Shown here: positions 1 through 64,000 of the stretch, piece by piece
How the letters are laid out: each line of letters begins with the position of its first letter
Numbering within the stretch: the first letter of the stretch is position 1
Source of the DNA: a miscellaneous Crenarchaeota group-6 archaeon AD8-1
Lineage (GTDB): Archaea; Thermoproteota; Bathyarchaeia; Bathyarchaeales; Bathycorpusculaceae
Length of the DNA stretch: 64,000 nucleotides
Assembly: GCA_001273385.1 (NCBI GenBank)
Contig: LFWW01000002.1
Coordinates: 62,001-126,000 of the forward strand
Direction: 5' to 3'
Notes under the pieces: model-generated
What the model was told of the DNA's origin: nothing
Databases searched by the model: none
The model's input: only the letters and a program-made list of their open reading frames with translations
Translations under genes and position numbers: made by a program

Positions 1-2089
1 GAGCATCAACAGCAACAGCACTATTATGATTAACAATTATAGGATTTATGTCAATTTCTTTAATCTCTGGAAAGTCTATAATTAACTTAGAAAATTTCAC
101 CAATAATTTTTCTAAAAGAGGAATATTCAAAGGAAGCCTACTAGTGACTGCGTGCTTATAAATTAACGTATGCTCCATAAGTCTTCGTGCCAGAACTTGA
201 TTTAATGGAGGAAATCCAATCGCAACGTCTTTAAAAAACTCCGTATTTGTGCCACCTGTACCAAAAAGAATAACTGATCCAAATTGGGAGTCTTTCTTGC
301 TACCAACTAAAAGCTCAAATCCATTTCTGCGAAGCATAGGTTGGATTGCAATTCCATGAAATTCTGCATCCGAGTTTAATTTATTAAAATTATTTAATAA
401 TCGATCGTATGAGACTTCAACATCTGATGATGAGCATATATTGAGGATAACTCCTTCATTTTTTAACTTATGAGGTAATTGAGGAGATAATAGTTTCATA
501 ACTACTGGATAGCCGATTTTAGATGCTTGACTTTTTGCTTCCTTAGAGGAATAAGCAATCTCTGTTCTAACGGTTGGAATATTATACTTCTTAAGAAAAA
601 GCAAAGAATTCTTTAAACCTAGAGATTTTTCCTCCCTGCATATGGAACGTCTTAATATATCCTTTAAAGATTTGGAGTCGGTTGATTCTATTGACAGAGC
701 CTCAGGAGTTTGATATAAAAGTTCCAAATTTTGAGTATAGCTAAACATATACATAAAAGTGGACACTGCTTGCTCAGGGGTATTAAATACTGGAATTCGA
801 TTTTGTTGAAGAATCTTGCAAGCATCTCTACTACGCTTATCCTCACTCATAAAGGAAACTAGAATTGGTTTTTTTGTCTGATTTGCCATTTCGGAAATAG
901 TTTTTGCCAGTTCAATTGGATCCGCTGCAGCTTGAGGTGAATAAATCAATAAAAAGCCGTTAGTATTTTCATCCTTCAAACATATATCCAAAACAGATCT
1001 AAAACGATCAGGAGTAGCCTCTTCAAATATATCAACAGGATTTGATATATTGCAATAAGACGGCAATATTTTTTTCAAACTTTGTTTGGTTGAATTACTT
1101 AAAATAGAGATTTTTCCGCCTCTCTCTATTAGACGATCGGTGGCCATAATGGCAGGACCGCCAGCATTTGTGATAATTGTTAAATTTTGTCCCGCAGGAT
1201 TAGATTGCATAGCCAAGGCTTCTGCACAATTAAAAAGATCAACGATAGCTGAAACCCTAACTATGCCTGCACGTCTAAAAGCAGAATCATAAACAGAGTC
1301 TTCTCCGCCTAAACTTCCACTGTGAGATAGAGTCGATGCATCAGTTTCTTTATAGCGACCAGCTTTTACAACTACAATCGGCTTAGTTCGTGCAAATGCT
1401 CTTGCTGCACTCATAAATTTTCTAGCATTTTTTATAGATTCAACATAAAGAACTATACTCCTTGTTTTAGGATCAGCACCAAAATAATCAATTAAGTCAC
1501 CAAAATCAACATCTAACATTGATCCTGTAGAAACTACTGCACTAAACCCAACCCCTGATTCAAGAGCCCAATCCAATGCAGATGCACATAAAGCAGCACT
1601 CTGAGATAGAAAAGCGATATTTCCAGGCAAAGCTAAAGTAGCTGCAAAAGTAGCAAAAAGATTGATTCCCGGTCTAAGAACACCATAGCTATTTGGACCA
1701 ATAATACGCATATTAAACTTTTTTTGATATTCAATTATTCTTTTTTCAAAGGCAAAACCTTCAGTTCCAACCTCTCTAAAACCTGCAGAATTAATAATTA
1801 CCCCAGAAACTCCAGCTTCTCCACATTCCTCGATTATCTGTGGGACAGTATGTGCTGGAGTTGCAACGATAGCTAAATCAATTTTTCTTGGAATTTTGCT
1901 AATGTTAGGATAGGCTGGAATACCCTGTACAGTTTGCCTAAAAGTATTAACAGGATAAACTCCGCCTCCAAATCCGACACCAATTAGATTTTTAAGAATT
2001 TTTGCGCCAATAGAGCCTTTCCTTTCAGATGCTCCTATAACTGCAATACGTTTAGGATTAAAAATATGATTCAGTTTTTCAATTCCCAA
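1..2089 (-). CDS. ADP-forming acyl-CoA (acetate-CoA) ligase, fused alpha-beta subunits, C-terminus cut by window edge
   Basis: The frame is open from a TTG at 2089 to the window edge, about 696 codons, so only the last residues are missing. It starts with a CoA-binding Rossmann domain (IAVIGAS near residue 15). It continues through succinyl-CoA ligase-like domains with the phosphohistidine motif LSHSGS (His about 256). It ends in an ATP-grasp beta domain with the NIPTVRTE and GYPVVMKL signatures. Enzymes of this family convert acyl-CoA, ADP and phosphate to acid, CoA and ATP, and are the usual archaeal route for energy from acetyl-CoA. The start is supported by GGAAGG upstream of the TTG. The acyl specificity cannot be read from the sequence. 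It is divergent from cofE. Confidence 0.93.
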   Translation of the reverse strand, partial: MGIEKLNHIFNPKRIAVIGASERKGSIGAKILKNLIGVGFGGGVYPVNTFRQTVQGIPAYPNISKIPRKIDLAIVATPAHTVPQIIEECGEAGVSGVIINSAGFREVGTEGFAFEKRIIEYQKKFNMRIIGPNSYGVLRPGINLFATFAATLALPGNIAFLSQSAALCASALDWALESGVGFSAVVSTGSMLDVDFGDLIDYFGADPKTRSIVLYVESIKNARKFMSAARAFARTKPIVVVKAGRYKETDASTLSHSGSLGGEDSVYDSAFRRAGIVRVSAIVDLFNCAEALAMQSNPAGQNLTIITNAGGPAIMATDRLIERGGKISILSNSTKQSLKKILPSYCNISNPVDIFEEATPDRFRSVLDICLKDENTNGFLLIYSPQAAADPIELAKTISEMANQTKKPILVSFMSEDKRSRDACKILQQNRIPVFNTPEQAVSTFMYMFSYTQNLELLYQTPEALSIESTDSKSLKDILRRSICREEKSLGLKNSLLFLKKYNIPTVRTEIAYSSKEAKSQASKIGYPVVMKLLSPQLPHKLKNEGVILNICSSSDVEVSYDRLLNNFNKLNSDAEFHGIAIQPMLRRNGFELLVGSKKDSQFGSVILFGTGGTNTEFFKDVAIGFPPLNQVLARRLMEHTLIYKHAVTSRLPLNIPLLEKLLVKFSKLIIDFPEIKEIDINPIIVNHNSAVAVDA

Positions 2090-2262
2090 GATTAGCCTTC
2101 CTATTATTCAAAATCGACACTTTTTTGAATATTTGTAATAAGCCATTAATAATTTTTAAAGCCTACCTGATTTGAGAATAATGATTTAATGTTAATAATA
2201 GGCTAAAATCAGAAGATACCTTTAACTGATATTAAGAATAAAAAAATTGAAATATTTAGGAA

Positions 2263-3030
2263 GTGAGAAAAATTAAATCCATTAAAATTATTGCAATTGA
2301 AAGTTTACCACTAATAAAAAAAGGAGACAGTATTGTAGATCTAATATTAACTGCATTAAAAAAACAGAAGATTCTATTGAAAGAAAAAGACATAATTGTG
2401 ATCACTCATGTTGCAGTTTCAAAATCCGAAGGAAATGTAATAAATCTTGATGAGGTTACACCATCCAAGAGAGCTATTAAAATCGCAAAAAAAACTCAGA
2501 AAGATCCTGCTTTAGTTGAAATTATTCTAAGAGAATCCAAGGAAATTGTTAGAATGCGAAAAAATAGCATAATTACAGAACATAATTATGGGATGGTTTG
2601 TGCAAATTCTGGTGTAGATCGATCCAATATTCAAGGAGAAAGAAACGTTGTATTGTTGCCTAAAGATGCTGATGCTTCTGCAAGAAATATTAAACGGGAA
2701 ATTAAGGAAAAAGTGGGTTGCAATGTAGCCATAATAATATCAGACACACATGGTAGACCTTTGAGAAGGGGAGAAATAAATGTGGCTATAGGAGTTGCTG
2801 GAATAAATCCCATAAAAGACAGGCGAGGCAAAAAAGATCTATTTGGATATATTTTAAAAACAAAACAAACCGCAATTGCAGATGAACTATCATCGGCTGC
2901 CGAATTAGTCATTGGTCAGACAAACGAAGGAATACCAGCGGCAATAATAAGAGGATATAATTATCAATCCTCGGAAAAAGGTTCAGCAAAAGATATAGCT
3001 CGACCAAAAGAGTGCGATTTATTCAGATAA
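2263..3030 (+). CDS. cofE: Coenzyme F420:L-glutamate ligase
   Basis: This 255-residue protein matches the CofE/FbiB N-terminal family, which adds gamma-linked glutamates to F420-0 with GTP. Visible signatures are ITHVAVSKSEG (about residue 46), ITEHNYGMVCANSGVD (about 105), the metal and nucleotide region IISDTHGRP (about 157), and INPIKDRRGKKDLFG (about 183). The start is GTG; a purine-rich AGGA stretch lies almost against it, so initiation may be weak or leaderless. Its presence implies that the organism makes F420. No other F420 genes lie nearby. Confidence 0.93.
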   Translation: MRKIKSIKIIAIESLPLIKKGDSIVDLILTALKKQKILLKEKDIIVITHVAVSKSEGNVINLDEVTPSKRAIKIAKKTQKDPALVEIILRESKEIVRMRKNSIITEHNYGMVCANSGVDRSNIQGERNVVLLPKDADASARNIKREIKEKVGCNVAIIISDTHGRPLRRGEINVAIGVAGINPIKDRRGKKDLFGYILKTKQTAIADELSSAAELVIGQTNEGIPAAIIRGYNYQSSEKGSAKDIARPKECDLFR

Positions 3031-3089
3031 AAATACATAAAAAAGAACAAAATAGCTGATTAACTATTTGATATTCGAAGGATAATAGA

Positions 3090-3422
3090 ATGGCATTGAT
3101 AAAAACACCAAAAGAATTTTTTGAAAAAATATTGCCTAAACGATTTAACCCTGATAAAGCAAAAAATATTGATATTATTGTTAATATAGAAATCTTGGGA
3201 AAAAATGGAGGACGATGGGTAGTTATAATAAAAAACAAGGAATTGAAAATCAAGGAGATGGAACATAATTCTCCATCAATTTCCTTAAAAATTAATGAAA
3301 AAGACTATCTTGACATAATAAATGGTAAATTAGGTGGTGAGGAAGCATTCTTCTCAGGAAAAATAAAATTTAAAGGAAATATTTCTCAAGCTTTAAGATT
3401 AAAAGATTCGGGGCTCTTTTAG
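3090..3422 (+). CDS. SCP2 sterol-binding-fold protein
   Basis: This 110-residue protein has the alternating pattern of SCP2-like lipid-binding domains: a strand-rich middle (RWVVIIKNKELKIKE) followed by the typical ISLKINEKDYLDIINGK and FFSGKIKFKGN segments. Stand-alone archaeal SCP2 proteins are thought to bind hydrophobic ligands, but their substrates are unknown. It sits 59 bp downstream of cofE on the same strand and may be cotranscribed. No signal peptide or membrane segment is visible. Confidence 0.75.
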   Translation: MALIKTPKEFFEKILPKRFNPDKAKNIDIIVNIEILGKNGGRWVVIIKNKELKIKEMEHNSPSISLKINEKDYLDIINGKLGGEEAFFSGKIKFKGNISQALRLKDSGLF

Positions 3423-3502
3423 TAAATTAGACTATAAAAATATTATAAAAATAAATTAAAAATAAACTCCAGAAATTATCAAATAGAGATTGAGGCAAAA
3501 AA

Positions 3503-4432
3503 ATGTTAAAAGAATATATTAAAGACTACGAGTTTCCAGAAGGAATAACGATCAATGAGCTAATAAACCAAATGGAAGATGCGTGGGGCTTTACTGCTGG
3601 GAAACTTTCAAGTAGCATAAATATTTTAGAGAGAATGATAAAAGACAAAAACTGCAAAAAATTTCTATCTTTTACAGCAAATTTAGTAGCTACAGGAACT
3701 AGGGGTGTTTTTAAAGAACTTGTGAAACGCAGAATGATTGATGTAATAATCACGACATGTGGAACTCTAGATCATGATATCGCAAGATGCTGGAAAAAAT
3801 ATTACAAAGGATCATTTAGAATGGATGACAGTTATCTTCACAAAAAGGGAATAAATCGATTAGGCAATATTCTAGTGCCTAATGAAAGTTATGGAACAAT
3901 AATAGAAAAAAAAATTCAACAATTACTTATTGAGTTATGGAAAGAGGGAGTAAAAGAGTTAACAACAAAACAGCTTTGTCAGGAAATTGGATTAAGAATT
4001 TGCAATGAAAGTTCGATCTTATATTGGGCCGCAAAAAACAAAATACCAGTTTTTATACCAGGAATTACAGATGGAGCAGTAGGCTATCAAATTTGGCTTT
4101 TTAGCCAAGATCATAAATTTAAAATTGATTTATTGAAAGATTCTGGACAGATAAATGATATTGTCTTTTCTGCAAAGAAGACGGGTGCTTTAATTGTTGG
4201 TGGAGGAATTTCGAAACACCATACAATTTGGTGGAATCAATTCAAGGATGGACTAGATTATGCAGTATACATAAGTACAGCAGAAGAATGGGATGGAAGT
4301 CTTTCAGGTGCTAAACCAAGAGAGGCTATATCATGGGGTAAAATAAACGAAAAGGCTAAACAAGTTTTGGTCCAAGGAGATGCTACACTAATTTTGCCTC
4401 TAATTATAAGCTCATTATTGAATAAAATATAA
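3503..4432 (+). CDS. dys: Deoxyhypusine synthase
   Basis: This 309-residue protein has the usual length of archaeal deoxyhypusine synthase, which moves the butylamine part of spermidine onto one lysine of aIF5A in an NAD-dependent reaction. The N-terminal helix region (WGFTAGKLSSS) and TTCGTLDHDIAR fit the NAD site. The C-terminal EWDGSLSGAKPREAISWGKI carries the family's catalytic lysine in WGK. Its substrate, aIF5A, is encoded about 59 kb away in this window. It converges tail to tail with a paralogue, leaving only two bases between stop codons. Confidence 0.92.
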   Translation: MLKEYIKDYEFPEGITINELINQMEDAWGFTAGKLSSSINILERMIKDKNCKKFLSFTANLVATGTRGVFKELVKRRMIDVIITTCGTLDHDIARCWKKYYKGSFRMDDSYLHKKGINRLGNILVPNESYGTIIEKKIQQLLIELWKEGVKELTTKQLCQEIGLRICNESSILYWAAKNKIPVFIPGITDGAVGYQIWLFSQDHKFKIDLLKDSGQINDIVFSAKKTGALIVGGGISKHHTIWWNQFKDGLDYAVYISTAEEWDGSLSGAKPREAISWGKINEKAKQVLVQGDATLILPLIISSLLNKI

Positions 4433-4434
4433 AC

Positions 4435-5502
4435 CTAAAGTACAGCTTCAAATAACCAAGACATCTCTGGTGGTTGGTCCCTTTTTTTGATCCGTTCATT
4501 TAGAGCATGCGTAATTATTGGCAATGCAATGGTTGCATCACAATAACAAACAGTTCTTTTCCCAAAATTATCAATTTTACCCCAGCTTATAGCCTCTTCT
4601 AAAGTACATCCAGACAAACCACCCCATTGAGGGGAATCAGTTGTAATTTGAAGGGCATATTTATGCGGATAATAATACTCTTGCAAACTTTTTCGCAGAT
4701 GCCCTTCCCTACCCGGTACACCTTTGTCTTCGGTTCTGGGTGAAACAGAAATTGCAATAAGTTGTGTTAGATCCTTAGGAACCCCACCACCAATATAAAT
4801 TACACCGACATCCTTGGACTTTTCACCTATACTAACAAACTGATCAAATTCTTTTACAGAATCCAAGATTAAATTAATGCCCTGATTTTTTGCCATTAAA
4901 AAAGCCTCTCCATAAGCACTATCTGTCAATGCTGGACTAAAAACAGGAACCTCATTTTTAGCAGCAACAGCTGCAATACTATTCACAGATTTTTTACCTA
5001 AGAATTTACCAAGAAGATAAATAAATTCAACTGATGAATAATGAAAATCTGGTTTTAATGTTAAAACAAAATCGGTTATTAGTTCTTCCATTTTTCTATA
5101 ATCAGTCTCTTTCCCATAAACATCATAATATCTGTTAAGATCTTCTCTTAGAAGATCTTGATCGTTTACAATATGGCTACCTTGCCAATAGCTAAAACCC
5201 ATAGCTTCGATTATATCTTCTGAAATGTTTGCTCCTGTTGAAACAATAACATCAATAAAGCGTTTTTCTATTAGCCAATTGATAATTTTCCATTGTCCAG
5301 AAGTACTCATAGACCCAGAAAGACCTAAAACAATAGTCAGATCTTTATCTTCAATCATAGCCTGCCAAACATCAACTGCTTCTCCTAATTTTCTACCCTG
5401 AAATCCAGTTCTTGCCATTTCTGCTAATAGTCTTGATATTGATTTTTCTTTAACTTCTATTGCATTAACTTTTTTATTAAGAAACGATTCATTCAATCGC
5501 AA
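4435..5502 (-). CDS. Deoxyhypusine synthase-like paralogue
   Basis: This 355-residue protein belongs to the deoxyhypusine synthase fold family but diverges from its convergent neighbour. It keeps the NAD-site LGLSGSMSTSGQ and VSTGANISEDI, the VYIGGGVPKD-type glycine motif (as IYIGGGVPKD), and a WGK lysine in EEAISWGKI. The neighbour's DGSLSGAKP is here WGGLSGCTLEE. It has an insertion around residues 260-290 (SVSPRTEDKGVPGREGH). DHS-like paralogues in other organisms can act on free polyamines, for example as homospermidine synthase. That function is possible here but not shown. Its pairing with dys and a polyamine deacetylase-like gene hints at polyamine metabolism. Confidence 0.82.
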   Translation of the reverse strand: MRLNESFLNKKVNAIEVKEKSISRLLAEMARTGFQGRKLGEAVDVWQAMIEDKDLTIVLGLSGSMSTSGQWKIINWLIEKRFIDVIVSTGANISEDIIEAMGFSYWQGSHIVNDQDLLREDLNRYYDVYGKETDYRKMEELITDFVLTLKPDFHYSSVEFIYLLGKFLGKKSVNSIAAVAAKNEVPVFSPALTDSAYGEAFLMAKNQGINLILDSVKEFDQFVSIGEKSKDVGVIYIGGGVPKDLTQLIAISVSPRTEDKGVPGREGHLRKSLQEYYYPHKYALQITTDSPQWGGLSGCTLEEAISWGKIDNFGKRTVCYCDATIALPIITHALNERIKKRDQPPEMSWLFEAVL

Positions 5503-5583
5503 GTACCCACTTTTAGATTATATGTCATATATTTGAAATTTATTATGAGAAGCTACAATTATTAAATCTAATAAAGTATTTTT

Positions 5584-7530
5584 TTACATCCTTTCAGGAG
5601 CGTGTATACCAATTAGGTTAAGAGCATTATAAAGGACTATTTTTATTGCTTCTGTTAAATTAAGGCGAGCATCTCTTAGCGACTTGGTTTCGGCTCTTAA
5701 AACTGGAAAGGCGTTATAGAAGGAATTAAATTTATCAGCAAGAGCGTTAATATAATCTGCGATCATATTTGGTTTTAAATATTCACTTGCCTCCAAGAAA
5801 ATATCCGGAAAACTTGAAATTAATAGAATAAGTTCTTTTTCGAGTTTTTCGTCTAGAACACCAAGATTTTGACATTTTGGCTTTATTTTGATTTTACGGA
5901 GTATACTACATGCTCTTGCATGAGTGTATTGAGCATAAGGAGCGCTATTTGTCTCAAAATTTAATACTCTATCCCAAGTAAAAACCACTGGTTTACAAGG
6001 ATCAACGCTAATAAGAGCATATCGTACTGCACCAATTCCAACAAAATCTGAGATTTCTTGTTTTTTTTCTTTTGAAAGATTAGGAGAACGTATTGAAACC
6101 TCTTTAAAAGCTCTTTCAATAGCTTCGTCTAATACTTCATCAAGCGTTATATAATGTCCTCTACGACTGGACATTTTATACCCTGGGAGGGAAACAAGAT
6201 TATATCCAAAATGTATAAAATTATCTCCATAATTATTCCGTCCTAAAGCATAAAGAGCTAGCCTTAATTGTAATTGTGCTAAAGATTGCTCCATTCCTAT
6301 AACATTAACAACTTTTTCCATTCTAGTAAATTTCCATAATGTATATGCAATATCTCTTGTAGTATATAGAGTGGTGCCATCTGAACGTACAAGGGTTAAT
6401 GATGGAATCTCGTAATCCTCTCTTAAACCTAATTTGGATTTAAGAGACATAGAAACAGCGACCTTTTCCGCGTCGAATTCTAAAACTTCACCATCAGAAT
6501 ACACAAAAGCAGATTCTTGAAGTTCCTTAAGTACTTCTTTTACTTTATTGCTCCATACTAAATCACTTTCCCAATCCCAAGAATCATAATGAATTTTTAT
6601 TCTTTCCTGAGTTTCCTTAAAGCCCTTTAGACAAAGTTCACTAACAGCTCTAACAAGTTTTTTCGCTTTAAAAGAACCTTTTTCATAGTTTCGATTTAAT
6701 TTGTTAATATCCTCTTCCGGATCATTTACACCAATTAGTGTCTCAGATAAATCTGAAAAAATCAAAGGATATTTTTGTTTTAGTTCTTCACTAATAGATA
6801 ACCATTCATTAAGAGTTGAGTTTAGTTTAGATAAATCTTTAGAATTGCTGAATTGTTGTATTTTAGTTATTTTTTTCTTCAAACGATTAATTTCAACTAG
6901 GCAAGAGGTTATTGTATAAATCTTTCCAACATAATGATCAGGTTTTTCATTGGGTTCTGGCCAACCTAATTTATCATAACCATACGCAACAACTGAGGAT
7001 TGTCGACCAACATCATCAATGTAATAGTGTCGAAAGACTTTGTGACCTCTGCATTTTAGTATTCTTGCTATAGAATCGCCTAATATTGGATTTCGAGCTT
7101 GACCGATATGTATTGGATGAAGAGGATTTACACTGGTATGCTCAATTATTATTTTTTTGGGGATTTTAGTTTTTGGAAAACCGTATTCATTCTTTAATGC
7201 AATAATAGATGAAAGAGTTAAATGTGTAAATTTTGAGAAATTTAAATGGAAGTTAATATAACCTCCAATGGATGTTATTTTTTTAATATAAACAAACTCT
7301 GAAGAATTAATTGAAGCAACTAAAGAATCGGCAACATCTTTAGGATTCTTATTCAATTTTTTTCCAATTTCAAAACTAACAGAGGAAGCGAGTTGTCCAA
7401 ATTCTATATTTGGAGGTTTTTTAATTTGCAAATTGTTAATCGATATTTCAGGTAGGATGTTTTTTATGGATCTAATCAGTACATTTTGGCATTCTTCACT
7501 AAATATTTTTGATGGATTTTCTGTTATCAT
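5584..7530 (-). CDS. argS: Arginyl-tRNA synthetase
   Basis: This 648-residue class I synthetase charges tRNA-Arg. The N-terminal Arg-S additive domain is followed by the ATP motif HPIHIGQAR (about residue 136) in the context TSVNPLHP. The KMSSRRG loop (about residue 455) is the KMSKS equivalent. The C-terminal DALR anticodon-binding domain ends in the family tail LIGIHAPERM. Length is normal for archaeal ArgS. The ATG start at 7530 gives a standard N-terminus. No disruption is seen. Confidence 0.96.
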   Translation of the reverse strand: MITENPSKIFSEECQNVLIRSIKNILPEISINNLQIKKPPNIEFGQLASSVSFEIGKKLNKNPKDVADSLVASINSSEFVYIKKITSIGGYINFHLNFSKFTHLTLSSIIALKNEYGFPKTKIPKKIIIEHTSVNPLHPIHIGQARNPILGDSIARILKCRGHKVFRHYYIDDVGRQSSVVAYGYDKLGWPEPNEKPDHYVGKIYTITSCLVEINRLKKKITKIQQFSNSKDLSKLNSTLNEWLSISEELKQKYPLIFSDLSETLIGVNDPEEDINKLNRNYEKGSFKAKKLVRAVSELCLKGFKETQERIKIHYDSWDWESDLVWSNKVKEVLKELQESAFVYSDGEVLEFDAEKVAVSMSLKSKLGLREDYEIPSLTLVRSDGTTLYTTRDIAYTLWKFTRMEKVVNVIGMEQSLAQLQLRLALYALGRNNYGDNFIHFGYNLVSLPGYKMSSRRGHYITLDEVLDEAIERAFKEVSIRSPNLSKEKKQEISDFVGIGAVRYALISVDPCKPVVFTWDRVLNFETNSAPYAQYTHARACSILRKIKIKPKCQNLGVLDEKLEKELILLISSFPDIFLEASEYLKPNMIADYINALADKFNSFYNAFPVLRAETKSLRDARLNLTEAIKIVLYNALNLIGIHAPERM

Positions 7531-7621
7531 CTAGTTATATCATATCCTAAGGAATCGGTTTTTTTAGAGGTATATTTTAATTTGGAAAGCGTTGCTTATG
7601 TGTTTATGGATGCAGAGTTTT

Positions 7622-8479
7622 ATGGAAACACAGCTGATTTTTTCTGAAAAGTGTTTGAATTATGGCTTTTGGCATATTGAAAGCCCACAAAGAGTTAAAA
7701 AAGCTTATGAGTTTTTAATAAAAAAAAAGTATACTTTTGTAGAGCCCTCTCCAGCTACAGAAGACGATTTGCTCCTTGCTCATAATGTTGAATATATTTG
7801 GAATCTGAGAAAGGGACTTGTAGCTGATTCTGATACACCTGCTTATGATAATATTTTTGAATATGCAAGCTTATCAGCTGGAGGAGCAATTCTGGCAGCT
7901 AAAATTGGTGGTTTTTCTATGATGCGTCCACCTGGTCATCATGTGGGATCAGCTGGATCAGCATTAGGAGTTATTTCAAGAGGTTTTTGTTATCTAAATA
8001 ATATGGCAATTGCCGTAAAAGCAATTAAAAAACCTACTTTGATTTTAGATATTGATGGACACCATGGAAACGGGACACAAGAAATATTTCAGGGTGACTC
8101 AGAAGTGGAATATGTTTCCCTCCATCGATTTCCTCATTATCCTGGAACTGGAGAGAAATCTGAAGGGAATTGTCTAAATTTTCCTCTTGAAGCCAATTGT
8201 GGAGAAGAAGAATATCTACGAACATTTGATGAAGCAATTGATATGGTTGATTTAGATAATTTTGAAATAGTAGGAGTTTCTATAGGATTTGATACGCATA
8301 TAGGTGATCTAGCCTCTTTAGGTTTAACTGAGAGAAGTTTTTGCATAATAGGAGAAAGAGTTGCTTCCTTAAAAAAACCAACTTTCTTTCTATTGGAAGG
8401 GGGATATAATGGTGACAAAAACGGTAAGGATATTGACCAATTCTTAAGAGGATATGAAAAAGAAAAATTAAGATCTTAA
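7622..8479 (+). CDS. Histone deacetylase-family / acetylpolyamine amidohydrolase-like hydrolase
   Basis: This zinc deacetylase-fold protein has about 285 residues. It carries PPGHH (about residue 103), DIDGHHGNGTQEIF (about 143), GFDTHIGD (about 222) and EGGY (about 258), which hold the zinc ligands and catalytic histidines. It is short compared with many class II enzymes. The frame is open from a TTG at 7592, and in-frame ATGs occur at 7598, 7610 and 7622. The 7622 ATG was chosen because family homology begins at LIFSEKCLNYG. Prokaryotic members often remove acetyl groups from polyamines or proteins. The nearby deoxyhypusine synthases make a polyamine role attractive, but this is inference. 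Confidence 0.88.
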   Translation: METQLIFSEKCLNYGFWHIESPQRVKKAYEFLIKKKYTFVEPSPATEDDLLLAHNVEYIWNLRKGLVADSDTPAYDNIFEYASLSAGGAILAAKIGGFSMMRPPGHHVGSAGSALGVISRGFCYLNNMAIAVKAIKKPTLILDIDGHHGNGTQEIFQGDSEVEYVSLHRFPHYPGTGEKSEGNCLNFPLEANCGEEEYLRTFDEAIDMVDLDNFEIVGVSIGFDTHIGDLASLGLTERSFCIIGERVASLKKPTFFLLEGGYNGDKNGKDIDQFLRGYEKEKLRS

Positions 8480-8499
8480 CTTAGCGAATATTGAAAATC

Positions 8500-9132
8500 T
8501 TATTCCTTAGTATTTTTTTTATCTTTGTTAATGCTAGCTTTCTTATTTAATGCCTCAAGTTTTTCAGTGACTCTCATTGATCTGTCTTCTGCTTCATTTA
8601 ATAATGGCTTCCAATTCTTTGTTTTCACTGTTTCAGTAATTTTATCAGTTGCCTCAGGTAGTTTCTCTAATGCTGTATTAAATCTTTTTTCGGCATCTTC
8701 ATCAGTTGTTACTAAATCCAATGCCTCTTCAGGACAGAATTCTACACAATTTGGTTCCCCCTCGCATAAATCGCATGCAATAACTTTTCCTGTATCAGGA
8801 TGAAGGGTAATTCCACCATGTGGACAAGCTTGGATACACCAATCACATCCCATGCATTTCTTATCATTAACCATTAATATTCCTGTTTCTTCTGATTGCA
8901 TTAAAGCATCTTCTGGACAGGCATCCACACACTTTGCATCTTCACAGAATCGGCAAGCAAGAGCAAAATTAAATAATGGTGTCATTCTCACAACACGTAT
9001 TCTTGAACGAATAGGATTCCAAGCTTTTTCTCCTTTTTCTAAAGTGCAAGCATATTCACAAATTCCACAACCTGTACACTTAGAGGGATCAACTGAAACG
9101 AATTTCCTTGATTTAAATTTAGAAGGCGACAT
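8500..9132 (-). CDS. Four-cluster 4Fe-4S ferredoxin (polyferredoxin subunit)
   Basis: This 210-residue protein has four cysteine groups: CTGCGICEYAC (about residue 19), CRFCEDAKCVDACP (about 60), CMGCDWCIQACP (about 92) and CDLCEGEPNCVEFCP (about 121). This is the HycB/DmsB-like electron-transfer layout seen in iron-sulfur subunits of archaeal oxidoreductases. A lysine- and glutamate-rich tail of about 60 residues follows, probably helical. No catalytic partner is adjacent, so its redox enzyme is unknown. The ATG start at 9132 places the first cluster normally. Confidence 0.9.
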   Translation of the reverse strand: MSPSKFKSRKFVSVDPSKCTGCGICEYACTLEKGEKAWNPIRSRIRVVRMTPLFNFALACRFCEDAKCVDACPEDALMQSEETGILMVNDKKCMGCDWCIQACPHGGITLHPDTGKVIACDLCEGEPNCVEFCPEEALDLVTTDEDAEKRFNTALEKLPEATDKITETVKTKNWKPLLNEAEDRSMRVTEKLEALNKKASINKDKKNTKE

Positions 9133-9273
9133 TTTCTTAATAGTGTCTTATTTGAAGTATCTAAACATTTCTTTTCTTTAGAAATCCAAATATTTTCAAA
9201 AATAATATAGGAAAAAGTTCATTTATTTTTTTTAAAAAAAACTTTTTAGAAAAATTTATTCAAATAAATGATT

Positions 9274-9361
9274 TGGTGCGGGGGGTGGGATTCGAACCCA
9301 CGAACCTCTACAGGATAGGCGCCTCAGGCCTACGCCTTTGACCTAGCTTGGCAACCCCCGC
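9274..9361 (-). tRNA. tRNA-Leu (anticodon GAG), 3' CCA encoded
   Basis: On the minus strand the sequence folds as a class II tRNA. The acceptor GCGGGGG pairs with CCCCCGC, and discriminator A is followed by a genome-encoded CCA. The D-arm is GCCAAGC...GGTCAAAGGC. The anticodon stem TAGGC/GCCTA closes the loop CTGAGGC, giving anticodon GAG. A long variable arm and a T-loop TTCGAAT follow. There is no intron. Confidence 0.95.
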
Positions 9362-9508
9362 TGAGAACAATTTTTGAGTTTAAATATGCATGTAGCAAAA
9401 ATATAGAAAGCATTTTCTATTTAAAGGCTTTAGTTAAATAGCCAATTTCTGCATAAAACAGTTTTCTTATATCTTGCCTTTGTAAATATGTTCTAAAAGG
9501 AAATCAAG

Positions 9509-10558
9509 ATGAACTTGAAGTCTGAGAAAAAAAGTTCCAAAGAATGTGAAGAATGCAAAGCTGATCGAGATAAAATTCTGTGTTGGAATAAAGAGAGATT
9601 TTTAGAAGCACTTTTCAATAATAGCGAATCTATAGAACAAAATTGGAGTGAAAGGGAATTACCAGAAATTACTGAGAAAATTCTAAAGAATTACGAAAGA
9701 GTGGGAGGCATGGATCATCTAGAAGGAAGAGATCTGCCATCAAAAATGATCATAATAGAAGTATTAAATGACCTAATTAAAATCTTATTTCCAGGATATT
9801 TAGGGAAAGAAGAAATAACAAGGGCTAACATTAGAAATGTTTTAAATAACACATTAATTTCAACATATGAAAGATTAACAAAGGAAATAGAAAAAAGTCT
9901 AAAGTATATTTGTAGAAAAATTGTTGATTGTCCTAAAAATATATGTCAAAAAAGAGCAAAAATAGTCACTAAAGAGCTTATAGAAAAGATCCCTGAAATT
10001 CGGATATTATTAAGTGGAGATATCGAGGCAGCTTTTAATGGAGATCCAGCAGCTACTAGTCCTGAAGAGATAATGCTTAGTTATCCGTGTGTATTAGCAA
10101 TAGCGACTTACAGAATAGCTCATGAACTATATCTGCAAGGTATACCATTAATTCCCAGAATAATGAGTGAACACGTGCATTCACTAACAGGAATAGATAT
10201 TCATCCTGGGGCAAAAATTGGAAAAAATTTTTTTATTGATCATGGAACTGGAGTGGTTATTGGTGAAACTACAGAAATTGGAAATAATGTGAAAATATAC
10301 CAAGGAGTTACTCTGGGAGCTTTGAGCTTTCCAAAAGATGAGAAAGGCAGATTAATTCGAGGAAGAAAAAGACATCCCACAATAGGAAACAATGTGGTAA
10401 TATATTCAGGAGCAACTCTATTGGGGCCAGAAGCTATAATAGGAGATAACGTCGTAATTGGGGGAAATGTTTGGATTACAAAACCTGTAAAAGCAAAAAC
10501 AAAAATAACTATTGCAAAACCAGAATTACAAGTAAAAAAAAAGAGACAAAAACAATAG
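9509..10558 (+). CDS. cysE: Serine O-acetyltransferase (long form)
   Basis: This 349-residue protein is a CysE/SAT enzyme that makes O-acetylserine for cysteine synthesis. The N-terminal 160 residues are helical and contain a cysteine-bearing segment (CEECKAD and [13 protein letters not shown]). The helical SAT domain follows ([15 protein letters not shown], about residue 172). A left-handed beta-helix starts at about residue 228 ([20 protein letters not shown]). It carries the catalytic histidine in [10 protein letters not shown] and the acetyl-CoA loop [10 protein letters not shown]. Length matches the longer SAT subtype with an extra N-terminal domain. It lies just downstream of tRNA-Leu and is convergent with an Lrp gene. 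Confidence 0.92.
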
Positions 10559-10566
10559 ATTGCAAC

Positions 10567-11040
10567 TTAAAGTAATTTAAAATCTTCTTTAACGGTTGTT
10601 AACACTACATGAGTATTCGTTCGCTCAAGATAGGGCAAAGACAACAAGTATTTAGTAAATTTACCAAGTTCCTCTCGGGTTTTAAATTTAGCAATAATTA
10701 AAGCATCGGTCAAACCTGTTACGTCATAAACACCACAAACATTAGGATTTTTTGCTATTTCCTCTTCCATCTCAAGAAGTTTGCCTTTTGAAACCGTTAT
10801 CTCTGTTAAAACAGTAAGCTGATATCCTAACTTTTCTTGATCCAGAATTGCAGAATAGCCCCTAATTAATCCCTTTTCTTCCATCTTTTTAATACGCGAA
10901 AGCACTGTACCAACTGAAATACCAATTCTTTTAGCTATGTGCCTGCTAGAGTATCTAGCATCCTCCAATAAAGTTTCTAGAATTTTTTTATCAATTTCAT
11001 TCAGGGTCAATTTTTTTCCCTTGTACATTTTTTCAATCAA
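10567..11040 (-). CDS. Lrp/AsnC-family transcription regulator
   Basis: This 157-residue protein has an N-terminal winged helix-turn-helix (LNEIDKKILETLLEDARYSS to about residue 60, recognition helix around ISVGTVLSRIKKM). A C-terminal RAM/AsnC ligand domain follows (TEITVSKGKLLEMEEEI to about residue 145). Such proteins form dimers or octamers and sense amino acids. It stands alone and ends 8 bp from the convergent cysE stop. A TATA-like element (CTTATATAAAGG read on the minus strand, near 11082-11094) lies a fitting distance upstream of its start. The effector cannot be read from sequence. Confidence 0.92.
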   Translation of the reverse strand: MIEKMYKGKKLTLNEIDKKILETLLEDARYSSRHIAKRIGISVGTVLSRIKKMEEKGLIRGYSAILDQEKLGYQLTVLTEITVSKGKLLEMEEEIAKNPNVCGVYDVTGLTDALIIAKFKTREELGKFTKYLLSLPYLERTNTHVVLTTVKEDFKLL

Positions 11041-11196
11041 AACAGCTTTTTTAAGCCATACTTTTTTTTATCAGACGTTTACCTTTATATAAGTTTAGAT
11101 TAGGGAAGAGAAATTGAAAAAAATATTATTTAAAATGTACCAAATTGAATTAATTAAAAAAAGATAGGAATATTAAATTACTAGATTAAAAATCCA

Positions 11197-11209
11197 GTAC
11201 CCGAGGTAC
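11197..11209 (+). promoter_or_regulatory. Small inverted repeat over the guaA ribosome-binding site
   Basis: GTACC-CGA-GGTAC forms a perfect 5-bp stem with a 3-base loop, ending 7 bases before the guaA ATG. The GAGGT Shine-Dalgarno-like sequence lies in its 3' arm, so folding could hide the ribosome-binding site. The structure is short and may be chance. Confidence 0.3.
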
Positions 11210-11215
11210 AAAAAT

Positions 11216-12766
11216 ATGGCAAAAAGATATGATACAATTCTTGTATTAGACTTTGGAGGCCAATATTGCCACCTTATTGGCAGGAGAATCAGAGAGGAAG
11301 GAGTATTCTCTGAAATCGTACCTCATGACATTAAATTGGATGAAATTGAAAAGCTAAGTAAGAAATTTAACATAAAAGGAATAATACTTTCAGGAGGACC
11401 GGCAAGCGTCTATGATCATAATGCACCAAAAATGGATCACAGATTATTAACTATAAACATACCAATATTAGGTCTATGCTATGGATTACAGCTTATTGCT
11501 AAAAGTTTCCAAGGAAAAGTAAAAGATGCAATTTGCAAAGAATATGGAATTACATATGTATCAATAGATAAACCAATAGGAATTTTAGAAGGATTAAAAA
11601 AAAGAGAGAAAGTGTGGATGAGTCATGGAGACACAGTATATGAACTACCACAAAATTTTGAAATTATAGCACATTCAAAAAATTGCCCAATTGCAGCCTT
11701 TAAGCATATAAAAAAACCCATTTTTGGTTTACAATGGCACCCTGAAGTAATTCATACAAAAAATGGTTCAAAAATGTTGCACAATTTCATATTCAAAGTA
11801 TGCAAATGCAAAGCAAATTGGAAAATAGAAGATATAATTAAGAAAATGATTAGTGAAATAAAAAACTCAGTTGGAGAAGATGAAGCAATAATAGGATTAA
11901 GTGGAGGTATCGATTCTAGCGTTGCTACAGCACTTGCAGCTAGAGCAATTGAAGATAAACTTACTGCAGTTTTTGTAGACCATGGTTTTATGCGAGAAGG
12001 GGAACCTGAAGAAGTGAAAAAGACTTTTGAAAAATTCAAACTTAAATTCATATTAGCCAATACTCAAGATCGCTTTATGCAAAAACTAAAAAAAATTACT
12101 GATCCAGAAGAGAAACGCAAAATAATAGGCGAAGAGTTCATAAGAGTTTTCGAAGAAAAAGCAACTAGCACTAACATAAAGTATCTTATCCAAGGAACAA
12201 TATACCCGGATAGAATTGAATCAGGTTCTAGCAAAAACTCGAACAAAATAAAATCTCATCATAATGTTGCAGGATTACCATCAAATATAAAATTTAAAAA
12301 GATCTTAGAGCCACTCCGAGATTTATATAAAGATGAAGTAAGAAAAATCGCAAAAATGCTGTGTTTGCCAAAAAAAATTATAGAAAGACAACCATTTCCA
12401 GGACCTGGATTAGCTGTAAGAATTATTGGCGAAGTGAATGAAGAAAAAAATAGAATTATAAAATTAGCTGATTTAATTGTAAGAGAGGAAATAGAAAAAG
12501 AAAAATTAGATAAAAAATTGTGGCAATACTTCGCTGTTCTGACTGATACGAAAGCTACTGGGGTAAAAGGGGATGCAAGAGCGTATGGATATGTTGTCGC
12601 CATTAGAGTAGCTGAGAGCCGGGAAGCTATGACTGCGAGTTTTTCAAAAATTCCTTTTTCAATTCTAGAAAAAATCTCTACGAGGATTACAAATGAAATA
12701 CCAGAAGTAACCCGAGTAGTTTATGATATTACTCATAAGCCTCCAGCAACAATTGAGTGGGAGTAA
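11216..12766 (+). CDS. guaA: GMP synthase (glutamine-hydrolysing), single-chain
   Basis: This 516-residue full-length GuaA converts XMP to GMP. A class I glutamine amidotransferase occupies residues 1-190, with the nucleophile in LGLCYGLQ (about 86) and the catalytic WHPEV (about 173). Then come the ATP-pyrophosphatase P-loop LSGGIDSS (about 227) and the C-terminal dimerisation domain with QPFPGPGLAVRI (about 392) and PPATIEWE at the end. Many archaea encode the two activities as separate genes; here they are one polypeptide. It is followed closely by the nucleotide-sugar block. Confidence 0.97.
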   Translation: MAKRYDTILVLDFGGQYCHLIGRRIREEGVFSEIVPHDIKLDEIEKLSKKFNIKGIILSGGPASVYDHNAPKMDHRLLTINIPILGLCYGLQLIAKSFQGKVKDAICKEYGITYVSIDKPIGILEGLKKREKVWMSHGDTVYELPQNFEIIAHSKNCPIAAFKHIKKPIFGLQWHPEVIHTKNGSKMLHNFIFKVCKCKANWKIEDIIKKMISEIKNSVGEDEAIIGLSGGIDSSVATALAARAIEDKLTAVFVDHGFMREGEPEEVKKTFEKFKLKFILANTQDRFMQKLKKITDPEEKRKIIGEEFIRVFEEKATSTNIKYLIQGTIYPDRIESGSSKNSNKIKSHHNVAGLPSNIKFKKILEPLRDLYKDEVRKIAKMLCLPKKIIERQPFPGPGLAVRIIGEVNEEKNRIIKLADLIVREEIEKEKLDKKLWQYFAVLTDTKATGVKGDARAYGYVVAIRVAESREAMTASFSKIPFSILEKISTRITNEIPEVTRVVYDITHKPPATIEWE

Positions 12767-12828
12767 AAAATCAAAGAACATAATAAATAACAATAGATTA
12801 ACAATGGGTTTATAGGATAGAAGTATAA

Positions 12829-13905
12829 ATGAAAGCTCTAATCTTAGCTGGAGGTTTTGGAACTAGATTAAGACCGATTAGTTGTACTAGACCAAAAACT
12901 CTTTTCCCAATTGTTAACAAACCCTTGCTTGAACGCATTTTACAAAGATTAGAAAAAACCGGAATTAAAGAAGCAATATTAGCCGTTAATGGGCTAACAG
13001 AATTTTATTTAAAAAAATATACAATCGAAAAATATGGATTAGATATCAAATATTCAATAGATCCCCCCAAGAAACCACTTGGTACAGGGGGTCCAATAAA
13101 AAAGGCTGAGAGACTTATTGGAAAATCAGGTCCTTTTTTAGTATTAAATGGAGACATTTTTACTGATTTAGAATATAAAGAAATTATTGAATTTCACAAA
13201 AAAAAACAAGCTATAGCTACAATAGCACTTTATGAAGTTGATGATCCATCAAGGTATGGAGTTGCTGAAATCTTAGATAATAATAGAATAAAACAATTTA
13301 TCGAAAAACCAAAAAAAGATGAAGCACCAACCAAGCTTATTAATGCCGGAATTTATGTATTAGATCCAAAAATTTTCAATTATATTCCGAAAGACAAACC
13401 GACTTCAATGGAAAGAGAAATTTTTCCCAAGCTAATTAAAGAGAAAAACCTCTTTGGTCTTACAATGCAAGGATTATGGATGGATATTGGCAAACCAGCA
13501 GGATATCTCCAAGCAAATAATAAACTATTAAAAACTTATCACAAAAAAAATAAAATCAGAATGCAAAATTCAGAAATAAAGACCCCTGTAGCTATAGATT
13601 CAGATGTAAAAATCGGATTAGGAACAGTTATCGGTCCTTATGTTGCAATAGGAAAAAATACAATTATTGCCAATAATGTTAAAATCAATCATTCAGTAAT
13701 TCTACCCGATGTTACAATAAAAGAAGGGGCTACAATAAAAGGAGCAATTATTGGTGAAGGAGCAGTTATTGGAAAAAATGTTAAAGTAAACAAGGATTGT
13801 GTAATTGGAGATTATGTGGAAATCGAAGATAACATATTAATTTGTGAGGGCAGAGCAGTTTGTCCAGGAACAAAGATTACTGAAAATATTATAAATTCCA
13901 TATGA
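12829..13905 (+). CDS. Sugar-1-phosphate nucleotidyltransferase (mannose-1-P guanylyltransferase-like)
   Basis: This 358-residue protein has the pyrophosphorylase signature LAGGFGTRLRPISCTRPKT at the N-terminus, the catalytic NGDIFTD (about residue 106), and DPSRYGVAE and LWMDIGKPAGYL, which resemble GDP-mannose pyrophosphorylases. From about residue 255 it has hexapeptide repeats of a left-handed beta-helix (IGLGTVIGPYVAIGKN). It lies directly upstream of glmM, so the nucleotide-sugar made could also be a UDP-hexosamine. The sugar and nucleotide specificity are therefore uncertain. The start ATG begins the glycine-rich loop with the usual spacing. Confidence 0.87.
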   Translation: MKALILAGGFGTRLRPISCTRPKTLFPIVNKPLLERILQRLEKTGIKEAILAVNGLTEFYLKKYTIEKYGLDIKYSIDPPKKPLGTGGPIKKAERLIGKSGPFLVLNGDIFTDLEYKEIIEFHKKKQAIATIALYEVDDPSRYGVAEILDNNRIKQFIEKPKKDEAPTKLINAGIYVLDPKIFNYIPKDKPTSMEREIFPKLIKEKNLFGLTMQGLWMDIGKPAGYLQANNKLLKTYHKKNKIRMQNSEIKTPVAIDSDVKIGLGTVIGPYVAIGKNTIIANNVKINHSVILPDVTIKEGATIKGAIIGEGAVIGKNVKVNKDCVIGDYVEIEDNILICEGRAVCPGTKITENIINSI

Positions 13906-13928
13906 TTTGCTAAAAGGAGAAAATAAAA

Positions 13929-15296
13929 TTGGAGAGAAAAAAACTTTTTGGAACAAATGGCATACGCGGATTAGTTAATGAAGAATTAACCACAGAGATA
14001 GTAATCTCCTTGGGTTCAGCCATTGGAACATTCTTTAAAGGAGGAAGATTAATTGTAGGGCATGATGCAAGAACCAGCGGGCCAATGTTTTCTGCAGCTA
14101 TTATTGCAGGATTAACTGCCGCAGGATGTGATGTTTTCTTTGCTGGTTTGGCACCAACACCTTCTTTACAATATGCAATTAAAAACCATAAGATGAGTGG
14201 GGGGGTGATAATAACTGCTTCTCATAATCCACCCGAATATAATGGAATAAAGGTCATATGGAAAGATGGTATAGAAATTTCTCATAATCAAGAAAAGGAA
14301 ATAGAAGATATTTATTTTAGCAAAAATCAAATTCTCGTGAAATGGAATAAATTAGGTATAAAACACAAAATAAATGGAATAAATAGAGAATATATTGAAG
14401 CAATAAAAAATCATGTTAACCAAAAATTGATTATCAATAAAAAATTCCACGTAGTAGTAGATGCAGGAAATAGTGTAGGAGGATTAACCACACCTTATCT
14501 GCTCCAAGAACTTGGGTGTACTGTAACAACAATAAACGCTAATATCGACGGTAGATTTCCTGGTCGGTTACCTGAACCCACACCAGCAACGCTAAGAGAA
14601 ATGGCTTCAACAGTAAAAGCTATAAATGCTGATTTGGGCGTGGCTTTCGATGGAGATGCAGATAGATCTATGTTTGTTGATGAAAAAGGACAAATTCATT
14701 GGGGAGATAAAACATTCTCATTAATAATTAAACATTTTTTAATTAAGAATCCAGGGCAAAAAATTGTAACTCCTGTTAGCTCTTCAACATTAATAAAAGA
14801 TACAGTAAAAAAGTACAAGGGTGAGTTAATATGGACAAGAGTAGGCAGCGTAACTGTTTCACAAACAATGAAAACGGAAAAGGCTAATTTGGGAGGGGAA
14901 GAAAATGGAGGGGTTTTCTATGGTCCTCATCAAGCAGTTCGCGATGGTGCAATGACAACCGCTCTAATTTTAGAAATAATGGCGATAACAAACAAAAAAT
15001 TATCTTCATTAATAAAAGAACAACCTCAATATTTTATTGAAAAAGGAAAAGTGATTTGTGAAGAGAATGAAAAAGAAAAGATAATGAGGATATTTATTAA
15101 AGAATTAAAAACAGAGAATATAACAACGATTGATGGAGTAAAAATCTGGTTCGAAGACAAGAGTGCAATATTAGTGAGACCGAGTGGAACCGAACCAAAA
15201 ATCAGATTATATGCAGAAGCTAAAAACAAAGAAAAAGCAAGACATCTAATTCAAAAATATAGTTTAAAACTTAAAGATGCATTAACAAAGATTTGA
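13929..15296 (+). CDS. glmM: Phosphoglucosamine mutase-type phosphohexomutase
   Basis: This 455-residue alpha-D-phosphohexomutase has FGTNGIRG at the N-terminus, the phosphoserine loop TASHNPPEYNG (about residue 96), the metal loop DGDADRSM (about 240), sugar-binding GGEENGG (about 321) and the phosphate-binding RPSGTEPKIR (about 416). Family members of this length in archaea interconvert glucosamine-6-P and glucosamine-1-P, or act on glucose or mannose phosphates. It starts at TTG with AAGGAGA 8 bases upstream. It is 23 bp after the nucleotidyltransferase and likely cotranscribed with it. Confidence 0.92.
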   Translation: MERKKLFGTNGIRGLVNEELTTEIVISLGSAIGTFFKGGRLIVGHDARTSGPMFSAAIIAGLTAAGCDVFFAGLAPTPSLQYAIKNHKMSGGVIITASHNPPEYNGIKVIWKDGIEISHNQEKEIEDIYFSKNQILVKWNKLGIKHKINGINREYIEAIKNHVNQKLIINKKFHVVVDAGNSVGGLTTPYLLQELGCTVTTINANIDGRFPGRLPEPTPATLREMASTVKAINADLGVAFDGDADRSMFVDEKGQIHWGDKTFSLIIKHFLIKNPGQKIVTPVSSSTLIKDTVKKYKGELIWTRVGSVTVSQTMKTEKANLGGEENGGVFYGPHQAVRDGAMTTALILEIMAITNKKLSSLIKEQPQYFIEKGKVICEENEKEKIMRIFIKELKTENITTIDGVKIWFEDKSAILVRPSGTEPKIRLYAEAKNKEKARHLIQKYSLKLKDALTKI

Positions 15297-15337
15297 AAAT
15301 ATTATAAATTCCATTAATTTTTGGAGAGAGCAAGAAA

Positions 15338-16684
15338 TTGTCTTTGATTCTTGGTTTAGAACCAAGTGAAATAGAGGAAAAAGAGAAACGAGAAAAATTC
15401 ACAATAAGCATAATTGGTTGTAGAAAAGCTGGAATACAATTTGCAGTAGCTTTTGCAGACGCAGGTTTTAGAGTTATTTGTAATGATGATGATCAAAATC
15501 TGCTCCAATTACTCATTAAAGGAAAAACACCTTATTTTACCCGTGAAATAGAGTCAAAAATAAAGAGCAATATAAAAAGAGGAAGAATAAGAACTGAAAG
15601 TGACATAAAAACTGCAGTTTCACAGAGCCAGATAGTAATTTTAACAACTTTTATAAAAATCAACATTAGAAATAAATTAAATTTTTCAAAGATAGAAAGG
15701 AATTGTAAAAAAATTGGCAAAGTTCTCAATCGAGGTATGCTGATTATTTATGCCAATATATCGGGTATAGGTTATATTGAAAAAACGATTAAATCAATTC
15801 TTGAAGATACATCTGGCTTTAGAGCTAGTGAAGATTTTGGTTTAGTATATTGCCCAATACAGCTTAACGATAAAAATCCTAACATATTTACTGAAAAAGA
15901 TTTAATGATTGCTGGTACTGACAAAGAGAGCTTAAACGCAGCTGAAATAGTCTTAAAAACCATTATGAAAAAGGAAATTAAGAAAATAACAGATTTTAAG
16001 ATACTAGAGGCAGCCATATTATTTGCTATTGCTAATAATGATTTAAAGTTAGCATTTGCAAATGAAATGGCAATATTTTCTGAAAAATTGGGATTGGATT
16101 ATTTTGAAATAATTAAAATAATAGAGGAAAAAAACACATTTTTTTCTCAAAACATAGGAATAGAAGAAGGCGAAAAATCCAAATTCTACATGTTGCTCGA
16201 AAGTGCAGATAATAATGCAGCAAATGCTAAACTATGCATTTTAGCCAGAAAAATAAATGAGGGATTAGGAAGATATTTGATAAAACTAACCCAACAAAGC
16301 TTACGAACCTGCGGAAAAACACTACGAAGAACAAAAATTTCTATAATTGGTTCATTTCAACCAAGAAGTACTGTTTCTGAACTTATTAAATTGATAGAAA
16401 AAAAAGGCGCAAAAATAAATTTTTATGATCCATTTCTTCCAAAAATATATCTTCAAGATTATCAGAAATTGTTTAAAAGAACTTTTAATGAAGCAGTAGA
16501 AGGTGTGGATTGTCTAATAATATTACATCATCATCCTAAAATTAAGAGAATAAATTTTAAGAAATTGAGTGCAAGAATGAAGATGCCAGCAGCAATTATT
16601 GACTTTTCTGGTATATTAGAACCTAAAAAAGCTGAAAAAGCAGGTTTCATATTTTCCGGATTAGGAAGAGAGGCAAAAAAATGA
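15338..16684 (+). CDS. UDP-sugar dehydrogenase-like protein lacking the catalytic cysteine motif
   Basis: This 448-residue protein has the three-domain layout of UDP-glucose/UDP-ManNAc dehydrogenases. It has an N-terminal Rossmann fold (ISIIGCRKAGIQFAVAFADAG, about residue 22), a central helical domain (NNDLKLAFANEMAIFSEKLG, about 230) and a C-terminal Rossmann-like domain (ISIIGSFQPRSTVSELIKLI, about 343). The usual GGHC active-site motif between the last two is absent. The segment reads GIEEGEKSKFYMLLESAD instead. It therefore probably does not perform the standard four-electron oxidation. It starts at TTG behind GGAGAG. Its stop overlaps the start of the next oxidoreductase gene by four bases. 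Confidence 0.75.
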   Translation: MSLILGLEPSEIEEKEKREKFTISIIGCRKAGIQFAVAFADAGFRVICNDDDQNLLQLLIKGKTPYFTREIESKIKSNIKRGRIRTESDIKTAVSQSQIVILTTFIKINIRNKLNFSKIERNCKKIGKVLNRGMLIIYANISGIGYIEKTIKSILEDTSGFRASEDFGLVYCPIQLNDKNPNIFTEKDLMIAGTDKESLNAAEIVLKTIMKKEIKKITDFKILEAAILFAIANNDLKLAFANEMAIFSEKLGLDYFEIIKIIEEKNTFFSQNIGIEEGEKSKFYMLLESADNNAANAKLCILARKINEGLGRYLIKLTQQSLRTCGKTLRRTKISIIGSFQPRSTVSELIKLIEKKGAKINFYDPFLPKIYLQDYQKLFKRTFNEAVEGVDCLIILHHHPKIKRINFKKLSARMKMPAAIIDFSGILEPKKAEKAGFIFSGLGREAKK

Positions 16685-17631
16685 AAAAGCTAGGCGTTGC
16701 AGTAATTGGAACGGGTTTTTGGGGAAAAAATCATGCTAGAATTTACAAAGAGCTAGCAGCTACTGAGCTTATTGCAGTTTGTGATATTAATCCCGAAAGA
16801 GCTACAAGAGTTGCTTCACAATTTAGCGCAAAACCTTATACGGATACTGCTAAAATGTTTAGAAACAATAGAATTGATGCAGTCAGCATATGTACATGGT
16901 CAACCGAATTAGCCAAAGAAGCGCGAAAAGCATTAAAAATGAAAAAACATGTTCTAGTAGAAAAGCCAATGGCAACCAATACTATCCAAGCAAAAAAACT
17001 AATAGAGATAGCCAAAGAGAATTCGGTTTTATTATCTGTGGGTTTTCTCATGAGATTTATTCCGGGTTTAAAAAGAATTAAAAAAGCAGTGGAACAGAAG
17101 AAAATTGGAGACATGGTATGTGCTAATGCAAAGAGAGTCTCTCAATGGCCTGAAAGAATAGGAGACGTTGGAGTAGTAAAAGATACAGCAATTCATGATA
17201 TAGATGTAATCAAATATATTACTGATGAGGACCCGATTGGTGTCTATGCCAAAACAGGAAATATGAAACACAAGAAATTTGAAGATTACGCACAGATAAT
17301 GTTAACTTATAAAGATGGAAAAAGCGCTTTTATTGAATCAAATTGGCTTACTCCGTATAAAACGCGCAAGCTTGTTATTACTGGAAGTGAAGCGATAATA
17401 AAGTTAGATTACATCACCCAAGAAGTTTGGATTGAAAAACAAAAGAGAACAGTAAAACCGGAGTATAAATTTAAAGAACCTTTGAAACTTGAGCTACAAC
17501 ATTTTGCTGATTGCATACTTAAAAAAGAAAAACCAATAATATCAGGATTTGATGGATTAAAAGCCTTAAAGATCGCTGAAGGAGCCCTAAAATCTTCAAT
17601 AAAAAACAAACTAATTAAACTAAATTGGTAA
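16681..17631 (+). CDS. Gfo/Idh/MocA-family NAD(P)-dependent sugar oxidoreductase
   Basis: This 316-residue protein has the N-terminal dinucleotide fold VAVIGTGFWGKNHARIYKEL, the family lysine motif VEKPMATN (about residue 97) and the catalytic-domain histidine in KDTAIHDIDVIKYI (about 170). Related archaeal and bacterial enzymes oxidise the 3-position of UDP-GlcNAc-type sugars. Translational overlap with the dehydrogenase-like gene upstream suggests that the two act together in making a modified nucleotide sugar, perhaps for glycoprotein glycans. Confidence 0.9.
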   Translation: MKKLGVAVIGTGFWGKNHARIYKELAATELIAVCDINPERATRVASQFSAKPYTDTAKMFRNNRIDAVSICTWSTELAKEARKALKMKKHVLVEKPMATNTIQAKKLIEIAKENSVLLSVGFLMRFIPGLKRIKKAVEQKKIGDMVCANAKRVSQWPERIGDVGVVKDTAIHDIDVIKYITDEDPIGVYAKTGNMKHKKFEDYAQIMLTYKDGKSAFIESNWLTPYKTRKLVITGSEAIIKLDYITQEVWIEKQKRTVKPEYKFKEPLKLELQHFADCILKKEKPIISGFDGLKALKIAEGALKSSIKNKLIKLNW

Positions 17632-17644
17632 ATTAGAAGAATTA

Positions 17645-17920
17645 TTATTTTAATCTAAAAGGTTTGCCTTCGAAGACTATATTTTGGGGAAAATGATCCT
17701 TCCATTTCTTCAAAAAAGGCATATCCTCAGATTCTTTTCTTAATTCATCAGGAAGCATTTCTGGAATCTCATCACGGATAGGGTACCAACGCAAGCATTT
17801 TGAACACACAATTAATCCTTCTTCAATTTCTTCATTCTCTTTGAACACATAGAGATCAAGGGGATGATGCTTATCAATAGGGCAAGCCAAAATATCCATT
17901 AATCGTTTCTTCATGTCCAT
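17645..17920 (-). CDS. Trm112-like zinc-ribbon protein
   Basis: This 91-residue protein has the Trm112 pattern: MDILACPIDK near the start, CSKC at about residue 38, and WYPIRDEIPEMLPDE, the conserved segment around the second zinc pair. Trm112 proteins activate several SAM-dependent methyltransferases acting on tRNA, rRNA and release factors. It lies directly downstream of a Trm5-type gene on the same strand, which fits. A second in-frame ATG at 17914 has AGGA six bases upstream and may be the true start. Confidence 0.88.
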   Translation of the reverse strand: MDMKKRLMDILACPIDKHHPLDLYVFKENEEIEEGLIVCSKCLRWYPIRDEIPEMLPDELRKESEDMPFLKKWKDHFPQNIVFEGKPFRLK

Positions 17921-17949
17921 TCCTATAATACAAGATAAAATATGATTTA

Positions 17950-18737
17950 TTAAAATCTGTCTGGCTTACTTAATACCTTAATATCTAGCACTATTTGATG
18001 CCAATTTGGGCCAACACTTCTCACAATTCGAGAAGTAGGAATATCAAAAAGAACTCCGAGATTGTCCATCCTCCTTTGCTCTTAAGAGATAATAAGGCAG
18101 AAGGCAAATATTCAAAAGCTTTTTCAGGTAATGGCATCAATACACGATCAGCTATTCCTTGCAAAATATTATCAAGAATCATTTTTGCATCCCCTAATAG
18201 AGGAATGATTTGGTTATAAACTCGATTTAAGCGAATATTTCTCTTCATAAAATTTATTGCTATAGGATTAAGGTCTATAGAATACACTTTGGCGGATTCA
18301 ATCCGTTTAACAATTATTATAGAAAAACTTCCAACACCAGCAAACATATTAACAATTATCTCTTTTTTTTTGATCTCGCGTGATATTCTTTTACGCTCAT
18401 ACGATAGTCTGGGAGAAAAATAGCATTTTTCAACATCAACTAAAAATAAACAATTATGTTCTCTATGAATTGTATGAGTTTTTTTTTCACCTAATATATA
18501 AATTAATTTTCTTAATCTAAAAATACCTTCAATGGCTCCTGATTGGAATAATACAGTCTTTATGTTCTTGTGGGATTTCATTAGAGAGATACTTAAATGT
18601 TTAAGTTCCTTAGGTGCAGATAAATTATTAGAAAATATTCTGATTATACCTATATCACCAATAATCTCATACGAAATAGGCAGATCGGAATTTTGAGAAC
18701 TAGAAGCAATACGATTTCTTCTCAATTTTGAGATCAA
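17950..18737 (-). pseudogene. trm5: Trm5-family tRNA(G37) methyltransferase, C-terminal frameshift
   Basis: The frame from TTG 18737 encodes the Trm5 core. It shows SYEIIGDIGIIRI, the RLRKLIYILGEKKTHTIHRE segment, FLVDVEKCYFSPRLSYER, the SAM loop NMFAGVGSFSI (about residue 125), and ADRVLMPLPEKA where most Trm5 have NLP. It stops at 18021 after GGWTISEFF. The missing C-terminus (SRIVRSVGPNWHQIVLDIKV) is intact in another frame and ends at 17950. One base lost in the A-run at 18046-18050 would explain this. The protein also lacks the N-terminal D1 domain of full-length Trm5. It could be a sequencing error, a real lesion, or a Taw2-like relative. Normal Trm5 makes m1G37, the first step to wyosine. 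Confidence 0.75.
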
Positions 18738-18818
18738 TCCTTGAACTTAATTATTATTAAAGAGCACGAGAAAGATTTAAAAGTAAATTACTTTTCCTTT
18801 GTAAAAGTGGATGTTTTA

Positions 18819-18980
18819 ATGGACAGAGCAGGAATTATCTATGAATGTATGAGATGCGGTTCAACAGTTCCCTCCGAAGAACTAATGTTGAGAGGAGGAG
18901 AAATAAAGTGTATTATATGTGGTTATAGAATCCTAAAAAAAGTAAAACCACCAGTAGTGAAACGAGTAAAAGCCGAGTAA
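18819..18980 (+). CDS. rpoP: DNA-directed RNA polymerase subunit P (Rpb12-like)
   Basis: This zinc-ribbon protein of about 53 residues has YECMRCGS and IKCIICGYRIL, supplying four cysteines. The archaeal RpoP/Rpb12 C-terminal signature KVKPPVVKRVKAE follows. An upstream in-frame TTG at 18741 would give 79 residues, but the extra N-terminus is not family-like, so the ATG at 18819 was preferred. RpoP helps assemble the RpoD/RpoL platform and open promoters. It is divergent from trm5. Confidence 0.9.
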   Translation: MDRAGIIYECMRCGSTVPSEELMLRGGEIKCIICGYRILKKVKPPVVKRVKAE

Positions 18981-19032
18981 AAGCAAAACAGAAAGAAGAT
19001 ATTTCTTAGTTATATTTTAATTAATAAATTAT

Positions 19033-19320
19033 CTAATAAAAATCATCATCTTTAATTCTTTTAAGCGCTTTTCCTCTTAATTTTATTGATTTTTCAGGAT
19101 ACTCTTCAGGATTTTTTTCAACGGTCACGCGTTTAACCGTTTCCCCACAAATCCCTTTTGGTAAAAGCCTTCTTTTATAACACATTGCATATGTACAATT
19201 GTCTATTTTGCATTTCTCTTCAGTCATTCTACACCACACAATGTTTCTTTGATAGTATGCAGAATTCTTTACACATTTAAAAGATCTACAGGTTGGAAAA
19301 CATAGCTTTGGTTGTGTCAA
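19033..19320 (-). CDS. Small cysteine-rich protein, function unknown
   Basis: This 95-residue basic protein has eight cysteines in its first 58 residues: CFPTC, FKC, WC, KC, NC, MC and IC. A charged tail without cysteines follows (KSIKLRGKALKRIKDDDFY). The spacing suggests a metal- or cluster-binding fold rather than a standard zinc ribbon. I do not recognise the family. It lies between rpoP and taw1 on the opposite strand, facing rpoP. Confidence 0.65.
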   Translation of the reverse strand: MTQPKLCFPTCRSFKCVKNSAYYQRNIVWCRMTEEKCKIDNCTYAMCYKRRLLPKGICGETVKRVTVEKNPEEYPEKSIKLRGKALKRIKDDDFY

Positions 19321-19525
19321 AATTATTTACCCCAATTGACATTCATAAAAATTTAATATCGAGAGGCATACTAAAGAACGTAATTCGCTAAAAAATCATA
19401 TAAACTTTTTGCTCTATGTTTCTCATCATGAACATAAAATCTTAAAACAAAATCTTAAGAATAATTTGCATAATTTTATAATCGGGTTTTTATTAACGAT
19501 ATTGCCTAATTAGGCTTCCAGACCA

Positions 19526-20503
19526 ATGAGGAGAAAAAGTAATAACTTGAAAAATAGTATCCCGTCACCATTATTACGAGCTTTAAGAAATCAAAAATAT
19601 CATATGGTTGGAAATCATTCTGCTGTGAAAAGATGTAAATGGTTAAATGAAGCTTTAACAAGAAATAGAGCTTGTTATAAACAGAAGTTTTATGGCATAA
19701 AAAGCCATCAATGTATTCAGATGTCTCCTTCAGTATTTTGTTGCAATCAAGAATGTTTATTTTGTTGGAGAGCTCAAGAAGGAGATTTAAAAATTAAATA
19801 TAATCTAAATAAAATACCTTTACAGGATCAGCCAGAAGAAATAATAAAAGGACTCTTCAAAGCACAATCTTCAATTATAAGTGGATATGCTGGGAATAAT
19901 AACGTAGATTGGAGAAAGTTAAGTGAGGCTGCAAGACCAAAACATGTGGCTATAAGTCTAACTGGAGAACCAACATTATATGAATTCCTTGGAGAATTGC
20001 TTGAATTATTACATAAAAAAGGATTAACTTCATTTTTAGTTTCAAATGGTACATTACCATCTAGACTTCTTGATTTGATTGAAGAACCAAGTCAACTCTA
20101 CATATCATTATGCGCCCCAAATAGAGAAGTATTCAGGCGTTTGTGCAAGCCAAAAAAACCTGGTTTGTGGGGTAGATTAAATGAAACATTAAATTTTCTT
20201 TCAAGTTTCAATTGCCCAACAGCTATTAGAATAACTTTGGTGGAAGGATATAATATGGAAAATATTGAAGAATATGCAAAAATAATAGATAAAGCTTGTC
20301 CAACATACATTGAAACAAAAGCCTATATGCATATTGGTTTTTCAAATCTAAGATTAGACTATCACAGAATGCCTAAATACGATAGGATTCAAGAATTTTC
20401 ATCGAATTTATCAAAAAAAACAGGATACAAAATTATAGATCAATCACGCGATAGCAGAGTGGTATTACTAAGTAAAAGAGAGAAACCTATACGTTTTAAT
20501 TAA
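19526..20503 (+). CDS. taw1: tRNA 4-demethylwyosine synthase (radical SAM)
   Basis: This 325-residue Taw1/TYW1 enzyme builds the tricyclic imG-14 base from m1G37 of tRNA-Phe, using pyruvate. The radical SAM motif CCNQECLFCW lies at about residue 72. The lead-in GNHSAVKRCKW and HQCIQMSP, which carry the cysteines of the second cluster, are typical. So are LTGEPTLYE (about 150) and VEGYNMEN (about 237). Length is normal for the archaeal form, which lacks the flavodoxin domain. It acts directly after Trm5, whose disrupted gene lies 0.8 kb upstream. Confidence 0.94.
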   Translation: MRRKSNNLKNSIPSPLLRALRNQKYHMVGNHSAVKRCKWLNEALTRNRACYKQKFYGIKSHQCIQMSPSVFCCNQECLFCWRAQEGDLKIKYNLNKIPLQDQPEEIIKGLFKAQSSIISGYAGNNNVDWRKLSEAARPKHVAISLTGEPTLYEFLGELLELLHKKGLTSFLVSNGTLPSRLLDLIEEPSQLYISLCAPNREVFRRLCKPKKPGLWGRLNETLNFLSSFNCPTAIRITLVEGYNMENIEEYAKIIDKACPTYIETKAYMHIGFSNLRLDYHRMPKYDRIQEFSSNLSKKTGYKIIDQSRDSRVVLLSKREKPIRFN

Positions 20504-20672
20504 TAACAAGTTTTATCAAAAAATGCGATTTTTCAGGTATTGCACAATAAAAAGAAGATAGTAAAAACTATGAAGATAATTTTCAATTAATTTTATCTTA
20601 TAATTATCATAATTTTCAATAAACATAAAGAGCAAGTATTTGATATTAAATTGCGGGAAGAGGAAGTAAAAC

Positions 20673-21296
20673 TTGACAGATTTAAAAAAAATATTAAATG
20701 AGGGAAAAGCAGATTTAATTGAAACAAACAAGTTTCGTGATAATAATCAGAGAATTATGAGGAAAACTATAAGATTTTCTAAACAAGCTATACTTAGTGT
20801 TCATCAAAAAAAATTTCTTGAATCAAAAAAACTCTTAAAAAAAGCAAAAGACAACATAGAAAAACTGCAATTGCTAGCCATTAAACATCCGAAAACTATA
20901 TTCACAGGATTATATAGTGCAATGCTTCAAGAGTATTGTGAGGCGAGCATACTTTTTAGCTTAATCCAAGAAAAAAATTTCATCACACCCAAGCAACTAA
21001 ATGTGCCTTATTCAGAATATATTTTGGGTTTAGCAGACGTTATAGGTGAACTCAGAAGATTATCTTTGGATTCTTTAAGAGAGGATTTAATTGAAAATGG
21101 AAAAGAAAATCTTGCTAAAATGGAAGAAATTTATTTAGAGTTGCTTGCATTAGATGAAGCCTTTATCTTAATTCCAGAACTTAGGAGAAAATGTGATATT
21201 GCACGCAAAATAATTGAATCCACGCGTGGAGATATTACTCAATCTGTGAGAATTAAATCCTTGGAGAACTATTTAAGTAAATTTGAAAATGCCTAA
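20673..21296 (+). CDS. Translin/TRAX-family protein
   Basis: This 207-residue, almost entirely helical protein fits archaeal translin homologues. REIMRKTIRFSKQAI-type helices open the protein (here QRIMRKTIRFSKQAI). FTGLYSAMLQEYCEASILF (about residue 90) and YILGLADVIGELRRLSLDSL (about 118) are characteristic. Translins form octameric shells that bind or cleave single-stranded RNA and DNA. It starts at TTG behind GAGGAAG. No operon partner is evident. Confidence 0.88.
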   Translation: MTDLKKILNEGKADLIETNKFRDNNQRIMRKTIRFSKQAILSVHQKKFLESKKLLKKAKDNIEKLQLLAIKHPKTIFTGLYSAMLQEYCEASILFSLIQEKNFITPKQLNVPYSEYILGLADVIGELRRLSLDSLREDLIENGKENLAKMEEIYLELLALDEAFILIPELRRKCDIARKIIESTRGDITQSVRIKSLENYLSKFENA

Positions 21297-21353
21297 AGAA
21301 AAAAGTATTTGACTGAATCAAAAGTAAATTATTAACAAAAATTGTGTGCTAAA

Positions 21354-21680
21354 ATGGAAATATCTTTTAAGGAATTTCAAAAAATTGATATTCGTATAGG
21401 AAAAATTGTCGAAGCAAACTATGTTATTGAATCGAAAAACCTTATAAAAATCTTGGTGGATTTTGGTGAAATAAAAAAGCAAGCAATTAGCGGTTTATTA
21501 AAATGGTACAAGCCTGAAGATCTACTGAATAAACTATGTGTGTTTGTATTAAATATAAAAAGTCGTAAGGTAATGGGCATAGAATCCCAATGTATGATTT
21601 TAGCTGCAGAAGATAGCAAAGGCAATGTTGTTATTTTACAACCTGAGAAAGAGATTGAAGTTGGAAGTTGCGTTCGATAA
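21354..21680 (+). CDS. tRNA-binding OB-fold protein (CsaA / MetG C-terminal type)
   Basis: This protein of about 108 residues is a stand-alone tRNA-binding EMAP/Arc1p-type domain: FKEFQKIDIRIGKIVEA, then IKKQAISGLLKWYKPEDLLNKLCVFVLN and SRKVMGIESQCMILAAED. It matches the C-terminal dimerisation/tRNA domain of methionyl-tRNA synthetase and the CsaA chaperone-like proteins. An in-frame TTG at 21342 would add four residues; ATG 21354 fits the family start better. It may act in trans on a tRNA synthetase. Confidence 0.88.
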   Translation: MEISFKEFQKIDIRIGKIVEANYVIESKNLIKILVDFGEIKKQAISGLLKWYKPEDLLNKLCVFVLNIKSRKVMGIESQCMILAAEDSKGNVVILQPEKEIEVGSCVR

Positions 21681-21913
21681 ATTTAATTAAAGAAAGACTA
21701 CATACAAAAATTCCTATTCAACAGAAGAATATTTCTTTTTTAAAAATAAAAACTAAAATTCGATAAGTTCAATTTAAAGTTTTATTTAAAATATAATGAT
21801 TTTTCAAATATATATTTCATTTATTTCATATAAATCGAATATAACCCACTATATTTGTTATTAAATAGAATTATATACAGAACAAGATTTTAAATGGTTA
21901 AAAGGTGATTTAA

Positions 21914-23503
21914 TTGAATCTTAGAAAACCTAATGCAAATGAGGCAACATCTACAATCAATCGATCAAAAAACGTCACTCCAATGTCAGGAATCTGTTCA
22001 AAATGCATCGATGGTTGCAGAGGTAGTTGCGAAATATGGTTATCTTCTTTTAGAGGCCGTGAAGTTCTTTATCCTGGACCATATGGAGAAGTTACTTCTG
22101 GAGCAGATAAAGATTATCCAGTGGATTATTCTCATCTAAATATCCAAGGTTACGCAATTGGTGCAAGAGGACTCCCTAAAGGAGTTGAACCTGGTCCCGA
22201 TACAGCTCTTTTCCCCATAGCAAACACTGAAACAGAATATGGATGGGATAAAAAAGTTAAATTAAAAATTCCATTATTCACAGGCGCTTTGGGATCAACT
22301 GAGACCGCAAGAAAAAATTGGGACCATTTTGCAATTGGAGCAGCCATTTCAGGTATTACGCTTGTCTGTGGAGAAAATGTTTGTGGAATTGATCCAAAAC
22401 TGGAATTAGATAATAAAGGAAAAGTAAAAAAAGCTCCTGAAATGGATCGCAGAATTCAGGTTTATAAAAAATATCACGAGGGCTATGGAGAATTATTAGT
22501 ACAGATGAACGTGGAGGACACAAGATTTGGTGTAGCTGAATATGTTTCATCGAAACATGAACTTGATACCATTGAATTAAAATGGGGACAAGGAGCCAAA
22601 TGTATTGGGGGAGAAATAAAAGTCAAAAGTCTTGATAGAGCTCTGGAATTGAAAAATAGAGGATACATAGTTTCTCCTGATCCGACTCTTCATGAAAATC
22701 AAATGGCATTTAAAGATGGAGCCATTAAAGAATTTGAGAGACATTCCAGATTAGGGTTTGTCACAAAGGAAGGATTTCTTGATGAAGTTGATCGTCTCCG
22801 CAATTTAGGATTCAAAAGAATCACGCTTAAGACTGGCGCATATTCATCATTAGAATTAGCCATGGCAATACGCTATGGGGCTGAAGCAAAAATAGATCTT
22901 CTTACAATCGATGGAGCTCCAGGTGGAACAGGAATGAGCCCTTGGCCAATGATGAATGAGTGGGGAATTCCAACATTTTACCTACAAGCTCTTATGTATC
23001 GATTTTGTGAAAAGTTATCAAAAAGAGGAATCAGAGTTCCTGATATTGCTATGGCTGGAGGTTTTTCATCAGAGGACGCTGTATTTAAATCGATTGCAAT
23101 GGGCAGTCCCTATGTTAAAGCAATTTGTATGGGAAGAGGTTTAATGATACCAGGAATGGTAGGAAAGAATATTGGAAAATGGATTAAAGAGGATAATCTG
23201 CCAAAATCTGTATCAAAATATGGTAATACGGTAAGTGAAATCTTTGTTGCTTATGAAGAACTGAAGGAAAAGTTTGGATCAAAAATCAGCCAAATTCCAT
23301 TGGGAGCCTTAGGAATTTACACATATTGTCAAAAATTCAAGGTTGGATTGCAACAACTAATGGCTGGAAGCAGAAATTTCAAGCTTTCAGAAATTTCAAG
23401 AAAAGATGTCATGGCTTTAACTGAAGAAGCTGCAAAGATTTCAGGAATACCATATGTAATGGATGCATACAGCCAAGAAGCTCAAAAAGTCTTAGATGAA
23501 TAA
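21914..23503 (+). CDS. gltB: Archaeal glutamate synthase-type FMN domain protein
   Basis: This 529-residue protein is a stand-alone glutamate synthase alpha-subunit-like FMN domain, as found in archaea where the amidotransferase and beta parts are separate. The N-terminus has a cysteine group (CSKCIDGCRGSCEIW, about residue 30). The FMN-binding barrel shows TIDGAPGGTGMSPWPMM (about 335) and MAGGFSSEDAVFKSIAMG (about 381). Start is TTG with AAGGTGAT upstream. No small GltD or GltB1/3 gene is adjacent, so true GltS function is uncertain. An FMN oxidoreductase role on another substrate is possible. Confidence 0.88.
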   Translation: MNLRKPNANEATSTINRSKNVTPMSGICSKCIDGCRGSCEIWLSSFRGREVLYPGPYGEVTSGADKDYPVDYSHLNIQGYAIGARGLPKGVEPGPDTALFPIANTETEYGWDKKVKLKIPLFTGALGSTETARKNWDHFAIGAAISGITLVCGENVCGIDPKLELDNKGKVKKAPEMDRRIQVYKKYHEGYGELLVQMNVEDTRFGVAEYVSSKHELDTIELKWGQGAKCIGGEIKVKSLDRALELKNRGYIVSPDPTLHENQMAFKDGAIKEFERHSRLGFVTKEGFLDEVDRLRNLGFKRITLKTGAYSSLELAMAIRYGAEAKIDLLTIDGAPGGTGMSPWPMMNEWGIPTFYLQALMYRFCEKLSKRGIRVPDIAMAGGFSSEDAVFKSIAMGSPYVKAICMGRGLMIPGMVGKNIGKWIKEDNLPKSVSKYGNTVSEIFVAYEELKEKFGSKISQIPLGALGIYTYCQKFKVGLQQLMAGSRNFKLSEISRKDVMALTEEAAKISGIPYVMDAYSQEAQKVLDE

Positions 23504-23535
23504 AAACAGATATAGACAAAAATATAGAATAAAAT

Positions 23536-23577
23536 ATTACCAAAGTTTATTATTTTATCACAAAACAACTTGGTAAT
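23536..23577 (+). terminator. Stem-loop downstream of the glutamate synthase gene
   Basis: ATTACCAAAGT and ACTTGGTAAT form an interrupted 10-bp inverted repeat around an AT-rich loop, 33 bp after the stop. It has no clear T-run after it, so a role in termination or mRNA stability is only possible. Confidence 0.3.
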
Positions 23578-23747
23578 AATCATATTCCCAAATACAGTTT
23601 CCCAATTTTTGAAGAATTTTAACCTAAAAAGAATCCTATTTAAGAATCTAACCAAGCTTGAACAACAATAAAATCCATGATTATAGCCAAAAACAAATTA
23701 TATCAATAGAAAATAATTAAAATATAAAAAATTCAGGCAGAATACTA

Positions 23748-25234
23748 ATGTCAAAAAAAAATTGGGCCCCATATAGAAATCTCTTAGCCAAATCAAAAGA
23801 TCTGATCATATTAAAAAATGTGCAATCTTTAATTCATTGGGATATGGAAACAATGATGCCCCCCAGAGCAGTTGACCAGAGAAGCAAGAAATTGGAAAAT
23901 TAATTAGAAATATTAAAACTAGTTCTGTTTACGACAAGCTGAATCCAAAACAGAAGAGGAATGTATACTTAATAGAAAAAAATTATGAGGAACAAACACA
24001 TTTACCTGAAAAATTAATAGCAGATACAACCAAACAACAAGTTTTAACAGTAAATAGCTGGAAAAAAGCTAAATTAAAAAAAGATTTTAGACTGCTTAAA
24101 ACTGATCTAGAAAAACTTGTCGAACTTAATAAAAAAATTGCAGAAATTCTAATGAAAGTAAAGAAGGCGAAAACACCTTATAACGCATTAATTGATAATT
24201 ACGAACCGAAAATAGATACACAAACAATTAATAAAATTTTTTTTCAACTCCAAAAAGGAATTAATAACTTATTAAATAAAATCCAGAAGTCCTCAAATAA
24301 TCTTTCTAACTCTAAAGAGGTACCTTTCATAACAAAAGAGAAACAAAAAAAAATAGCACAACTTATTACACAAACATTAGGATATGACACAATCTCACCC
24401 ACTGCTGGAGGAAGAATTGATGAAACAGAGCATCCGTTTACAACCGGATATTTCGATGACGTGAGGATAACCACTCACTATCACCAAAACAATTATTTCA
24501 GTACAATTTTTTCAATTCTTCATGAAACAGGACATGCTCTGTATGAACAAAATATAAATCAAGATTTTAAATATGAACCTATAGGATCGATAAGCTCTTA
24601 CGGAATACATGAATCACAATCACGATTCTATGAAAATATAATTGGCAGATCAAAACAATTTTGGAGCTATTTATTACCCAAACTTAAAGATATTTCAAAA
24701 CCATTATTAGATGATTTAACACTAGTACAATTCTTACTACTAATAAATCAAGTTAAACCCTCAAAAATTCGAATTGAAGCAGATGAAGTTACTTATAATG
24801 CACATATAATAATTAGATATCAAATTGAATTAGCTCTTTTCGAAAATGAAATAGAAGTAAAGGAGCTACCGGAAATTTGGAAACAAAAATATTTAGAAAA
24901 TCTTGGATTAGAGATTGAGAATGATTCAGAGGGAGTTATGCAAGATACCCATTGGGCAAGTGGTTACTATGGTTATTTTCCATCATATGCGATTGGCAAC
25001 ATTTATAGTGGCCAGATCCTTCAAACGATAAAAAAGAGTTTAAATAATTATGAAAATAAAATTGGATTAGGAGATTTCAAGGAAATAAATTATTGGCTTA
25101 AGAAAAATATTCAAAATTATGGAAATTTGTATGATCCCAATGAATTAATAGAAAAAACTTGTGGAGAAAAAATTACTGCTAAACCATACATAAGATATCT
25201 TGATAAAAAATATCAAGAACTTTTCAATGAGTAA
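23748..25234 (+). pseudogene. M32-family (Taq/Pfu-type) metallocarboxypeptidase, frameshifted near the N-terminus
   Basis: Two frames together encode a thermostable-carboxypeptidase family enzyme of near-normal length (about 495 codons). The ATG at 23748 gives the M32 start, with VQSLIHWDMETMMPP, then hits a stop at 23901. From 23876 another frame continues without break to 25234. It contains YNALIDNYEPK, the zinc motif HETGH (about 24520), HESQSRFYEN and DTHWASGYYGYFP. A single-base deletion between 23876 and 23903 would restore one frame. The downstream part keeps all catalytic residues, so the lesion may be recent or a sequencing error. The family removes C-terminal amino acids from peptides. 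Confidence 0.85.
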
Positions 25235-25412
25235 AATTATTTTTTTTATAAAAATTACTATAAATATAGATAAAAAGAAAACTTAGAAGTCCACCTATTA
25301 ATAAATAAAAGCCTATCCAGCCAATTAATGAATTATAAAAAACCGAACCGTAAAGAAAAAAACTCAAGCCTAACAAAACTAGAATTAAAGCTAATAAATT
25401 AATTGCAGACAT
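25224..25412 (-). CDS. Small two-helix membrane protein, unknown
   Basis: This 62-residue predicted protein has two hydrophobic helices (about residues 4-24 and 31-51) and a short basic tail (NFYKKNNFTH). It overlaps the end of the carboxypeptidase gene by 11 bases in convergent orientation. The composition is what a small membrane protein would show, but no family is recognised and AT-rich DNA can produce such frames by chance. Confidence 0.4.
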   Translation of the reverse strand: MSAINLLALILVLLGLSFFLYGSVFYNSLIGWIGFYLLIGGLLSFLFIYIYSNFYKKNNFTH

Positions 25413-25606
25413 TTTTAAAACACATTATTTTAATATTATTAAAAGGTATTAAAAGTAATATATAATATTTCAAAATTCGACAATAAATTTATAGAATTCA
25501 AATATTTTATTATAAATGTATTAAAAACTACACTATTATTAATAACCATCAATTAGATTAATTATTTTTATTTTAATTCCGACAATTTTATATATTACAT
25601 TTGTAT

Positions 25607-25620
25607 CTCTGAGCTTAGAG
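25607..25620. promoter_or_regulatory. Near-palindrome at the promoter of the HTH-Fae-Hps gene
   Basis: CTCTGAGCTTAGAG reads the same on both strands at 12 of 14 positions. It lies 10 bases before the ATG and about 10 bases after a TATA-like box (TTTTATATATT, about 25587-25597). That is where transcription should start. It overlaps the Shine-Dalgarno GAGGAAA, so a protein bound here could block transcription or translation. Confidence 0.4.
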
Positions 25621-25630
25621 GAAACGTGAA

Positions 25631-27085
25631 ATGTCGGGAATCAATAGAAAAAAACCTGAAAGCCGAGAAGAACTAATAACAATAATACTGGATGCCGGAA
25701 AAAAGGAGGCAGATAATAAAAAATTCAAAAAAGCAAAATCACTTAAACCGACAATATCTGGTACTGCTAAAATTCTTGAAATACATAGAGATACACTTTA
25801 CACATGGTTAAGGGAATTTGATGTCGATTTCAAAGAACTATTTACCGACATAAACATATCATCGAAAATAAAAAGTGTCGCTGAAAATGGAAGAGCCTAC
25901 TTGATAGGAGAAGCATTATTGGGTGTTGGAAATGAACTTGCACACGTTGACCTTTTAATAGGTGACAAAGATGGTCCTGTCGGGAAGGCCTTTGCTAATG
26001 GTTTTTCCAATCTTTCAGCAGGTCACACGCCCTTGCTAGCGGTAATAAGACCTAATCTCCCTCCTAAACCACATACACTTCTTGTTCCAAAAGTAACCGT
26101 TAAAAATATGAAAGATGCTGGAAAAATTTTTGGCCCAGCTCAAGCTGCGGTAGCTAAAGCAGTGGCAGATTCTGTTGAAGAAGGTATTATACCCAAGGAT
26201 AAAGTTGATGAATGGGTGATTGTTTGCAGCGTATTTATTCATCCTCAAGCTAATGATTATCATAGAATATTCCAAAATAATTATAGTGCTACAAAATTAG
26301 CACTGACAAGGGCTATGAAAAAATATCCTAGCCTTGAAAAAATGCTTTATGATAAAGATCGGGCTAAACATCCAATAATGGGCTTCAAAGTTCCTCGCTT
26401 ATGGCGACCTCCATATTTGCAAATATCACTTGATGCTCCTAGTGTGGAAAATGCACAAAAGATAATTTCACAAATACCTGGCAGCGACAGAATAATCTTA
26501 GAAGTCGGAACCCCTTTAATTAAAAGGTATGGTACTAAAGTAATTAATGAACTAAGAAAAACAGCGAAAGATGCGTTTATGATAGCAGATCTTAAAACGT
26601 TAGATGTAGGCAAAGTTGAGGTTGATATAGCATATGAAGAAACAGCTGATGCTGTGGTAGCTGCGGGATTAGCACCCCCTGAAACACTTGATGCATTTGT
26701 TTATGAGGCAAAAAGATTAGGAATTTATGGTGCTGTAGACATGCTTAATGTCGAAGATCCATTGGGAAAACTTAAGGGAATGAATATTTTTCCAGATATT
26801 GTAATATTACATAGGGGAATAGATCAAGAAACTGGTAGAACACTAGGATTGGAACTTATTAAAAACTTGCGACAGGTATTTAGCGATAAAAAATTTCTAA
26901 TTGCAGTAGCTGGAGGTATTCTCCCAGAGACAGCAAAAGAGGCATTATTAGAAGGCGCCGATATAATAATTGTAGGAAGATACGTAACGCAGTCAAAAGA
27001 TCCTGAAAGAGCAATAAGAGAATTTCTGGAACTAACACCATTAATGCGCAAAGATATCGACCATTTCAGAGTACATGTTGAATAA
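25631..27085 (+). CDS. fae-hps: HTH domain fused to bifunctional formaldehyde-activating enzyme / 3-hexulose-6-phosphate synthase
   Basis: This 484-residue protein has three parts. Residues 1-75 include a Fis-like helix-turn-helix, [20 protein letters not shown] (41-60). Residues about 85-245 are Fae, with [19 protein letters not shown] (catalytic His about 105) and [14 protein letters not shown]. Residues about 255-475 are the Hps barrel, with [21 protein letters not shown] and [11 protein letters not shown]. Archaeal Fae-Hps normally has about 390-410 residues and no DNA-binding part. Fae joins formaldehyde to tetrahydromethanopterin. Hps interconverts ribulose-5-P plus formaldehyde and hexulose-6-P, which archaea use mainly to make pentoses. 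The HTH suggests self-regulation or DNA binding by the enzyme. The ATG has a good SD (GAGGAAACGTGA). Confidence 0.9.
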
Positions 27086-27272
27086 AAAATAATCACTATG
27101 AATAATTAAAGAAAACGAATTGCAAATCAAAGTAAGAAAGAAAATGTAATGAAATACCAATAAAATGCTTGTTATTTTGATACAAAGTTATATAATAGAT
27201 ATCTCCAAGGAATAATAAATCCTTAATAAAGAGAGATCCAACTTCATATTTCGCGAAAAGGTTGAAGAGGAA

Positions 27273-27644
27273 ATGACAAAATTCAAAGTAATAATTTCTG
27301 ATCCTAAAAATGGGACTTCTAAAGTTATTGAATTAGAAGAAGCGCGAGCTACCCCGCTTATAGGTAGAAGAATTGGAGAGATAATTGATGGCACCATTGT
27401 AGACATGCCAGCATATAAATTGCTCATTAGGGGAGGTTCAGATAGCGATGGAGTTCCAATGCGACCAAATGTACATGGAGGAGGTCGTAGAAAAGTTATT
27501 TTAAGCGGAGGAGCAGGATTCAATCCTAAGAGAAAAGGAGAAAGAAGACGGAAAACGGTGCGGGGAGACATTATAACAGATGAAATTGTACAGATTAATA
27601 CGAAGATTATAGAAAAACCTAAAAAACCTATAGAAAAAAACTAA
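27273..27644 (+). CDS. rps6e: Ribosomal protein S6e
   Basis: This 123-residue archaeal S6e of the small subunit has FKVIISDPKNGTSKVIELEE at the N-terminus, PLIGRRIGEIIDGTIV, and the basic GGGRRKVILSGGAGFNPKRKG core. The C-terminal regulatory tail of eukaryotic S6 is absent, as normal for archaea. It is about 100 bp upstream of the aIF2-gamma gene, a conserved archaeal pairing. Confidence 0.95.
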   Translation: MTKFKVIISDPKNGTSKVIELEEARATPLIGRRIGEIIDGTIVDMPAYKLLIRGGSDSDGVPMRPNVHGGGRRKVILSGGAGFNPKRKGERRRKTVRGDIITDEIVQINTKIIEKPKKPIEKN

Positions 27645-27746
27645 AAAAATATTTTCTCTATAAAACTTTTTGAATTCATCTGCTCAAAACTTATTAAGTT
27701 CTATCATTAATCCTTCATTATTTCATTAAAACATGTGGATTAGATT

Positions 27747-28997
27747 ATGAGTAAGAAAAAAGAAGCCCCAAAGAAACAACCTGAAGTTAACATTGGAACA
27801 ATAGGGCATGTAGATCATGGAAAGACAACATTAGTGCAAGGACTAACTGGTATTTGGGCTTCTAGGCATAGTGAAGAACTCAAAAGAGGTATCACTATAA
27901 GATTAGGCTATGCAGATATGGTTATTAATAAATGTCCTAAATGTGAGCCTCCGAATACTTTTACAACTAAAAATATTTGCACTAAGTGTAATTCAAAAAC
28001 TGAATTTGTTCGATCAATAAGTTTTGTTGATGCTCCTGGTCATGAAGCGTTAATGGCAACTATGCTTTCAGGAGCAGCCATAATGGATGGAGCAATCCTA
28101 GTCATTGCTGCCGATGAACCATGCCCTCAACCCCAAACTAGAGAACATTTAGCTGCAGCTGAAGTGTGTGGAATAAAAAATATTATAATTGTTCAAAATA
28201 AGATCGATATAGTAGATAAAAAAAGAGCGCTAAAAAGTTATAAAGAAATTAGAGCCTTTATCAAAGATACAATAGCTGAAAAAGCACCAATAATACCCAT
28301 CTCAGCTCAAAGAGAAATAAATTTAGATATACTATTAACTGCCATACAAGAAAAGATACCCACTCCAAAAAGGGATCCAACAAGACCACCCATAATGCAC
28401 ATTATCCGTTCTTTTGATATCAATAAACCTGGAACTTTAATTGAAGAATTAGAGGGAGGAGTTCTTGGAGGAACAATTGCACAAGGGAAATTTAGCGTGG
28501 GTGAAGAAATTGAGATTTGCCCAGGCATTAGAGGTGAAAAAGAGGGAAAACAAACTTACAATTCACTGATTACTCAAATTGTAAGTTTGCATGCGGGAGA
28601 AACAAACGTAGATGAAGCAACATGTGGAGGATTAGTAGGAGTTGGCACTCTTTTAGATCCATCTTATTCTAAAGCAGATGGCTTAAGTGGAAATATTGCA
28701 GGAAAAACAGGATCACTGCCACCAATAATGTCTGAACTCACCCTTGAAACTCATGTGCTGGAAAGAGCAGTAGGAACTAAAGAACAAGCTAAAGTAAAAA
28801 GCATCAATATGAATGAAATTTTACTACTTCATATCGGATCAGCTGTAAATGTCGGAAAAGTTATTTCAACTAAACCTACAAGTGTTAAGGTAAAATTAAC
28901 TAGACCAATTTGCGCTATTGTTGGATCTAGAGTTTCAATAAGCAGAAAGATTTCTGCCCGTTGGAGACTTATTGGATACGGAATAATAATTAGTTGA
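27747..28997 (+). CDS. eif2g: Translation initiation factor aIF2 subunit gamma
   Basis: This 416-residue GTPase delivers initiator Met-tRNA to the ribosome. Motifs are GHVDHGKTT (G1, about residue 20), a zinc knuckle CPKC/CTKC (about 63-80), DAPGHE (G3, about 95) and NKID (G4, about 151). Domains II and III follow with GGVLGGTI and PICAIVGSRVSISRKI. Length is usual. It forms part of the S6e-aIF2gamma-PIN-RpoE order common in archaea, here interrupted by a NUDIX gene on the other strand. Confidence 0.97.
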   Translation: MSKKKEAPKKQPEVNIGTIGHVDHGKTTLVQGLTGIWASRHSEELKRGITIRLGYADMVINKCPKCEPPNTFTTKNICTKCNSKTEFVRSISFVDAPGHEALMATMLSGAAIMDGAILVIAADEPCPQPQTREHLAAAEVCGIKNIIIVQNKIDIVDKKRALKSYKEIRAFIKDTIAEKAPIIPISAQREINLDILLTAIQEKIPTPKRDPTRPPIMHIIRSFDINKPGTLIEELEGGVLGGTIAQGKFSVGEEIEICPGIRGEKEGKQTYNSLITQIVSLHAGETNVDEATCGGLVGVGTLLDPSYSKADGLSGNIAGKTGSLPPIMSELTLETHVLERAVGTKEQAKVKSINMNEILLLHIGSAVNVGKVISTKPTSVKVKLTRPICAIVGSRVSISRKISARWRLIGYGIIIS

Positions 28998-29030
28998 TTA
29001 AAAACTAAAAATAAGAGTTTCTAGGAATTT

Positions 29031-29441
29031 TTAATTTCTTAAGAAGTTATGTGCTTTTTGTAATACATTTTTAGAGTTATAGAATTTAAGAATTTTCATT
29101 GCCTCAGAAAATTGGGCCCATAAATATTCAGAATGTTCATAAGATAATCTAATTTTTTTCGTTTGAGTTTTTATTAAGAAGAAAATAACCTCTTTGTTCA
29201 CAGTTTTACCAGTTCGCATATAGGTGTAAGTTATCCTTTCTCTAAAACCTTTAATAAATTTTGAATCAAGAATACCTGTTTCTTCCTCAAGCTCTCGGAT
29301 TACTGTCTCTTTTTCGTTTTCATTAGATTCTAATTTTCCCTTTACAAAACCCCAATGTGCACCTGGATAATGCAAAAGCAGATACTTTAACTCAGGATTT
29401 GTGATAAATACAACTGCACCACAAGAAGTTTTATGTATCAT
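29031..29441 (-). CDS. NUDIX hydrolase
   Basis: This 136-residue protein has a full Nudix box, GKLESNENEKETVIRELEEETGI (about residues 35-57), with the metal-binding REXXEE core. The context HYPGAHWGFVKGK resembles diadenosine-tetraphosphate hydrolases of the MutT/Ap4A type. The substrate is a guess. It is transcribed opposite to its neighbours. Confidence 0.9.
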   Translation of the reverse strand: MIHKTSCGAVVFITNPELKYLLLHYPGAHWGFVKGKLESNENEKETVIRELEEETGILDSKFIKGFRERITYTYMRTGKTVNKEVIFFLIKTQTKKIRLSYEHSEYLWAQFSEAMKILKFYNSKNVLQKAHNFLRN

Positions 29442-29588
29442 CCAAATACACCAACTATTGTCTTTTTTAATATTGAAAACAATATTATTAAAAATAATCT
29501 CTAGTTAAAAGGCAGTTATTTAAAAAAAATTAAAGAAACATAATCCTTATGAACGACATTAAAAATTCTTTGAGAGCTGAGAGAAGCC

Positions 29589-30011
29589 GTGTCTATAACC
29601 AGAAATAGAAAGATATTGAAAATTATTTTAGATTCAAACGTTTTTTTCGTGCCTATTTATTTTAAAATTGACATTTTTAGAGAATTAAAACAACTTTTGA
29701 ATAGAAACTTTGAAATGATATTAATTTCTCCTGTAAAGCAAGAATTAGAGACACTAAGTCAAAAAAATTTTTCTTTTCAGGATAGAAAAAACATTTCTTT
29801 TGCATTAAAGTTAGCATTTCAATGTAAATATATTGAAGTAAAAAAGCCAGAGAAAATGCCAACAGACGAAATAATAATTAAAAAAGCAAAAGATTGGAAA
29901 GCAATAGTCTTTACCAATGATTTAGAACTAAAAAAGAGGCTAAGAGATATAAGTGTGCCAGTCATTTATGTCAGACAAAAATCGTTTCTAGCGATTGATG
30001 GAATGATGTAA
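29589..30011 (+). CDS. PIN-domain ribonuclease-like protein (archaeal Fcf1/VapC9 type)
   Basis: This 140-residue PIN fold has the acidic residues ILDSNVFFVP (about residue 13), a central LISPVKQELETL, and IVFTNDLELKKRLR (about 107). It is the conserved archaeal PIN protein encoded between aIF2gamma and RpoE and is related to rRNA-processing nucleases. No antitoxin gene is adjacent, which argues against a toxin-antitoxin role. Start is GTG. It ends five bases before rpoE, so it is in one operon with it. Confidence 0.85.
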   Translation: MSITRNRKILKIILDSNVFFVPIYFKIDIFRELKQLLNRNFEMILISPVKQELETLSQKNFSFQDRKNISFALKLAFQCKYIEVKKPEKMPTDEIIIKKAKDWKAIVFTNDLELKKRLRDISVPVIYVRQKSFLAIDGMM

Positions 30012-30015
30012 TTCG

Positions 30016-30597
30016 ATGTTCAAACTAATCACAATGCAAGATATTATCCGTATTCCTCCGGAAACATTTGGTTCACCTCTTGAAAAAGTAGGGCAGGATC
30101 AAGTTAAAATGAAATATGAAGGAATAGTGGACGATGAACTGGGTTATGTTGTAGCGGTTACGAATGTAGAAGTAAGCCCTACAGGAAAGATTATTCCAGG
30201 GGATGGAGCTATTTATCACAAAGTCATGTTTTCTTTGTTAACATTTTATCCAATTATTCAAGAAATAGTTGAGGGAGATGTAGTTGAAATTGCTGATTTT
30301 GGAGCCTTTGTAAGAATAGGTCCTGTAGATGCTTTATTGCACGTTTCTCAACTCATAGACGATTATATGTCTTATGACGAAAAACAGGGAGTTTTGCTCG
30401 GCAAAGAGACAAAACGAAAATTATCTAGTGGGGATAAGGTAAGAGTAAGAATTACAGCAGTTTCATTAGGAAGAGCTGGAAGCTCCGGGAAAATTGGAGT
30501 AACAGCAAGACAACCTGGTCTAGGAAAGCTGGAATGGATAAAATTAGATACAGAAAAAATAAGTGAAGAGAAAAATAAAGAGTTAAAGAGAGACTAA
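30016..30597 (+). CDS. rpoE: DNA-directed RNA polymerase subunit E' (RpoE1/Rpb7)
   Basis: This 193-residue stalk subunit has an N-terminal RNP-like domain (MFKLITMQDIIRIPPETFG). From about residue 82 an S1 domain follows (GDVVEIADFGAFVRIGPVDALLH). It binds nascent RNA and helps form the open complex. Its stop is two bases before the spt4 start. Confidence 0.96.
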   Translation: MFKLITMQDIIRIPPETFGSPLEKVGQDQVKMKYEGIVDDELGYVVAVTNVEVSPTGKIIPGDGAIYHKVMFSLLTFYPIIQEIVEGDVVEIADFGAFVRIGPVDALLHVSQLIDDYMSYDEKQGVLLGKETKRKLSSGDKVRVRITAVSLGRAGSSGKIGVTARQPGLGKLEWIKLDTEKISEEKNKELKRD

Positions 30598-30599
30598 AG

Positions 30600-30785
30600 A
30601 TGAGAGAGAAGGCTTGTACAAACTGCCATTTCATTACTAAAGAAAATGTATGCGCTAAATGCAAATCTACAAATTTAAGTGAAGATTTTAGTGGTATAGT
30701 TGTTATGTTCGATCCTAAAAATTCAGCTATTGGAAAAACCATGAAGATCAAAGAGAAAGGTCGATACGCACTCAAAGTTAGATAA
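30600..30785 (+). CDS. spt4: Transcription elongation factor Spt4 (RpoE2)
   Basis: This 61-residue zinc protein carries CTNCHFIT and CAKCKSTNL, then DFSGIVVMFDPKNSAIGK and the tail KGRYALKVR, all typical for archaeal Spt4. It partners with Spt5 on RNA polymerase. It is translationally adjacent to rpoE. Confidence 0.95.
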   Translation: MREKACTNCHFITKENVCAKCKSTNLSEDFSGIVVMFDPKNSAIGKTMKIKEKGRYALKVR

Positions 30786-30866
30786 AAAGAGAAAGATTTC
30801 TTATTTTCTATTATTAAAAACTGTATACAATTAAAAAGGATTTAATAATTAAAAGGTTGAAGTTAA

Positions 30867-31400
30867 ATGAGTGTTGAGTATCGTATTACTTCAAAACTGA
30901 GAAAAAAACTTCATAATCCTTTTGGCATTTTAATTAAAGGTTCAATATCAGATAATAAAGAAAAACTTAACGAAATCGTAGAAGAAAATATTTCTCCGAT
31001 TATCATCTCAGTCGGAGATATAGTTTCAAGAAGATTATATGATCTTCAATATTATCCTAAAATAATAATTATTGACAATAAATGTATGAGAAAAAAATTA
31101 ATTCCAAGAAAATTTCCCATTAAAAAAGTGTTTTATGTTAGAAATCCACCAGGAACCATAACAGATGAAGCAATCAACAGCATAAAAGAGGCTTGTGGAA
31201 GGGATGGAAGATCGCAAATAATAGTTGAGGGAGAAGAAGATCTTCTCACTCTAATTGCAGTTCTATTCGCTCCAGAAAAAGCACTTGTGATATATGGCCA
31301 ACCTAAGGAAGGATTTGTTGCAATCAAAGTTACAGAGAATAAAAAGATTGAAATAAAGAGGATACTTAAAGACATGAAACCTGCTAGAAAAACTAAATAG
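30867..31400 (+). CDS. GTP-dependent dephospho-CoA kinase (DUF359)
   Basis: This 177-residue member of the DUF359 family includes enzymes shown in Thermococcus to phosphorylate dephospho-CoA with GTP. Typical segments are LRKKLHNPFGILIKG, IISVGDIVSRRL (about residue 48), NPPGTITDEAINSI (about 94), and VEGEEDLLTLIAVLFAPEKALVIYGQP (about 118), which carries the acidic catalytic residues. It sits between spt4 and S24e, its usual archaeal place. Confidence 0.93.
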   Translation: MSVEYRITSKLRKKLHNPFGILIKGSISDNKEKLNEIVEENISPIIISVGDIVSRRLYDLQYYPKIIIIDNKCMRKKLIPRKFPIKKVFYVRNPPGTITDEAINSIKEACGRDGRSQIIVEGEEDLLTLIAVLFAPEKALVIYGQPKEGFVAIKVTENKKIEIKRILKDMKPARKTK

Positions 31401-31444
31401 TGAGAAGCTATATGAACTCAACACTCTAGATAAGGGATCTAATA

Positions 31445-31744
31445 ATGGAAATAAAATTGGTATCAGTCAAAAAAAATCTGCTTTTAAGCCGAAAAGAAGT
31501 GGATTTTTTGGTAGAAACAAATACGCCGTCAAGAGTAAAAATCAAAAAAGGTATTGCGGATAAAATGAATGTCTCAGAGGAGATCGTGTTTATAAAAAAA
31601 ATGCAAACGCTTACAGGGTCTAATATAACTATAGGTATAGCTAATGTTTATGATACAATAAAAAAGGCTGACTTAATTGAATCTGACTATATTAGAAAAC
31701 GAAATCTTCCTCAAGAAACAAAAGAGAAGGGGACAGAAGAATAA
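31445..31744 (+). CDS. rps24e: Ribosomal protein S24e
   Basis: This 99-residue protein has the S24e pattern: KKNLLLSRKEVDFLVET, TPSRVKIKKGIADKMNV and GIANVYDTIKKADLIESDYI. It overlaps the S27ae start by one base, pointing to coupled translation. Confidence 0.94.
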   Translation: MEIKLVSVKKNLLLSRKEVDFLVETNTPSRVKIKKGIADKMNVSEEIVFIKKMQTLTGSNITIGIANVYDTIKKADLIESDYIRKRNLPQETKEKGTEE

Positions 31745-31953
31745 TGGCTGAAAAAAGAAGAGATAATAAAACCGTCACAAAGAAAAAGAGTCAAAAAGGG
31801 GTTTATGTTTTATATAAAATCGAGGAAGGAAAAGTTTCAAGATTAAGGCCAACTTGTGAAAGATGTGGTTCGGGTTATTTTATGGCTAATCATAAGGATA
31901 GATACACTTGTGGGCATTGTGGATTCACGCGTTATAAACAAATTAAAAAATAA
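31744..31953 (+). CDS. rps27ae: Ribosomal protein S27ae
   Basis: This 69-residue protein has the zinc-binding pairs CERCGSGYFM and CGHCG after the typical VYVLYKIEEGKVSRLRPTC segment. The ubiquitin part fused in eukaryotes is absent, as in other archaea. Confidence 0.94.
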   Translation: MAEKRRDNKTVTKKKSQKGVYVLYKIEEGKVSRLRPTCERCGSGYFMANHKDRYTCGHCGFTRYKQIKK

Positions 31954-31994
31954 GTATTTTTAAATTCTTAGTGATCAATATTTTTACGATATAA

Positions 31995-32420
31995 ATGTTA
32001 AAAATTAACGTTGTAATAACTAATATTTCAGCTGAAAGGTTTTGGGATTTAAAAAAATCAATTCCGCCTATTCAAATAGGTACCAACATAAATATTATAA
32101 GCATTGAAAAAGAAAGCCAAAATACTCTAAGAGTTCCTTTCGTTTTATCAATAAATTATAATCCTTCAATTTCACAGATTAATCTGAAAGGCAGCGCTTA
32201 TGTTGAAGGAGAAGCAAAAGAAATTGAAAAGATATTAAAAGATCATAATCAAAAAAAGCCTCCACCACCAATTATTGTTCAATCAATTTCTAATTTCGCT
32301 TTTATTGAATCAGTGTTAATATCTCGAATATTAAAAGTTCCCCCTCCTATTCCTTTGCCTAAAATACCAAATGCAAAAGCACCTGCTAGAAAACACGCTG
32401 AAAGAGAATATACCACGTAA
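31995..32420 (+). CDS. Conserved-looking protein of unknown function
   Basis: This 141-residue protein follows S27ae by 41 bp. It has alternating strands (LKINVVITNISAERF; LRVPFVLSINYNPSI; GSAYVEGEA), a proline cluster KKPPPPII, a helical stretch around FAFIESVLISRILKV, and a second proline run PPPIPLPKIP before a basic tail. The strand pattern followed by a PPP-x-PLP segment recalls SecB-like chaperone folds, but this is only a resemblance in layout. It is convergent with the ribosomal S19 gene. Confidence 0.7.
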   Translation: MLKINVVITNISAERFWDLKKSIPPIQIGTNINIISIEKESQNTLRVPFVLSINYNPSISQINLKGSAYVEGEAKEIEKILKDHNQKKPPPPIIVQSISNFAFIESVLISRILKVPPPIPLPKIPNAKAPARKHAEREYTT

Positions 32421-32437
32421 GTGGATGGGGAATAGAA

Positions 32438-32842
32438 TTATTTCAAAGGTACATACATTGAAGATCTAGATGCACCGATACCAGGAGTTCCATGTCGAAC
32501 TGGTTTGTTGGTTATTGCAAATTCACCTAAATAGTGCCCGATCATTTGAGGCTTGATATCAACAGGAACAAATTCTTTTCCATTGTGTACAAAGAGCTTT
32601 ATGCCAACCATTTCTGGAAGAATGATAACATCTCTAACATGAGTTTTCACTTTAAGCGTCTGACCCTGCTTAATGGCTTCTTTTGCTTTGCGGATCTTTT
32701 CAAGAAGAATTCTTTGTTCAGGAGTCAAACCTCTTTGAAGACTTCTTCTTTGCCTTGAAGGAAGCAAATTAATGAATTCGTCCATTGATAAACTCATTAA
32801 ACTATCAAGCGAATATCCTCGATAAACAAACTCTTTTGGCAT
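32438..32842 (-). CDS. rps19: Ribosomal protein S19
   Basis: This 134-residue archaeal S19 (uS19) has an N-terminal extension with [19 protein letters not shown]. The RNA-binding C-terminus reads [19 protein letters not shown] and [20 protein letters not shown]. It is the last gene of this cluster. L22 and S3, which normally follow, are missing here. Confidence 0.96.
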
Positions 32843-32889
32843 TTTTTAAATCAACCTCATACTAAATATTACATGCTATAAACTTTTTG

Positions 32890-33645
32890 TTACCTTGATC
32901 GCCTTTTCTTTTTTTGTCCAGCACCTCTAGCTCCAATTAATCCAACTTTTTGTCCTGGTGGCGCTCCATGTGAAACTGTGGTTACCTTCCTAGCACTTTT
33001 TGCACTGCTTCCATAAGGATGCACTGCAGCGATCATTGCTCTTCCACGATTTCTTGGATATTTGTGTCCCTTAGCGCTCATCAGATGATGTTTTGATCCG
33101 GCTTTAAGAAAGGGTTTTTCAGTGCGACCTGAACCAGAAACAACACCTATTGTAGCCATACAGAAATTGTTAAGATATCTCGTTCGGCCAGACGGCATTT
33201 TTATTAAGGTTCCTTGGGAAGTATGACCAATTACCGTTGCATAAGCTCCAGATGAACGAGCCATTTTTCCTCCATCACCTGGTCTGAGTTCAAGATTACA
33301 TACTATTGTCCCTTCAGGAATTTTGCCTAAAGGAAGAATATTACCTATTTTTGGAGAAGCCAGTCCGCCCAAACTAATTTTTTTACCTTTGTACAATCCT
33401 TCAGGGGTTATAGTGTAACAAGAGGCCCCATTATTAAATTTTACAAAGGCTAAAGGAGAGCCTCTTCCTGAATCATGGAGCAAGTCAATGATCTCTCCTT
33501 CAATTGAGTTTCTAAATGAGTCTTTTGGAGTTATTTGTGAAGGATATTTAGCCGGTGCAGTTCTTTTATGAGTTGATGAACGATAAGTTGAACCTCCACG
33601 ACCTCTTCTTTGAACTCTAATTCTTTTTCCCATTTTTAATCCCAT
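32890..33645 (-). CDS. rpl2: Ribosomal protein L2
   Basis: This 251-residue uL2 starts MGLKMGKRIRVQRRGRGG. Signatures are LELRPGDGGKMARSSG (about residue 117), the peptidyl-transferase histidine region GSKHHLMSAKGHKYPRNRGR, and AAVHPYG. The in-frame second Met at about residue 5 (MGKRIRVQRRG) is the usual archaeal start and is probably the true one. Confidence 0.97.
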   Translation of the reverse strand: MGLKMGKRIRVQRRGRGGSTYRSSTHKRTAPAKYPSQITPKDSFRNSIEGEIIDLLHDSGRGSPLAFVKFNNGASCYTITPEGLYKGKKISLGGLASPKIGNILPLGKIPEGTIVCNLELRPGDGGKMARSSGAYATVIGHTSQGTLIKMPSGRTRYLNNFCMATIGVVSGSGRTEKPFLKAGSKHHLMSAKGHKYPRNRGRAMIAAVHPYGSSAKSARKVTTVSHGAPPGQKVGLIGARGAGQKKKRRSR

Positions 33646-33653
33646 AAGTTATT

Positions 33654-33914
33654 TTATAAAAGTCCAAGTTTTATTGCCACATCTGAAGCTTTGAAATCAG
33701 GTTGCAGCTTAACAAATGCCTTTTTTTCTCCTTGAGGAGTGATTAATAAAGTTACCTTTTGAACTTTAACATCGTATAATTCTTCTACAGCTCGCTTAAT
33801 ATCATTTTTATGTGCCTTCAGATTGACTATAAATATTAACTTATTATCCATTTCCACCATAAGACTAGCTGATTCTGTCATCAATGGATAATAAATTATA
33901 TCATTAGAATTCAT
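33654..33914 (-). CDS. rpl23: Ribosomal protein L23
   Basis: This 86-residue uL23 has DIIYYPLMTESASLMVE, LIFIVNLKAHKNDIKRAVEE and FDVKVQKVT-type core (here YDVKVQKVTLLI). It is placed 9 bp after L4 and 9 bp before L2. It contributes to the exit-tunnel docking site used by SRP. Confidence 0.96.
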   Translation of the reverse strand: MNSNDIIYYPLMTESASLMVEMDNKLIFIVNLKAHKNDIKRAVEELYDVKVQKVTLLITPQGEKKAFVKLQPDFKASDVAIKLGLL

Positions 33915-33922
33915 AGTTAGGA

Positions 33923-34726
33923 TTAGTCTCCTCCATAAATTTTATCTAGTTGTGTAAAAGCGCCTATTGACCACAAGGTTAATCTTCCGGGACAAGTTCC
34001 GGGTGCTAACATTTCAGTGTTAAGATTTTTTAATTCTACAACATCAAGACCAGGAATATTATTTGCAGCTTTAGAAATTCCCTTATTTTCTGAAATTACT
34101 ATTAAAGGCCCTATAGCTTGCTTCATTTTTCTTCCTCTCCTTTTTCCTTTGCCTGCTCTTATTTTTCTACTTTCCCTTACTCTATTAATCTCAGAAGATA
34201 AACCCAAGCTTGTCAACATAGTTTCAACCTCATTAGTTTTGGAGAGTTCTTCAATGCTATTCGTTAAAATAATAGGCAGTTGAGATACCGAATCAATTTT
34301 ATGTCCACGGGAAACGACATTTTCTTTTGATGCAGTAGCAGCTATTGCAGAGCATAATGCAAAATGAGCTTCTTTTCTGGGAATTTTTTTCCTAATCTTT
34401 TTCTCTGATTTAGGAGGATGAGGTTGTCTTCCTCCTACAGTACTAGGAGCAAAACCTGCTTTTCCCCCTCCACCTTTAACTCGAGGTATTCTTGATATAC
34501 CCATACCTGTACCCCTTGATTCAGCACTTGTTCTTTTTCCGGCCATCGGATCACGCCCTTGTGGCTGGATTCTGCTCGATTGTATTGACAATACTGCTCT
34601 TTTAATAACATCCGGTCTAATTGAGGTTTGAAATATTTTTCGAAGGGAAGTTGTACCTCCCGGATTTCCTTCAAGGTCAAAGATTTTTAATTTTTTATTT
34701 GTTCGAGACATTTTTTCTAACCTCAT
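33923..34726 (-). CDS. rpl4: Ribosomal protein L4
   Basis: This 267-residue uL4 (L4e) begins with KIFDLEGNPGGTTSLRKIF. It includes the tunnel loop GTGMGISRIPRVKGGG and the tail LAPGTCPGRLTLWSIGAF. A second ATG at 34711 (MSRTNKKLK) may be the actual start. Its first codon shares a base with the L3 stop. Confidence 0.96.
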   Translation of the reverse strand: MRLEKMSRTNKKLKIFDLEGNPGGTTSLRKIFQTSIRPDVIKRAVLSIQSSRIQPQGRDPMAGKRTSAESRGTGMGISRIPRVKGGGGKAGFAPSTVGGRQPHPPKSEKKIRKKIPRKEAHFALCSAIAATASKENVVSRGHKIDSVSQLPIILTNSIEELSKTNEVETMLTSLGLSSEINRVRESRKIRAGKGKRRGRKMKQAIGPLIVISENKGISKAANNIPGLDVVELKNLNTEMLAPGTCPGRLTLWSIGAFTQLDKIYGGD

Positions 34727-35733
34727 TATTTTCCTTGGGGTGAGTCAAGAGAAATGTAGGTTATTTGAGGGGGTGTTTTGGGTAGATCAGATGGGGGTCT
34801 TGCAGGTTGACGCAATCTTACTAATCTTTTTTCTGTGCCTGCAACACTTCCAAGAATTATAATGTAAGATCCCCGAACGTGACCATATCTAATATAACCA
34901 CCTTTTACAGAAACCTCTTTTCCATCTTTGCCTATTTTTAATATTCTCTTATTATACTCTGTTCTTTGATGGTAGCCCATTTGACCTGCACGAGGAACAG
35001 AATAGCGTACATGAGTTGGTTTCCAAGGACCTAGAGTAGCAACACCTCTTTTTGTTTTTCTGCCCTTATGTTGAAGGATAGCTACACCCCAACGTTTAAC
35101 AGGCCCTTGAAAACCCTTTCCGGTTGTTATTGCAGCTATATCAACATATTGACCCTCTGTAAAAACTTCTTCAACCATCACTGTTCTGCCAAGCAATTGT
35201 TTGGCATAATCTATTTGATCAGCTATAGAACCTCCACCAATTTCGATTTCATGAAGATCTGGTTTTTTCTTTGACAAACTTGTTAGTTTAGGTTGAGTTG
35301 CAACTATAACCCGAACAGCAGTTAGTCGATCAATATTCTCCTCAATTTTTTTCAATAAAGTTTTACGATCTATTTTTTTTGGAGAAGTCAAAATCCTATT
35401 GAAATCTGATGGAATATCCTTCATCCAAAGTTCAGACATAGGTTCAAGGCCATATGGAGTTTTAGCATAAACACGAATTCCACAAATAAGCATAGGAGGG
35501 ATTTCGATTACTGTAGCTGCATGCATAATTTCTTTGCCAAAATTTGGGCTTCGAGTTCTATCTTCTATAGTATAAACATAGGTCATACCAGCTTTATATC
35601 CCGTGAAGGCAAGAAGAATAGGTGATTTTGAAGAAGTCTTGGGCCAATACCTTATTCGGGCAGAAATTTTTTTAGCCCTTTTCCTAGGCAAATAAGCAAG
35701 TGAACCATGTTTTGGAGAGTGTTGTTTTCCCAT
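34726..35733 (-). CDS. rpl3: Ribosomal protein L3
   Basis: This 335-residue archaeal-type uL3 starts MGKQHSPKHGSLAYLPRKR. It has FTGYKAGMTYV, DIAAITTGKGFQGPVKRWGV (about residue 198) and the extended loop GQMGYHQRTEYNKRI. It is the first gene of the cluster; transcription probably starts in the 250-bp AT-rich gap shared divergently with pyrE. Confidence 0.97.
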   Translation of the reverse strand: MGKQHSPKHGSLAYLPRKRAKKISARIRYWPKTSSKSPILLAFTGYKAGMTYVYTIEDRTRSPNFGKEIMHAATVIEIPPMLICGIRVYAKTPYGLEPMSELWMKDIPSDFNRILTSPKKIDRKTLLKKIEENIDRLTAVRVIVATQPKLTSLSKKKPDLHEIEIGGGSIADQIDYAKQLLGRTVMVEEVFTEGQYVDIAAITTGKGFQGPVKRWGVAILQHKGRKTKRGVATLGPWKPTHVRYSVPRAGQMGYHQRTEYNKRILKIGKDGKEVSVKGGYIRYGHVRGSYIIILGSVAGTEKRLVRLRQPARPPSDLPKTPPQITYISLDSPQGK

Positions 35734-35983
35734 TGTAATTCCGCTTCGCGTCTTTTAGCAATAACAAAATAGGGTAATAAACGTTACCATAGTTTTTTCT
35801 AACTAGAGATTTAAGGCTCTTTTGGTTGTAATAGTTTAATTCATTTTTTGAAAGAACACAGATTTTTGGCGAAGATTATAGGTTTATAATAAATACATCA
35901 AGATTAGGACAATTCTCAAAAATCAATAAAAAAATGGTTTAATGGAAAAAGGGTTAAATTTGAAAAATCAAATTTAGATTTGA

Positions 35984-36598
35984 TTGATTATGTCAATACA
36001 AATTAATGAACTTGCTAACGCTTTAAATAATGCCAATTGTTTAAAATTTGGCTCTTTTAGAATAAAATCAGGAGCAATGAGTCCCTATTATATTGATTTG
36101 GCAAGATTGCTTTCTTCACCCAAAGATTTTGAGGTTATTACCAAAATAACAGCAGAAAAAATTAAAGAAATCAGTAAAGTTGAAAAAATTGATAAAATAG
36201 CATCAATCGCACTCAAAGGAGCATTAATAAGTCCAAGTATTTCCGCGTTAGTAAATCTGCCTTGTATTATTATCAGAAAAAAGAAAAAAGAATATGGGTC
36301 AAAAGGTAGAATTGTTGGAGCTGAAGTGAATAAAGGGGATAATATAGTATTTTTTGATGATGTAGTTAGTGAAGGAATATCAAAAATTGAGGGAATAGAA
36401 GAATTAAGAAAAGAAGGTGCAAAAGTTAAGCACTTGATTGTAGTTGTAGATAGACAACAAGGAGGAAAAGAAAAACTCGAAAAGAGAGGATTCACTGTGC
36501 ATTCTCTAGCAAAGATTTCTGAAATAATCACATATCTCGCTAAGACAAATAAAATAACTGAAAATCAAGCTAAAAAAGTCTTGGATTATATTAAATAA
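35984..36598 (+). CDS. pyrE: Orotate phosphoribosyltransferase-like protein
   Basis: This 204-residue type I PRTase joins orotate and PRPP to give OMP. It has FGSFRIKSGAMSPYYIDLARL at the N-terminus, the mobile loop KKKKEYGSKGRIVGA, the PRPP loop VFFDDVVSEGISK (about residue 122; a serine replaces the more common threonine) and VVDRQQGGKEKL (about 156). The latter is typical of PyrE. An ATG two codons downstream is an alternative start. It is divergent from the L3 cluster. Confidence 0.92.
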   Translation: MIMSIQINELANALNNANCLKFGSFRIKSGAMSPYYIDLARLLSSPKDFEVITKITAEKIKEISKVEKIDKIASIALKGALISPSISALVNLPCIIIRKKKKEYGSKGRIVGAEVNKGDNIVFFDDVVSEGISKIEGIEELRKEGAKVKHLIVVVDRQQGGKEKLEKRGFTVHSLAKISEIITYLAKTNKITENQAKKVLDYIK

Positions 36599-36722
36599 AT
36601 AATGGGTAACACCTCAAATAATAAAAAAAGCAGTAATCTTCAAAAAAGATAAACCAGAAAACAAATAGAAAAAACAAGCTTGAATGAATAAGAAAAAATA
36701 AGATAAGATTTTTAAATATTAG

Positions 36723-36836
36723 TCAATTGGATTCTACATTAGATACATACCAAGAAAGAATCGCATTCACTGCTTTATTAGAATAACCTATTGTTTTTAG
36801 TATTTCTTTTAATTCTGATTCAGTTTCGATGGTCAA
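36723..36836 (-). CDS. Very small protein, 37 residues, unknown
   Basis: A short minus-strand frame starts at TTG 36836 with AGGTAAC upstream. It encodes TIETESELKEILKTIGYS and then NKAVNAILSWYVSNVESN. The sequence is amphipathic and has normal amino-acid use, including GYS and SWY, unlike random AT-rich translation. It fills part of an otherwise empty 447-bp gap between pyrE and ahcY. I do not recognise the family. Confidence 0.45.
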   Translation of the reverse strand: MTIETESELKEILKTIGYSNKAVNAILSWYVSNVESN

Positions 36837-36978
36837 GTTCTGTTACCTAAAAAAGTATTATTTAAGAAACATATTTAATCTTTGATTCCAAAATCGGAAT
36901 ATATCATATTTTCGAAACAAACAACAAAAAGTCGATAACTTCACTCGCAAAAAACAGTTAGGCAAATCTTATTTAATA

Positions 36979-36998
36979 AAGGAAAGTATATAAAACAA
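36979..36998 (+). promoter_or_regulatory. BRE/TATA promoter of the S-adenosylhomocysteinase gene
   Basis: AAAGGAAAGTATATAAAA combines a purine-rich BRE-like stretch with a TATA box about 55 bases before the GTG start of ahcY. This is the usual archaeal core-promoter layout, implying a short leader of about 25-30 bases. Confidence 0.55.
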
Positions 36999-37045
36999 AA
37001 CTAAAGTATGAGAGCCCATTATCTCTTGAAAAGAAGGAATGCACA

Positions 37046-38302
37046 GTGGATTCATCAAAAATTAAGGATAAAACACTAGCACCCCAAGGCTTTCTTCAAA
37101 TAGAGTGGAGTTCCAATCACATGCCAGTTTTAAATCAAATCAAAATGAGGTTTAAAAAAGAAGAACCATTAAAAGGTTTAACTTTGGGTGCTTGTTTACA
37201 TGTTACAAAAGAAACAGCAGTCCTCATAGAAACGTTAATTGCAGGAGGAGCAGAAGTAGCAATTTGCGGATCTAATCCCCTCTCAACTCAAGACGATGTT
37301 GCAGCAGCTTTGGTAGAAAAGGGTGTAAAAGTATTCGCTCAAAGAGGCCAAACAACTGAAGAATATTACTGGTGTATTGACAAAGTTTTGGATAATAAAC
37401 CAATAATAACACTTGATGATGGAGCAGATCTTGTAGGCATGTTACACAGTAAAAGAAAAGGAGAATTAAAGAAAGTCATAGGAGGAACTGAAGAAACTAC
37501 TACTGGAGTGATACGATTAAGAGCAATGGAAAAGGCGGAAAGTTTAAAATACCCAATAATTGCAGTGAACGATGCTTATACCAAGTATCTTTTTGACAAC
37601 AGGTATGGAACAGGGCAAAGTACTATTGATGGAATTCTAAGATCAACAAATACTCTAATTGCAGGGAAGAACTTTGTTGTTTGTGGATATGGGTGGTGCT
37701 CAAGGGGAATAGCTATGCGAGCATTAGGATTAGGGGCTAAGGTAATAATCACAGAAATTAACCCATTAAAAGCATTAGAGGCATCAATGAACGGTTTTCG
37801 GGTCATGCCATTAATTGAAGCTGCATCATTAGGAGACATTTTCGTAACAGCAACTGGAGATATTAGTGTTATAAGAAAAGAGCATATCGAAAAAATGAAG
37901 GATGGAACAATAATCGCTAACAGCGGTCATTTCAATGTAGAAATTAATTTAAAAGAATTAGAAAAAATTTCAAAAAATAAAAGAAGAATCAGGCAAAATT
38001 TGGATGAGTATGTTCTCAAGAACGGAAAAAAAATTTATCTTCTTGCAGAAGGAAGGCTGGTAAATTTATCTGCTGCAGAAGGGCATCCTTCTGAAGTTAT
38101 GGATATGTCTTTTGCGAATCAGGCTTTATGTGTTGAATACATAGCAAAAGCAAAAAATTTTCCACCAAAAGTCTATTGTGTTCCTAAAGAAATTGATGAA
38201 AAGATTGCTGAATTAAAACTCGAATCGATGGGAATAAAAATTGACAAACTGACAGCTGAACAAAAAAAATATTTAGCAACCTGGGAAATGGGGACTGTTT
38301 AA
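37046..38302 (+). CDS. ahcY: S-adenosylhomocysteinase (adenosylhomocysteine hydrolase)
   Basis: This 418-residue NAD-dependent enzyme splits SAH to adenosine and homocysteine, recycling the product of methyltransferases. It has [36 protein letters not shown], the catalytic region [18 protein letters not shown] (about residue 178), the NAD fold [21 protein letters not shown] (about 211), and [18 protein letters not shown] near the C-terminus. Start is GTG 37046 behind AAGGAATG. The C-terminal YRY ending of longer homologues is replaced by WEMGTV, as in other archaeal forms. Confidence 0.97.
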
Positions 38303-38383
38303 TCTAAACCCAAATATGTCAAAGTTTATGGTAAACTTTAAATGGATAAAAGTTGTACTTGGCTTATAAAGTGGTGAATCAAT

Positions 38384-38677
38384 TTGAGTAAAGATCAAGC
38401 AATTGGTGGAGTTATCTTCTTAATATGTTTAATTATAGCTGTAGGATATACAATAACATTAGCGTGGCCTAATTTGTTCGTTGATTTTTTCGCATATCTT
38501 GGAATAACAATCACTTTTGATGTTCGATTTTGGTTGATTGCTATACCAGTATTTATTGCTTTCATTGCAGTTCTATTCATAGGTGCTTGGATTGGATGGA
38601 CAATGGCAACTACACCGCCTCCAAAACCAATCGAAGAAATCACTAGTGAAATGGAAGAAGAAAAAACTTCAGAATAG
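38384..38677 (+). CDS. Two-helix membrane protein, unknown
   Basis: This 97-residue protein has two hydrophobic helices (about residues 8-28 and 48-72) joined by a loop, then a proline- and glutamate-rich cytoplasmic-type tail (TTPPPKPIEEITSEMEEEK). It starts at TTG 81 bp after ahcY. No family function is recognised. The tail composition and clean start suggest a real gene. Confidence 0.7.
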   Translation: MSKDQAIGGVIFLICLIIAVGYTITLAWPNLFVDFFAYLGITITFDVRFWLIAIPVFIAFIAVLFIGAWIGWTMATTPPPKPIEEITSEMEEEKTSE

Positions 38678-38833
38678 AAAAATCAGCATAATAGCAAAAA
38701 TAGAAAAGACATCTATTCTATAGTTTTTTTTATTTTATAGTTTTTATTTTTATAGAAAACAAGAGCAGAATGGAAAGCTTGAATTTCAAATAAAAAATTC
38801 CAGAGCAAAAAATTTTAGATAATTCTTGTGTTC

Positions 38834-39421
38834 CTATTCCATCTTTTCTGGGGAAGCAAGTTTCCTAAGATCAGACGCCCCTTCTGAATATCCTGAAGCA
38901 ATAATAACATCTCCAGGAAGTATTTTTGTATAAGGTTTCGGTCTTAAACTTTTATTGTTTCTTCTTATTGCTAAAATCCACATACCTGTATCTTCGTGTA
39001 CACGAGCTTCTTTTAGAGTCTTATCAACTAAAGGAGAATTATTAGTAACATACGCTTGAGTTACTGTTTCCTCAGCTTCACGTATAGCTATTTTTAAAAC
39101 TGGATGAGGTTCAATTCCTCGTAGCACAACTTCGGCCATTTCAGCTGCAGCATCAGCAATCTTTTCAGTTGCTACGCCTAACCTTATCAATCCTAAAAAG
39201 CCAGATGCCTCCTCCTTTTTGAAATTACTAGTTAATGCAAGAAGTTCAAATTCGGTATGTAATTCATCCATATGTTCTTCTAAGTGTTGGACTTCTTCTG
39301 CTAGTTCTGCACTATTTAGCATTAATGAAGAGTAAGCCAAATCTATCATCAATTCAGAAGTATTTTTTAATTCAACGAATCTTTGAACAATTTCTTCAAA
39401 CACTTCTTGATTTTTTTTCAT
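38834..39421 (-). CDS. PhoU-like / TrkA-C domain regulatory protein (copy 2)
   Basis: This 195-residue protein has an N-terminal PhoU-like four-helix part (LKNTSELMIDLAYSSLMLNS) and a C-terminal TrkA-C (RCK-C) ligand-binding fold (IRRNNKSLRPKPYTKILPGDVIIASG, about residue 150). It is homologous to the next gene upstream, so the two are tandem duplicates, and overlaps it by 26 bases. Such proteins control ion channels or transporters by binding small ligands. The MgtE-like transporter upstream is the likely partner. Confidence 0.88.
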   Translation of the reverse strand: MKKNQEVFEEIVQRFVELKNTSELMIDLAYSSLMLNSAELAEEVQHLEEHMDELHTEFELLALTSNFKKEEASGFLGLIRLGVATEKIADAAAEMAEVVLRGIEPHPVLKIAIREAEETVTQAYVTNNSPLVDKTLKEARVHEDTGMWILAIRRNNKSLRPKPYTKILPGDVIIASGYSEGASDLRKLASPEKME

Positions 39422-40034
39422 CAGATTTAGTACTCCATTTTTTTATTTTTGCTTCGGCTAAATTCTTAAATTCTTTTATTCCTAAAGGAGCACCCCTTGT
39501 TATTAGAGTGTCACCGAGAAAAATTTTTTCTGTTTCATTTGGATCCAAAATCCAATCTTTATTTCTTCGAATAGCAATTATATCAACCCCTATTCTTGCA
39601 GCCAGATCAAGTTCAACAATTTCTTTTCCGATAATTATTGAGTCTTTTTTAACTGTTGCTTTCATTAGACGCTCCTCAACTTTTTCAAAGATTTCGCCAA
39701 TTATTGGATGGATTCCAATTTTGCGAGTTACTATTGCAGCAATATCAGCTGCAGCGTCAGAGATTTTATCAGCTGCAGATGCCACAGTTGAAACACCTAT
39801 CAAAGTCTCGGCGTCTTTAGCGTCTCTAGCAGCAATCATTATTTCAATATCTAAGAGATAAGTCATATAGTCTATGTGAGATTCCAATTCAAGAACGTCT
39901 TCAGCCAATTCTTTATCATTAAACAAGGCTGCAGAATATGCAAGATCTATCATTAATTCAGAAAGATTTTTCAATTCCAATAGAAGTTCGCTAACAGGTA
40001 TAGGTTTATATTCTATTTTTTCAAGTTGACGCAT
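39396..40034 (-). CDS. PhoU-like / TrkA-C domain regulatory protein (copy 1)
   Basis: This 212-residue paralogue of the following gene has PhoU-like helices with LKNLSELMIDLAYSAALFND. A TrkA-C fold follows (IRRNKDWILDPNETEKIFLG). The two copies share helix order and the SELMIDLAYS motif. They probably form a hetero-oligomer that gates the MgtE-type channel encoded 63 bp upstream. Confidence 0.88.
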   Translation of the reverse strand: MRQLEKIEYKPIPVSELLLELKNLSELMIDLAYSAALFNDKELAEDVLELESHIDYMTYLLDIEIMIAARDAKDAETLIGVSTVASAADKISDAAADIAAIVTRKIGIHPIIGEIFEKVEERLMKATVKKDSIIIGKEIVELDLAARIGVDIIAIRRNKDWILDPNETEKIFLGDTLITRGAPLGIKEFKNLAEAKIKKWSTKSDEKKSRSV

Positions 40035-40096
40035 ACCTTAAAATGAGCTCCGATTGTAAGTATTGATTATGCAGGTATTTTAACATGTCTTTAATT

Positions 40097-41296
40097 CTAT
40101 CCTAATATAATCAGAGATGCCAATAGAGCAATTGATGTAATCACATCTGCAAAGGAACTTTCGACCGGAATAACAAAATTATCTGGATCCAGACCTCTTT
40201 TAAAAGCCAAAATAGAAATAGCATAAGTCAAAAAAACTATTACCGAAACAGCAAAAACATTTGTTAAAAAGAGAATAGAAAGAAGATCAAAAAGAGAAGA
40301 TATAGAAAATGTACCAGTAAGTAGCAATGACAAAAAAGCCAAGATAACAAACATTAATAGTGATGCCCCCCAAGCGCTGAAAATATTTTTTAAATGCTTT
40401 TTGATTGATGAAAAAGAAGGAGAAAGCAAACCTAAAGCAAGTTTGGTTGTTGATGTAGAACCAACAACAGATCCAACATTCCCAATCATCCCAATTAAAG
40501 CAGGATAAACCATAACAATTTCAGGTCTTCTTTCTATGAAATTACGTATGCCAATTAGAGCTGTACCAGCTATATTCACTAAAAAAGCAACCAAAAAAAT
40601 CGTAAATAATGATTCTCGAATAGTTTTAATAAAAACTGGTTCATGAAGATTCTTAAAGACTAAAGAAATACCAAAAATAACAACGAATCCGCCGATTATA
40701 ATTAGGACCGCTTGTCCAAAAGCACCATAGAAATATAATGTTAAGCATAAAAGATAACAGGCTGTAATGAAAACATCAGAGATCGTGGATAATATTGGAT
40801 AGACTACTATATCAGGATCAGATCCTCTTTTGAATGATAAAAAAGCGATATTAATCGTTATAAAAGATAAAAGCAATCCCATTGACATTGTTGCAAGAAT
40901 CACCAGTACTATTCCTGAAAAATCATTAAGAGTTAATCCCCAAAATAATTTACCAAAAAAAAGTGAGAATACAATAATAACCGCACTAGTTGCTAGAGTT
41001 AAAAATACAAGAGACTCAAGTAAAGTATAGAAAAGTTTAGTATTCCTAAAAAAACTTGGTTTTACAGTACCCAAATGTAAGGCAGTACTTAAACGACCGC
41101 TAAGAAGACCGCTAGTGATCCCCTTAGCACTAATAAGAACTGGGTATAGAGCAATTGTCCAAGAAGCAAGCTCGAAAACACCTAAATAAGAAGCAATCAG
41201 GAATCCTGCAAATAGTCCACCCAATCCAAAAAAATAAGCAAGGGAAGTTTCCTTAAACAAACTTGCAAAATTTTTTGAACTTAATTCAGAAGACAA
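40097..41296 (-). CDS. MgtE/SLC41-family divalent cation transporter
   Basis: This 399-residue integral membrane protein has two SLC41-type repeats, each opening with an ALYPVLISAKGITSGLLSGRLST- or PALIGMIGNVGSVVGSTSTTKLALG-like pore helix, and about ten hydrophobic segments. The cytoplasmic N and CBS domains of bacterial MgtE are missing. Control is probably supplied by the two PhoU/TrkA-C proteins downstream. The likely substrate is Mg2+ or a related cation. Confidence 0.9.
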   Translation of the reverse strand: MSSELSSKNFASLFKETSLAYFFGLGGLFAGFLIASYLGVFELASWTIALYPVLISAKGITSGLLSGRLSTALHLGTVKPSFFRNTKLFYTLLESLVFLTLATSAVIIVFSLFFGKLFWGLTLNDFSGIVLVILATMSMGLLLSFITINIAFLSFKRGSDPDIVVYPILSTISDVFITACYLLCLTLYFYGAFGQAVLIIIGGFVVIFGISLVFKNLHEPVFIKTIRESLFTIFLVAFLVNIAGTALIGIRNFIERRPEIVMVYPALIGMIGNVGSVVGSTSTTKLALGLLSPSFSSIKKHLKNIFSAWGASLLMFVILAFLSLLLTGTFSISSLFDLLSILFLTNVFAVSVIVFLTYAISILAFKRGLDPDNFVIPVESSFADVITSIALLASLIILG

Positions 41297-41380
41297 AACA
41301 AGGATCTCCTTTGGATTTTTTCAAATAATAGGCCAAAAATAGTAATTTGCCTAAAAAATAAAAAAGAGGGTTTTTTTTAA

Positions 41381-41565
41381 ATGAGGCTAGCGCTAAAAAA
41401 CCTGGAGAAAGAGGATAAGTTATAGGGTAAACTATGATCAACTGGTTCCCCTTCTAGACACGTCTTATTTTTGGCCATCCACAAGTACCTCATCTATTTC
41501 ATTGACACTCGTGGGCTGCCATGCACCACTTCATTTTGCACTCCTGAATAGTTATTCTGAAGTTG
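41381..41565. other. GC-richer non-coding island upstream of the MgtE-type gene
   Basis: This stretch of the 331-bp gap between the transporter and the radical SAM gene is visibly richer in G and C than nearby intergenic DNA. It includes AGGCTAGCGCT, CTGGTTCCCCTTCTAG and GTGGGCTGCCATGCACC. Read on the minus strand it gives a short open stretch (AWQPTSVNEIDEVLVDGQK then stop) without a start codon. It could be a leader RNA of the transporter, an unrecognised small RNA or a gene remnant. No known riboswitch was recognised. Confidence 0.3.
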
Positions 41566-41627
41566 TTTAATTCGCTTAAATATATTTCTAAGATAAAAAA
41601 GGTGAAAGAAAATAGAGATTTTAAGTG

Positions 41628-43520
41628 TTATTTATTTTTTGTTTTAGGAGGAATGTAGGAACACCAAGGATCTTCGGTTAAATAATCTCCTTTAAGTTCT
41701 TTTGGTTCATGTAAATCACCACAATAATCGATAAAATCGCTTGAAAGGCCATAAGCTCTTGCTCTGCAACCTCCACAAATTGCTTTATATTCGCAATAAC
41801 CACATTTGCCTTTAAGAGTTTCAAAATTTCTTAAAGAGTTAAAGAATTCAGAATTAAACCAAATATCTTTAAATTTTTTTTCTTTGACATTGCCTAACTT
41901 GATAGGCAAATAAGGGCAAGGTGTTATTTCTCCATTGGGATAAACCCTACAATAGTATAAACCTGCAAGACAACCTCGAATCCATTGTCTCATATCCAAA
42001 CCGGCAGTGGAAGCAATACGCATAAATTGAGGAGCACAAGAAGGTCTTACATTTAACCTATGATTTTTCGTTTTAGCAAAAGTTGTTTTAATCATTGCTT
42101 CATATTTTGCAGGAGTTATATCTTCTATTTTTACTCCTCTTCCAGTCGGCACTAAGAAAAAGAGATGAAAATTCTCCACGCCAATATCTTCAGTGAGATA
42201 CATTATTTCATCTATTTCTCTGTAATTATTTTGAGTAACAGTGGTATTTACCTGCACTAGAATATTATTTTCTCGTAAATACTTAATAGCATTGATTGCT
42301 TTTTCCCAAGAACCAACAACTCCACGGAATAGATCATGACGCTCACTTTTATAAGAATCCAAGCTTATTGAAACGGTTGAAATTCCTACTCTTCTCAGAT
42401 CTTTTGCAATTGTTTTGTCAATTAAGCTACCATTACTACCTAAACCCATTTTCAAACCTTTTGAAACCCCATATTCAATTAGTTCAAAAACATCATTGCG
42501 TAATAGTGGCTCTCCACCACTAAGAATTAGAAGAGGTTTACTTACTTCACATATCTGATCGATGAGATTTTTTGCTTCAAAGGTATTCAACTCATCTGTT
42601 AATTCTTGATTTGTTGCATTTATATAGCAATGGGAACATTTTAGATTGCATTTTCTAGTAATATTCCAAGACATGACAAGAGGGATAAATTTTTTATTAG
42701 GTATAGCTTTTGGTGAATATGCCAATTTTAAATAATAAGCACATTTTCCATGTGTTGACATCATTCTAGGATGCCAAAGAGTAAAAGGAAAAGGAAGAAC
42801 AGTTTCAAGCATTGAATTAGCATGAGAATAGCAAAAATATTTGCAAAAAAGATCAGATATTGAATCATTTAAACCAAGCTGATGAGAGATATATTTATGA
42901 CTACCATAAATAGGACAATTGAAAAATTCCATACAACCATCAAGTTGATCAACATTCATTGTATATTTAATATAATGATCACTTAACATGATTGTTCTAA
43001 GTTTTTCTCTACGTAAACCAACTTTTAGAGTCACATCTAAAGCTATACTAACCGTTTCTTTTCCAAATTGTTTTTGAACTTTTTTCATAGTTCTTTCTAG
43101 TTGAGAAAAACCATTTTTTTGCGCAATTTCTGTTGATAAAATTAATCCTTTTATAGTTTCATATTCTTGACGCAATCTCATTAAAATTATTCGATAAACC
43201 CATTCTTCAAATAATATTTCAAGTTTGACTAAACATTTCTTATCTTTATTATTAAAAAGAGATTCAATTTTGCTTGCTTTATTTAATAAAGTATTAAAAA
43301 GAGTTATTTTTTCAAAAGAGCCAAGAGAATCGTCAAAAACAGGAACTAATTTAGTAAAATCTAAGGATATTAAATTGCGAGCTAAGCTGATTACATCAGA
43401 TAGAAAATCTTTATAAAAATTTTCTATGATAGGAATATAATCAAAAAAAGATAAACCGAATTCCTTCGATAGAAGAGTAGTTTCCATTTCCATTTTTGAA
43501 ACCATAGCCATATGATACAA
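41628..43520 (-). CDS. Radical SAM/SPASM protein with a large N-terminal ATC-hydrolase-like domain
   Basis: This protein has at least 630 residues. From about residue 285 it has a radical SAM core (MSWNITRKCNLKCSHC; SGGEPLLRNDVFELIEYG). A SPASM-type C-terminus follows (CRVYPNGEITPCPYLP; CGYCEYKAICGGCRARAYG; EDPWCSYIPP), resembling heme-pathway and peptide-modifying enzymes. The N-terminal 280 residues are helical, then show CPIYGSHKYISHQLG, DLFCKYFCYSH and MSTHGKCAYYLKLAY. This spacing of cysteines recalls the L-2-amino-thiazoline-4-carboxylate hydrolase-like domain. The TTG at 43520 is the first standard start. The coding frame, however, continues upstream to 43715 with protein-like sequence (GLCGFYEILYGSSKPKKPDP), so the real start is probably earlier. 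Confidence 0.82.
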   Translation of the reverse strand: MYHMAMVSKMEMETTLLSKEFGLSFFDYIPIIENFYKDFLSDVISLARNLISLDFTKLVPVFDDSLGSFEKITLFNTLLNKASKIESLFNNKDKKCLVKLEILFEEWVYRIILMRLRQEYETIKGLILSTEIAQKNGFSQLERTMKKVQKQFGKETVSIALDVTLKVGLRREKLRTIMLSDHYIKYTMNVDQLDGCMEFFNCPIYGSHKYISHQLGLNDSISDLFCKYFCYSHANSMLETVLPFPFTLWHPRMMSTHGKCAYYLKLAYSPKAIPNKKFIPLVMSWNITRKCNLKCSHCYINATNQELTDELNTFEAKNLIDQICEVSKPLLILSGGEPLLRNDVFELIEYGVSKGLKMGLGSNGSLIDKTIAKDLRRVGISTVSISLDSYKSERHDLFRGVVGSWEKAINAIKYLRENNILVQVNTTVTQNNYREIDEIMYLTEDIGVENFHLFFLVPTGRGVKIEDITPAKYEAMIKTTFAKTKNHRLNVRPSCAPQFMRIASTAGLDMRQWIRGCLAGLYYCRVYPNGEITPCPYLPIKLGNVKEKKFKDIWFNSEFFNSLRNFETLKGKCGYCEYKAICGGCRARAYGLSSDFIDYCGDLHEPKELKGDYLTEDPWCSYIPPKTKNK

Positions 43521-43875
43521 AAGTGAGCCAACTAAACCAGGGTCAGGTTTTTTTGGTTTTGAAGAACCATATAGGATTTCATAAAAACCACAAAGACCTT
43601 TGTTAAAATTATTCTCATTGACTAGAGACTTAATGTTATTCAGTTTTTTCCGCTTTTCTTTTAGTAGGATAAACCATTTGTGGCAATGCTTCTGATCAAA
43701 ATGTGTTAATTCTAGTCACCAATATTCAATAAAAGCTAAATTGATAAGTAAAAAAGGTAGCGGTTTCAAATGAATTAAAAAAGAGAAGGTTCTTAGTAAC
43801 AAAAAACAATAATAAAGATCAAATAAGTAAATCCAGAGAATAATTGCTCAATATTAATTAGTGGAAAGAAAAAAG

Positions 43876-44193
43876 ATGATTAGCGATTTGATTTACGCAT
43901 TAATAGGTTTTGGAATTATGTTTGCAGTACTAATTGGAATTGGGATCAATGAACCACGAGGAACGAGTATTAAAACATGGTGTTACGGCTATTTAGCAAT
44001 AGCAATTGTTTTTGATCTTTTAGTTATCTTTGCTTTAATTTCAGGTTATTCACAATTAACAGGATTTTTATTAGGCTCATCAGCAGGAGCGGCAACAGGA
44101 TTAGGTATTCATGTAGCCCACCATATATCTGAAGAAAATCATGATGAAAAAATAGAGAATAGTAAAAAGAAAAAAACAATTTTTGGATTATAG
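43876..44193 (+). CDS. Small membrane protein, unknown
   Basis: This protein of about 105 residues has three hydrophobic stretches (about 1-21, 37-60 and 65-78). A hydrophilic tail rich in His, Glu and Lys follows (HVAHHISEENHDEKIENSK). A GTG at 43861 would add five residues, but ATG 43876 has GGAAAG at a normal distance. No family is recognised. It lies directly before tRNA-Ser on the other strand. Confidence 0.65.
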   Translation: MISDLIYALIGFGIMFAVLIGIGINEPRGTSIKTWCYGYLAIAIVFDLLVIFALISGYSQLTGFLLGSSAGAATGLGIHVAHHISEENHDEKIENSKKKKTIFGL

Positions 44194-44205
44194 AAATATT
44201 AAAAG

Positions 44206-44329
44206 CGCCGGGGAAGGGATTCGAACCCGTGCGAGCCATAGGCCCACTGGCTATCTAGTCTATGAACAAAGTTTTTAATCTATTTTTGGGATTTCGAGGC
44301 CAGCGCGATAACCACTCCGCCACCCCGGC
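44206..44329 (-). tRNA. tRNA-Ser (anticodon CGA) with a ~40-nt intron
   Basis: Minus-strand class II tRNA. The acceptor GCCGGGG pairs with CCCCGGC, the discriminator is G, and no CCA is encoded. The D-stem GCG/CGC and the anticodon stem CTGGC/GCCAG are present, with anticodon CGA at 44294-44296. The variable arm GGGCC/GGCTC is long and the T-loop is TTCGAAT. An insert of about 40 nt (about 44253-44292) lies in the anticodon loop after position 37, the canonical archaeal site. The T-stem has one C-U mismatch. Exact splice points need the bulge-helix-bulge to be folded. Confidence 0.9.
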
Positions 44330-44399
44330 TTAATTATATAGCTTGTATGATTATCTAAAATAGTTTTTATTAAGATTATTAATAAAATAGGAAATAATC

Positions 44400-44561
44400 A
44401 TGTCTGCTAAATCTATAGCATTTTAATTTGATTTCATAAACGAAGTTGTTGCAGACATAAGTGTAACAATGGAAATCGGACTGATTTCAAAGATGCTCGT
44501 TTAGGATTTTCTTAATTAGCAAAAAGGAGATTTAATTCTGAAGATACGTTTCGTATTTTTT
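44400..44561 (+). ncRNA. Possible structured RNA in the tRNA-Ser/DP1 gap
   Basis: In this 391-bp gap ATGTCTGC (44400-44407) and GCAGACAT (44451-44458) form a perfect 8-bp stem. Further on, ATACG-TTT-CGTAT (44544-44556) followed by a T-run looks like an intrinsic terminator. Together they could bound a small RNA, but no family is recognised and no promoter is clear. The rest of the gap shows nothing. Confidence 0.22.
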
Positions 44562-44720
44562 CGGCTAGACAAATATCTCTTCTCAGAAGGGTTTAGCATC
44601 TTTATGTGTATTAAAAAATATTGAATTAAAGCGATAAGTAAGCTAGCTTGAAAAGCAAAGATAAAAATTAATAGAGCATGAAGATATTAGAATCAAGGAT
44701 TTGAGGATTTCAGGGATTTA

Positions 44721-46292
44721 ATGAATAATACAGAGAGTCTACAAAAAGCAATATGCAAATCTATTGAATCTGGATATCAACTTAATAGGGAAGCTTTTGA
44801 ATTTTTGAGCAAGAATACTCTAAAAGAGGATCCTATAACAATTATTAATAAAGTTCTTGAAAAAATAAGCTATTTGGATAAAAAACCGATATTTATTGAT
44901 AAAAATATTTTAGAGCAAATAATTGATCAATCAGAAAATAATTGTAAAGATAAAAAGGTCATTATTAAATCAAATGTAGATAATAATAAATTTGAAACGT
45001 TAGAACCTGAAGTTTTAGAAAGTATTAACGAAAAATTCAATCCTCCAGCAAAAAATATTAAATCGGAAATAAGAATTTTAGAAAATCCATCTAAAAGCCT
45101 AAGTTCCAATGGTACAATCGAAGATTATATTCAGTATTTTCAAGACAGATTTAGGCGTATTGAAAAGCTATTAAGACAAAGAATTGATGTAAAATCGGCT
45201 ACTACAATAAAGGAAGCATTAAAGAGGCCATTAAAATCAAAAATTAAAATAATTGGAATGATTAATGAAAAAAGAGAAATAAAACAACAAATATTTTTAA
45301 CAATTGAAGATTTGGAAACAAATGCTACTGTTCTAATACCTCGCAAAGCACCAAACAGAATTCATAGAATGGCTAAACTATTGCTTTCGGACCAAATTAT
45401 TTGTATTGAGTGTAAAAAAACAAGAAATAATTTGTTTTTAGCTGAAGAAATAATTCTTCCAGAAATTGGTTCCAAACCACAAAGAGTCGCTTCGGAACCT
45501 GTCTATGCTGTTCTTACATCCGATATACATGTCGGAAGCAACAAATTTACTGAAGAAGCATTTCAAAGGTTTGTTTTATGGTTAAACGGAAAATATGGAA
45601 ATCAAAAAGCTAGAAAAATCGCTGGACAGGTCAAATACCTTCTAATTGCAGGAGATTTGATTGATGGAGTAGGTATTTATCCCCAGCAAGAACAAGAATT
45701 AATAATTAAAGATTTCAAAAAACAGTATGAATATGCTTCAGAATTAATTAAAAAAATACCTGAATATATTGAAATTATAATAATACCTGGAAACCATGAT
45801 GCTACTAGAAAAGCCTTGCCTCAACCTGAAATAAATTTGGAATTATTAAAATCAATTCAAAAATCACAAAGAATTCACTCGCTTGGAAATCCAAGTTTAG
45901 TTAGTCTTCACGGAGTTGAAATATTAATGTTTCATGGAAGAAGCTTAGATGATCTAGTTGCTACAATTCCAGGATTAAGACATGATCAACCAGAAAAGAT
46001 GATGCAATTGCTATTGCAAAGTAGACACTTAGCTCCTTCTTATGGAGGCAAAACAATGTTGTCACCAGAAAAAAAAGATTTTCTTGTTATAAGTCATCCG
46101 CCAGATATTTTCCATGCAGGTCACACTCACGTTATGGGATTTTGTAAGTATAAGGGAGTTCTGATTGTTAATTCTGGAGGGTGGCAAGAACAAACAGAAT
46201 ATATGGAAAAATTAGGCTTAGTTCCAACACCTGGAAAAGTACCTGTAATTAATCTACAAACATTGGAAATTACAACCCTTTCATTTATTTGA
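44721..46292 (+). CDS. polB: DNA polymerase D small subunit DP1 (3'-5' exonuclease)
   Basis: This 523-residue archaeal DP1 has a helical N-terminus followed by a low-complexity linker. An OB-fold (KIKIIGMINEKREIKQQIFLTIED, about residue 172) comes next. The calcineurin-type phosphoesterase carries all metal motifs: SDIHVG (about 267), GDLIDG (about 310), GNHDATR (about 356), FHGR (about 402) and GHTH (about 466). The exonuclease is therefore likely active. It ends 7 bp from the convergent cdc6 stop; DP2 is encoded 6.5 kb downstream. Confidence 0.96.
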   Translation: MNNTESLQKAICKSIESGYQLNREAFEFLSKNTLKEDPITIINKVLEKISYLDKKPIFIDKNILEQIIDQSENNCKDKKVIIKSNVDNNKFETLEPEVLESINEKFNPPAKNIKSEIRILENPSKSLSSNGTIEDYIQYFQDRFRRIEKLLRQRIDVKSATTIKEALKRPLKSKIKIIGMINEKREIKQQIFLTIEDLETNATVLIPRKAPNRIHRMAKLLLSDQIICIECKKTRNNLFLAEEIILPEIGSKPQRVASEPVYAVLTSDIHVGSNKFTEEAFQRFVLWLNGKYGNQKARKIAGQVKYLLIAGDLIDGVGIYPQQEQELIIKDFKKQYEYASELIKKIPEYIEIIIIPGNHDATRKALPQPEINLELLKSIQKSQRIHSLGNPSLVSLHGVEILMFHGRSLDDLVATIPGLRHDQPEKMMQLLLQSRHLAPSYGGKTMLSPEKKDFLVISHPPDIFHAGHTHVMGFCKYKGVLIVNSGGWQEQTEYMEKLGLVPTPGKVPVINLQTLEITTLSFI

Positions 46293-46299
46293 ATAAAGG

Positions 46300-47529
46300 T
46301 TATTTTTTATCTTTTGAAGTTGATTTAGGTTTATAATCCAATAGTTGTCCCAATCTATTATCGATAATAAAAACATCTTTAATAATAGACCTCGAGACGT
46401 CTGATCTAATTTTTTTGGTGCGTCCATATCTACCCATGCTAACTACTTTAGCGTTTAAGAGACCCATAGCATCAAGTTCGCTAATAAGTGTGCCAAATCT
46501 ACGTTGAGTTAAAAGACAAACTCCTAATTCATTACAAAGCTCATTATATAGATCATAAATTTCTCCTGTTGTTGCATTACTCTTTTTTAGTAGATAAACA
46601 CTTAGAAGAACTAATTTTGAATGTAAAGTTAAATTTTTTAATGCATCGATTATTCTATTTTGTTCTATACGCTTTTCAGCTTCTCGCACGTGGTCATCAA
46701 TAATTATTTTATCTCCATTACGCTCAGCAACTTCACCTGCTACCCGTAATAAATCTAATGCCCGACGAGCATCTCCATGCTCTGCAGCAGCTAAAGCAGA
46801 AGCAATACTTATAGCAGAATCAGAAATACTTCCTTCATTAAAGGATAATTTTGATCGTTCAAAAAGAATATTTCGCAATTCATTTGCATTATAAGGTCTA
46901 AAAACAATTTCTTCTTCGCTTAAAGAGCTAAAAACTCGTGGATCAAGAAAGTCTTTCAATCTAAGATCATTAGAAATTCCAATTATTGATAATTTACTTT
47001 TCGAAAGAGTCTCATTTATCCTAGTCAATTCATATAATATACCATCACCTCGATTTTTTATTAATGAGTCTATTTCATCCAATACTATAATAAAGAGGGT
47101 TTTTGATGAGTCTAATCCAAGCCTAAATCTATCATATACCTCACCAACGGATAGTCCTGTAAAAGGAACTAGAACGCCAATATTTTGACTAAGACTTGCG
47201 AAAACTCTATATTCAGAATTTGTTATCCTGCAATTTAAGTAACAGAATTTAACTGACGCACCATATTCTTTTGCTTTTGATTCCAAATGACTAAGAACAT
47301 ACTTAGCAACTGCTGTTTTTCCAGTTCCAGTTTTTCCATAAATAAAAATATTTGAACATCGTGCATTTTTTAAAACTGGAGCAACAGTTGCCCCAAGAAG
47401 TTTTATTTGATCTTCTCTATGAGGCAAAGTATTAGGCAGATAATCATGTCTTAAAACTTCTCTATCTTTAAAAAGTTGTTTTGTTCTTACAAAATTATCA
47501 AAAACATCATCGAGTAAGTTTTGTTTCAT
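46300..47529 (-). CDS. cdc6: Orc1/Cdc6 replication initiator
   Basis: This 409-residue AAA+ protein binds origin repeats and helps load MCM. It has the N-terminal LRHDYLPNTLPHRE, Walker A YGKTGTGKTAV (about residue 62), Walker B IIVLDEIDSL (about 147) and sensor 1 IIGISNDL (about 183). Sensor 2 is in AAAEHGDARRALDLLR, and a C-terminal winged helix ends the protein. The frame stays open a further 48 codons upstream, but that stretch is hydrophobic and not family-like. ATG 47529 gives the standard MKQNLLDDVFDN start. The gene reads away from the putative origin. Confidence 0.96.
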   Translation of the reverse strand: MKQNLLDDVFDNFVRTKQLFKDREVLRHDYLPNTLPHREDQIKLLGATVAPVLKNARCSNIFIYGKTGTGKTAVAKYVLSHLESKAKEYGASVKFCYLNCRITNSEYRVFASLSQNIGVLVPFTGLSVGEVYDRFRLGLDSSKTLFIIVLDEIDSLIKNRGDGILYELTRINETLSKSKLSIIGISNDLRLKDFLDPRVFSSLSEEEIVFRPYNANELRNILFERSKLSFNEGSISDSAISIASALAAAEHGDARRALDLLRVAGEVAERNGDKIIIDDHVREAEKRIEQNRIIDALKNLTLHSKLVLLSVYLLKKSNATTGEIYDLYNELCNELGVCLLTQRRFGTLISELDAMGLLNAKVVSMGRYGRTKKIRSDVSRSIIKDVFIIDNRLGQLLDYKPKSTSKDKK

Positions 47530-47550
47530 TTGTATCACTATTCTCACATA

Positions 47551-47578
47551 GGTAACACCGATATTTCTATTGGAGTAA
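47551..47578 (-). promoter_or_regulatory. ORB-like element B (next to the cdc6 start)
   Basis: Read on the minus strand: CTCCAATAGAAATATCGGTG. It shares CCAATAGAAATA with element A. It lies 22 bp upstream of the cdc6 ATG, so Cdc6 bound here could also repress its own gene. Confidence 0.55.
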
Positions 47579-47672
47579 ATAAAGAATACAGTACAAAAAA
47601 ATTGTCTATAACCATAATTATTCAGAAAAAAAGGAAAAAAAATGGTAATTAAAAAAATATTGAAAAAATACA

Positions 47673-47700
47673 CTCACACACCAGAATTTCTTATGGAAAT
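47673..47700 (-). promoter_or_regulatory. ORB-like element C
   Basis: Read on the minus strand: TTCCATAAGAAATTCTGGTG, then TGTGAG. It keeps the TTCC-AGAAAT half and a GGTG in place of the G-run. Confidence 0.5.
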
Positions 47701-47714
47701 ATACTATAATGTTT

Positions 47715-47744
47715 GTGAACCCCTAATTTACTAGTATTGGAAAT
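47715..47744 (-). promoter_or_regulatory. ORB-like element D (weaker)
   Basis: Read on the minus strand: TTCCAATACTAGTAAATTAG, then GGGTTCAC. The TTCCAATA half and the GGGG run are kept, but the spacing between them is about three to four bases longer than in A and E. Confidence 0.4.
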
Positions 47745-47854
47745 ATACTCTGAAAGGTATGTAACTAAATTTATTTTATAATAATTATTGTAAAAGTTTT
47801 TAGATTAAAAATTTAGTTTTTTTCCTTTGATCTTTTTTTTCTATTATTGGGGTA

Positions 47855-47883
47855 TTTTTCGATAGGAAATCAAGGGGTGTCTG
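47855..47883 (+). promoter_or_regulatory. ORB-like element E (opposite orientation)
   Basis: Read on the plus strand: TTCGATAGGAAATCAAGGGG, then TGTC. It is the only plus-strand copy and faces element A across the AT-rich core. It shares GAAAT-AAGGGGTG with element A. Confidence 0.6.
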
Positions 47884-48003
47884 TGAAGATCGATGATTTT
47901 GATTGTATATTTCATATAATTTTTATAATATTTTTTTATAAAATTTTGGTTTTGTAGTAAACATTTATAATTTGCTAAAAAAAATTTTTTATTTTGTTTT
48001 TGG

Positions 48004-48021
48004 CTTCACATTTATGTGAAG
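48004..48021. repeat. Perfect inverted repeat inside the origin core
   Basis: CTTCACAT-TT-ATGTGAAG is a perfect 8-bp inverted repeat with a 2-base spacer, lying between the two inward-facing ORB-like elements. ATGTGAA recurs about 17 bp further on, and TTGTGAA occurs again near 48098, 48285 and 48299. It could be a dimer-binding site for one of the nearby winged-helix proteins. Confidence 0.5.
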
Positions 48022-48105
48022 TAACCTCTGTTTTAAATGTGAAAAACATGTAAATTTGATTATTTTATAAAAATTAGAGCTATTTTTAATCATTTTTTTG
48101 TGAAT

Positions 48106-48133
48106 GACCCACCCCTTTATTTCTATTGGAAAA
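48106..48133 (-). promoter_or_regulatory. ORB-like element A (best match)
   Basis: Read on the minus strand: TTCCAATAGAAATAAAGGGG, then TGGGTC. It shows the known archaeal ORB layout: a TTCCA-x-GAAA dyad half followed about three bases later by a G-run. Confidence 0.65.
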
Positions 48134-48329
48134 TTAAGCTGAAATTTTGAAATTCTATAAATTTTTTAAAATCAAAATTGCGAATATTGTGATTTTATAA
48201 TAATTATAATTTAAAATCATTTTTTAATTTTAAGCTATATTTGAATATTAAATTATTTTTATATTGACCATAACAGTTATAGGTTGTGAAAGGTTAAGAT
48301 TGTGAACGTAAAACCAGGTGTATATATTA

Positions 48330-48767
48330 ATGCCAGCTCGTAAAATGCGAGTTGAGTTGTTTGATAACGAAGGTAATAAATATACGATAGCCTTTGAAGG
48401 TCAAATTACTCGAGATAAAGCTATCAGATTACTAGATCTTGTTGAATTATTAGGTGGTATGCCTGGTGAAACTTCAACTAATCAACCTATTAACTCAATA
48501 GATCAAAATAATTTTTCAAGATTTGAAAAAGTTAAAATAATTATTCAGCAAAGATTTCCGTTAATTTGGTTTTCTTCCAAGGAGATACAATCAACTTATG
48601 AGCAAGAGTTGAAAGAACCTATCAGTCTAAGTACAGTTTCGACTTATTTAGCCAGAATGACAAAAAGAGGAATTCTTTTAAGATCAGGAAATTCAAACAA
48701 TTTAAAATATAAAATTGCACTTTTAAAGACTCAACCCATAATTGAATCTGGAATCAAATATCAATGA
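48330..48767 (+). CDS. Origin-adjacent winged-helix protein
   Basis: This 145-residue protein has a small N-terminal beta-rich domain (MRVELFDNEGNKYTIAFEG; ITRDKAIRLLDLVELLGGMP). A polar linker and a C-terminal winged helix follow (FSSKEIQSTYEQELKEPISL; VSTYLARMTKRGILLRSG). ATG 48330 has AGGTG at the right distance; a GTG at 48318 is less likely. The gene abuts the putative origin and reads away from it. Other archaea encode winged-helix initiators (WhiP/Cdt1-like) beside origins; whether this belongs there is unknown. Confidence 0.75.
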   Translation: MPARKMRVELFDNEGNKYTIAFEGQITRDKAIRLLDLVELLGGMPGETSTNQPINSIDQNNFSRFEKVKIIIQQRFPLIWFSSKEIQSTYEQELKEPISLSTVSTYLARMTKRGILLRSGNSNNLKYKIALLKTQPIIESGIKYQ

Positions 48768-48795
48768 TAAAAATTTCGATAAATTAAACACTAAA

Positions 48796-49497
48796 CTATT
48801 TTTTACTATTAAGTATGTTTTCCATTTCTTCTTTTATTTTATATTTAAAAGGAATTTTGCCTGTTTCTCTTTCCAAATAGCCATTATCATATAATTTTTT
48901 CATTAATCTTGCAGTATGCTCTCTACTTAGATTGATTCTGTTTTTTATTTCAGGAGCTGTTTTTCCTCCCTCACTTGAAAGCAATTCTAAAACTCTTATT
49001 TCAGTTTCAGTTACTGCAGACAATGCTCTTTCTCGTCTAATTGGAATTACTGTTTCACTTTTTATTTCTGGAATCTCTGTTAATTTAGTTAATTTTTCTT
49101 CCATTTTATCTATTCTGTTTATTAATGAACTGTTTGCTTCATCTAATTTTTGTATTTTACTTTCAATTAAAGAAGCCTTGGATTCAAAATTAAAAGAGCT
49201 TTGATCAACATTGTTGAGTTTTATTTTTAGTGGATTTATTATTTTTTCTAAATTTTCAACTCTTTTAATGCTATTTTCAATTTTAGATATACTTCCATCA
49301 ACTTTATATGCTACTAATTCTGTTCGTTTGGATTCTCTTTTTAATTCCCTATTGAAACTTAAGACGATGTTTTCTATTATATTCTTGGACTTATCGTATT
49401 CATTTCTTGCTTTTCGAATTTGCTTATAATATTTGATTGATGAAGTAACAATTATTGCTAATCCAGCGAATGTTAGGATTAGGGCTATTTCAATCAA
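48796..49497 (-). CDS. Membrane-anchored coiled-coil protein with C-terminal winged helix
   Basis: This 233-residue protein has one hydrophobic helix at the N-terminus (ALILTFAGLAIIVTSSI, residues about 5-21) followed by basic residues, which places the rest in the cytoplasm. Residues about 35-145 are a long charged coiled coil (KRVENLEKIINPLKIKLNNV; LINRIDKMEEKLTKLTEI). Residues about 160-225 are a winged helix (LSSEGGKTAPEIKNRINLSR; EHTARLMKKLYDNGYLERET). This is a membrane-tethered DNA-binding layout. The start is TTG with GAAGGAACAAA upstream. The gene lies 0.7 kb from the putative origin, and its upstream DNA holds a dense TGTGAT/ATCACA cluster. Confidence 0.8.
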   Translation of the reverse strand: MIEIALILTFAGLAIIVTSSIKYYKQIRKARNEYDKSKNIIENIVLSFNRELKRESKRTELVAYKVDGSISKIENSIKRVENLEKIINPLKIKLNNVDQSSFNFESKASLIESKIQKLDEANSSLINRIDKMEEKLTKLTEIPEIKSETVIPIRRERALSAVTETEIRVLELLSSEGGKTAPEIKNRINLSREHTARLMKKLYDNGYLERETGKIPFKYKIKEEMENILNSKK

Positions 49498-49509
49498 ATT
49501 TGTTCCTTC

Positions 49510-49767
49510 TGTGATGTTTGTGTGATAAAAGTTGTTGCATCACACATCACAGTTCGTTCTATGAGATATAAATTTTATGGTAATTATGAACATTTCAAAA
49601 TTATGATATCACAGATCACAGAAACAATTCTTTATTGAATTTATTTTATGTGATTTTTGTTCTTGATTATTTTAGCTTTAAATTGTAAAAATAAGCTTTT
49701 TTATAGCTTTATTTATAACTATCGTTTAATTAACTTTATTATCATAAATGTGATATGTGATGTCACA
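49510..49767. repeat. TGTGAT/ATCACA site cluster 1
   Basis: In 258 bp the word TGTGAT or its complement occurs at 49510, 49521, 49539, 49546, 49608, 49615, 49649, 49749 and 49756, and TGTCACA follows at 49761. Several copies are exactly 7 bp apart (49539/49546, 49608/49615, 49749/49756). The first four form an imperfect long inverted repeat around AAAAGTTGTTGC. The cluster fills the gap upstream of the membrane-anchored winged-helix gene. It looks like a multi-copy binding array for a dimeric protein. Confidence 0.6.
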
Positions 49768-50239
49768 ATATTTTATTTATAGGAGAAGAAAGGCGATTTA
49801 GGCTTATTTCAAGCTCTTCTCTTATAATTTCGATTATTTTTAGATTATCTTCAGACAATTTATTTGAAGAAGATTGAGAATAAGCTTCAATATAGTCTTG
49901 AAGTTTGCTGGCAATTTCAAGGTATGGGCTAAGACTAGCGGTTTCAAATATTCCTAAATAACTTAATAATAAAATCGTATATACTGATTTTATTACATTT
50001 TCTTTAGACTGTTTTAGAGTCCTATTAAAAGACCCGCGGCTTATTTTGGACTTTATTAATCTAAAATCGGCTTTTTCATCGTATTTTACTATTTTGCCAG
50101 TCAAATTGTCAGCTAAAACGTCAATTAGGAGAGTTTCAAGCTGTATTTTAGTCAATTGACAATTTTTAAATAGTATTTTAACAATAGGATCGTTTAAAGC
50201 ATTTTTTAAATAGGTTTGAACCTTGTCTTTTGTATTTAA
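49763..50239 (-). CDS. Conserved-looking helical protein, unknown, probable non-standard start
   Basis: The first standard start is TTG 50155, giving 130 residues (LETLLIDVLADNLTGKIV; SRGSFNRTLKQSKENVIKSV; LLLSYLGIFETASLSPYLEI). The frame continues upstream in good protein-like sequence (TKDKVQTYLKNALNDPIVKI) to a TTA codon at 50239. That codon sits 8 bases after a perfect AGGAGG (50248-50253). I therefore place the probable N-terminus there (158 residues). Either TTA serves as start or a TTG has been mutated or misread. The predicted fold is mostly helical, without membrane segments. It lies between the two TGTGAT clusters, with one more ATCACA at 50287 in its promoter. Confidence 0.65.
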   Translation of the reverse strand, partial: LNTKDKVQTYLKNALNDPIVKILFKNCQLTKIQLETLLIDVLADNLTGKIVKYDEKADFRLIKSKISRGSFNRTLKQSKENVIKSVYTILLLSYLGIFETASLSPYLEIASKLQDYIEAYSQSSSNKLSEDNLKIIEIIREELEISLNRLSSPINKIL

Positions 50240-50631
50240 ACTTAAATCCTCCTGATTAGGTAGAATGAATACGGTTTTGTATACTAATCACATTTCTAAC
50301 ACTATTAAAATACTTTTATTAGATAATTTTCAAAAACTTATTACAAAATACGTCATAATATTCTATTAAAAGTAAAAATAACTATAAATCAAGCTCTAAA
50401 TAGGAAAAAAACTAATAAAATTAAATAAAAATGAAATATACGCATTTATTTTAAATTTTTATTTCATTTTATTACTTTATTTTTTTTATTTTTAATTTTT
50501 ATTTAAATATTTTCGAAATGTCAATTTAAATAATCTTATTATTGAATATTGAATACTCTTCTGAAAATTCAGGAATAAGCTTTCAGATCTTTTACTCCTT
50601 TTTATTTTGCTATTTGATAATGATTATCTTT

Positions 50632-50726
50632 TGTGATTATAAAAAATCACGCGTGATTTAAAAAAAGCATGATATCACAGCTTATGTGATCTAACTGTGA
50701 TTTGATTTTTTGCATTTTAAATCACA
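50632..50726. repeat. TGTGAT/ATCACA site cluster 2
   Basis: Over 95 bp there are TGTGAT or ATCACA words at 50632, 50674, 50685, 50696 and 50721, plus a perfect 16-bp palindrome AAATCACGCGTGATTT (50644-50659). ATCACA-GCTTA-TGTGAT (50674-50690) is an inverted pair, and the copy at 50696 repeats 11 bp after 50685. The cluster lies just downstream of the nadE stop. It is about 390 bp from the start of the next gene, so it is not a normal promoter operator. The 340 bp between it and that gene is AT-rich with nothing else visible. Confidence 0.6.
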
Positions 50727-50728
50727 AA

Positions 50729-51520
50729 TCAAACATTGATTGTAATTGGTCCTTTTCTTTTATGTTCAGACCAAAACCATTTATCTCTAATTTTTTTAAC
50801 GTCATCTAATTCTAATTTTAAATCTTTAGAGATTTTATTAATTGACATTTTATGTTCTAAACCATATAAAATAAGATCAATTAATTCATAATTTAAACCA
50901 AGTTCGGATTCTGCAGATTGATTAATCCATAGATTTGGAGAAGGAGGTTTAAAGGCAATTTTTTCAGGAATTCCTAAATATAATGCTAATTTTTGAACTT
51001 GAGTTTTATATAAGCTCATTATCGGTGCAATGTCAGCTGCTCCATCTCCCCATTTTGTAAAATAACCTATCATAGTCTCTGATTTGTCAGAAGTTCCACA
51101 TACTAATTTGTTTAACTTATTTGCATAATAATAAAGAAAAATCATTCTAGTCCTAGCTTTTATGTTACCTTTTAACCTTTTATTTAAATTATTAACAAGC
51201 AGATTATTATAGAAATTTTGCAGTATTTTTGAGAGATCGTGTGTTTTCAATATTATATTAAATTTATCTGCAATTATTTTAGCATCTTTATTTTGCTTAA
51301 GACTATATGTTTCTTCTTCAGGGAGACATAATCCAATTACTTTATTGCTTCCTATAGCACTACACGCTAATGCTGCTACAACACTACTATCAACCCCTCC
51401 CGAAATTCCTAGAACAATACCATCAAAACCAAATTTTTCGATATATCCCTTAATAAAAAATCTAATTTTTTTCTCTACTTCAGGACACTTAATCTCTAAT
51501 AGTGTAGAATTTAATTTCAT
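50729..51520 (-). CDS. nadE: NH3-dependent NAD+ synthetase
   Basis: This 263-residue enzyme amidates nicotinic acid adenine dinucleotide. The P-loop GISGGVDSSVVAAL is at about residue 38. LVCGTSDKSETMIGYFTKWGDGAADI (about 137-162) forms the ATP and deamido-NAD site, and FKPPSPNLW follows (about 190). There is no glutaminase domain, so it uses free ammonia. It is divergent from elf1. Confidence 0.95.
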   Translation of the reverse strand: MKLNSTLLEIKCPEVEKKIRFFIKGYIEKFGFDGIVLGISGGVDSSVVAALACSAIGSNKVIGLCLPEEETYSLKQNKDAKIIADKFNIILKTHDLSKILQNFYNNLLVNNLNKRLKGNIKARTRMIFLYYYANKLNKLVCGTSDKSETMIGYFTKWGDGAADIAPIMSLYKTQVQKLALYLGIPEKIAFKPPSPNLWINQSAESELGLNYELIDLILYGLEHKMSINKISKDLKLELDDVKKIRDKWFWSEHKRKGPITINV

Positions 51521-51620
51521 ATTTTAACCAATATCCTCTAAAATTATTTTGGTCGGTAAGTATTTAAGAGAAATATCAAGTATAAAAAACTGCCAATCTG
51601 AACTCTTGGATGGATATAAA

Positions 51621-51887
51621 GTGGGACGAAAAAGAAAGAGGGTTGTTCATATTCCAAAAAAGCGTTTACCAAAATTTTTTTCCTGTCCTAAATGTGGTAA
51701 AGAAACAGTAGAAGTAAAAATTTCAAGAGATCAAGCGAATGCTACAGTAGGTTGTAGTAGTTGTGGATTAACTGAACTCTTTCCAATTAAAATAGCTCAA
51801 ACTGAAGTTGACATTTATTGTATGTTAACTGATAAGGTTTTTTCTTCTTCTAAAAAAATAGGAGAAGATAAGAAAGAAGATATTTAA
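51621..51887 (+). CDS. elf1: Elf1-like zinc-ribbon transcription elongation factor
   Basis: This protein of about 88 residues starts VGRKRKRVVHIPKKRLPK from a GTG with GGATG upstream. CPKCGKETVEVKI and CSSCGL provide the four zinc ligands, matching archaeal homologues of eukaryotic Elf1. An in-frame TTG at 51549 would add 24 residues that do not look like the family. It is 14 bp upstream of the GGGP synthase gene, with which it probably forms an operon. Confidence 0.85.
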   Translation: MGRKRKRVVHIPKKRLPKFFSCPKCGKETVEVKISRDQANATVGCSSCGLTELFPIKIAQTEVDIYCMLTDKVFSSSKKIGEDKKEDI

Positions 51888-51901
51888 TAAGAGGTTTTGT
51901 T

Positions 51902-52648
51902 GTGCTTGGAACAGTAGAGAAATATTTACTTGAAAAAATCAGAAACGAGAAATCTATTCATATTACCCTTGTGGATCCAGAAAAAATATCTTCCAAACAG
52001 GCATCTATTGTAGCTCAGAATTCTAGTCAGAGTGGAACTGCTGCTATTATGATAGGAGGTTCAACTTTCGTTTCACAAAATCATCTCAATTCAGTAGTAA
52101 GGTCTATTAAAGAGACGGTAGAAATTCCTGTAATTCTTTTTCCAAATAATATAACGGGAATAAATCAAAATGCAGATGCTATTTGGTTTATGTCTCTCCT
52201 CAATTCAGTTGATCCATATTTTTTAATGGGAGCTCAAATTTTAGGTGCTCCTTTAATTAAAAAACTGGATTTAGAACCCATTTCACTAGGTTACATAATT
52301 GTTGGTGAAGGTGGAACTGCTGGTATTATTGGTAAAGCTCTTCCTATCCCTTATTCTAAACCTGAACTTGCTGTAGCTCATGCTTTAGCTGGTCAATATT
52401 TAGGTATGCATTTTATTTATCTTGAAGGAGGGTCTGGTACTAAAACGCCTGTCCCCTCTAAAATTATTCGAGCAGTTAAAAATGTTCTAACGGTTCCTCT
52501 AATCGTGGGAGGGGGAATAAAAAATAAAGACCAGGCAATCGCTGCTGTTTCAGCAGGAGCTGATATTATAGTTACTGGAAACATTATCGAGAGAAATGAT
52601 GCTACTCAGAAGATGTCAGAAATTATTAATGAAATTCGTGGAAAATAA
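51902..52648 (+). CDS. Geranylgeranylglyceryl phosphate synthase
   Basis: This 248-residue TIM-barrel enzyme forms the first ether bond of archaeal membrane lipids from sn-glycerol-1-phosphate and geranylgeranyl diphosphate. It has HITLVDPEKI, IMIGGSTFVS, ILFPNNITGINQNADAIWFM, the YLEGGSGTKTPVP phosphate-site segment (about residue 178), and PLIVGGGIKNKDQA and IIVTGNIIE near the end. It starts at GTG. Confidence 0.95.
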   Translation: MLGTVEKYLLEKIRNEKSIHITLVDPEKISSKQASIVAQNSSQSGTAAIMIGGSTFVSQNHLNSVVRSIKETVEIPVILFPNNITGINQNADAIWFMSLLNSVDPYFLMGAQILGAPLIKKLDLEPISLGYIIVGEGGTAGIIGKALPIPYSKPELAVAHALAGQYLGMHFIYLEGGSGTKTPVPSKIIRAVKNVLTVPLIVGGGIKNKDQAIAAVSAGADIIVTGNIIERNDATQKMSEIINEIRGK

Positions 52649-52783
52649 TTTTTACAATGATTTTGAATTAAATACGCTTAACTGTCTTTGATTATAAGAG
52701 ATTTTTTCAATTTTTTTTACAGCAAATAAAAATAAACAGCTTAACAAAACATTTGAAGGGAGTCCTTTTATATGGGCAATAGT

Positions 52784-55700
52784 ATGAGTAACTATTACAA
52801 AAATTATATTCAAACACTAGAATCTGATATTAAAAAATTATATGATATTGCTATTATTGCCCGATCTAAAGGATTAGATCCTTCTTTAACCCCTGAATGT
52901 GTTATAGCAAAAGATATAGCGGATTTGGTTGAGGGTCTTATTGGTCCAAAAGGTGTTGCTAAAAGCATACGAAAATTAAATGCGATCTTTCAAAGAGAAG
53001 AAATTGCTTTTAAAATAGCTGAAGAAATAATTGAAGGTAAATTTGGAAAATTAAACCCTGAATCTTCCGCAGAGCAAGCTATTCGCACAGCTCTTGCAAT
53101 TTTTACCGAAGGTCTAACTGCAGCTCCTATACAAGGAATATCACAAGTAAAAATAAAAATAAATTCAGATCAGAGTGAATATTTAGCAATCTATTTTGCT
53201 GGACCTATTAGATCGGCAGGCGGAACTGATCAAGCTTTAACTCTTGTAGTTGGAGATTTTGTTAGACGGCTATTAGGTCTTGATAAATATAAACCAACAA
53301 CTGATGAAATTAATCGATTTGTAGAAGAATTAAGATTATACGAGAGAGCAGTAGGGCGATTCCAATATCATATACCTGATGAAGAGCTAAAACGAGCTCT
53401 TATTCTATTACCCGTTGAGGTTACCGGTACAGAATCAGATAAGGTCGAAGTATCTTCATATAGAAATTTACCAAGAATTGAAACTAATAATGTAAGAGGG
53501 GGTGCTCTTAGAGTTGTAAATGATGGCATAGTAGGTAGAGCTCCTAAAGTATTAGCAATAATAGAAAAACTTGGGTTTCAAGGTTGGGATTGGCTCAAGT
53601 CTTTTCAAATAAAATCAACAAAGAAATCTGCTGGATTCATGGATGATGTTATCGCAGGGAGGCCGATCTTTTCTTTTCCGTCTAGAATTGGTGGATTTAG
53701 ACTTAGATATGGTAGATCTAGAAATACTGGATTGGCTGCAGTAGGTATACACCCCTCAACAATGCTTGTTCTTGATAATTTTTTGGCTGGAGGAACTCAA
53801 TTGCGTTTACAACTTCCTGGAAAGGGAGGTGTAACTATGCCTGTAGACTATTTAGAACCTCCAATTGTATTACTAAAAGACGGATCAGTAGTTCAAGTAT
53901 TTGCTAAGGAATATATTAGGATAAAAGACAAAATTAAAAAAATTCTTTTTTTAGGAGATATTTTAATCAGCTATGGTGATTTTCTTTATACCCGAAAAAA
54001 CCTTTCCCCTTCTGGATATGTTGAAGAATGGTGGGTTAAAGATCTCAATTTAGCTATTGCTAAAAAACATAACGGAAGTATCAATAAGGCTAGTGCAAAA
54101 ATTAATTTTGATCCAAAGAGACTAGCTGATCTCCTTAATTATCCTTTTGAATATAAACCGACTTTTGAAGAAGCTAAATCTTTATCGGTTTATTTTAAAA
54201 TTCCATTACATCCATCTTTTATTTTTTATTGGTCAAATCTGACAAACATTGACGAAGTTCTATTACTCAGAGATTGGCTATTTGCCTCTAAAGTTTGCAA
54301 TATAACAAATAAAAAAAGTCTTATCGAAGGTTATTTCAACAAAAGAGTAAGTGACCTTCTCCAAAAAATATTTTTACCTTTCACTATTTATCAAGATAAA
54401 ATCCTAATTAAGGGAGAAACCGCTAAATCTTTTTGCCTAAATTTAGGCTATGCTTCAAGAAAAAAGGATTGTATTACCTCTACTTCTGTACTTAAATATC
54501 TTAACTCAATAACACAAATCAGAATAATGAATAAAGCACCAACTTATGTTGGTGCACGAATGGGGAGACCTGAAAAAGCGAAAAGACGAGAGATGCATCC
54601 TCTTGTGCATGTTCTATTTCCAGTTGGTTTAGCCGGTGGACCCAGAAGAGATTTAATCAAAGCATCAGAGCAAAGATCTGTTTTCATTAATCTTGGTACT
54701 CGTAAGTGCCCTGTGTGCAAAACATTTACACTCAAAATCATATGTAACAAATGTGGCACTAAAACTCTTAGTGAAACCATTTGTCCCCGTTGTGGAGCAA
54801 ATTTAAAATCATTTAATTGTCCAACATGTAAAATTAAAGGAGTATCATATCAACGACAAGCGGTTAATTTCAACTCACTGATTAAAACTGCATGCCAAAA
54901 GATTGGTACCAAGACTCCAAAAATCCTTAAAGGAGTTAAAGGACTAACAAATGAAGACAAGATGCCTGAAGCTCTAGAAAAAGGCATTTTACGTGCAAAA
55001 TATAATTTATCTGTTTATAAGGATGGAACCATCAGGTTTGATGCTACAAACGCTCCTTTAACTCATTTCAAACCCTCAGAAATTGGAATTGATATTGATA
55101 CCCTAAAAAGCCTTGGATATTCTTTTGATATAAATGGCGATTCTTTATTTAGTTCCAATCAAATAATTGAATTAAAAATCCAGGATATTGTTATTCCTAA
55201 AATTGCAGCTAAGTATTTTCTTCAGGTAGCAAATTTTATAGATGAATTACTAGCCAATGTTTATGATCTCAGAACTTTTTATAATGTAAAAAGAATTGAA
55301 GATTTAATCGGGCATTCTATTATGGGTTTAGCTCCCCATACTTGTGTTAGCGTTTTAGGTAGAATAATTGGTTTTACTGAATTAAATGTATGTTATGCTC
55401 ACCCAATTTGGCATTCTGCTAAGAGACGAGATTGTGATGGAGATGAAGATGCAATTTTATTGGCTTTAGATATTTTGTTAAACTTCTCTCGTTTTTATCT
55501 TCCTAATCAAATAGGTGGAATAATGGATGCCCCTTTATTACTTACTCCTTTCATTAACACTCAAGAGGTTCAAAGGCAAGCACACGATCTTGATGTAGAT
55601 AAAAACTACTCCGTTGAATTTTTTAATAAGACGTATGATCAATTAGATTCTAAAGTATTGAGCCCAATTATAGATCTTATCGGTCACAGGCTTGGAACTG

Positions 55701-56185
55701 AAGCACAATTTCAAGGTTTCAATTACACAATGCCTGTGTCCAACATAAATCTGGGAAATTCATTTAGTTCCTATAAACAATTTTCTTCAATGTTAGAAAA
55801 GTTGAATAAGCAATTGGATCTAGGGGAAAAAATTGATGCAGTTGATGTCAAATACGTTGCTCTAAAGGTTTTAACAACTCATTTTATAAGGGACATTTCG
55901 GGCAACCTTCGTGCTTTTTCAACTCAAGCTTTTAGATGTAAATCTTGCAACAAACGTTTTCGTAGGTTACCATTACATGGAAAATGTTCTTTCTGTAAGG
56001 GTCCTTTGACCCTTACTGTGTATCGTGGAGGAATAGAAAAATATTTAGATGCAGCTCAGCAGTTAATCGATACTTATGCTCTACCAGATTATTATTCCCA
56101 GAGAATCGCTTTGATAAAAGAAGAAATTGCTACTTTATTTGACAATAATAAGCCAAAACAATTAAGTTTATTGAAATTCACATAG
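52784..56185 (+). CDS. polC: DNA polymerase D large subunit DP2
   Basis: This catalytic subunit of about 1133 residues contains no intein. N-terminal conserved parts include YFAGPIRSAGGTDQALTLVV. The double-psi beta-barrel active site has the acidic run KRRDCDGDEDAILLAL (about residue 880). Zinc ribbons occur at about 641-695 (CPVC, CNKC, CPRC, CPTC) and 1051 (CKSC, CSFC). The C-terminus QLSLLKFT resembles a PCNA-binding motif. An ATG four codons earlier (52772) is an alternative start. DP1 is encoded upstream in the same replication region. Confidence 0.97.
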   Translation: MSNYYKNYIQTLESDIKKLYDIAIIARSKGLDPSLTPECVIAKDIADLVEGLIGPKGVAKSIRKLNAIFQREEIAFKIAEEIIEGKFGKLNPESSAEQAIRTALAIFTEGLTAAPIQGISQVKIKINSDQSEYLAIYFAGPIRSAGGTDQALTLVVGDFVRRLLGLDKYKPTTDEINRFVEELRLYERAVGRFQYHIPDEELKRALILLPVEVTGTESDKVEVSSYRNLPRIETNNVRGGALRVVNDGIVGRAPKVLAIIEKLGFQGWDWLKSFQIKSTKKSAGFMDDVIAGRPIFSFPSRIGGFRLRYGRSRNTGLAAVGIHPSTMLVLDNFLAGGTQLRLQLPGKGGVTMPVDYLEPPIVLLKDGSVVQVFAKEYIRIKDKIKKILFLGDILISYGDFLYTRKNLSPSGYVEEWWVKDLNLAIAKKHNGSINKASAKINFDPKRLADLLNYPFEYKPTFEEAKSLSVYFKIPLHPSFIFYWSNLTNIDEVLLLRDWLFASKVCNITNKKSLIEGYFNKRVSDLLQKIFLPFTIYQDKILIKGETAKSFCLNLGYASRKKDCITSTSVLKYLNSITQIRIMNKAPTYVGARMGRPEKAKRREMHPLVHVLFPVGLAGGPRRDLIKASEQRSVFINLGTRKCPVCKTFTLKIICNKCGTKTLSETICPRCGANLKSFNCPTCKIKGVSYQRQAVNFNSLIKTACQKIGTKTPKILKGVKGLTNEDKMPEALEKGILRAKYNLSVYKDGTIRFDATNAPLTHFKPSEIGIDIDTLKSLGYSFDINGDSLFSSNQIIELKIQDIVIPKIAAKYFLQVANFIDELLANVYDLRTFYNVKRIEDLIGHSIMGLAPHTCVSVLGRIIGFTELNVCYAHPIWHSAKRRDCDGDEDAILLALDILLNFSRFYLPNQIGGIMDAPLLLTPFINTQEVQRQAHDLDVDKNYSVEFFNKTYDQLDSKVLSPIIDLIGHRLGTEAQFQGFNYTMPVSNINLGNSFSSYKQFSSMLEKLNKQLDLGEKIDAVDVKYVALKVLTTHFIRDISGNLRAFSTQAFRCKSCNKRFRRLPLHGKCSFCKGPLTLTVYRGGIEKYLDAAQQLIDTYALPDYYSQRIALIKEEIATLFDNNKPKQLSLLKFT

Positions 56186-56260
56186 AAAGCTTTTCTATTT
56201 TAAAGTACTTTCTATATTTGGTGATTATTAATAAAAGAAGTTTTTCACCCAAAAGCCTAT

Positions 56261-56494
56261 TTGAGAAAAGTTAGAAACGTAAAAACAGGTCTTAAAGCTA
56301 GGACTAAAATCCTTTTTGCTTTGGAAAAAGAATCATACAATGCACTTTTTTTAAGCAATATTTCTTCTTTATCTTATTCTGTTGTATTATATCATCTCAA
56401 TCTTTTAAAAAAGGAAAATATTGTGAAGAGGGGAAGAAAAAGACCCTACTACTGGTTGCTTACTGGAATAGGACAAAAGAAGCTTATTCCTTAA
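56261..56494 (+). CDS. Small ArsR-like winged-helix protein
   Basis: This 77-residue protein is a single winged helix: KARTKILFALEKESYNALFL, SSLSYSVVLYHLNLLKKENI and VKRGRKRPYYWLLTGIGQKK. It starts at TTG without a strong ribosome-binding site. A similar small regulator follows DP2 in other archaea as far as I recall; its targets are unknown. Confidence 0.8.
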   Translation: MRKVRNVKTGLKARTKILFALEKESYNALFLSNISSLSYSVVLYHLNLLKKENIVKRGRKRPYYWLLTGIGQKKLIP

Positions 56495-56635
56495 GATGAT
56501 ATTTATTGAAATTTATGATCAATCATACTATATTGCTACTTTCTGCTTTTAGTATGTTTTTCAACTAATTTTTTAATATACTTCTATGACAAAAGTTTAA
56601 TATTTGACCCAATCGTTTTTGAATGGGGTATTAAT

Positions 56636-56806
56636 ATGAGCAGAAAGCGAAAAGATACTAGCCCAATGCCGGCTGCTAGTGCAGGTCTTCTAAGATTCTT
56701 TGAAGAAGAAACTGAAGGTATAAAAATTAGGCCTGAATTTTTGGTCATACTCGCAATAATTGTAATAGTCAGTTCCGTTCTTGCAAATGTATTTTTTGCA
56801 GTTTAG
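56636..56806 (+). CDS. secG: Preprotein translocase Sec61-beta subunit
   Basis: This 56-residue protein has the archaeal Sec61-beta pattern: a basic polar N-terminus (SRKRKDTSPMPAASAGLLRF), FEEETEGIKIRPEF, then one C-terminal membrane helix (LVILAIIVIVSSVLANVFFA). It starts at ATG 56636, with GGGGTATTA upstream. It is the tail-anchored small partner of SecY and SecE. Confidence 0.92.
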   Translation: MSRKRKDTSPMPAASAGLLRFFEEETEGIKIRPEFLVILAIIVIVSSVLANVFFAV

Positions 56807-56811
56807 GTTGA

Positions 56812-57096
56812 TTATTGATTTTTATCTTGTAAAATTTCGATTCTCTGAATTGAGTCTAAATGTAAAAATATGTCTCCTCTCTCTTCTCTGCTTGCTACCT
56901 GTGGAATAGGCTGAGCTATGGTTGCTCTTAATATTATTGCTTCAACTTCTGATATCCATATTCCAGAAGGTTTTTGAGTTACAGCAGATAAAATTCCTTC
57001 AAAACCATATGCTGGATCTATAATTACCCTTACTTTTTTGCCTATGTTTCTTTCAAGCATGTAGTTTATTGAAGGTGGCATTTTTTTGTCTGACAT
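56812..57096 (-). CDS. Sm-like (LSm-fold) small protein
   Basis: This 94-residue protein has LERNIGKKVRVIIDPAYGFEG, then SGIWISEVEAIILRAT, and IFLHLDSIQRIEIL. These resemble the strands of an LSm/Sm barrel (N-x-GK-x-VRV and G-x-L), but the usual Sm2 R-G-N motif is absent. It may bind RNA as a ring, but this is tentative. It is convergent with sec61-beta. Confidence 0.6.
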   Translation of the reverse strand: MSDKKMPPSINYMLERNIGKKVRVIIDPAYGFEGILSAVTQKPSGIWISEVEAIILRATIAQPIPQVASREERGDIFLHLDSIQRIEILQDKNQ

Positions 57097-57358
57097 AGAC
57101 TTTGCAACATAGCCTTCGCGGAATCAATATGTTCTGTATTATTAAGATAAAACAATTACTCCTTAGAGGAATTATTAATTCATGGAGTTTTTTCATCATA
57201 TATTCTTTCTATGTTTGATCAATTTGATATTTAAATATCAAATTTTCTATTTTTTCTATATTAATTATAACTTATTTTGTAATATCTTTTATTTTTTATT
57301 TTTTATTTTTAGTTAATTTTTATTAATTCCTTTTGACTCCTTTTAAACGATCCTTTAG

Positions 57359-59191
57359 GTGAAGAACGTGGTAGATACTCCCTCTCTAAATCATTCAATG
57401 AATAAGGCAATAAAACATTATTCATCCATGTTCTTCTTACCCTCATTAAAGAAATCTCTATTATTATTGATGCTTTTTTGTATAGGCTTTATTGGCTTTT
57501 GTTATTTTCTTCTATTTCTATCGTTTGAAGGATTAATATATAGTCTTTTTTTGGGCTTTTCTCTTTTTTCTTCTACTCTAATTTTAGATTATTTCATAAG
57601 CAATTATATTTTGAGAACAGATCCTATTTATATTCTAAGAAGGACATTGGCTGTTTCAATATTTTGTTGGTTAATCTGGTTTATTTTTCTTCTTTTAGGA
57701 CTAATATTTAGTCTTATATTCGACCCTCTAATTTGGCTAAAAATAGCTTTGTTAGGTTTTGCTGCAGTATTAACATTTAGATTTGTAATTTTTCTTTCCA
57801 CCTCATCATTAGGAACTATTCAACGCTTGGTTTCTTCTTTTATTCAGCCTTTAGCAAATATCCTCATTTTGATAGGATTTTGGGAGACGATGTTTACTTC
57901 TATATATTTTACATTTTTTCCTTTTTTGATTATTTTCTCGATTATTAGTTTTTTTTCTGCAGCTCTGTTCCTTTTTTTAATTGATCAAATTGGAAAAAAG
58001 AATTATGATGTACATGCTATCCCTCTTTTTCGAGCATTCATGCTAAATTGGGTAGCTGGATTAAATGCTCCATTTGAAAAATTTCTTGAAAAATTAGGAA
58101 AAAACGCTCTTATAGAAGTAATGATTATGAAATTTGATTCATTCAAAACAAAAGCAGCTATACTGGTGCCTTTTGTTCATCCTGGGCCTTTTAAGAATAT
58201 AGGAAGCAGTCTATTACCTTCGCAACTAAAATATGAATTTGAAAAAAAATTCAATTGTGATGCTTGTGTTCCTTTAGGTATTCTCGGACATGAACTTGAT
58301 TTGGCATCTCAAACTCAAAATAAAAAAATAATTGACTCTGTTATTGATGCTTCAAATTTTATTACTACTGAAAGTGTAGCCAGTCCTTTTGTTAAAATAA
58401 ATATGGAAAATATTACTGCTTCGTGTCAAATTTTTGGAAAAACTGCACTTCTCTCTTTTACTTTAGCTCCTGAAACAACTGAAGATCTACCCCAAGAATT
58501 AGGTTTCTATGTTAGAAAAGAAGCCAAAAAACTTGGTATGAACTGTAGTATAATTATAAATGCACATAACAGTATAACTGATAAAAAAGAAATGGATCTT
58601 TCTCTTATAACACTAAAAGCTATTGCTTTAAAAAGTATAAAGAAAGCTCTATCATTACCTCATTATCCATTTGAAATAGGAATAAAAACTGTCTTTCCTT
58701 CTGAGTTCACTTTAAAGGACGGTCTTGGTCCTGGAGGAATAACCTCACTTGTAGTTAATGTTGCTGAACAAAAAACTGCTTATGTTGTTATTGATGGAAA
58801 TAACATGGTTTCCGGCTTACGGGAAAAAATTATTTCATGTCTTAAATCCAAAGGATTTCACGAGGCTGAAATATTTACCACAGATACACATGCGGTAAGT
58901 GCTATTGTTTTGGGTAGTAGGGGTTATCATCCGGTTGGAGAAGCAATGGATAAAACCCTTCTAATAAAATATATTTTAGACATAAGCCGAGATGCAGCAT
59001 TAACCTTGGAAGCTTGTAGATGTAAATGCGTTAAGATTCAAGTACCAGAAGTTCGAGTTATTGGTGAGGAAAGATTACACTCTTTATCAAATTTGGTTGA
59101 TTTGGCTCTTAAAAAGGCTAAAAAACTGGTTATACCGATCTTTGGAATTGAAGGGCTAATTCTTGTCAGCTTTTTAGCTTTTTTTTTGTGA
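57359..59191 (+). CDS. DUF2070-family membrane protein
   Basis: This 610-residue protein has six to seven hydrophobic helices in residues about 28-220. A large soluble part follows (VPFVHPGPFKNIGSSLLP at about 266; LGPGGITSLVVNVAEQKTAY at about 457; TDTHAVSAIVLGSRGYHPVG at about 516). One last membrane helix lies at the C-terminus. The HPGPF and DTHA motifs are typical of archaeal DUF2070, whose function is unknown. The histidine and aspartate pattern suggests a metal-dependent hydrolase. It starts at GTG. Confidence 0.88.
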   Translation: MKNVVDTPSLNHSMNKAIKHYSSMFFLPSLKKSLLLLMLFCIGFIGFCYFLLFLSFEGLIYSLFLGFSLFSSTLILDYFISNYILRTDPIYILRRTLAVSIFCWLIWFIFLLLGLIFSLIFDPLIWLKIALLGFAAVLTFRFVIFLSTSSLGTIQRLVSSFIQPLANILILIGFWETMFTSIYFTFFPFLIIFSIISFFSAALFLFLIDQIGKKNYDVHAIPLFRAFMLNWVAGLNAPFEKFLEKLGKNALIEVMIMKFDSFKTKAAILVPFVHPGPFKNIGSSLLPSQLKYEFEKKFNCDACVPLGILGHELDLASQTQNKKIIDSVIDASNFITTESVASPFVKINMENITASCQIFGKTALLSFTLAPETTEDLPQELGFYVRKEAKKLGMNCSIIINAHNSITDKKEMDLSLITLKAIALKSIKKALSLPHYPFEIGIKTVFPSEFTLKDGLGPGGITSLVVNVAEQKTAYVVIDGNNMVSGLREKIISCLKSKGFHEAEIFTTDTHAVSAIVLGSRGYHPVGEAMDKTLLIKYILDISRDAALTLEACRCKCVKIQVPEVRVIGEERLHSLSNLVDLALKKAKKLVIPIFGIEGLILVSFLAFFL

Positions 59192-59224
59192 GTTTTATTT
59201 TTAGTTTTTATTAAATTTTCAATC

Positions 59225-59728
59225 TCATTTTTTTGGCTTTCTTTTTAATATATTTCCGCAAATTGAACATTTATTTAACTTATACTTTGAATTATATTTT
59301 TTGTAACATGCAGGACAATATCTACTCCATTTGAGAATGCGTTTAATTCCAATCGTTGTGACAGGAATAAAATCAATTTTCATTTGTTTAGCAACATTCT
59401 GTATAGAATAATCATCTGTCACAACTTTGGGATTGAATCCTGTTTTTTTTAATTCAAGAGCTAATGCCAAAAGTTCCAGATCAGCTTCTGATAGTAAATG
59501 CGAGTCTCCTAGCATTTTTGCTATGTCTGCTGTTTTGATTTTAAATTCTTTTAGTGGGGTTCTAACTATAATTTTTTTGCTTTCAATAGCTAATTCAAGA
59601 CGCAGATTCAAAGTTGAATTAATTTTAATTTCTTCTTTAACTTTTGGGACAATGAAAACTCTTTCTTTCCAGGAAAAAGGATTATATCCTGATAAAAAAG
59701 CTGAGGTATCAACAACAAGCGTATGAAT
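59225..59728 (-). CDS. nob1: Nob1-type endoribonuclease (PIN plus zinc ribbon), non-standard start
   Basis: The protein trims the 3' end of pre-16S rRNA in archaea. A PIN domain begins VVDTSAFLSGYNPFSW and includes SEADLELLALALEL and VTDDYSIQNVA. A C-terminal zinc ribbon, CPACYKKY and CSICGNIL, follows. The first standard start (TTG 59611) would remove the first catalytic Asp. The conserved frame runs upstream, with ATT at 59728 just before HTLVVD and GTA at 59758, but no ATG, GTG or TTG. Its 5' end abuts or overlaps nadK. The true start is unresolved; 59728 is my estimate. Confidence 0.8.
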   Translation of the reverse strand: MHTLVVDTSAFLSGYNPFSWKERVFIVPKVKEEIKINSTLNLRLELAIESKKIIVRTPLKEFKIKTADIAKMLGDSHLLSEADLELLALALELKKTGFNPKVVTDDYSIQNVAKQMKIDFIPVTTIGIKRILKWSRYCPACYKKYNSKYKLNKCSICGNILKRKPKK

Positions 59729-59754
59729 ATTGCTTGATTTTTTATCTTCTTTTT

Positions 59755-60603
59755 TTACCCCATTCCCTTGAAAAGCAAACGACTCCTCATTCTTTGATAA
59801 AAATCATCTTCAAATCTAATGAAAGGAGTAATATTAGTAGAAAAAGAGACTGAAAAAATTGGAATTTCTGATTTTATTATCTGTCTATAATTTCCATCAA
59901 TCAAAATAAAAATTTTTTTAGGTCTAATTACTTTTATTGAAACCTTGGTTTTTGCTGAAAAAACTAATGAATGAAATAATGTTAAAGAACAAATAGGGGT
60001 TAGAACAAAAGCGTCAATTTCTTTATCTAAAATAGGACCTCCTGCTGAAAGAGAATATCCAGTTGAACCAGTTTGTGTAGCAAATATTACACCATCTGTT
60101 TGACATTTTAAAATTGGTTTATCATTCTTAAATATCTGCGCATAAAGAATCTTTGAGGTTTCTCCAGTAGAAATAACGATATCATTCAATGCATCTGGAA
60201 GTTTTTTATTACCTGCAGATATGGAAAGCTTTTTGGATTTCTCTATTTTGTATTTATTATCTAAAACCTTTTCTATGGCAATGAGTGCATCTTTTGGTTC
60301 AACTTCTGTAAGGAATCCCCTTACTCCCATGTTAATAGCTAGGATTGGAGGTTGGGGGTTGGGAGTTAAAATTCCTGCTCTGAGAATTGTTCCATCACCC
60401 CCTATGGTAATAATAAAATCCGTTTTCATTTTTGCAAGGGGAGCAAATCTTCGGGATTTATTCATTTTTTTAGAGAGACTATCCTCTATGAAAACTTCTA
60501 ATCCTTTCTCTTCTAGATATTCTGATATTTTATTAGCCAGAATTATTGCTTGAGTTTTGTCATACCTAGCAACAATTCCTACTTTTTTAAACAATTTTTT
60601 CAT
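59755..60603 (-). CDS. nadK: NAD kinase
   Basis: This 282-residue ATP/polyphosphate-NAD kinase has the catalytic IITIGGDGTILRAG (about residue 66), INMGVRGFLTEV (about 90), FATQTGSTGYSLSAGG (about 175) and LTPICSLTLFHSLVF near the end. It starts MKKLFKKVGIVAR. It is upstream of nob1 on the same strand and probably cotranscribed with it. Confidence 0.95.
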   Translation of the reverse strand: MKKLFKKVGIVARYDKTQAIILANKISEYLEEKGLEVFIEDSLSKKMNKSRRFAPLAKMKTDFIITIGGDGTILRAGILTPNPQPPILAINMGVRGFLTEVEPKDALIAIEKVLDNKYKIEKSKKLSISAGNKKLPDALNDIVISTGETSKILYAQIFKNDKPILKCQTDGVIFATQTGSTGYSLSAGGPILDKEIDAFVLTPICSLTLFHSLVFSAKTKVSIKVIRPKKIFILIDGNYRQIIKSEIPIFSVSFSTNITPFIRFEDDFYQRMRSRLLFKGMG

Positions 60604-61062
60604 TTCTCACTTTCCTAGGTTGGTTATTCTATGACCATTATTCTTCTAGTGTTTTTTATAATATCCTCTTTGTGTGTTTCTAAGGGTTTTCTTTCTATTC
60701 TTTTATATTTATCTTTTAGGAGATTTCTTCAACTGTTCCTCGTTAAATTTATTTTTCCTTATCTGATTTTACTAAAAAAAAATCAAAATATCGGTTTGTT
60801 TGGCAAACAGACATTCTTTCTAAAAATGTAGGGGCCAGTTAGCGTTGAGTAACGCCTTACAGCTTCTTTATTTTTAGGTAGATGTCAACGATAATTTTTA
60901 TTGTTCCGATCTACGACATGGAGGGTTTCTCCAAACCTTTCTAGATGGAAAAAAAGTTAACTTTTTTTTATTTTAAAATATAAATTGATTTAAATTTAAA
61001 ACAATGGCAAGTTTTTTATTATAAAAAGTATATTTTTGGTTAAGGCGATTTATTTGTCTAAC
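60604..61062. other. Intergenic region between nadK and the PH-domain gene
   Basis: This 459-bp stretch holds a hydrophobic frame without support, a small hairpin GCGTT-GAGT-AACGC (about 60842-60855), copy 1 of a 37-bp repeat (60884-60920), and GGTTT-CTCC-AAACC (about 60925). It marks the start of a block whose gene content is no longer housekeeping. Confidence 0.4.
60884..60920. repeat. 37-bp direct repeat, copy 1
   Basis: The repeat contains AACGATAATTTTTATTGTTC. It is identical to copy 2 at 61616 except for two adjacent bases. The core can form an 8-bp stem (AACGATAA/TTATTGTT with one G-T pair). It lies upstream of the PH-domain gene. Confidence 0.8.
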
Positions 61063-61611
61063 ATGAATAGTCTTTTGAAGTCAAATGAAAGAGTGTTGTG
61101 GAGTGGTAAACCTGTAAAAAACGCTTTTATAGCCACTGGCCTGGTGCCTATTCCATTTGGATTGGTTTTTTTGATATTCTCTCTTTTTTGGGTGTTTTCA
61201 GCATATTCTGCAGGAGCGCCAGGGTTTTTTACTTTGTTTGGGTTACCTTTTGTTCTTATTGGGATTGGATTGACTTTTGGTCCTTCGATATGGCAACTCT
61301 TGAGGTATCGCAATACAGAATACGCGATTACTAATCAGCGTGTAATAACTCAAACTGGAGCTATTGGCTTGGACACAAGATTTGTTGATTTCGACAAGAT
61401 TCAAGAAGTCTATGTAAAAATCGGTTTTTCCGATAAGCTTTTTGGAACAGGAAGTGTTTATGTTTTAACTGCAGGTTCAAACCTTTTTGGCTATAGAGGG
61501 CGATCTGGGTATGGATCTGGTGGCATGCGTCCTAGTCTGGCAGCCTTGAGAGAACCTTATAAAGTACAAAAAATTCTTCAAGAAGCTATAGAGACCGGAA
61601 AAAAGCCTTAA
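61063..61611 (+). CDS. Membrane PH-domain (bPH2-like) protein
   Basis: This protein of about 182 residues opens LKSNERVLWSGKPVKNAFIA, which is typical of membrane-linked bacterial-PH proteins. Two hydrophobic helices follow (about residues 29-51 and 58-78). The PH-like domain comes after them (TEYAITNQRVITQTGAIGLD; RFVDFDKIQEVYVKIGFSDK; FGTGSVYVLTAGS). A glycine-rich loop GYRGRSGYGSGG is unusual. An in-frame start at 61036 is possible. The gene lies between two copies of a 37-bp repeat, the second starting five bases after its stop. Confidence 0.82.
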   Translation: MNSLLKSNERVLWSGKPVKNAFIATGLVPIPFGLVFLIFSLFWVFSAYSAGAPGFFTLFGLPFVLIGIGLTFGPSIWQLLRYRNTEYAITNQRVITQTGAIGLDTRFVDFDKIQEVYVKIGFSDKLFGTGSVYVLTAGSNLFGYRGRSGYGSGGMRPSLAALREPYKVQKILQEAIETGKKP

Positions 61612-61615
61612 AAAA

Positions 61616-61652
61616 GTCAACGATAATTTTTATTGTTCCGATCTTTGACATG
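61616..61652. repeat. 37-bp direct repeat, copy 2
   Basis: It matches copy 1 at 60884-60920 at 35 of 37 positions, in the same orientation, and starts five bases after the PH-domain stop. Because it can fold as a stem-loop, it may also act as a 3' end signal. Confidence 0.8.
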
Positions 61653-61653
61653 T

Positions 61654-61892
61654 TTATCTAGTTTGTATGTAAGAAAATAAAATTATCTGTGATATTGATT
61701 CTTTTATTTTTATCAATGTCAATTTTGGTATTTTGGATTTACTTTCGATTATGTCGTAATAATATATTACATTGATTCTGTAATCGTCTTCTGATTCACC
61801 AGTGTATGTTTTCCGAACAGATTCACGAGTAACAAAAATACAAGAAGGATTAAGCAAACCAAACCAAGCTCTACCCTATCAAGAGTAGACAT
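61654..61892 (-). pseudogene. Possible frame-disrupted small membrane gene
   Basis: An ATG at 61892 opens a frame with a membrane helix (LDRVELGLVCLILLVFLLLV) that stops at 61767. An overlapping frame (open to 61654) continues with polar, protein-like sequence (ESEDDYRINVIYYYDIIESK; IPKLTLIKIKESIS). Joined by one frameshift they would make a small single-helix protein. Both halves are weak on their own, so this is tentative. Confidence 0.3.
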
Positions 61893-61914
61893 GCGCAACA
61901 AATTTGATAGATGT

Positions 61915-62121
61915 TTAATCTTTACTTTTATATGAGTTCCACGCTTCTGCAATCATAAACATCGATGCAATGAAAAAAATCGCAGAGTTTATAGTTATCT
62001 GTCCATCTGGGAGTCGGCTACCATCGGCTGTCCAAATGAAAAAAGTCATAAAATGAATTATTGCTACACCAAACATAATCCAACTTACAAGTCTTAAACC
62101 CGGAATCCCAATAATGTTCAA
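61915..62121 (-). CDS. Small two-helix membrane protein, unknown
   Basis: This 68-residue protein has two hydrophobic helices (about residues 10-31 and 42-58) around a polar loop (TADGSRLPDGQITINS) and a charged end (WNSYKSKD). It is the third gene of a minus-strand run of membrane genes with short gaps. No family is recognised. Confidence 0.6.
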   Translation of the reverse strand: MNIIGIPGLRLVSWIMFGVAIIHFMTFFIWTADGSRLPDGQITINSAIFFIASMFMIAEAWNSYKSKD

Positions 62122-62148
62122 ATCTTTTCTAATATTCTTGCCAGCAGA

Positions 62149-62307
62149 TTATGCAAGTGGAACGGTAATTACATAACACAATATTTTGAGAAAACAGGAA
62201 GCCATATTAATTGCTGAGTCAGTTCCATGAGTCGCTTCAGCTATAATACCTAAAAGATAACCTATGATTGATAATATTAGGCTTAATATTATTTTTAGTT
62301 TGACCAT
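62149..62307 (-). CDS. Very small membrane protein, 52 residues
   Basis: An ATG at 62307 opens a 52-residue frame (MVKLKIILSLILSIIGYLLG, then IIAEATHGTDSAINMASCF and LKILCYVITVPLA). It starts five bases after the stop of the four-helix gene upstream and ends 27 bases before the next one, so it fits an operon. It has two hydrophobic segments. It is short, but the placement supports it. Confidence 0.5.
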   Translation of the reverse strand: MVKLKIILSLILSIIGYLLGIIAEATHGTDSAINMASCFLKILCYVITVPLA

Positions 62308-62312
62308 CTTAT

Positions 62313-62774
62313 TTACACGTTCTCCGATTGTGGCTTTTTTGGGAAGAACTTTCTATAGGGAAGGAGAAGTCCAATCAGCGTTATGATCATAATTGGGATC
62401 GACTCCAACATCAAATAGGCGTCACCAACATAGCTAGCGTTATAGAGTGCCCTGCTCAATAAGAGGATAGGTACGAGCCACATGGTGTACCAAGCCCATT
62501 TTTCTCCCTTCTGGTAGCCTGTTATGGTAATCGCTATAACGAGAAAGGGCCAGCTCATTTTGAGCAAACCCAATGCTCCGTATAGCCACCGAACCATGTC
62601 AGTGGCTTCAGGGTTCAAAGTTTTGAGTTCATTCCAGGACATGCCTGTGATAACTTGAGAGTCGGTCTCAGCCAATCCGTCTGGAAAGAATAATTGCATA
62701 AACCCTACTACCACCCACAACACCCCTAGACCTAAGAAAATAATCCATGCATATTTTTCGTATACTCTTTCCAT
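62313..62774 (-). CDS. Four-helix membrane protein, unknown
   Basis: This protein of about 153 residues starts at ATG 62774 (MERVYEKYAWIIFLGLGVLW) with GGAG upstream; a longer frame begins at 62834. There are four hydrophobic helices (about 9-31, 70-88, 95-112 and 120-138) with an acidic loop (DGLAETDSQVITGMSWNELK). The coding DNA is richer in G and C than its surroundings, which may point to acquisition. No family function is recognised. Confidence 0.7.
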   Translation of the reverse strand: MERVYEKYAWIIFLGLGVLWVVVGFMQLFFPDGLAETDSQVITGMSWNELKTLNPEATDMVRWLYGALGLLKMSWPFLVIAITITGYQKGEKWAWYTMWLVPILLLSRALYNASYVGDAYLMLESIPIMIITLIGLLLPYRKFFPKKPQSENV

Positions 62775-62834
62775 TAGATTTGAATCTCCTGATATTGGGG
62801 GGTATCTTACTATTTGTATGTAATATTTTTCCAC

Positions 62835-63316
62835 TGGATTTTTTTCTATTTTTTAGAGAATGTCTATTTTCTTGTATTTTTTAGCATCAATTATGGGTAT
62901 ATTCCCCTTTTTTTTACGCGAAAATATGCGTACTCGTGTTTTCCTACTGTCTGATTAACTGGTAAAGTAGAATATAGAAAATCTGTTTAAACAATTCTTT
63001 GTATGATTTAGTGATTTAATAACACTCAAAAAATGGCAAGTAAAATTTCGGTGGATTGTGCGTCTATTCACCATGATAGAAGCCTCCTCTTTCTGTCATT
63101 GGATCGATTTGAAGCCTTTATCCTTTGTAATTTCCACTCGGTTGGCGCGCGCCAAACTCCCTTTTTTGATTGATTTTGACCTTTTGTTTAGAGTTTTTGT
63201 CCGCAAGAAAAAAGGAGCATGAAATTGAAAAAGTAATAAAGGTACCGAAAACTCGATCCTAAATCTATATATGGATGTTATTTAAAACTTTATTTAGATC
63301 GCAAATTGGTGGGAAA
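62835..63316. other. Non-coding region upstream of aIF5A with a GC-rich palindrome
   Basis: This 482-bp gap holds no convincing gene. It contains the perfect 14-bp palindrome TTGGCGCGCGCCAA (63142-63155) followed by CTCCCTTTTTT. That is odd for this AT-rich genome and may be a terminator or operator. A TATA-like CTATATATGG (about 63262-63271) before the aIF5A start is a probable promoter. Nothing else was recognised. Confidence 0.45.
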
Positions 63317-63709
63317 ATGAGTAAACCAGTTGAAGTTGGTAGTTTAAAAGTTGGAGGCTATATGGTAATCGATGACCAACCTTGTAAAATTGTAAGTATA
63401 ACCAAATCAAAGCCTGGAAAACATGGTGCTGCTAAAGCAAGAATAGTTGCTATAGGCACATTTGACGGAGTTAAAAGAAGCATCGTTAAACCTGTTGATG
63501 CAAATACAGATGTTCCATTGGTAGATAAAAGAGTTGGACAAGTTTTTACTCTTAATCCAAACAGTGTGCAAATAATGGATCTTGAAACATATGAGTATTT
63601 AGACGCTACTTATCCAGATGATGAATCTATAAAAGATAAATTGGAGGTAGGAACTGAGATAGAATATTGGAAAATATTGGGACGAATAAAAATCGTTAGA
63701 GCTAAGTAA
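63317..63709 (+). CDS. eif5A: Translation factor aIF5A (hypusine-type)
   Basis: This 130-residue protein starts MSKPVEVGSLKVGGYMVIDD from ATG 63317, with GGTGGG upstream. A TTG at 63275 would add 14 unrelated residues. The modification loop SKSKPGKHGAAKA carries the lysine that deoxyhypusine synthase modifies. The C-terminal OB fold is QVFTLNPNSVQIMDLETYEY. It rescues ribosomes stalled on proline-rich and other motifs. It lies next to srp54 in this window. Confidence 0.96.
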   Translation: MSKPVEVGSLKVGGYMVIDDQPCKIVSITKSKPGKHGAAKARIVAIGTFDGVKRSIVKPVDANTDVPLVDKRVGQVFTLNPNSVQIMDLETYEYLDATYPDDESIKDKLEVGTEIEYWKILGRIKIVRAK

Positions 63710-63929
63710 TAATTTTTTGTAGAAATAACTCTTTTTTATTTAAACTTATAATGAAATTAATATTATATTTGCATATCCAATTTTATGATTTTTTATGTAG
63801 GTTGAAAACTCGATGATTCTCAAAATTTATAAGCTCTAAAAATCTTAAACAGAAAATTAATTTACCGTTATAATTTTTTGCAATATCTATTTAAATAGGA
63901 TTTAGTTGGTAAAAGATCGGAATGAAATT

Positions 63930-64000
63930 ATGGTTTTAGATCGATTAGGGTCTTCTCTTTATGGAGCATTAAAAAAAGTTTTCAAAGCATCAGTTGTGGA
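63930..64000 (+). CDS. srp54: Signal recognition particle protein SRP54 (N-terminal start only)
   Basis: The last 71 bases encode MVLDRLGSSLYGALKKVFKA, the typical start of archaeal SRP54/Ffh (N domain first helix). The rest lies beyond the window. The assignment rests on this short stretch. Confidence 0.7.
   Translation, partial: MVLDRLGSSLYGALKKVFKASVV

Follow-up and report, generated by a model that had tools for sequence, protein, structure and literature searches.

A predicted membrane-anchored winged-helix protein and candidate half-site arrays beside a putative replication origin in Bathyarchaeia and ammonia-oxidizing archaea

In the archaeon AD8-1, a gene next to a putative replication origin codes for a protein, here named TMCCWH, with a predicted transmembrane (TM) helix, a coiled coil, and a winged helix. 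Sequence comparison showed this predicted layout, a conserved gene order, regularly spaced half-site arrays that are unique to the locus, and, in one clade, the joint loss of the gene and its putative arrays. We infer from the overall picture that TMCCWH dimerizes, resides in the membrane, and has an anchoring function. Our leading reading, tentative as it is, holds that TMCCWH tethers DNA on the origin side to the membrane and also regulates its own gene. The window, i.e., the whole stretch of 64,000 nucleotides that was analyzed, contains the following features.

44721..46292, + strand: DP1, small subunit of DNA polymerase D, within the conserved neighborhood
46300..47529, - strand: cdc6/orc1, one of the genome's two copies
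47530..48329, no strand: putative replication origin, an AT-rich gap with three ORB-like boxes and eight TGTGAA repeats
48330..48767, + strand: WH149, coding for a second small protein that resembles a winged helix; the gene converges on TMCCWH, and the origin gap lies between it and the divergently oriented cdc6
48796..49497, - strand: TMCCWH (TM helix, coiled coil, and winged helix), 233 amino acids, TTG start
49510..49761, no strand: array 1, upstream of TMCCWH, with nine TGTGAT/ATCACA half-sites (0.56 expected)
49763..50245, - strand: orf130, conserved partner gene of TMCCWH
50267..50284, - strand: inverted repeat GTATACA-AAA-CCGTATTC, also written GTATACAnnnTGTATCC, upstream of orf130
50632..50726, no strand: array 2, seven TGTGAT/CGTGAT/ATCACA/ATCACG half-sites upstream of orf130

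TMCCWH consists of a TM segment (approximately residues 1 to 22), a rod extending to residue ∼137, a linker (residues 139 to 158), and a winged helix (residues 162 to 221). In 41/41 TMCCWH sequences of the order, the best 19-residue hydropathy segment fell within the first ∼30 residues (mean Kyte-Doolittle value, 1.8 to 3.0), and lysines and arginines averaged ∼0.15 before this helix and 4.3 in the 15 residues after it (41 order homologues). Since few K/R residues precede the helix and about four follow it, the helix looks like an N-out/C-in signal anchor, as judged by hydropathy and charge pattern. A cleaved signal peptide, which would have counted against the sequence-only reading, was rejected from the charge distribution in the 41 homologues, in which the positive n-region is missing, and from conservation. 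Some lineages possess TMCCWH without the membrane helix (L215, L216, L224, L193, L195, L199, and others). Heptad-regular windows covered 123 of the 124 residues after the helix, compared to ∼48 in shuffled sequences, and coverage exceeded that of the shuffles in each of 41 homologues. AlphaFold2 modeled TMCCWH (mean pLDDT of 82) as a single continuous helix from residue 2 to 137, passing from the membrane into the rod, with a flexible linker connecting it to a winged helix (residues 164 to 231). Pfam assigned residues 162 to 211 to MarR (E value of 2.8e-8; 33.9 bits versus a cutoff of 24.6), and the MarR winged helix was matched in 26 of 27 homologues; ahead of it only coiled-coil look-alikes were returned, and no AAA+ domain was found in TMCCWH by the Pfam search. 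Thus, the N-terminal membrane helix, coiled coil, and C-terminal winged helix described in the sequence-only reading were borne out by hydropathy, heptads, Pfam, and AlphaFold2. The recognition helix is near-invariant across classes (L-S/T-R-E-H-T-A-R-L-M-K-x-L-Y). TMCCWH is not a full MarR family member: these are compact proteins of ∼140 amino acids that dimerize via helices flanking the winged helix, whereas in the TMCCWH model the TM helix and a ∼115-residue rod replace the dimerization helices, and only the winged helix aligns well. Its Foldseek neighbors include AspA (5k5q), a winged helix that binds a centromere in archaea. TMCCWH showed no extracellular or ligand-binding domain, and only a few of its residues would lie outside.

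Within the order, TMCCWH was present in 84 of 101 genomes, nearly always in one copy; in some genomes, adjacent fragments of one frame counted as two matches. At the class level, 132 of 151 genomes had a match, a few weak coiled-coil-only matches included; TMCCWH is single-copy across Bathyarchaeia. With the winged helix as the criterion, true orthologues in the phylum were present in AmoA-bearing ammonia oxidizers and several other lineages; many phylum families (e.g., f24, f31, and f37) yielded coiled-coil matches only. The next gene upstream of TMCCWH was orf130 in 40/40 order loci, and cdc6 lay no more than ∼5 kb away in 38 of them, the remaining two ending at contig ends. The order DP1(+), cdc6(-), WH149(+), TMCCWH(-), orf130(-) is repeated in ammonia oxidizers (L188, L190, L191, L194, and L198), and in G336 TMCCWH (1574274) and cdc6 (540) would be adjacent if the 1577284-base record is circular, its start falling between them. 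The expectation that homologues stay beside cdc6 across genomes therefore held in the order as well as in ammonia-oxidizing archaea. The search of the neighborhoods used models of genes from the window, and inserts were inspected. Genes at TMCCWH loci comprised DP1, cdc6, WH149, orf130, nadE, elf1, and ggps, often DP2, and sometimes HerA-NurA. No ParA-type ATPase was found at the TMCCWH locus by this model search and insert inspection; ParA-like ATPases are encoded elsewhere in the genome. Approximately 18 of the 40 order loci carry a two-gene insert between WH149 and TMCCWH, which in one inspected locus (L036:7422-9963) codes for HerA (DNA translocase) and NurA (nuclease) according to Pfam. 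The TMCCWH locus of several further Bathyarchaeal families has no cdc6, and in 7 of 8 such genomes searched the only Cdc6 found was of a second, divergent type (28 to 32% identity). There, TMCCWH, the arrays, and usually orf130 persist without WH149 or origin-type Cdc6 (e.g., G138, G120, G124, G110, and G122). A second Cdc6, of this divergent type, was also noted at G000:C9:8101-9204 (locus L261; 31% identity).

Half-sites were counted as the hexamers TGTGAT, ATCACA, CGTGAT, and ATCACG, which are rare in the window (54 per 64 kb). The nine sites of array 1 (at 49510, 49521, 49539, 49546, 49608, 49615, 49649, 49749, and 49756) lie within 265 bp upstream of TMCCWH and form the densest 300 bp of the 64-kb window; half-sites extend into the TMCCWH start region. 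The gap upstream of orf130 holds eight half-sites, counting an isolated one at 50287 (0.28 expected). Per order locus, the mean numbers were 7.4 upstream of TMCCWH, 5.3 upstream of orf130, and 0.3 in the origin gap. Spacing of same-strand half-sites peaked at 7 bp (108 versus 0.6) and 11 bp (106 versus 1.6), and that of convergent half-sites at 7 and 14 bp. Sharp peaks of this kind indicate an ordered multisite array and not one operator; the arrays flanking orf130 are iteron-like and newly found here. When motif positions were tallied against TMCCWH gene positions, 91 of the 92 occurrences of the strict motif TGTGATNTGTGATGNNA in 101 order genomes fell within ∼1.6 kb of TMCCWH, the sole exception being at G006:C101. 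Exact copies of TGTGATNTGTGAT numbered three in the genome of AD8-1, all of them at the TMCCWH locus. Since the strict motif is confined to this locus, binding is expected at one locus and not across a regulon, and a global regulon of TMCCWH was ruled out. Where TMCCWH lies downstream of other genes, the densest half-site cluster is found further upstream (e.g., L206, L208, L210, and L217). The same half-site occurs upstream of the TMCCWH orthologue of ammonia oxidizers. In G067 (L043), a third dense TGTGAT/ATCACA cluster was observed ∼9.4 kb from the start of the TMCCWH open reading frame.

We propose that TMCCWH, a winged-helix protein, is anchored in the membrane by a single pass and probably forms a coiled-coil dimer; its rod (∼17 nm if fully extended) would leave the membrane and keep the DNA-binding domain on the cytoplasmic side. 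TMCCWH would bind the TGTGAT half-site arrays on both sides of orf130, 1 to 3 kb from the origin. With many phased sites occupied at once, a chromosomal segment would be tied to the membrane in a centromere- or anchoring-site-like manner, and TMCCWH would at the same time repress its own promoter and, perhaps, the orf130 promoter. We favor this anchoring or centromere-like reading because the only recognizable genome sites of a membrane-anchored protein would be one array beside the origin. In bacteria, RacA, Noc, and the membrane anchors of ParB or origin regions link origin-side arrays to the membrane or the cell pole. Any likeness of TMCCWH to such proteins concerns the mode of action only, and a sequence relationship is not expected. 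Among archaea, AspA of the pNOB8 AspA-ParBA system, itself a winged helix and the Foldseek neighbor mentioned above, recognizes a site located upstream of the gene that encodes it (PMC5120986), and thus archaeal winged helices can act in a centromere-like fashion from such sites. Site-specific binding upstream of the own gene, as in AspA and in SegB of SegAB (PMC12284271), is what we propose for TMCCWH, and an array in this position, typical of centromere-binding proteins, is present, private, and conserved for TMCCWH as the candidate binder. In contrast to TMCCWH, no membrane helix or rod is described for AspA and SegB, and both are encoded beside ParA-type ATPases. That no such ATPase gene was identified at the TMCCWH locus speaks against anchoring, as it leaves no motor for active segregation. 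Likewise, the sites in the TMCCWH start region fit plain autoregulation equally well, the TMCCWH module outlasts origin-type Cdc6, and the membrane helix was lost in some lineages, in three of which half-sites are still partly present.

Anchoring combined with autoregulation appears most likely, closely followed by a membrane-bound autoregulator that acts on transcription alone. In the latter case, TMCCWH would be a one-component regulator of the TTR type that senses a membrane or envelope signal, binds the arrays, and controls only itself and orf130, its adjacency to cdc6 being old shared replication-gene synteny devoid of positional meaning; we regard this as a possible, if somewhat doubtful, explanation. 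Membrane-bound DNA-binding regulators are already a known kind and are common in archaea (PMC10269533). TTRs are defined there by a predicted TM segment plus a DNA-binding domain, and TMCCWH resembles them in combining one predicted membrane segment and a DNA-binding domain in one protein. The membrane-bound archaellum regulators of Sulfolobus (PMC6396743) are an example. Consistent with transcription control from the membrane, the candidate sites of TMCCWH were found only upstream of itself and orf130, the arrays falling precisely in these two regions, and array, TMCCWH, and orf130 stay together where origin-type Cdc6 was lost. However, ∼12 half-sites per locus are far above the need of a simple operator, and with no further strict-motif target in its own genome or in 101 relatives (one exception), the output would be only itself and orf130. 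The missing extracellular or ligand-binding domain also argues against a sensor. Unlike TTRs, TMCCWH has an N-terminal helix and a long coiled-coil rod, is single copy, and keeps its place next to the origin in most relatives; its candidate array is private to one locus, and a known transcriptional target is lacking. In the open literature, we found no described membrane-bound regulator with the architecture, synteny, or private array of TMCCWH. The sequence-only reading had left the choice between an origin-membrane tether and a membrane-signal regulator. A predicted DNA target, the private half-site arrays, has now been found beside the gene, and a strictly origin-bound role is weakened by the persistence of TMCCWH and arrays after loss of origin-type Cdc6 and by the loss of the helix in some lineages.

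In a further explanation, TMCCWH would limit initiation by sequestering or handcuffing the nearby origin at the membrane through the iteron-like arrays. Three ORBs of classical form lie in the cdc6-WH149 gap of the window (47718-47742, - strand; 47855-47879, + strand; 48110-48134, - strand), and ORBs occupy the same gap in nearly all homologous loci. The last ORB is ∼0.66 kb from TMCCWH, close to the ∼0.7 kb from the putative origin stated in the sequence-only reading. GC skew gave no clear origin signal across the window. Besides the ORBs, eight TGTGAA repeats are present in the gap (47714 to 48306). Across 37 order origin gaps, TGTGAA occurred 175 times versus 44 expected, and it is kept in the origin gap of a TMCCWH-less clade (27 versus 7.9 expected). 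TGTGAA is possibly a second, undescribed origin element, perhaps read by a protein other than TMCCWH, with WH149 as a candidate. TGTGAT sites within the origin were ruled out, TGTGAA being found there instead. Control of replication would agree with the iteron-like spacing, the position of the arrays 1 to 3 kb from the ORBs, the neighbors cdc6, WH149, DP1, and often DP2, and the related but distinct repeat in the origin. We nevertheless consider it unlikely: the origin gap shows no excess of TGTGAT (11 versus 16.5 expected), TMCCWH persists where origin-type Cdc6 is absent, and in one entire Bathyarchaeal clade the origin is kept but TMCCWH and the arrays are not. Like TMCCWH, the WhiP/Cdc6 initiators (PMC4010727) are winged-helix proteins encoded beside the origin, but they bind origin boxes, whereas TMCCWH is predicted to be membrane anchored. 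Origin initiators bind sites within the origin and have AAA+ or paired winged helices; TMCCWH has no AAA+ domain by Pfam, and its candidate half-site is not overrepresented in the origin gap. UBP, an origin-binding nucleoid protein of Sulfolobus (PMC12141716), is like TMCCWH a noninitiator with a motif at archaeal origins, but binds hundreds of genome sites, in contrast to the one-locus motif and the putative membrane anchor of TMCCWH. A search of the open literature found no paper combining Bathyarchaeota, origin of replication, and cdc6.

The clade without TMCCWH bears on which protein reads the arrays. It does possess WH149 and orf130, the two being directly adjacent in most loci, yet only 0 to 3 half-sites were found within 1 kb of orf130, whereas the 56 loci with TMCCWH had a median of 14. 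The difference had a Mann-Whitney p of 1.9e-5, which overstates independence, as only 1 or 2 independent events fall on the cdc6 tree; these were too few for an independent-pairs test of joint array and TMCCWH loss. Because the arrays vanish with the gene while TGTGAA stays, and because of the near-invariant recognition helix, TMCCWH is the likeliest TGTGAT reader, and we infer with good confidence that it binds the private arrays. The orf130 protein gave an all-helical, confident model (pLDDT of 90) with an HTH-like motif (ISRGxFNRTLxQA); it could be assigned to no Pfam family, comparison with the PDB gave no match (best E value of 0.78), and the model might possibly represent a new DNA-binding fold. 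The conserved frame of orf130 reaches 50245, and its first standard start codon is at 50155; the usual TTG/ATG start position reads TTA here (50155-50245, - strand). A congener (L032) likewise lacks a standard start codon there, which suggests an unusual start codon or a recent change. The inverted repeat GTATACAnnnTGTATCC upstream of orf130 is common to Bathyarchaeia and ammonia-oxidizing archaea and looks like a separate operator. That orf130 or WH149 binds the TGTGAT array, with TMCCWH a mere neighbor that happens to be regulated by it, is quite improbable. In its favor, both are nearly always nearby, orf130 has its HTH-like motif, and WH149 may bind the related TGTGAA repeat; against it, the clade that keeps both genes lost the TGTGAT arrays and kept the TGTGAA repeats of the origin, and orf130 has a different conserved inverted repeat of its own.

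How chromosomes are placed and segregated is an open question in many archaea, for which TMCCWH offers a conserved candidate, present in one copy and with a defined DNA target close to the origin. In its broadest form, which we put forward with some reserve, the anchoring reading would describe a self-encoded, motorless chromosomal anchoring system, i.e., one without ParA, of Bathyarchaeia and ammonia-oxidizing archaea, in which TMCCWH, by binding one private iteron array, might fix the origin region to the membrane. The pair of TMCCWH and array is kept in ammonia-oxidizing archaea and is specific enough for direct testing; Nitrosopumilus maritimus has one mapped origin (PMC4010727). Even if TMCCWH were only a membrane-bound autoregulator, the module of cdc6, WH149, TMCCWH, and orf130 would still define three uncharacterized origin-neighborhood genes and two new repeat elements.
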